From: Chalara sp. BL73
Taxonomy: Eukaryota; Ascomycota; Leotiomycetes; Helotiales
NCBI GenBank assembly: GCA_918026815.1
Contig: CAKJVC010000020.1
Coordinates: forward strand, 1-30,382
DNA length: 30,382 bases
Reading direction: 5' to 3'
Shown here: positions 1 to 30,382 of the stretch, piece by piece
Layout: every line of letters begins with the position of its first letter
How positions within the stretch are numbered: the first letter of the stretch is position 1
The notes under the pieces: generated by a model
Told to the model about the DNA's origin: nothing
Seen by the model: the letters and a program-made list of their open reading frames with translations, nothing else
Databases searched by the model: none
Program-made: the position numbers and the translations under genes

Positions 1-1748
1 GAAGATACGCCAAAGAGCGCTATCATATAGCCCTTTTGATAGACTGTCTCCCTCAGCCTGTGTTCTCCCTGTGAGAATGTCATAATGGTGTTGGCTTTCT
101 TCACCCACCTGCCAAAAGCTCGCCCAGCGACTTCGGAATTCTTGGACGGATAATTGTGGGTACAGATTTAATAGATGCTGTAGACAGTCGTTTTCCAATT
201 GTAACAGTCTTGACCCAAGGCTTGGATTAAGTTCCACCAAATTTTTGTTTATGTCTATATCATGGCCAGTTGGTATATATTCCACTTTTAGCACTTCTCG
301 TACGTTTCCAAGTAGAATTCCCTCCACAACCAGATTATTCCTATCCTCAGATACCGCCACCACGGCCACTGTCTTTGGCTTTGTGTTCCATCCAGTAAGT
401 GATGTCCAGTCTGGAACCCAAGACGGCATGTCATCTAACCTTTCACCAGCAAGCAGAAAATCTAAGCCATCGTTCGTATGTTCAAGTAGATATATTGTGT
501 TCTGAAGAAAGAGCTGAGACACTGGCAAAGCATAGTCTGGCTGGAGATATGGTAAAGTTGTCTTACTATAAACTATCCCGAGCAAACCGTACACGTAATC
601 ATGAGGGTCTGTGGCTTTGAATTTGTTGCCTATTAGTTTCAATAACTCTAGCCACCTGGTGGCAAAAGGGTCGCGTGATGGGTGTGTCGGCGAAGGCTCG
701 AGTCTCTCCGAATCTCTATACCACTCAGAGATTCCCAAAAGTTCTGTGGCACTATCATCTGGTCCAGAGATTCCTATGCATTTGCCCTCGGATCCCCCGT
801 AGATTGGCAAAATCGACTTACAGCAGAAGGTGCCAATAACGCAGAGTGTGATCCAGGGAATGTGGTGGAAGCCATACCATGCAGTAATCGGGCCGTTAGA
901 CAAAACAAATTCTTGAATAATCCAGATCCTTCGAAACCACGGCAGTAAGAGAATTGTCGCAACCACCTTCGCTGCCGTTGATCGTTGTTCGAGTTCCCTT
1001 GAAACAGATGTTTGACGGCATCCTGTAGTTCTGCCTCAACACGACCAAATTGAGGAACCATGTTGTAAGTCCGCTCTTGCAAGTTAAAGGTGTTTATTCG
1101 ATCATCAAGCCGCCGAGATATATCTAACAGGAACTCGAACGCATTATCTACATCTGTGTCGGAAATATTGTTGTAATCTCCTAGCCAGACATATAGGCAC
1201 GATGCCGCGCTATATATATCTCGCATTCGGTGGACTTCGTGATTTCTCTCAGAAATGTTAAGCTGATTGATGCAAATAGCATCGATCCAGAAATATACAG
1301 CATAGCCTCCTGTATCAGGTGAAATCTTATCATCCGCGGAACTAACGAAAGGACCTCTAACATCCTCATCTTCTATTGGGCCATTTGGACAGGTGCTTAA
1401 CAACATCTGCAATTCAGACTGATTATTGGCCACAGATGGACGATTTTGGCGCCTCTGGAATACTCTGGCAATCGAAGCTAATAGTACCTGCATATGTTGC
1501 AAGAAGCTCTTCAAATTAGTGGTAACGGGGTATTGCATTCCCATAAGGTCGATGTTTGAAGTGATTTGCGGATCACCCCAAACATATGAAACGGCGATGT
1601 ACTTAGGAGCCGACTGTAATGAAACATGTTCGAGAGTGCATCGGACTGGATCTTCATAGTTCCCAGGGTAGAGCTTCATTAAGCGGATTTCGGAGGGATC
1701 GGACGATGAGAGCGCATGATGAGGTGAGGGACCGTGAAATGTATTCAT
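1..1748 (-). CDS. HET-domain (heterokaryon incompatibility) protein, 3' end beyond the window
   Basis: HET-domain proteins act in fungal allorecognition, where mismatched alleles trigger cell death on hyphal fusion. The protein shows the ordered HET blocks: YIAVSYVWGDP about 50 residues in, then FWIDAICINQ and the run ending LYVWLGD, then PWFRRIWIIQE, and later DPHDYVYGLLGI and MPSWVPDWTS. The ATG at 1748 (MNTFHGPS) is preferred; an in-frame ATG at 1835 would add 29 residues. The first half and the second half (about 995 to 1) are in different frames: the change lies near 990-1040 and is resolved by one extra base, for example in the C3 run at 996-998. From there the frame is open for about 330 codons to the window edge without a stop. 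The frameshift is therefore probably a sequence error; a small intron is a less likely alternative. Family assignment is certain, integrity is not. Confidence 0.9.
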
Positions 1749-2341
1749 CACCCTAACACGACTACACGACTTAAACAGGTATCGACGTTCTTGAATGTAT
1801 AACTTTCTAAGTAGATTGACGCTAAGTTCAAGCATGAAGCAGCAATGCGAATAAAAGAAGCTGGAAATAGTTGTCCATTAAGAGCACATACTCCCGTGTC
1901 AGGCATTTTTTCGGAGATGAGGTAATTCAACATGGTTCGACCTTTTTATTGGGTCGCAGAAAGGAAGACAATGAAGTAAGACGGGTTAATCTATTGCCTT
2001 GATTATATTAACTGTGCGTGCGGCTTTTTATAAACGGAGACTATTTACGACTTGGTGTTGCCCTGCCGCTCTGGTATTGTAGTACAAGTGAATCATAGAT
2101 TCGGCTAAACGCAGATCAGCACCGCAAGGAAATAGTAATACCACATACCCCTCATGTCCCGCTCAGCAATAATATTTTACAACCTGAGCACTTGTACCGT
2201 ACAAATCAGGTAGCGGCGTAAGGGTGTGATATAGTTCCTTCGATACAGCAACCAAATAGGATGAGGGGTCTTTAACAGCCCAAGTAGGGGGTGGCCCAAA
2301 AGGCGGGTGGGGACTTAATACGAGTTATTCAACTGCATTAT
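1749..2341. other. Intergenic, no gene seen
   Basis: This is the 5' side of the HET gene and the 3' side of the SDR gene. No coding frame with recognisable content was found on either strand. A G/C-rich patch lies near 2285-2312, but nothing identifiable. Confidence 0.5.
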
Positions 2342-3687
2342 CTAGTCATGCTTATCCCAATCAACTAGCGCATCTGACCCAACTTTATCCTTAATTATAC
2401 GTTCACTCAATTCCCACAGAGCCGCACCGAGTGTAGGGTCGGAGGCTTGGCTGGACTCTTTCCCTGGTTTTCCTGGTTTTCCCTAAGACAATATTAGTTG
2501 TGAAAATACAGCACATTAACAGCTACCAGGCTATAACGATGTCTCCGACAGCTTGAAGACTTCAGCGTGCTAAGAACGTACCGGGTCGATGAAGTAGAAA
2601 CCGTTCCATTCTTTCTCTTCAATTTCTGGACTTGTTGCAGCATACCTATACATATATCACGTTAGTAGTGTGTCTACAGCATAGCCACTTTGTCAAGTGC
2701 TAGAGGAGACGAAAAGCGACTTACAGCGCACTATATGAGCCCTGCTCAACGTCCCGACCTCCAGCCAGCATAATAGAAGTAATTATCTTCTCGAACAGGC
2801 CGGGATACGCGTCCTTCCATTGCTGTTGCATGGCCGTGTTCACCTGTCAAATGTGAGCGCGTTTCTGTAGAGCGTGGGCAAAACATACAGCGCCAGGATG
2901 GACAGAGAGCGCATAAATGTTATCGCCGTTCCTCTCGATAACACGTTTGACTATGCCATATTTGACGCCTAGGATAATTGCCAGCTTTGTCCTTGCATAC
3001 AGTTCAGTGTTGCCAACATTAGGGTTGTTGATTTCTTCAAGGGACCCAAAGTGAACAACTGACGGCGCCCCCTGTGCATTTCAGAAGCCTCAAATACGAT
3101 ACGGGGGCAGGCGTATTTGGTAGTTGGGACGTTTTTCGGAGAAGAGGATAAAGGAGGTTTACGGCATAGAAGTGGCCGAGCCAGTTCACTCCAAAGTGCC
3201 TGTCAATGCCATCGGCGTCCTCTCCATATTGATTTGCGTTGATACCAGCACTGAGAATGAGCTTTTGACGGACGTCAGTCAATTTGATCACAGTAATTCA
3301 TTTGGTTGCATGAGCACACGTACCAGGTCTAACCGTTCTTCTCTTTTGGCAAGATCAGTAAACACATCTCTCACGTTCTTGAGTGATCCGAGGTCGCAAG
3401 GCAGCCACTCAATCTGTGCATTTTCTCCCACATCCTGCTTGATTTTCGAGATGGCATCGTTTCCTTGGTCTTCTTTGCGATTGATCATGATAACACGTGC
3501 CTTCTCTTGGACGAATGCTCGCGCAATCTCAAAACTGGCCTAATATTAATATCTCAGCTCCTCATAGCAGTCTATGGCAATCTACTTGCCCTATGCCGAA
3601 AGCTCCGCCTGTAATGACAGCGACTCGGCCACTAAGATCGTGGATATCCTTCTCAGGCCCTACGACGGGTTGAAGGATGGACTGCAT
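2342..3687 (-). CDS. Short-chain dehydrogenase/reductase (retinol-dehydrogenase/WWOX-like), six exons
   Basis: A classical Rossmann-fold SDR, an NAD(P)-dependent oxidoreductase of unknown substrate, about 338 residues after correction. Exons on the minus strand: 3687-3586, 3539-3324, 3261-2889, 2843-2725, 2645-2582, 2482-2342, all with GT..AG introns of 45-99 nt. Visible motifs are the cofactor loop VITGGAFGIG near residue 24, LPCDLGSL (adenine-ring Asp), LILSAGINAN (the NNAG position, here SAG), the YARTK catalytic Tyr/Lys pair and SVHPGAV. Exon 3 needs two single-base insertions, one in the G5 run at 3103-3107 and one in the C5 run at 3068-3072. Between them the shifted frame reads PRIVFEASEMHR, exactly the family sequence. 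Both sites are 5-base homopolymers one base short, so I take the gene as intact and the sequence as wrong. Otherwise it is a very recent pseudogene. Confidence 0.88.
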
Positions 3688-3867
3688 AGTGAAGAATATC
3701 TCGTTATTATGGGAAGTGTGATCTGTTGGGGATATGCTCGCAAGGCTCTGTCATAAGGTGTTATGGTTCGTATTGGATCAAAGTTGTGGTCAAAACTGCC
3801 TGAGAAACATTGCGCATTTGGCTTCTATCGGTTCATTGACAGCAATTGAAACGTCATTCCTCCAACG

Positions 3868-4170
3868 TCAGGATGACGTACGTCGATCCGAGGATGTGGG
3901 AATTTGTCTTGTTTTGTTAAGGTGTAGTGGTGTCCGACCGTTCGTATCTTTGGTGTTCACGTCGACGCAGTCATTGGCAAGCAGCAGCTCCACAACGGCC
4001 TCTTTCCCCACCACCCCATCGCTACGACCGCCACTGTTCCTGAAGGTGTACGGATCTTCAATTCGAGGTTCGTCGATGGGATCTCTCGGGTCAAGTGAGT
4101 GCAGTGCACAAGACGGGCATTGCCTTATCCAACAATAGTGACAAGAATTGCCAGGATGGCTAAAGGGCAT
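3868..4170 (-). pseudogene. Ankyrin-repeat relic
   Basis: One minus-strand frame contains a recognisable ankyrin unit: a helix pair ending GKEAVVELLLAND, followed by VDVNTKDTNGRTPLH, the standard ankyrin turn. Ankyrin repeats are protein-binding modules. The flanking sequence in the same frame does not look like ankyrin and no proper start or continuing repeat was found. It is therefore a fragment of a larger ankyrin protein. It sits just upstream of the SDR start (3687), on the same strand. It may share ancestry with the larger relic at 7.4-8.5 kb, but that was not established. Confidence 0.6.
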
Positions 4171-4345
4171 TCGTGGAACAATTCCTTTTCTTTTTTACGG
4201 TTAATATCTGGGATCAGTGAAAGCAGTCGTATGGTGATGAGGTCGACTTTTTGATACTACACTGGTATTAGTATGAGATATCTCGTAGAGCACTAACGTC
4301 TGTCCCTGCGTCCCGAGACGCACCTTGTCATGAGATGGATCTATA

Positions 4346-4759
4346 GTTTTTGTTGTATCACTTCCTGTGATACTTTAACTAGTTAACTATGATTTAACCC
4401 GTAATTAATGCTCATTGAGGTTGGTGGATAAGTTTTTGTAACTAGGAAGCAAATATAGTTATTCAAGGATTAGGAGATAGGTCGTGGCGAGCTGGGCTCA
4501 CTTGCATTGGAAGGCATGTGATTTGTTTCAATCACCAACAATCATTTGACGAAAAGTGAATGCGAGAAAGACGCAATGGGACACACTAATGCGCAGATTT
4601 AACTTATCCGTATCACCAACAATAAGGAAACCATAGTGACTAACTAACTAGTTAACTAGTTAACGTTAAGCCCAGTAGGTACCGGCTCGAGCAATTACAA
4701 GTTATCAGAAATAAGAAGTAACTAGTTGTCACTCAACGAGAGTGATACAAACACAAAAC
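4346..4759. repeat. Candidate MITE-like element with degenerate inverted ends
   Basis: The left arm (about 4346-4387: GTTTTTGTTGTATCACTTCC then TGTGATAC..TAACTAGTTA) resembles the reverse complement of the right arm (about 4719-4759: GTTTTGTGTTTGTATCACTC..ACTAGTTA). The interior has further TAACTAGTTAAC palindromes near 4378 and 4645-4663. No ORF and no convincing target duplication were seen. The right arm lies a few bases from the stop of the next gene, so the element would supply its 3' UTR. Arms are imperfect and the call is tentative. Confidence 0.3.
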
Positions 4760-4764
4760 TGACA

Positions 4765-5710
4765 TTAAAAAGGAGGATCCTCCATCCGAATTTCTTTCAG
4801 AACTTGATATACCTCTTCACTAACGTCCCTCCAACCTTCTTGACCTTTCGTGGCCTGACCAAACATTGACATCGGGATTATTTTAAATCGATGACCTGCC
4901 CATACGCCTTGTGTAAAGTTGTCACCATTATAACCCATAGAGGTGGATGGATCTTGGGACCAACAAATATGGGACATTGCTGCGTCTCCAAGACTCCATC
5001 TTAGGTCTCCGTTCCCCACCAACTCTTTCCCGCTGTCGCATACGCCCAACACATACTCTCGACTAGTCAAGTTAAGTAAGGCATGTTGTTGGCCTGAAGG
5101 AAAAGACTCTTCAAAAAGTCGAGAGTATGCTGTTTGAAATGCGGTTGCTTTGCTAAAGTCAGACTTTAAGCACTCCAACAGCTGTTTAGCGCAATCGTTA
5201 AGCGATATCACCACTTTGTACCTTCTGTCGTATATGGTTTCTGATTCGGACTCATATCCAGGCGGGGAGGTGTCGGAGTACTCTCCAACACAAATAATTC
5301 TTTCATTTGCCCAAGTTCCAAGGAGATTATCGAAAAGCATCTCTACTAGGACTGCCATATCGCGCTGGCAAAGGTAATTTCCGATAAAAGGATAGTTTAG
5401 AGTTTTGAAATACACTTTTTCAAGTAGCGATGAATATATGTCCCCGTCACGATTATCGCTATGTTCAGATAGATAAGCTCGAAGTTTCGACTGTAGTTGG
5501 CTAGTGTCTTTAATCCTAAAATTGGTTTATATCATGCAAATTCATCTAAAAGTGGTGGTGACCTTACTGCTTGGCTATTGGCTCCATCAATTGCTGTTGC
5601 AAATAATAGCCTGCAAGTCCATTTGGTAAGATGCACCTTAGCTTATCTGCAACAACAGTAGTCAGTTGCTGCCCTCGGTCCGGACAAACGACCTGCCAAC
5701 ATTGACCCAT
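4765..5710 (-). CDS. Conserved fungal protein of unknown function (MGQ.W family), two exons
   Basis: I do not know a function for this family. Exon 1 is 5710-5568 and exon 2 is 5515-4765, with a 52-nt intron (gtaagg..ttttag) joined as CA|G; the product is 297 aa with no frameshift. The ATG at 5710 gives MGQCWQVVCPD, matching the MGQ.W opening I associate with a set of fungal hypothetical proteins, so it is chosen over non-ATG codons upstream in the open frame. The C-terminal part carries ICWSQDPSTSMGYNGD and GVWAGHRF, a block I also recall from uncharacterised, sometimes F-box-associated, fungal proteins. No signal peptide or membrane segment is visible, suggesting a soluble intracellular protein. 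It is one of the few intact genes in the left third of the window. Confidence 0.75.
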
Positions 5711-6494
5711 GGCTTCACTAATTAGCTGGGGCGGCCAAAGGGACAAATAGTGTTGAGGAGGGTGTGGCCGATGAAGATAACAGTTGGATATCCTGAACGC
5801 AGTGGCGAATATAGAGTAGAGAAAATAGAAATGGAAGGGAACTGGAAAGTGAGGCAGCCGACTAGTTATAAGCAGAGCCGTTTTTGGACCCCACTACTAG
5901 GCAGCCTTTTTCTAGATCTTGACTCTAACGTTGTAAAGGGCCCTCCCTAGGTTTCGCCACAGTGGCCTTTTCCTCCTTAAGGGTTGTGAGTCACGCATGT
6001 ACCTACCATTCCCACGTCTGCCCCAATAGTTAATCGAGAAATGGATTGTGTGATCGTAGCCGCTTTCGCTTCGTAGGTGCCTATGCGTATTTGGACCCAG
6101 TTTTTGAGAGAAAGATTAAACACGAAGCCACTTGCGAATGGAAACCACTTAGTTACCTCCTGCGCTAACGTTGCCCTTGAAGGCAATGCCTATGCGTCCT
6201 AGATTACACCCGGGCTGTAGCCACTGTTTGCAATCTGGTTATCGCCTTTCTGTGGAGGATGTTACTATTGAATCATAAACGATAAGCAGGGACGTGTAAA
6301 TTCTGTCGATACTGGATATTCGCCATCAGTAATGAGTGTGTACAGCTGGCAACGGAATCTGATATCGGAATACTAACATGGAGCTGAGGCTTCCGATATA
6401 CCCAGCCCAAAAGTGCAAAGAGAGTTCATTTCTGCTTGGTGTAGATTTTGGCCTTCGCTAGGCGTGCTAGCGTTTCGTCGATCAAAGGGAGCGG
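5711..6494. other. Intergenic, no gene seen
   Basis: Short frames occur on both strands but none shows recognisable motifs, a plausible start context or good splice structure. The segment separates the divergent starts of the minus-strand gene at 5710 and the plus-strand gene near 6495, so promoter sequence for both must lie here. Confidence 0.4.
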
Positions 6495-7321
6495 GTGTTG
6501 ATCGAAACAAGGGCCGATTACCTACGAAGTACTGCGTCGAATGACTGTTTATTTGGGCACTATGCTGTCATTCAGGTAAACTACGACGGTTCACGATTGA
6601 CACCGGAGCAGAGACGCGCCCTTTTCAAGAGTTATTGGGCCATGCACTTGAAACTGATCGGTCTACGATCACCGCAATACTACGCGCAATACTACGGGGA
6701 AAAATCGAAATGCCAGTCTGTTTCGGAAATCGCTTGGCCGGGGACGGTAATCCCAGTCTGGATCAGGTGGCAATATGTCCAGGCCTTCTTCTTGCAAGGG
6801 TGTAGGGCTTTTCCATTCCATGCGAGGATGGCGGAACTTACGGAGCTCGAAATATTCAGAATCGTCGAGAGATGATGGATCGGTGGGCCGCAGTCGAATC
6901 CGGCGTGGAATTAATGCCTTTGCCCGACTCGCATTTGTTGAGGGATATGGGGCGCAGTCCGTGCGGCACACTCTTCCCTTGGTACCTGGTCAAGGGGCTC
7001 ATGACATTGCGCGAACATGCCAACGATCAAGGGGACATATCATACGGTGAAGAGTATGACAGCGCAATGGTCAAAAGAGAGGAGGCAATCAATCGGTGGA
7101 AAGGGAGAAACCCAGACTCGATATTGGCAGATGACCTGCTTTCCATCTACAAGACTTGGCCTGCAGATTTGATGGACGAGCTGGATGAAATAGACCGGGA
7201 GGCGATCCGATGCGGAAGGAGGAAGTACGTAGCCATTCTCAGAGAGACGGAACCGAAGATGCAGACGCTGGTTACATTCTGGAGAGATTTTGGGCTTGTT
7301 ACTGTATCAAACTTTACATAA
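6495..7321 (+). CDS. Hypothetical protein, frame broken at about 6873
   Basis: Two adjacent plus-strand frames make one plausible soluble protein of about 275 aa. The first runs to 6875 and ends ELEIFRIVER; the second begins MMDRWAAVESG at 6872 and ends FWRDFGLVTVSN. Inserting one base at the GAGAGATGATGG junction joins them without loss. The product is rich in charged residues and Trp, with no membrane segment. The start is uncertain: the frame is open upstream to a TAG near 6470, the codon at 6495 is GTG, and a neighbouring frame upstream also looks coding, so an exon or another lost base may be missing. Family not recognised. It may be a real gene with a sequence error or an early pseudogene. 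Confidence 0.5.
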
Positions 7322-7400
7322 CCGCTAATCAACGACATGTGAGTCACTGGCAGCATTTCTAGGACACCCCAATTATGAAAACGCTCCATCACTCTGCATT

Positions 7401-8515
7401 CTAGTATAGTAATGATATCTTGAAGGTTGCTTTCGCGCTGCCTGAAGCGGACTGGCAAGTATCCCTCCGGTGGACGCAGGATTCGTGTAAAAGGAGTTTC
7501 ACTATATCCAACCGGCCCTTATAGCACGCTTCTTGCAAAGGGCTACCAAACGTCATGTCCAGCAAGTCGCAAATCGGGGTTCTACTTTTAATAGAAGGCA
7601 TGCAATTTTGTCGTATCCGAAGGCGATCGCTATCTGAAACAGACTCATGTGATGCTGAGAATTCAGCTCACTCTCGTCTCAAGTACTACTTTCGCATCAT
7701 TCTCAAGCAGCAAGCGCACGATCCTTTCCTCGCCACCGACAACAGCGGCTCGGAGTGGGGGACCCGAATATGCCTCCCGTACTGTTTACTGATTGGGAGG
7801 CGCCAGCCGCCTATAAGGTTGGAGAGAAGATCTTCGAAGTACTCGGAAGCGCGCTGCAGCTCGTTACTGCAGCGAAAGCAATTCGCGAGTGCCTCGATGG
7901 CAAGTGCTGCATTCGGATGTGCCTTACCCTGAGCACGGACTGGAATGCATATTCGGACCATATTCTCGAAGCTTGCTATGTCATCTTCATCTGATTCAGA
8001 AGATATAGGAGTCTTTTTTGGAATCCTCCGGTATTTTCAAAGAGTCGTCAGTTGCTGTATCAAGCAAAGACAGAAGCTGCGCTACCTGTATATTGTCAAC
8101 AACACATAGAGCCTCTCACCCATAGATGGCCGCCTCAGCCGCCATACTGAATTTATCTCCAGCTAGATCCGCTTTCCCCTCTTCGTGTGTATAATGTGCG
8201 GCGATAGGTATTCCTGAATTTACAACGATGAAATCTCCAATTTTCTCGGCAACCTCAGCGGGTTGCTCCTTGCCGTTATTTCCGTTACGCCTCAAAGCTC
8301 GAGCCTTTCCGACTGTCCTCTATAAATCGTAAGCAAAGGCTAGATTAACGTCTACCGGCGTGGAGGTGGTTGATTGGCATCTCGCTCTTGAGGCGACATA
8401 TTTCTAACGAGCCATTTCTGAATCTCTATCTATCCTCCTGCTTGAAGGGCTGCTAAAGGTAAACGAGGAGTAATCTCATCCGATAAGCGCTCTAGAGCAT
8501 GCACGACCGCCTCTG
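7401..8515 (-). pseudogene. Decayed ankyrin-repeat protein
   Basis: Several minus-strand frames contain ankyrin-type repeats in the same order and direction: GGEERIVRLLLENDAKV near 7720, then MSLFQIAIAFGYDKIACLLL near 7620, then GSPLQEACYKGRLDIVKLLL near 7530. They lie in different frames with stops between them, so the gene is broken in several places, beyond what one sequencing error would explain. Upstream on the same strand (about 8515-8000), pieces such as EAVVHALERLSDEITPRLPL and VAEKIGDFIVVNSGIPIAAH look like remnants of its N-terminal part, but I cannot name a domain. A single start, exon structure and length cannot be reconstructed. Called a pseudogene with good confidence for the ankyrin part only. 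Confidence 0.6.
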
Positions 8516-8665
8516 CTTGAAAAAAAAGAAATCTGGTAACTAGTTACGGCCAGTCGCGCATTACCGTTTCCGATACACTTAATAGTTATTCTACGTCGTC
8601 ATCACACATTGCTCCAGCGATGCCAATTAAATAGATGGTCACAGTTTAGCAGGGGTTTCCGCTAA

Positions 8666-9016
8666 AATGATGATGCCAATTGCGCCATGGTACCGGAACC
8701 TTGGAGGGATTGGCAGGCATGATAGACAGGAATAGCACTTTTATGCTAGAGGGAAAACCAAGACTTGAATAAGGGTGTCAAAAGCATTTGGCTCGGCCAC
8801 GGTACTGCGGACAAAGGCACAGACTATGCAGCAAGCAAGAGGTGGTTTGATGCGCAACTTGATGTGGAGGACAAGGAGTTCAAATCATACGAAGGGTGGT
8901 CGCATCAGTTGCATGCGGATTTGCCTGAAAACAGAGGTATATTTGCAAAGGATGTGGCGGATTGGATATTGACAAGATCCGGGTCTGAATCTAAGAATGG
9001 AGAGGCCAAATTATGA
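8666..9016 (+). pseudogene. Monoacylglycerol lipase (alpha/beta hydrolase) C-terminal relic
   Basis: The 3' part matches the C-terminus of fungal monoglyceride lipases: SIWLGHGTADKGTDYAASKR (catalytic Asp region), then DKEFKSYEGWSHQLHADLPE with the catalytic His in WSHQLH, ending AKDVADWILTRSG. Just upstream, in another frame, HGTGTLEGLAGMIDRNSTF is the preceding lipase segment. The frames join at about 8760 by removal of one base. Only about 115 of the usual roughly 300 residues remain; the lid, the GHSMGG nucleophile elbow and the N-terminus are absent. This is therefore a 5'-truncated remnant, not a gene. The family normally releases glycerol and fatty acid from monoacylglycerols. Confidence 0.8.
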
Positions 9017-10775
9017 GTTATTGACTGCGGAGTACGGTGTGTGGATTTTGGGTCACTTAGGGAGTTGAAGAATGATACCATGCTTGATCTGACAGGACCA
9101 ATTGGTCGTACGTAGGTTTGCACGAAGTCCTGGAGCACCTGTATAAGGGACTTGAGATTTGATTTCGGCATCGCCAAGATCCGCCTTGATTTCATTTTGT
9201 ACAAGTGCATTGAATTTGCGCATTTGCAGCTCTAACTCTTGCTTCTCAGATTTAAACGGCAAATATGCAGAGTCTCTTGCTGTGGATGGTCCCGGTGTTA
9301 GAGAAGTTAAGGTTTAGTTATCGAACCCCTCCCGTACATGACGCGCTGGCACAATTACGCATAACATCCAGCATTGTAGTCGTCTTGTTTCTGCATCCCG
9401 TGTTGATAGCTTTAGCACTTGCTCAAAGACCGGAGCGACTTTAGATGCCTACGGATGTGACCAAGGATCATGATAAATGGGGTGGACCTCGAAAGGAAGT
9501 GGGCTCAATTCGGCGGAAGCCATAATACCCTCTCCTGCTCATAATTTGCTCACCGTCAGCGTATTCTTTCTCCCTTTACCTATATTCGAGTCTGTGGTCC
9601 TTTTTTCGAACTCCTATTCTTTGCTTCAGCTTTTTCAAAAAAAAAACTTTTGAAAGTCTTCCAACATCATGATAGCCACCCCGCTGTGAAGCTCCACACC
9701 CTGTAGTAATTTGGTATCAGAGACAGAGAAACGCACTGAAATAGGTATTATAGATCTGGAGTATTATAGATCTGGAATCTTTTGTGAACCTATTAAAAGT
9801 TCAATATGCCCATTGGGGGTTGAAAAACTGGCCACCAAATCTCACAGACGACGGGAAGAAATGTATCAGGCAAAATGTGAGCAGGTCACTAGCAAAACTC
9901 TGAAATACTCCTCATTACTATTCTCAGCTTTCTACCACCATTGCAGTTTTAACCATAATGCGCTAATAGCAAAACTGGCAGGAACTCGTTCCCCTGATAT
10001 AGGACTTCGCGTTCTCGCTTAAACCCCTTTTCGCAATTATTCGCAATAACGATGCCGACAGTACGTATATGCTATAAAATCTTTCCCCGGTGATTGCGGA
10101 GGTGATGTTTGCGCGGCTGATTGGGCCGCCGTATATTGTGGTTGAGGGGACTCTGTGTATGTAACCTCCCAAAAGGCATAAGAATCGACATTGTCAGAAA
10201 AATCAAAATGACCCCATCGTCTCAGTCAATTCTTAGTCAAGTTTTTCTTTCGCCCTTTTGTAATCTATTAACCCCGATTAGCCGCGTTATTATGAACATG
10301 GATCGCGATGAACACGAATGAAGCACCATGTAGTGAGGTCCAAATATATTTAGGGAGCGTCGAATATTCCGAGAAAATCGAGATGGGAGAAAGTTAGTGA
10401 AAGAGAAAAACCTCACCTTCAGATAACAGCAAAACAGTGAATATGGACTATTTTTTTCGGAGCTGTTCCCACCTTCAACTCACAATAGTAAGGTATTGGG
10501 TTGTGTATTTTGGGAGTAAACAACATCATTTACAACAATACCTATGTTTAAGCGCATTTGTTCAATAGAAAATAGACATACCACCAGAGTATTTGAAGAA
10601 TTCCGTTGATGCTAATTCCCTTCTTTTCTTCATCTCCTTTCCAGAATTCATTAGATCGACGGCTTCATTCCAAACTCTTGTTCAATCCAGTATTGTTCCA
10701 ATTTTGTCATATTGACCTAGAAACTCAACTTCCTGTTCCTTCATCCCTTGTCCGACCAGATCGCGAATCGTCAAA
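9017..10775. other. Gene-poor stretch
   Basis: No supportable gene. Short frames near 9053-9290 (minus) and 9711-10022 (plus) have no recognisable content. A poly-A/T hairpin TTTTTCAAAAAAAAAACTTTT lies near 9630-9652. The promoter of the plus-strand gene at 10776, including pyrimidine-rich sequence at 10610-10740, occupies the right end. Confidence 0.4.
9745..9776. repeat. Perfect 16-bp tandem duplication
   Basis: The unit GTATTATAGATCTGGA occurs twice head to tail with no mismatch. A simple local duplication; no coding or regulatory role is apparent. Confidence 0.9.
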
Positions 10776-12178
10776 ATGGCACCCACCACGAGACATATGA
10801 GGAAGCTGAAGCAAACAGCGCCACCAGCAAAGGGGTTTGTTCCTCGGAAGAAAGATGCGCGATACCGACCATCCATTACTGCTCCTCTAGTAGAGGATTC
10901 CGATGACGATGACGAACCATTTCCTGCACCGTTTCAGGCACTCCCGAAGGCTGGTCCTCGGGATAACTTTGACGCCAGCAAGACGGCAGCCATACCAGAG
11001 TGTACCAATGTTAGAGAAGCATCCGCCAGAGATTCGTTAATTGGCCGAGGAGGGGACAATACAGTCACTATTATTGCACTTGCCGATTGGAAATCTGAGG
11101 CACTATTGCTGAGAGAGGCACGAAACGGAGAGTATGCCGCAGATCATGGAATTCCACTTCCACCTGCCTTGCTCCAATGTCCCAACGATTATGGTGCTTC
11201 CAAGTCACGGATGTGGATAGAAGCCTCGTGTCTGCCTGCGGACTTCGAAGTTCCGCGGTCATCTATATCAGCTCAGATCCCAGCTCCAACACAGTGCCCT
11301 ATTTCGCCCACTAGAGGCATCATGTGTGAGCGAGTGATCGACGAATCTACCTCGTTTTCTGGAACATTGAGCATTGGGGTCGCCGCCACCATCACTCCCG
11401 ATGGTAAGTAGGCTCTCTTTGTCTAGCCGGCAGCATTAAAGTACTAACTTATCGAGAAACATTGTCAGATGGCGCTGTGGAAGCAGAGCCTACCAAGAAT
11501 GAGGAGGAAGTCGCGACTCGATCTAGTGGAAGGCGCACCCGTGCTCCTGCTAGGCTCCAGGCCGGCGCTTCCAAAATTATAGAGCCTCTTAACCCCATTA
11601 ACCGTGGTCGTCCCATCCCAGAAGGAGCCCACATCGCAACTTCCTTGACCGAATGGGCGCCAGAGATGGCATACTACAACCGCAACAAACGCTGGGTAAC
11701 AGACCCCTCCACTCTCGAGCGATTCGAGTCAGTTGAGGAGATTGCGAGTCAGCAAATACCCAATATCAGCAGAGAGCAAAGGAACAAGCAAAAGCGGGCA
11801 TTTGACGAAGACTTTCCGCAATTGGTTGGAAGCGAGAAGAAGAAGGCGACCGAGCGAGAGAAGGCAGGCAGAGAGCAGAGATCAAAGGAATTGAAGGAGG
11901 CGAGACAGAGGAAGGCGGAACTGGTGAAGGCGAGGGAGGTAGTTGGACAATTGGCGAAGCTGATGGCGGAGCAAATCGAGGCGGAGGAAGGAGATGCGGG
12001 AGGAGAGAAGAGTGAAGCTGCAAAGAAGAAAGACGCAAAGAAGACACAAGAAGAGAAGAGTGTAGTAAAAGAGAGTTTGGCGGGCACCAGTTTGGCCAAG
12101 AGAGCAATGGAGACGACGGAAGTAGGAGACAACGTAAAGACTGGGGGTGAGAGGAGATCTAAACGCTTGAGAAAGTAA
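10776..12178 (+). CDS. Hypothetical basic, coiled-coil, probably nuclear protein
   Basis: Exons 10776-11403 and 11469-12178 are joined across a 65-nt intron (gtaagt, branch tactaac, tcag) to give 445 aa without a frameshift. Residues about 40-50 contain an acidic patch (EDSDDDDE). The middle has RRTRAPARLQAGA and a conserved-looking ADHGIPLPPALLQCPNDYG segment. The last 130 residues are a Lys/Glu/Ala-rich run predicted to be coiled coil (for example EKKKATEREKAGREQRSKEL), ending in the basic cluster RRSKRLRK, a good nuclear-localisation candidate. No catalytic domain is seen. Function unknown; composition suggests a chromatin- or RNA-associated protein, which is inference only. Confidence 0.75.
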
Positions 12179-13147
12179 TGGTATCCTCTGCTACAAGATA
12201 ACAAAACATAAAAATAATGACCGTATATAGGTTGTGTTGCTACGAGATCTAGCCAGCACAAATTTTGTGATGTTGACAGCCATTGGGTTCTTGGCTTTAG
12301 ATATACCACGTACTATGGGGCACCGAGGACAGAGCAAGATGATGATCGGTGATATATCATCAAACCAATATTTGAACTCTGCTTCGTCACAATTGTTAGG
12401 GTCCCATCCAACAGTGCGAACCATCTTTGAGCGACATTTATCCACCAAGGAGATCGTTGAATATATCATCGGCTGGAAATTGTTAGCATAAGCTTTGGTC
12501 GGGCTCGAGAACTGATAGATGCATGCACTGCCAACGACTTTCTAGGTTTCAAGCAGGGAACGAAGTACAACAGATATGCAGGGCAAAGGAGCAGGCCGTA
12601 AGTATGTAGATATCCTACGTGAGAAATCCGGCAACCGCTTTAATTTGCAGATTTGTAGCAGTCCCAAAATAACCACCTCACAATATATTGCAAACAGAGT
12701 GTAACCAACATCGGCGGAGAATTTTGTTCCTGTTCTCACAATATTGCGGATGCATTTCCTAAAACCGGAGACCTGTTGCTTACTCCACTTGAAAATCTGC
12801 TACCCGAATGACTTTAGAGAGAGGTGTACATGCAATCAACTCACATGAAATGACATGAGTTGGGCATAGGCCCACGAGAACTACAGTTGAGCCGCTGTTA
12901 TCTCCGCAGTATCTGTGCTCTGAGGTATGAACTGCCCTGAACTCATCCTGGGAACATTGGGCGATATAAAGTCATCGAAGAATCTTCGCTTTCATCAGAT
13001 TTTGGTTGCTAATTTCAGAGGAGCTGATCAACAGATTATCGTTTTGTTGACATGGTCCTGTTGCTGGTCTAGAACGTTTTCTGTATGTTTTACCAATTTT
13101 AGTCTAGGCCTTGATATCAGGCTACAGAACGATTATTTATAAGATAC
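12179..13147. other. Intergenic between convergent genes, no gene seen
   Basis: This holds the 3' ends of the plus-strand gene ending at 12178 and the minus-strand gene ending at 13148. A 92-codon minus-strand frame at 12191-12469 and a plus-strand frame at 12234-12491 overlap each other; neither has motifs or splice support. Confidence 0.4.
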
Positions 13148-14514
13148 TTACTCGATCTTATCGACCCCATATGTCGCCAACCACCCTTCAAGTTTCCAAA
13201 GCTTCATGCGCAAGTCAAGGGTTACTCTTTTGTCTCTGATAGACACGATCTCTTTCTGATAGACTGGACATACTCTGCGCAAGGTGGCTAGATGTTCGGC
13301 TCCAAGCAATCGACGTAAATCATACACGGCAATCTTTTTCTTGGTAGCCCCGACCTTTTCCAGAGTTGCAAATTCCGGCACAGAAATATGTTCGGAAAAC
13401 TCATCTCCAACATCTGAATCTCTATATGATCCGGTCCACAAGATAGCACCAGCTTGGCGTTTGCTCAACGTTGCGTCTTCCCAGCTCGCACTCCCCGATA
13501 TATACCCTCGTTCAAGTTTACTTTTGTGTTCGAGATTCTCCACGAGTCTCCTCCGTAATAGCTCGAGCACAAAGGTAGCCATATCTGAGCGTGCCTGCGT
13601 GGCGTGGGCGATTTTCCGTGTCATGGCGTGGGCCTCTCTGCGCGGAGGCAAGAGGAGACGCTTCCAATCAGGACGCATACCATTCTTTGGATCGTATATG
13701 CTTGAAATGAGCTCATGCCGCGCTAAGTAGTAGGTAGAAGGACCAATCTTTGACGCAGGAGCCGTAGTTCTTGATGAAGGCGCATTCGAGGTATCGGTGT
13801 CTGCTAGTGGATTTTCAACGCTTTCAGTATCATCCGAAGGCGTCCTTTGTGAAGAAGATACTGGTGTGGCAGAACCAGACAGGGCACGGGTAACTGGTCT
13901 GCTCGCGGTATTCTCAATCGTTCGGGTCGGCAGCGTTGCCCTTTTATTCCCATCCGACTTCATCTCATGCTTCTTGGTTAAATTTTTGGGAACTTGCCAC
14001 GGTTCATTAAATACTGGATGCACCATTTGTCCAAAGCCTTGCAGGAAATATGATGGCAACAGCACCTTTGTGATTTGACATTGTCGCGGAGGCGTGGCCA
14101 GCATCTGGGCATATGGGTTTTTGCCAGCCGTTTCTGAAACTCTGTGAGATCACTGCTTGGTCGTGGTTTGGCAACGTGATGTTTGGCTTTGGCCTCAATA
14201 TATTCGGGATCCATGAATGGTGACATTGGCAATTTGTTGGTATCACTCAGCGCAGAGAAAGCCGCCTCCCATTCCGCATCAATTGTACAAGTGACGTCTC
14301 CATCTGCAATTGATATAGCCTCATCACTGTATATATGCGTTGCAGCCGGGCAGGTTTGTGCATCGTGTTGAGGAGTTTGAATCTTCGTTTTGGATGAGGG
14401 TAGTTGGGGAGAAGGCGTTCGCGTGAAGTGGCGCTTGCTAGACTCCAATGACCATATCCCGAAATAAGAATTAAGTGCTGCCCTTCTAATCTGGTCTGTA
14501 GTGCGTGTAGACAT
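13148..14514 (-). CDS. Conserved fungal protein of unknown function, one-base frame break at 14118-14122
   Basis: The ATG at 14514 (MSTRTTDQIRR) opens a frame of about 130 codons, followed by a second frame running to the stop at 13148. The junction is the T5 run (A5 on the coding strand) at 14118-14122; a sixth base gives LAKNPYAQMLATPPRQCQIT and one uninterrupted protein of about 455 aa. The block PYAQMLATP..RQC..T...LPSYFL looks like a strongly conserved core, with a Thr/Ser-rich low-complexity linker after it and a basic C-terminal half (RRRLVENLEHKSKLERGY, TLDLRMKLWKLEGWL). An Arg-rich, acid-poor N-terminus could be a mitochondrial presequence, but this is weak. Function not known to me. 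Confidence 0.7.
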
Positions 14515-14735
14515 GCATTCGATGGTGCAGAGAGAGACCGTTCTGGAATTCAATGCATTTCTTTATATTCTATTGATATTATATGCTATGGCGGTAGCAT
14601 AAGACGAGGCCGAAGTGCAGCCTTGGCCAAATGTGGACCGCGTTCAACCGCGTCGCTCGCTCGCTCTTTTGTGTAATACTTCAGTGTAACTCACGACCTC
14701 ATAGTTGATATTCTGTAGCAACGCCTCTACACATC

Positions 14736-15389
14736 ATGGTTGCATCTAGGATTCTGTATGCGTGTGTTCGCAATGCTCGTCGCAGTGGCGTGAGGGCATT
14801 CTCATCACTGCCTCGGAGCACCGAACCCAGTAGCTGGACCCCAACGCCTTTTATCACTGAGTCGATAGTAAGTTGTCTGGTTGTGCAAATTACTGACCCA
14901 TGCTGACCTCATAGGGAGGTGGCTGGCGCACATGTAGGCCTGGTATCAATTGTCAATGGCGTAAGACTAACCCTCGATTCCAGCCGACATATTTTCGAAA
15001 CTTCTACAGGTAAATGCCTTTCTGCAGAAGCCCGCCATTCACTAATACTCGAAGGAACGTATTATCTGCCTTAATGGCGAAGTGAACTCGACTCTATCAG
15101 CCGCTGTAGTTGCTCAACTTCTCTACCTCGAGTCAGAATCGCAAGATAAAGCCATTACTCTCTATATAAATTCGCCTGGTGGCTCAGTGACAGCCGGACT
15201 CGCAATATACGATACCATGAGCTACATCACAGCACCAGTATCTACAGTATGTGTTGGACAAGCAGCGTCTATGGGCTCCCTCCTGGAAGTTCCCTACGAG
15301 CATCAGTAGTCTCTATGAGAGCTGGTGTTGAGGCGGCGATATCTTCTGAAGAATGCGCAAAGCTTGCACAACTTGATCGTAGACCATGA
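14736..15389 (+). pseudogene. clpP: Mitochondrial ATP-dependent Clp protease proteolytic subunit, 3' half lost
   Basis: ClpP forms the peptidase barrel of the ClpXP protease in the mitochondrial matrix. Exons 14736-14867, 14915-14933, 14984-15009 and 15055 onward are joined by introns of 45-50 nt with good branch sites (gactaac). The reading gives a mitochondrial-type N-terminus (MVASRILYACVRNARRSG), [54 protein letters not shown] and [13 protein letters not shown] with the nucleophile Ser at about residue 131. After GSLL the literal frame stops at 15307-15309. One base over, a frame open to 15389 contains ISSEECAKLAQLDRRP, resembling the ClpP C-terminal segment. The central segment with the catalytic His (HQP) and the following helices (about 70-80 residues) is absent, and the convergent carrier gene ends only 42 bp further on. 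Internal deletion is the best reading, so catalytic activity is not expected. Confidence 0.75.
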
Positions 15390-15430
15390 AGGTTATGCCA
15401 CTTGATAACTACAGCAATGTCAGCATTAGT

Positions 15431-16539
15431 TTATATCCCTGCCGGAACACTCAGATTTACTGTCAGTCGTACAAGTCGTGGACTTGTTCCTTTCCAGAAA
15501 CCACGAATTCCATCGGTCTGCAAGATTTTTGCAGCACAGTTCAGCATTCCGTGGTGGCTCCCACCAGCCATCTGCATCCGAGTTTTTACCTAAAGTGCCT
15601 ATAATTTAGCAGATATTCACACCCAGGCATAAGCACAGCGACTCAATAATTCAAAACTTAGAGATATATCTAATAGGCTTGAGTGAGATAGAAATCCGAA
15701 GTGTACATACTGTATCGAAAGGCATTGATGCATAACTAGAATAGTTCAGTACATTCCATCCTTTCAACTAGGCGAAGCAGACTTACACGGTTACCACTCA
15801 CTTAAAGCTCCAATGGCCAGTGTTGTTGCCACCCGCCCCTCTGAAGTTGGCCATCGTTTTGCTACCTGCTCTTGCATCACCCCGTAGCTTGTGAACCGCA
15901 CTGCTGAATTCGTCGCCTGCTTACTTAAAATCGGAACTGCCCCTCTCCACAAAGCTCGTATGCCTTCTTCTTTGATAATCGTTTTTGCTACATGAGCCAC
16001 ACCTTTATCCGCATATTGGCGGCGTCCAATAGAAGCCGCGTCTTCTACCATCCTGGTCTTCAGAGCTTCACCAGGTGTCACCACAAGAAGCGATTCTATA
16101 ATACCCGCGCTTAATCCAGCAAACACGCTCACCCATGGACTGGCTTGTTTATCATCTTTGAAGACTGTCTTCTGAAGATATTCTCTTGAAGTCCCGTATG
16201 CCAGAAAACGTATTCCGCTCTTGAGTGCGTTGCTCACGACTAGAGCACCGCAGCCAGAGTAAAAGCCTCTAAAGCCTTGATCCCTAAGCGTGGATCTGAT
16301 GATGGACATTGACGAGGCATCTCCATTTGCGAAACGAGGAAGCTGTCGGCGGGTCTTGACATATTCTGCGGGAAACTGGTGCCAGTATACTAGTCAGTGC
16401 TACTTCTAATGTCTAAAAATAGGGCCGATGAAGTCTGAAATAAAAAATCATTCCTCACTGTGATCACTGTCTCTGATGCACCTGCAATGCTACCTGCCAA
16501 CAAAGTCGACCAGACAGCTACTTTCTCTTTTCTCTCCAT
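15431..16539 (-). CDS. Mitochondrial tricarboxylate (citrate)-type carrier, four exons
   Basis: A mitochondrial carrier family protein, an inner-membrane exchanger with three repeats of about 100 residues. Exons (minus): 16539-16459, 16375-15787, 15735-15711, 15589-15431. The three carrier signatures P-x-[DE]-x-x-[KR] are FPAEYVKTR, VTPGEALKTR and MPFDTVKTR, each at a repeat start. The second-repeat VTPGEALKT and ALSGVVTVYASMPFDT resemble the CTP1/citrate subgroup. The start MERKEKVAVWSTLLAGSIAG fits the short N-terminus of this subgroup. One base is missing in the sequence near 15799: AGTGAGTGG should be AGTGGAGTGG, which restores GALSGVVTV and uses the donor gtaagt at 15786. The C-terminus (GFWKGTSPRLVRLTVNLSV) ends a little earlier than usual. 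Substrate assignment is by similarity only. Confidence 0.85.
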
Positions 16540-16707
16540 ATCTTTTCCTTCGAATATTGCAAGTAGAATGCGAACAAAGTTCTCTGAATCTCTGAAAAGT
16601 GCAAGTAGGCAGAATCTCAGACTTCGAGATTTGAGCTGGGGGCCAGCTTTACATTTAGTAGTATGTTTCATGCAGGATTACGGAAGGATACACGCGCTCC
16701 GCCACCT

Positions 16708-16844
16708 TCGGAAGTTCACCGAGCGAGTTCTCGTTCCCGCATATTCCTCGTAAATAATTAGAACGCCGAGAAAATTATCTTGGGATGTATCGCCATAATA
16801 GACAGATTTTGGAATCATGTCTGTAGGGTGGCGTGAACTTCCGA
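16708..16844. repeat. Inverted repeat, possible MITE related to the one at 18.5 kb
   Basis: TCGGAAGTTCAC at 16708-16719 is perfectly inverted at 16833-16844. The left arm reads on as CGGAAGTTCACCGAGC, 15 of 16 bases identical to the arm of the hairpin at 18533-18632. The right arm matches only over 12 bp, so this copy is degenerate. It lies upstream of the carrier gene start. Confidence 0.45.
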
Positions 16845-17132
16845 TAGCTGCTATCGAGGAAAGAGTACTTGTGCAGAGAAAAACTCGGCAGTATCGTCAC
16901 AACAGATTATATTGAACATTGCCGGAAGAACGAGTAAGTAAGCGATCCAGGCTTAGGAGCTTAGTCTATAACTCCTGTACTCTGAAAGACAAATAGAATG
17001 CACAGATATTAGATTTTCAGAGGCTACGGTTATTTATTTGTTTATTCCAGTGGAAATAGCTACTGTACTATTTTACGGAAGTGAAAATTGAAAGACTTCA
17101 TTGGCACCCATTTGAGGAATACCACGTACTGC

Positions 17133-18166
17133 TCAATGTGAGATGTCCCATAAGTCCTCCGCATTTGATTTGAAAACCCTCTCTACCAATGACTCGTCAC
17201 CGTCACACCAGCTCACAACCCGCTCCACGAACGGTTTTATATCTAGACCCTCAAACCGTGTATGCGGCCAGTCGGTTGCGAAGACTACTCTGCGATTTCC
17301 AGCAAGCCTTAATATCTCCCTGGCCATCGCGTCTAAAGATCTTTCCCTGCCACTGATCCGATATGGTGCAGACATCTTCAAGTATGTATTTCCCTCCTCA
17401 GCATCCTGGCTAGAGACTCAAATCCAGGAATTAGGTATGGGTCGTGCGAGTTCATCAATCCCAATGATCTCTCAGATACATCGGGCAAAGTAGGCTGACC
17501 AAAATGGTCCAAACAGACCTTCACCCGCAGCGAAGGTACTATTTTTTCCAGTACAATAACTGTGGCGAGTGGAACGTACAATTGCAGAACCCAATTGAAT
17601 GGTCTAATGATGTTTGCATATTGCTCTAGTGTTCTGGAGAGCGCTTCCTCATTCATCTGCTTTCCAACAGACTGTAGATTGAATCTTACACCACGTACCC
17701 CGAGCCTGTGCCATTCTTCTAATGTGGAAATGGAGATCGTTTGTGGATCGAAAGCCACAACTGCGCGACCACGCCCAGAACCCAATTTTCGTAGTGCATC
17801 AAGCATACATCTATTATCGTTTCCATAGATCGATGGCTGGACAAGAACAAAATTCCTGATTCCGACCGTGGATTCAAATGACAACGCGTCGCGAAGATCG
17901 TGAGTGGTTGGGATGTATAGTGCGTCTGGGGCTAATGGGTAATTGATCGGGTCGACAACATGCATGTGGCTATCCCATGAGTTAAAAGGGATACGATGAA
18001 TGAGACTCCGTTTTGATGAGGCTCTTCGAAATCCCTTGGCCCCTTTTGAAATATGTCTCCATGAGAAAATGCTGGCAAGAAGAATAAGCGGACGTCGAAA
18101 GTAATTAACGAAGGAAGTCGCCAGATAGCTAAGTGGCGATAAAGACATTCTTAAGAGGAGCTGCAT
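17133..18166 (-). CDS. Amidohydrolase-2 family metal-dependent hydrolase (2-pyrone-4,6-dicarboxylate lactonase-like)
   Basis: A TIM-barrel hydrolase. Visible: the metal-binding SWDSHMHVVDP near residue 65 (HxH), LVQPSIYGNDN, GRAVVAFDP, LGVRGVRFNLQSVG, KVCLDHFGQP and FATDWPHTRF, which together define the family that cleaves cyclic dicarboxylates or related aromatic-degradation intermediates. The frame breaks near 17392-17397; one extra G restores MLREGNTYLKMSAPYRIS and joins the 267-codon front to the C-terminal part ending at 17133. The start is taken as the ATG at 18166; the ATG at 18148 is also possible, and the N-terminal 60 residues are hydrophobic and basic (YFRRPLILLASIFSW), so a targeting segment or a mis-set start are both possible. 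The gene is divergent from the permease at 18974. Substrate is not inferable. Confidence 0.85.
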
Positions 18167-18532
18167 ATCAGTTAGCAGCAAGAATCAATAAGCGAAGAGA
18201 CAAAATTAAGTACCTGCTGGTTACAGAGTAATTTTATCTTAAGATTCATTCCTTGTCTGGATTTGAAGAAGCGGCACGGAGCATTTAGAAGAATTGTGCC
18301 TTTTGCATGTTCTGATTCTTGCGCTCTTTAGAGCACCAAAATATATTTCTGTTGAGAGAAGTGAGGATACTTGGTTGGTATTGCTACTAACTACAAGAAA
18401 ACAGCAAGGTGGGTCTGTTTAGTCTTTAAAATACCTGGCATGCTAGACTGCCGCATCCTACTCACTAAAAACACGTCCTCTAGGCTTATTCTTACCTTGA
18501 ATAATGAAACTTTCATGATTACTATTACAACA

Positions 18533-18632
18533 CGGAAGTTGACCGAGCCTGATTCTGGCCCCACTAAAATGTCGTCCCCTTTACTGTTTGTGGTAGAGAG
18601 TTTCCTCCTTTAGCGAGCTCGGTCAACTTCCG
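18533..18632. repeat. 100-bp MITE-like hairpin
   Basis: CGGAAGTTGACCGAGC at 18533-18548 is perfectly inverted at 18617-18632 (GCTCGGTCAACTTCCG), with one-mismatch extension outward, around a 68-bp loop without an ORF. No clear target duplication is seen. It lies in the shared promoter interval of the amidohydrolase and the permease, and the arm recurs with one mismatch at 16709. Confidence 0.7.
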
Positions 18633-18973
18633 AGTGATGATTTTCCCTTCCCCACTATTGTCGCGCAAAATAAGACGCTTGTGTTCCAGCTCATCATTCT
18701 ATGTTCACTAAGCCAACGCTGATAGATGCATATGCAAGTAAGATACATGAAATCCGACGTAAGGACTTCATCCACAATCACTTGTGGATAAACGCCATTC
18801 TCTTGGCAGATTAATGGAGCTACGAGAACCCCACAAAGACAGACGCGGAGAACTGTGGAGGGTGACAATGCCCCAGAAGTTATATAAACAATTGAAGATC
18901 CCTCTATTCACGTACCATCACTTCATACCGATCCCAATTTCCTACAGTCTGTTTCAGTAATTCAAGGTCCAAC

Positions 18974-20689
18974 ATGTTTGATATTAATTGGTATTATATC
19001 TTTACCATCATTGTCATTGCCTCTGGAAGCATTCCAAAAGGTATACCTATGTGTAGGGCATGCGAAGTAGATCACAAATGCTGACAGACTACAGGCTATG
19101 ATGAGGGAGGCTTCAGTGCTTCTGTTGGCCTGACATCGTTCGTGAATGACTATGGCCTGAGGGCTTCTCTCTGGAAAAATGATGCGGCGGGACTAGCAAG
19201 CCGCAAAGCCAACATCTCGTCCTTCGGAGTTCTTGGGGCAGCATTTGGCTCCTTAATTGCGCTGGCTGTCACTGACCGCCTCGGCCGATTGCGATCCTGG
19301 CAAATTTTCATTGCATGGTGGGCAAGCGGGATCCTCATGCAGGTGTTCTCCTCTGGTATCATTGGCCTCCTACTATTTGCTAGAATCTGGGGTGGTCTTG
19401 GTGCTGGTGGCCTCACTGTCGTCGCACCACTCTACCTTTCCGAAATTGCTCCTGCCAAGTCTCGAGGAATGGTTGTCAGTATCTATATGGTCATCTTGCT
19501 TTCTTTCTTGACTCTAGGTAAGTCATCGCAGAGAGCTAAAACTACCGACGCATACTAATATACGGAATCAGGATTCTTCATCAACTATGCCGTCAATGCA
19601 TCTATGGCTGTAGGAACTGCGCAGTATCGTGTAGTACAAGCTTTTCCTCTGATCCCTGTCGGAATTGCTTTCATCTGTTCCTTCTTCCTTCGTGACACAC
19701 CTCGTTGGCTCGCCTCGAAAGACCGTGGCGATGAAGCCTTAGCGGCTCTTGCACAACTACGAAGATCGGCTAAAAGCGATCAACGTCTGTCAGATGAGTA
19801 CGAGGAAATACAAGAACAAATTCGAGCTAAACAACAGAACCTTGCTGGCGTTCCGATCTGGACGATTATTAAGGAAATCGCGACTACCTCAAGCTACCGT
19901 AAGCGATTCCTGCTTGGGGCAGCCATGCAGACGGTAGCTCAATGGAGTGGTGGAAACGGTATCACATATTACATTCCAGAAGTACAGATTGAACTATCTC
20001 ACATTTAGCCTCAAGTGCTGACCATCCTTCAGATTTTCAAGTATGCTGGAGTAGTGGGCACGAACACCAGTTTGATAACTTCAGGAGCGTATGGTATTGT
20101 GAAGCTTGTATTTACGATGGTGTTCACCTGGGGCCTCGTTGACGTGTTCGGCCGTCGTCGTTGTATGCTTACCGGCCTCACTCTCCAATGTCTGACACAC
20201 GTTTATATGTCAGTTTATATGGCTATATTCAGAGACTCACAAAATAAGCCCGCTTCAGATGCGGCTATCGCCTCAGTTTTTGTTTACGCTGTTGGGTGGT
20301 CCATCGGTCTCTGCACCGTTCAATATCTCTACGGCACCGAGATATACCCTACTCGCATTCGTAGTGTTTGCTATGCTACTAATATGGCTCTACATTGGTT
20401 CTTCCAATTCGCTGTTGTCCGAGTGACACCAAACATGTTCGTCAGTCTCGATATTTGGGGCGCATATATTTTCTGGGCTATGGTTTGCGCCAGTGGCTTT
20501 GTTTTACTTGGGCTTTGGGCTCCTGAGACCAAAGGTATTCCAATGGAGAAGATGGGTGAGCTTTTCGCGGGTCGCTGGTGGATGGGATGGAAGGCAACGG
20601 TTGATATGACCGAATATATGAGTGGAGATGCTGGATTGAAGGATGACCCAGAGAAGAATACTACAGATAATGAAGTGGAGAGGGTTTAG
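18974..20689 (+). CDS. MFS sugar/quinate-type permease, four exons, intact
   Basis: A plasma-membrane proton symporter-type sugar porter of 518 aa with about 12 hydrophobic segments. Exons 18974-19040, 19095-19517, 19572-19981 and 20033-20689 are joined in frame. Family marks: GYDEGGFSASVG in helix 1, DRLGRLRSWQ between helices 2 and 3, ARIWGGLGAGG, LYLSEIAPAKSRG (sugar-transport signature), RDTPRWLASKDRGDEALAAL in the central loop, VDVFGRRRCM and LWAPETKGIPMEKMGELF near the C-terminus. It has no frameshift, unlike most neighbours. It resembles the fungal quinate permease and hexose transporter group, but the substrate cannot be assigned. The divergent amidohydrolase suggests uptake plus breakdown of a small acidic or aromatic compound (inference). 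A last short hydrophilic tail is Asp/Glu-rich. Confidence 0.92.
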
Positions 20690-22139
20690 CCGATTATGAA
20701 CTCTATCAAGTTTCAATGTTGAAGACAAAAATTATGTGTAATCTATTTTTAGAACCCAAATGTGCTATATATTGAGGATCCCGAGTCACTCAGCATAATC
20801 GAATATTTTGCTATGCTTTGTCACGAGGTAGATATAAAAGTTGCCATGTTGAGCCTTCAAACTTCCTTCTCAGAGCTAAAATGCGAGCCAGCCCAATGTG
20901 TCATGGACCCTACGATTCTTCATACTTTGGGGCTGAAAAGTCTATCAGCTTCAAAGAACAAAAGCTGTTGCTGAGCTTTACCAGAGACTTTTATTGGAAG
21001 ATGGATGTAAGTTTCTTTGAAATTTGTAGTTCATGTTGACTCTTGTTGAAAACACACATGCTGATGTTTGTGAACTGTTGTTGTTAGCGAGATACATTCG
21101 TTACCTGTATGCTACAAAATACTACTATGCACTGTCTGTAGGATTTAAACCTTAATCATAACAGTCAATCAATGAAAGCTTAAGTAGCGCAATGGAAACA
21201 TGTGTTCTGGCTTGGAATTTCTCATAGCTTTTGGATATGTTCTCAAAGTACAAACTCTGCTTTTTGGAGATGCGTCATCACTACGAAAGATACCGTTCGC
21301 TCTGTAACTATCAACGTATCAAAATTTCTTGAAACATTAAGAACCAAGAATAAACACCGAATTTCAGAGTCAGAAACAAGCCCACGGCTTAATATGTGTA
21401 AGATACAAGCAGTAAACACGCCTAGAAACACATTGGTGGCAGGCTCTCTAGAACCACCCATTGGCGAGTGTTATCAGAGCTCTTAAATATTGTCTGAGAT
21501 CCAATAAGAAGATTTCTATTCTGGAAATATTGCTTAGAGATGAAAGAATTTTACAGTCACACAAAGTTCTAGTGCTATTGCTGTTGCACGATTTACTTTT
21601 GCTCTTCTTACTCAAAGTTGCTAACAAACAACTTTAAATGGCATTGTGTCTAGCTACTGTAATTCCATGTCGATACTCCACCAAGGCTTGAAAATGCTTC
21701 CTGATTAATCATGGAAAGCCCATATGGCAGATATCCCTATCAGCAACCATATGTTATCTCTGCCATATTATAAACTCTCTTGCAACAAAAGTTAACACCC
21801 TAATAAATATTTGTCGTCTCCCTCTGTCGAATTTTCGGCGACACGCCCCCATGATTCATCGAGCCTCAAAACACCATTGAGCCCGTCAATTCACCAACAC
21901 CTCTGAACTGCTAAAGAAGGCGGTCACGGATGCTCACCTATTAGATTCATTCTCCTTGTCCCTTCAGCCAGTTACAAAGCGGCACATATTCTCTAGCCAG
22001 ATCTCTTCGATTTCCCCCCATACGGAAACTTTCATATCTAGGCACGCCTTGAACCACATAATCAATCCCCTAAGGTCATCTACGCTAATCGTCCCACTTC
22101 TCAATAACTGCTCAGGCTCAGTTGGATCTGATCCTCAGG
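20690..22139. other. Gene-poor stretch
   Basis: No supportable gene; short frames on both strands lack motifs. Sequence is AT-leaning (21480-21830). Pyrimidine-rich sequence at 21980-22120 probably belongs to the promoter and 5' UTR of the secreted-protein gene. Confidence 0.4.
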
Positions 22140-23409
22140 ATGCTCAGCAAGGCACTCAGTGGTATCGCAGCTTTGGCTTTGCTAGGTTGTGTTTTCGCTT
22201 CTCCCATTGAGCTACAACGTAAGACTCTTCTTCCTCAACTTGTCTTCCTTGCCATGTATTTCTGGCAGACCAACCTGTCGATACTGCCTCTGAGATCCCT
22301 GAACCGTGTCTGGCCACTCTTGCAAAGGATCTCAGTATGGCTCTGATCATTGGCCCTCAGGCTGGGATCGAGCCTCTTTACTTGAAATTGAAAAGGCCCA
22401 ACTAACTTTTATTTTAGAGCGACATACCAGCATCCGTACCCTTACTCCAATCGCCCGGCTCCCCAATACTATGATTGTCCGACAGGAGACCGATTTTCCC
22501 ATATCGATTGCCACCAGCACTGAGACTCTTAGCAATGGAGAAACTCTTACAATTGCTAGTAATCTCGCAACCGTAACCACGAGCTACTTTGAAGCTACCC
22601 ACACTCAGCTTCCCGATAAACCTGTTCCAACTATCAGTCGTGGACCCGCAAGTAGACTGGCTAGACCAACTGACGACTTCCCTATTAGTCTTGATAGCTT
22701 TATCACTGGACGTGAGGCTCTTGTTCTATCACCAGATGATCATCGACAGCCAGCTCATGCTAATACGGGAGGACAACAGCCCGGAGTTATTCGTGATGAC
22801 CAAGCCTCTCCTCGACCATCACTTACTGCATTTGTTAAGACACAGTGGAATCAGTATCATACGCTTCCTTTCAGTCTGCCTGTAGTCCGCCCAACCGTGG
22901 AAGTAGAGCGTCGCCAAGGAATTGCTTCTCGTGAAGCTACTAGAGAGTCTGCCTCCTTCACCCGCGATGTGAACGATACTCCTCCCCGTCCAGCTTCGTA
23001 TCCTTTTTCAGAGACTTACTCAATCTCTAAGAAGCGTGCTGATTTCACCAAGAAAGTTGCTTCACCTACCGGAACTTTCACAAACATCTTTGATGACACT
23101 CCTCCCTATCATCATTACCACCACCACCAGCATCGCCGCCATCGCCACGCCCCACAACCTGAGCCTATTTACTTAATCTCGAGAAAGGCTGTGGCCGACA
23201 ATGGGGGGCTCCATGCGCATTCCCTTTACTCGCCCAATCCTCTGACCAACATTATTTCCGAGGCCACCACCGTTTCCAGGAAAAAGGAGGAGCCTACCAC
23301 CCTTGCTGCATGTACACGCAATGAGGGCGAGCCGCCTCATTCATTGACTCTGTCTCTGCATAACCCTTGCCCACGTCCCACTGGACCTGGTCTTGGCTGT
23401 GATTCTTAG
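22140..23409 (+). CDS. Secreted protein of unknown function, three exons
   Basis: The ATG at 22140 opens a typical secretion signal (MLSKALSGIAALALLGCVFA, then SPIELQ). Exons 22140-22218, 22269-22334 and 22418-23409 are joined in frame by introns of 50 and 83 nt, the latter with branch aactaac and acceptor attttag. The product is 378 aa, of which about 358 are mature. It is Pro/Thr/Ser-rich, has few Cys, contains repeated DFPIS at two places, several dibasic sites that Kex2 could cut (ERR, KKR, KK), and a His-rich patch YHHYHHHQHRRHRH near residue 280. No enzyme domain is seen. It could be a surface or wall-associated protein, an effector-like secreted protein, or a proprotein cleaved at the dibasic sites; none is proven. 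Confidence 0.7.
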
Positions 23410-23722
23410 ATCATGCATCAAATTCATAGATTCTAGATGGTAGATGAGGTCTATGTTTGCTTCATCTGGGCAGTTTATTTTCATTTAGCAGCGTCGAGTC
23501 TTGCGTGAGATGCGTCTATACTTGGGAGACACCCGGGATGATACACATGCATCAGATACCAAATACAAGTGCCCGATTTACAGGCTCCTCATAGTTTCTT
23601 GATGTGACCCCTGTGCTTATGTGTGGAGTCTCTCGAATTTCGTGTGTTGTCCAGAAGTTTGAAGTGAGGTTGGGAGCCAAAAGGGGTGTGAGCGAGAAGG
23701 GGAGATACCCATTCCCGCGATG
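23410..23722. other. Host flank left of the transposon
   Basis: 3' UTR of the secreted-protein gene and intergenic sequence. No gene seen. Confidence 0.5.
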
Positions 23723-23730
23723 CCCACAAT
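23723..23730. repeat. Left target-site duplication CCCACAAT
   Basis: The 8 bp before the element are identical to the 8 bp after it (29939-29946). Eight-base duplication is characteristic of hAT insertion. Confidence 0.95.
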
Positions 23731-23850
23731 TAGACTGCGAACTGGGGTCCCACGGGGCGGGTTTTCACCTACTTGACCCCACCCGTCGGGGTCCCACCCC
23801 ATGGGTTGGGGTCTATCAAAAGCACCCACCCCACCCCATGGGGTCTTGAT
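23731..23850. repeat. Left terminal and subterminal GC-rich repeats of the hAT element
   Basis: The terminus TAGACTGCG is followed by a cluster of short direct and inverted GGGGTC, CCCACGGGG, CCCATGGG and CACCCCA units to about 23850, including the palindrome-like GGGGTCCCACCCCATGGG near 23790. Clustered subterminal short repeats are the usual transposase-binding region in hAT elements (family knowledge). The composition contrasts sharply with the AT-rich interior. Confidence 0.8.
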
Positions 23851-24076
23851 AGGGTGCCAAGCACCTATTACATTTACACGTGACATTACAATAGTTGCTG
23901 TACAGTTAGAGAAGTTATACTAATAAGCCTACTAATCAAAAAGCTACGCGACATAAACGTATTAAAATTTTGGTTTGTGAATTTTATTATGTGCTTAGCG
24001 CCCTATCGCTAGCGTGTATACCTTTAATAACTTTATTGCTTAACTTATTTCCTTTGTATGAACTGCGTTTGATTCT

Positions 24077-24626
24077 TTAACACCGGCCTGGGTACTTGTA
24101 GCCCGTTATTCCTTCTTTCATTCTTTGAACTAAATGCATATTCTTTACTTGAATAGTAACTTTTTTAGCGTGGATTGCAGCAAGATTTGTGACTTTAAAG
24201 TAATATTAGTATAAATATTAGTATAATGTATTTATATGAAATAACTTACGCTCGAACTCAGCTACTAAAGCAGATTCTGCGGCTTTTTGGAGACATTGTA
24301 AAGCACTAAGTTGAATGCGAAATGCGTGTCGAGACGTAATATTATACATTATTTCTTTAACTAGTCGAGTAAATGGAGCTTTTGGGATTAAAAGCTCAGT
24401 GCTTTTTTGGTATCGTTTGATTTCTTTAAGTGCTTTGGCTACGTTTAAATGTTAGTTTTATACTAATTATTATATTAATCAACTTACTGCTAGGTTTCAA
24501 TCGATATTTCTTTTTTAGTACAGCTTTTGCAGAGGTTTTAGCAGAAGTTTTGGCAGAGGTTTTGGCAGAGGTTTTGGCAGAGGGTTTGCGAGCAGATTTG
24601 GTAGCTATTTTCTTGGTACGTGCTAT
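24077..24626 (-). CDS. Transposon-borne histone H3-like protein (divergent, CenH3-like features), three exons
   Basis: Histone H3 is a nucleosome core protein. Exons (minus): 24626-24488, 24438-24250, 24192-24077, with introns of 49 and 57 nt (gtaagt..gtag and gtaagt..aaag). The 146-residue reading starts ARTKKIATKSARKPSAK, matching the H3 tail ARTKQTARKS and keeping Lys4 and Lys9-Ser10. It then has a TSAK repeat where H3 has its K14-K27 region, then KKKYRLKPSTKALKEIKR and YQKSTELLIPKAPFTRLVKE (alpha-N and alpha-1; RYQKSTELLI identical to canonical H3). ALQCLQKAAESALVAEFE follows, then LTNLAAIHAKKVTIQVKNMH. Loop 1 is two residues longer than canonical and the C-terminus is extended past the usual RGE end (KEGITGYKYPGRC). 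No frameshift or stop. The codon before ARTK is ATA (24624-24626) instead of ATG, or the exon begins after an upstream intron ending at that point. Fold assignment is very secure; start and function are not. Confidence 0.93.
24529..24588. repeat. Five 12-bp tandem repeats inside the H3-like tail
   Basis: Five units of GCAGAGGTTTTG (plus-strand sense) with one or two differences encode repeated (T/S)-S-A-K on the minus strand. The repeat multiplies Lys residues flanked by Ala and Ser/Thr in the histone tail. Slippage could change the number in other copies. Confidence 0.9.
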
Positions 24627-25150
24627 TGTAACTTATTAAGATTAGAATAAATATTAGTATAATACAGAATGATATGTACTTGTGCAAAGTCGCAAATTTA
24701 TTTTTAGAAAAAGTGAAGGTGAATGTAAATATTGACACGTGAAATTGAAATTATAGCTTTGTGATTTCGACGAGAAGACTATAAAGAATTAGTATAATAA
24801 TTAATATAAAAATAGAATATAAAAAAGATAAATATAATACATACTTGTGTATAGTGTAGTTGTTAGTAAATTTAATTGAAGGTTAAAAGAAGTCAGGTTT
24901 GAAAAAAGTAGTTTAGTGCTTTAAAATCGAGGCATAAAAACGCGACTGTTTTATTTTTCAGGATAACGCGTACTTTTTTCTTATTCATTCTTTTTGCACC
25001 AACTTATTAAATCTGAACAAAGTCAAACATTTATTGCAGTACGTGTTTTTGGTGTATTATATTAATTTTTATACTAATTTTTGAAGCTTTAGTTCTTGCG
25101 AGTTGAAATTTGCAAAATACGCCTACTTTTCGGTTGCGTTACTTTCCAAT
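24627..25150. promoter_or_regulatory. Shared upstream interval of the H3-like gene and the second gene
   Basis: About 520 bp between divergent starts. On the minus strand it contains two intron-like segments: gtatgt..ctttatag (about 24843-24773) and gtacat..caatag (about 24681-24625), each holding a copy of the doubled 11-bp unit. The H3-like gene may therefore have 5' UTR or N-terminal exons here; no ATG in frame with ARTK was found. On the plus side a similar intron-like segment (about 25042-25092) precedes the ATG at 25151. Promoter function is inferred from position. Confidence 0.45.
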
Positions 25151-26451
25151 ATGGCTTCACTTTTCGAAAAGCAGCTTTTTCAGGTAATTTTTATTGAAAT
25201 ATTATATTAATTTGTATACTAATCGGTTTCAAGAATATTATTGTTATTTCTGATAATTCAGATCATGAATTTGATATGGATTTTAATTCTTCGCAGCAAA
25301 TCGGTTTTTCCAATAAACGCAAGCGCAAATCTCCGGGCAGTTTTTCTACTAATGTGCATACTGTTAAAGCTAGAAGAAGACTTGAAGCTATAAAAAGCAA
25401 CAGTATTCAAAATCAGATCGAAAAAGCGAAAGCCGCAGATCAAGCAGCAATTACATACCGAAAAAAGTCTTCAAAAGTCTGCTGAATTTGCACTCGCATT
25501 TTTGCCGAGCAGAAGCGAATGATTGAGCAGTTTGCTTTGCAAGTTAGAACAAAGCGGTTCGTTTAATTTTGATTATACTAATTTTTATACTAACTTGTAT
25601 AGTGAACGAAATGGCAAAGATTGGAAATCTGTAGCAAAAGCTTTGGGTTATAGAGAAATTGGTGGCCTATATGCAATTGATAATGATGGAAATCCAGCAT
25701 GGGAAGATATTGAGTATGAATCGGAAGACGAATACGAGTTTGAGCATATGTAGAGATTGAATGAAAAGCAAAACGGTGATAAAGCAGTTGTCGGCAAATC
25801 TGCTAAAGAGTTGAAAAATGACGGGATTGCTAAGCATAAACGATCTATTTTAGTAAGTTTCAGATTAATATAATGATTCGTATAACGCTAATACAATTTC
25901 AGGATGCTAAAAAGCTTGAATTTAAGTTTTGGCAAAGAAAATGGCGCCGAAGCCGTCGATCTTTGTTCCGCAAAATCCGAAAGCTTGCTGCTGGTGGACA
26001 GGAATACTTGGAAAGAACAAGCTGTTTTTATATTTACAAGAAGTACAAAATTCTACTAATTTTTATACTAATCTGCTAACTGATATAGCAAATTCTATGC
26101 GTATAAAACTTTTGAAAGATACTTTATTTAAGGAGAAAAGGCAATTTGGAAAAATCTTGCAGCATGAGTATACGGAAATGAAGAGTGGATCGATCTGCCG
26201 GGCCCTGCAAATTGGTGGCCAGCCGACGATAAGTTAAATGACACAGGATTCGGCTTTTCCGATTCGTTGACAGGCTATAAAAAGCGTTTGATATGGTATA
26301 TGCTACGGAAATTCCGGAAGATGGATCATACGAACGTATTTTCCCCGCTTATAATGATTTGTTTTTGATGACAGACAATTTTTTAAGTCAAACAATCGTT
26401 AAAGCATTTTTTGGTTTACAAAGCAGCTTTCAAAGGCCGCGTAAGCTGTAA
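25151..26451 (+). CDS. Second hAT-borne gene, unknown function, damaged
   Basis: The ATG at 25151 starts MASLFEKQLFQ, spliced (intron 25184-25233) to a Ser/Lys-rich segment with the nuclear-localisation-like SNKRKRKSPG and a helical stretch RRRLEAIKSNSIQNQIEKAK. Introns at 25557-25602 and 25853-25902 follow, then an acidic segment WEDIEYESEDEYEFEH. A further intron (about 26043-26088) leads to MRIKLLKDTLFKEKRQFGK and then EEWIDLPGPANWWPADDK, GFGFSDSLTGYKKR and FPAYNDLFLMTDNFL, ending at 26451. In-frame stops are TGA at 25483 and TAG at 25751. Frame changes near 25930, 26175 and 26295 are mostly consistent with single lost bases. I do not recognise the family. Position beside the transposase suggests an accessory transposition protein; it could equally be cargo. 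Confidence 0.6.
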
Positions 26452-26889
26452 ATGTATATGTAGTTTTTAAGTATATACAACAAATAAAGCAAAGAACTTT
26501 AAGCAGATATATTCAATTTTATACTAATCTTTATACTAATCATTATATTTTACATTAATTTTTGGAAGTTTAATTATAGCTTTTAATATGTACAATTTTT
26601 TTGAAGTAGTAATTTAATTTGTGTTTAAATACTTGTTTTTTCTTTCCGATTTGATGCTTTTTTTACTTGCACACTTTTGTTGCTATAGAGTCAAGTAATT
26701 CGCAAAACTTTTTGATTCTTTTAGCTCATTTGAGTCAAATATTTTTGACAATTTACTATTTTCGCAAATTAGTTCAAAAACCTATATTTTCGATGGGAAC
26801 TCGAATATCACGATAAGTTTGTTGAATAGTGGTTAAGTACACAATAGGCAGTTCAAGCAGTTGCAAACTAATCAATTGATTTAGTAAAG

Positions 26890-29499
26890 CAATTAAATTG
26901 GAAATCTTAAAATCGAAAATCTATTGCTTGGAAACAATTCGATTAAAGAATACACCGGATCACCGGAGAGTTTAAAGTCATATGTCAAAACTGCAACAAA
27001 GTTCTCGCACATCTAAATACGCGGAATACCGGCACAAAAGCTTTGTCTGGTTATATAGCGTTTCGGCAATGCTTTGTTTATTCTAGCCAAAGTAATACAA
27101 AGCAGAAAAAAGTGGAAAACATATTTCACGCTATTTCTGTAAGTAGATTAGTATAAATATTAGTATAATGTCTAATATTAATAGCAACTAATCTTTACGA
27201 AGCAAGCATTTCACGACTAGGTTTTTGCAACTATTGTTTCACTTCGTATTTCTTTCCGCGCAATCGAAAATCCTGAATGGAGAAAGCTAGCTGTTATGCA
27301 AAATCCAAATTTCGAACTTCTTTTGCAATAACTATAAAGAATCGACTGATGGAACAATCAGTCAAACTTGAACAGAACATGCTTTTAAATGTTGTTCCTG
27401 GAAGCAAAATTGCAATTTTTCTCGATTGCTGGTCTAGTACAACAAAACTATCATTTATAGGTATAATAGCTCACTATATTGATAAGTTATGGGCTCTTTG
27501 TCAAGAATTAATAGGATTTAAAAGTTTAGTAAACGTTTATTCCGGAAATGCGTTTGCTTAAGTTGTCAATAACGTTTTTCAACAGCACAATCTTTTGATC
27601 GTGTTGTTTCAATTACAACTGATAATGCGAGTTCGAATACTACAATAGTTTTCGAAATCAACGAGTATTTACAAGAAGCTTTGAAAGCTAATAGTATTCT
27701 GAAAAGAAAGTCTAACACGTGCCGTGTTTATCGCATGTGATTTAGTTTAGTCTTCAAGCACTTTTAGGCTTTGTTCAATTGAAGCCTACTAACGACACAT
27801 TTGTTCGGAATTGAGTAACAGAAAAGAGCTGTTTGATCTTGAAAGAATCAAAGCTAGTAACAAACGTAGTATTCTATATATACTAGCAAAGGTATGTAAC
27901 ACGTGACTTTTATACTAATTTTTATACTAATTTTATATTAGATTCGAAAGCTTGCTATTCTTGTTAATTCCAGTGCACAGCGGAAACATCGATTTCAAAG
28001 AGTTCAACAAAAACAAATCAGAGATTTATCTTTTCCGAATGATCTAGTTTTTACATTGTTAATTGATGTATGCACTCGATAGGACTTAACAGTGCATATG
28101 ATTCTTCGTGCATTGCGTCTTAAAGAGTCTATCAATCAATTTTGCAGTGTATACGATCTTGCTAAGCTTTTTTCATTTTCTGCATTAGAATGGAAAAAAC
28201 TTGGCTATTTGGCCGATTTGTTACGTCTTTTCAATTTTTTACAACAACAATCGGCAAAACAACAAGCATAACATTGCTTTATGCTTTATCAATTTACGAT
28301 GAATTGTTTGAACACTTGCAAGAATCTCGTCGAGTATTAACCAAAAAGTCTGTTGCTTAACTTTGGGTAAAAGATTTAATTAGTGCGATTAATGCTGCAG
28401 AAGCTAAGCTTGATACTTACTATAACAAAACATATAGTAGTTTTAGTAGTTTGTATAGCATCGGAGCAATTCTTGATCTAAAATCGAAGCTAAAATGCTT
28501 TGAAGAAGATTATTGCTGGCTTAATTTCAAAACAGTTAATTGGGCCAAAGAATTTAAGCGTCAATTTCGGTCGTTATACGATACAGAATATAAAGAAAAG
28601 TTTACGAATGCTGACCGACTTTTTAAATTCGAAAAGTTAATTACGACTTTTTAGCATTAGCATTAAGTCGCAAGCGCTTTATTCGAGACATTCAGAACTT
28701 TTATCGCAAAGATAATGACTTTTTTCCTTTTGAAATTGATGAATGGCTAGCTATGAGTATGTTTACAATTCTACTTTTTATACTAATTTTTATACTAATC
28801 TTTGTGTTGTTTTTTTAGAGCCTAATAATCGATCACCGCTACTTGTTTGGAAATCGCTTGAAACACAGCTTCCTGGCTTATTAGCAATAGCTAGGATTTA
28901 CTTTGTATCCCGATGGCCGGTGTTGGAGTAGAACGTACTTTTAGTTTTGCACGTGATATATGCGGATATCGCTGTAGCCAGCTTCAACCGACAACTATTC
29001 GGTCGCTTTTTTGGTTTATTATTCGCTCGTTGAACATTCACGAACACGTGAGCTTTAAAACCTACTATTTTCAACTATTAATATCTAGGATATAACACTT
29101 GAAGATATAGAAACGGAAATTAAAACGCGAGAAAATGACTTTGAAGTCTAACTTGATCAAATTGATTTTTGGGAAAATTATTACTATATTAGTGATGAAG
29201 AACCAGAAGGAAACGAAGAAGTTCGAACTCGTCGTGCTCAAAAACACTGGGATTACAAGATTTCTAAATCTTTACGTCAATCAATTTATCAAAATCAGCC
29301 ACTTTCGACTACTCAGTTTTAAAATACACTTAGGAATCGCTGCGAACCGTTAATTGAAACAACGAACTGGGAACTATCTAGTAATAGTAGTCAAAAGCTG
29401 CCTCGACTTCCGACTTCTGATATTGGTAATATTGTGCCGGATATTCCAATAGGCATTCACAGGTCAAAAAGCAAAAAAAAATTAGTTTTAGAATATTAG
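26890..29499 (+). pseudogene. hAT transposase, multi-exon, with stops and one-base frame breaks
   Basis: Order of recognisable parts: a BED-type zinc finger (VICQNCNKVLAHLNTRNTGT then KALSGYIA, where a zinc-ligand His is probably replaced by Tyr); ISFRAIENPEWRKLAV; the RNase H-like core start SKIAIFLDCWSSTTKLSFIG then AHYIDKLWALCQELIGF; VVSITTDNASSNTTIVFEIN with the catalytic-region TDNAS; PCLSHVI.FSLQALLGF; KIRKLAILVNSS; DVCTR.DLTVHMILRALRL; YSIGAILDLKSKLKCFEEDY; and the C-terminal dimerisation block MAGVGVERTFSFARDICGYR. Introns: 27139-27184, 27892-27941, 28757-28817, 29048-29088. About nine in-frame TAA/TAG codons, several at positions where Gln or Trp is expected, plus single-base losses (for example T5 at 28646-28650 and C3 near 28911). 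A long hydrophilic C-terminal extension ends at 29499. The N-terminal limit is not determined. Confidence 0.85.
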
Positions 29500-29804
29500 T
29501 GTTGTATTATTATAATTCACAATTTTTTCCACTCTATTACAATATGTTTAAATTTAACATTTGAAGTTTAATTTTTATACTAATTTTTATACTAATCAAC
29601 CACTTTGCATTTCAAGTACTTTTGTAAAAACAAGTATACAAAATAGCTTTGTTTAACCTGTGTGCATATAGAAAAATCAATGCCAAAACTGGAAAGAATT
29701 ATTTCGATACTAGAATACTTCGTATATTTTTAAAATTCCACCAGTTCGCCCTACATTCTTGTAAAGGAGTTTGATTGTAGTTTCTATATTTAGTTAATCT
29801 TATC

Positions 29805-29938
29805 GGGGCCCCATTGGGGTCCCGGTCGGGGTCAAAATACACAACCCACCCCACGGGGAAGCGAGCCTCGAAGACCCGACCCACGGGGTCCCATGGGTCG
29901 GGGGCCCCGGCCCGCCCCGTGGGTTTCTGCGCAGTCTA
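29805..29938. repeat. Right subterminal GC-rich repeats and terminal repeat
   Basis: Clustered GGGGTC, CCCACGGGG, CCCATGGGTCGGG and GGGGCCCC units from about 29805 to 29923, ending in TTTCTGCGCAGTCTA, the inverted copy of the left terminus. It mirrors the left end in composition and motif content. Confidence 0.8.
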
Positions 29939-29946
29939 CCCACAAT
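29939..29946. repeat. Right target-site duplication CCCACAAT
   Basis: Identical to 23723-23730 and directly abutting the element end at 29938. Confidence 0.95.
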
Positions 29947-30382
29947 GGTCTCGTTCGGCCAGTGAACCTAATGATATGCCAAGACATTTGACATTTGACA
30001 CTCGAAGCTTTTGCTACTTCTGAATTCTAGTTGACGAATAGATATTTCTAATATCCAGAGACGAAATAGGAGGAGTATTATCAAATAAGACAGCTCCGAA
30101 AGATGGCATCGTAAGGTTGAGTCGGCGCAAGCACGGGGAAGGATAATTTTTAGAGCTTGAAAGGATTTTAACAAAGGGGGAAGCTTTTGTGGACTGTGCT
30201 AGGAACAATACATAATAGGTGGCGGAGAATCTGTTTGCGGATTAAGAGCGCATGGCTTCTTAGAGGGTTTTCGAAAGGGTTAGATCACAGCAAACTGCTT
30301 CGAAAGCAGGTTTATCTTGTGGAATAAGAAAATTGCGCAAATGGCTCCAGTCACCATCTGTGATCTTGCAACTGTATTTATC
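29947..30382. other. Host flank right of the transposon, no gene seen
   Basis: Continuation of the interval interrupted by the insertion; the empty site would read ..CGCGATG-CCCACAAT-GGTCTCG... Short frames only. Confidence 0.5.

Follow-up and report, generated by a model that had tools for sequence, protein, structure and literature searches.

What is a gene for a histone H3-like protein doing inside a hAT transposon? The question is raised by a 30,382-nucleotide stretch of the genome of Chalara sp. BL73 (assembly GCA_918026815.1, contig CAKJVC010000020.1, positions 1 to 30,382 of the forward strand; hereafter the window), in which a sequence-only reading had placed a minus-strand H3-like gene with two introns between hAT ends. 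The gene, here called H3L, is real, its three exons spanning exactly 24077-24626 as claimed. The ends are confirmed as TAGACTGCG and CGCAGTCTA, terminal inverted repeats being a feature of the hAT superfamily, and they bound a 6.2-kb element flanked by an 8-bp target duplication. The element and its genes are arranged as follows.

23723..23730, no strand: left target-site duplication, CCCACAAT
23731..29938, no strand: whole hAT element, TAGACTGCG...CGCAGTCTA ends, with 9-bp terminal inverted ends
24077..24192, minus strand: H3L exon 3, end of the histone fold and C-terminal extension (KDMHLVQRMR..MTGYKYPGRC in open copies)
24250..24438, minus strand: H3L exon 2, first part of the histone fold
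24488..24626, minus strand: H3L exon 1, tail; first codon ATA here, ATG in younger copies
25151..26451, plus strand: central gene, five exons (25151-25183, 25234-25556, 25603-25852, 25903-26042, 26089-26451), broken in the window copy
26685..29485, plus strand: hAT transposase, four exons (26685-27138, 27185-27891, 27942-28756, 28819-29485), broken in the window copy
29939..29946, no strand: right target-site duplication, CCCACAAT

The same reading had described H3L as free of stops and frameshifts, and the neighbouring transposon genes as carrying several such defects. Both descriptions are borne out, the H3L exons being open throughout, whereas the central gene has a length that is not in frame and contains 7 stops, and the transposase gene contains 34. 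The intactness of the window H3L extends to its reading frame but not to its start codon, which is ATA in place of ATG. The coding introns lie at codons 45 and 106, and the sequence makes a further intron upstream of the coding region, in the 5' UTR, probable. When the exons of open copies are joined, their product matches the Pfam Histone family (PF00125) at 8.7e-30 and, among solved H3 chains, the best at 3.9e-33, which excludes a chance likeness to histones. The histone fold is assigned by sequence, as a predicted structure for H3L relatives (mean pLDDT 63) is too poor for use and gave no PDB match at E <= 0.001. A 12-bp tandem repeat (window 24513-24608) encodes the AKTS repeats of the tail, and one copy of the element (L033) has one repeat unit fewer.

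The other two genes differ in how readily they are placed. For the transposase, taken from the open copy L011, the hAT dimerisation domain (Dimer_Tnp_hAT, PF05699) is found at 1.5e-9 (37.9 bits against a cutoff of 21.4) and the Hermes transposase is matched at 1.2e-5, while the RNase H-like profile PF14372 reaches 20.0 bits, below its cutoff of 27, and the zf-BED profile 14.2 bits, below its cutoff of 20.6. No Pfam family was found for the central protein, which has two relatives, in Chlorociboria (44% identity) and Tricladium (41%), and the structure predicted from these two is too poor for use (mean pLDDT 44). In open copies the central protein begins with MASPFEKQPPQDIIVISDDSD (window 25151-25270), including the stretch DIIVISDDSD, which we take to resemble a SUMO-interacting motif.

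Whether H3L belongs to the element or to this one copy of it can be judged from the rest of the genome. Of the 35 matches that a DNA search with H3L gave, three (L038-L040) are short and weak and show no H3L-like frame among frames over 70 aa; the others fall into 30 element copies, of which two are each divided between two matches. Searching with the transposase yielded 33 matches, spread over 30 copies, and the central gene 30 matches in those same copies. All these copy counts are lower bounds, and a copy without any of the three genes would escape such searches. H3L is present in 29 of the 30 transposase-bearing copies found. The exception, on contig C53, gave no H3L match and is missing element positions 1-2010, which include the left end and H3L; the sole H3L copy without a transposase, on contig C135, runs off its contig. 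Complete copies lacking the gene, named beforehand as the case that would refute the proposal, are absent among the copies found, and the H3-like gene is a constant component of the element.

Thirty copies were fetched, the window copy among them. Leaving out five that are without one end, perfect 8-bp target duplications are present in 25 of 25, and 24 different left duplications indicate 24 insertion sites. The window copy and L010 (contig C18) have an identical insertion site and flanks, and the left flank of the partial copy L035 (contig C135) is identical to that of the window copy, so the three contigs may represent a single locus that was assembled more than once or in alternative forms.

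Among the 24 full-length copies that were aligned, H3L is open with an ATG in four, the central gene is open in eight and the transposase in three, with L011 the only copy in which all three are open. Over 6.2 kb, thirteen of the 24, counting L012 itself, differ from L012 by no more than 6 substitutions, and the element has therefore spread recently. A 1-base length change in H3L exon 2 is present in 11 of these 13. Many length changes sit in homopolymers and are distributed among the copies in mutually conflicting patterns; those in exon 2 may be real, in which case H3L is dispensable in cis, or may be homopolymer or assembly noise. The older copies are heavily mutated by C-to-T change, and H3L therefore does not prevent such mutation. 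For instance, 229 of the 257 substitutions between the window element and L012 are C-to-T or G-to-A towards the window. With L011 as the reference instead, changes of this kind mostly have A or T as the next base (CA 98, CT 95, CC 25, CG 8). The decay of the window copy is RIP-like, but without the strict CpA preference known from Neurospora.

The earlier statement that no such case had been described was wrong, as hAT elements with H3-like genes have been published, the first reports of similar elements coming from pathogens of wheat and banana (PMC3538342, PMC6710886). Manning et al. (2013) describe a 5.6-kb hAT element of Pyrenophora tritici-repentis with a transposase, a central ORF and an H3-like gene, present in 26 near-identical copies and with ESTs for the H3-like gene, whose product matches neither H3 nor CenH3 and which is read there as a transduplication, perhaps since drifted (PMC3538342). 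That element shares with the 6.2-kb element here the anatomy of a transposase, a central ORF and H3L between terminal inverted repeats, and the two are likened by anatomy; there is no Pyrenophora protein among the matches listed for H3L (the best 120 of 7647), for its C-terminal part or for the central protein. Dhillon et al. (2019) report hAT elements with H3-like sequences in Pseudocercospora, Cercospora and Sphaerulina (Mycosphaerellaceae), the P. fijiensis element being about 9.5 kb and each carrying one or two intronless H3-like copies, all inactivated; the Pyrenophora and Mycosphaerellaceae events are treated there as independent captures of transcripts (PMC6710886). The Mycosphaerellaceae elements resemble the present one in having 8-bp duplications, an H3-like sequence and C-to-T decay. 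They differ in that the element here is 6.2 kb, has two coding introns in H3L, a central gene, and some copies that are open.

The relatives of H3L bear on its age. Among the best 120 of 7647 matches are a Bisporella protein with 90% identity to H3L and a Tricladium protein with 62%. A search with residues 98-147 alone recovered 24 proteins out of 35 candidates, including proteins of Clarireedia and Hyaloscypha and a second Tricladium protein. By these relatives alone, a leotiomycete host is probable. This second Tricladium H3L (P0124) and the Tricladium central protein (P0002) are each on a contig of 521,878 bases, which suggests that they lie on one and the same contig. In a tree of 27 rows, run as had been proposed against host H3 and CenH3, a branch with support 95/90 separates the seven chosen H3L proteins from the rest, both host proteins included; the sister of this clade is a protein from a metagenome (P0129; 88/74). 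Three of the seven (P0034, P0042 and P0047) entered the tree on a C-terminal likeness noticed beforehand, and a tie to any transposon would be conjectural for them. As H3L groups with proteins of other Pezizomycotina and not with host H3 or CenH3, it looks old rather than freshly captured. Three further metagenome relatives (P0125, P0126 and P0127) read as if carrying an unspliced intron at the place of codon 106, suggesting that this intron, too, is old.

H3L resembles CenH3 in its divergence from H3, in its longer loop 1 and in having a changed tail. Unlike CenH3, it keeps ARTK, and W84 is absent in five of the seven clade members and present in two. A tree in which CenH3 is held together with H3L is disfavoured (p-AU 0.031, with one CenH3 row only).

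Which parts of H3 have been retained, and which changed, was read from an alignment of the seven-member clade in H3 numbering, with the functional meaning of each position taken from general knowledge. All seven keep K64, R69, R83, H113, R116, T118, K122, D123, L126 and R131. All seven change R63, and three change R129. In addition, L103 is changed to E, D106 to L or M, I124 to M and A127 to V in every member, and these four positions presumably lie near where two H3 molecules meet. The tail of the H3L in this element keeps ARTK4 and K9, but departs from the canonical arrangement, in which K9 and K27 each stand in an ARKS context: R8 is replaced by T, ARKS is missing at the K27 site, and an AKTS unit is repeated. 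Loss of the repressive sites is not uniform in the clade, with R8 present in P0047, the Talaromyces relative, and an ARKS motif found elsewhere in the tail of P0034.

The suggestion that the gene had been kept under selection is sustained for the cassette of three genes together, but not for H3L alone by codon counts. The two little-decayed lineages represented by L011 and L012 differ by 38 substitutions without a C-to-T skew (15, with 17 the other way and 6 transversions). In the cassette there are 19 synonymous and 5 nonsynonymous codons, divided as 1:0 in H3L, 6:1 in the central gene and 12:4 in the transposase, counts that skip gapped codons, the L012 transposase having two length changes. 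Against a simulated neutral synonymous share of about 0.31, purifying selection is indicated for the central gene (p 0.004), the transposase (p 0.0004) and the three genes together (p 1.7e-6); H3L alone, with one codon difference, has no power (p 0.31). The cassette taken together is under purifying selection between these lineages. In the window copy, H3L differs from that of L011 by 8 synonymous and 11 nonsynonymous codons, which gives no sign of selection and is as expected for decay.

A second feature of the element is a 21-bp paired motif, consisting of two TATACTAAT units at a 12-bp step. With up to one mismatch, TATACTAAT occurs at 33 sites in L011, against 2.8 expected and at most 8 in 100 simulated sequences, and 30 of the 33 form 15 head-to-tail pairs, a system of sites dispersed between L011 coordinates 185 and 5885. 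By comparison, 5 matches, none exact, lie in the 23.7 kb of window that precede the element. Each of the nine L011 coding introns (46-62 bp long) holds one pair, and none of the 15 pairs touches an exon, although 4,212 of about 6,231 L011 bases are coding; this pattern was not reached in 200,000 draws under two random-placement controls. The window copy retains six exact pairs.

24205..24225, minus strand: paired motif TATACTAATNNNTATACTAAT in H3L intron 2
26520..26540, plus strand: paired motif upstream of the transposase gene
27147..27167, minus strand: paired motif in transposase intron 1, antisense to the gene
27911..27931, plus strand: paired motif in transposase intron 2
28779..28799, plus strand: paired motif in transposase intron 3
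29576..29596, plus strand: paired motif near the right end of the element

A genome search for the pair pattern, allowing up to one mismatch, gave 410 matches, and a reversed control none. The element copies that were read account for 375 of the 410, two are in contig C9 and 33 remain. The two pairs in C9 (L044 1543-1563, L045 1564-1584) lie within an apparent intron of another transposon-like gene, and they count against a motif that is purely element-specific. Use as a plain splicing branch point is insufficient alone, since six of the nine intronic pairs are sense and three antisense to their gene, the three introns with antisense pairs hold another CTAA[CT] closer to the 3' splice site, and 6 of the 15 pairs are outside coding introns.

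The reading favoured here, tentatively and with real room for error, is that H3L is a chromatin component acting for the element, likely an old and selected part of it, that replaces host H3 on the element and hinders silencing. Altered nucleosomes on the element's own DNA were one of several roles put forward by the sequence-only reading. H3L protein would replace host H3 in nucleosomes on the element, and the resulting nucleosomes would mark the element and resist silencing. Most residues of the (H3-H4)2 tetramer and the ARTK4 tip are retained. The host methyltransferases for the repressive K9 and K27 marks would mark H3L poorly, since it is without R8 before K9 and without an ARKS-type K27 site, and H3L may prefer pairing with itself, given the clade-wide L103E, D106L/M, I124M and A127V changes near the H3-H3 contact. 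More speculatively, the central protein or the transposase could bind the 15 paired TATACTAAT sites and so bring H3L to the element, a link between paired sites, central protein and H3L that is offered as a proposal only. The fuller version, in which an old Pezizomycotina hAT lineage builds its own chromatin from a private H3 and a protein recognising the 15 paired sites, with nucleosomes open to active marks but closed to repressive ones, is unlikely as a whole.

The main rival is that H3L is a passive passenger, a transduplicated histone coding sequence that has multiplied with the element and drifts without a role. Published cases are read in this way (PMC6710886, with drift suggested in PMC3538342), and the exon 2 length change in most of the near-identical copies and the uninformative 1:0 codon count for H3L are both consistent with it. 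However, the fold has been kept across relatives at 62-90% identity, with clade-specific residues and the support of 95/90 noted above, and across such a divergence a freely drifting gene should have lost its frame. Against Tricladium, moreover, H3L is the better conserved, at 62% compared with 41% for the central protein, the two Tricladium proteins in this comparison being on different contigs. A passenger without a role is accordingly judged improbable, if still a serious contender.

A smaller chance is given to H3L acting in trans, as a genome-wide decoy or poison of host silencing that engages histone chaperones or the K9 and K27 methyltransferases. A tail with ARTK4 and K9, but with a changed R8 and K27 site, could bind some of these partners while staying unmarked, and the apparent spread of copies whose H3L is broken is what a product acting in trans would permit. 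The tetramer and DNA-contact residues are, however, largely kept, which would be needless in a soluble decoy, and a broad poisoning of H3 should harm the host. It is also doubtful, to a similar degree, that H3L serves transposition itself, for example by making the ends accessible to the transposase or directing new insertions towards particular chromatin. The gene does lie beside the transposase in nearly every copy, and the paired motif is also found near both ends, but the 24 target duplications, compared by eye, have no common sequence, and most hAT elements move without a histone. Finally, a fresh copy of this host's H3, as the sequence-only reading had supposed by proposing capture from the host, is very improbable: the host has a normal H3 gene, to which the H3L fold is 64% identical, but the nearest protein among the matches listed is that of Bisporella, the H3L clade excludes host H3, and the host H3 introns are near codons 9 and 127 (by our own reading), at codons different from those of H3L.

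If H3L is indeed old and selected, evolution has equipped mobile DNA with its own histone variant, and the reading of such genes in print as accidental captures would have to be revised. Escape from silencing by altered nucleosomes, and not by removal of DNA or histone marks, would become testable, and a natural self-sorting H3 might be at hand for chromatin work. A partial parallel is provided by fungal DNA transposons, hAT elements among them, that encode TET/JBP dioxygenases (Kojima 2025; PMC12730594). These likewise carry a chromatin-related gene thought to aid escape from silencing, but their cargo is an enzyme acting on methylated DNA and not a histone.

New here are the H3L clade across Pezizomycotina and, probably, the paired motif of the element; a literature search, with most subscription journals outside it, listed two papers on H3 in hAT elements and no earlier report of the clade. 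Scans of viral contigs confirmed no relative of H3L or of the central protein, giving three single motif matches. Outside the clade, an H3 variant of Aspergillus arachidicola (P0102) is also without R8, having AAKS at that site, and the surroundings of its K27 are changed.
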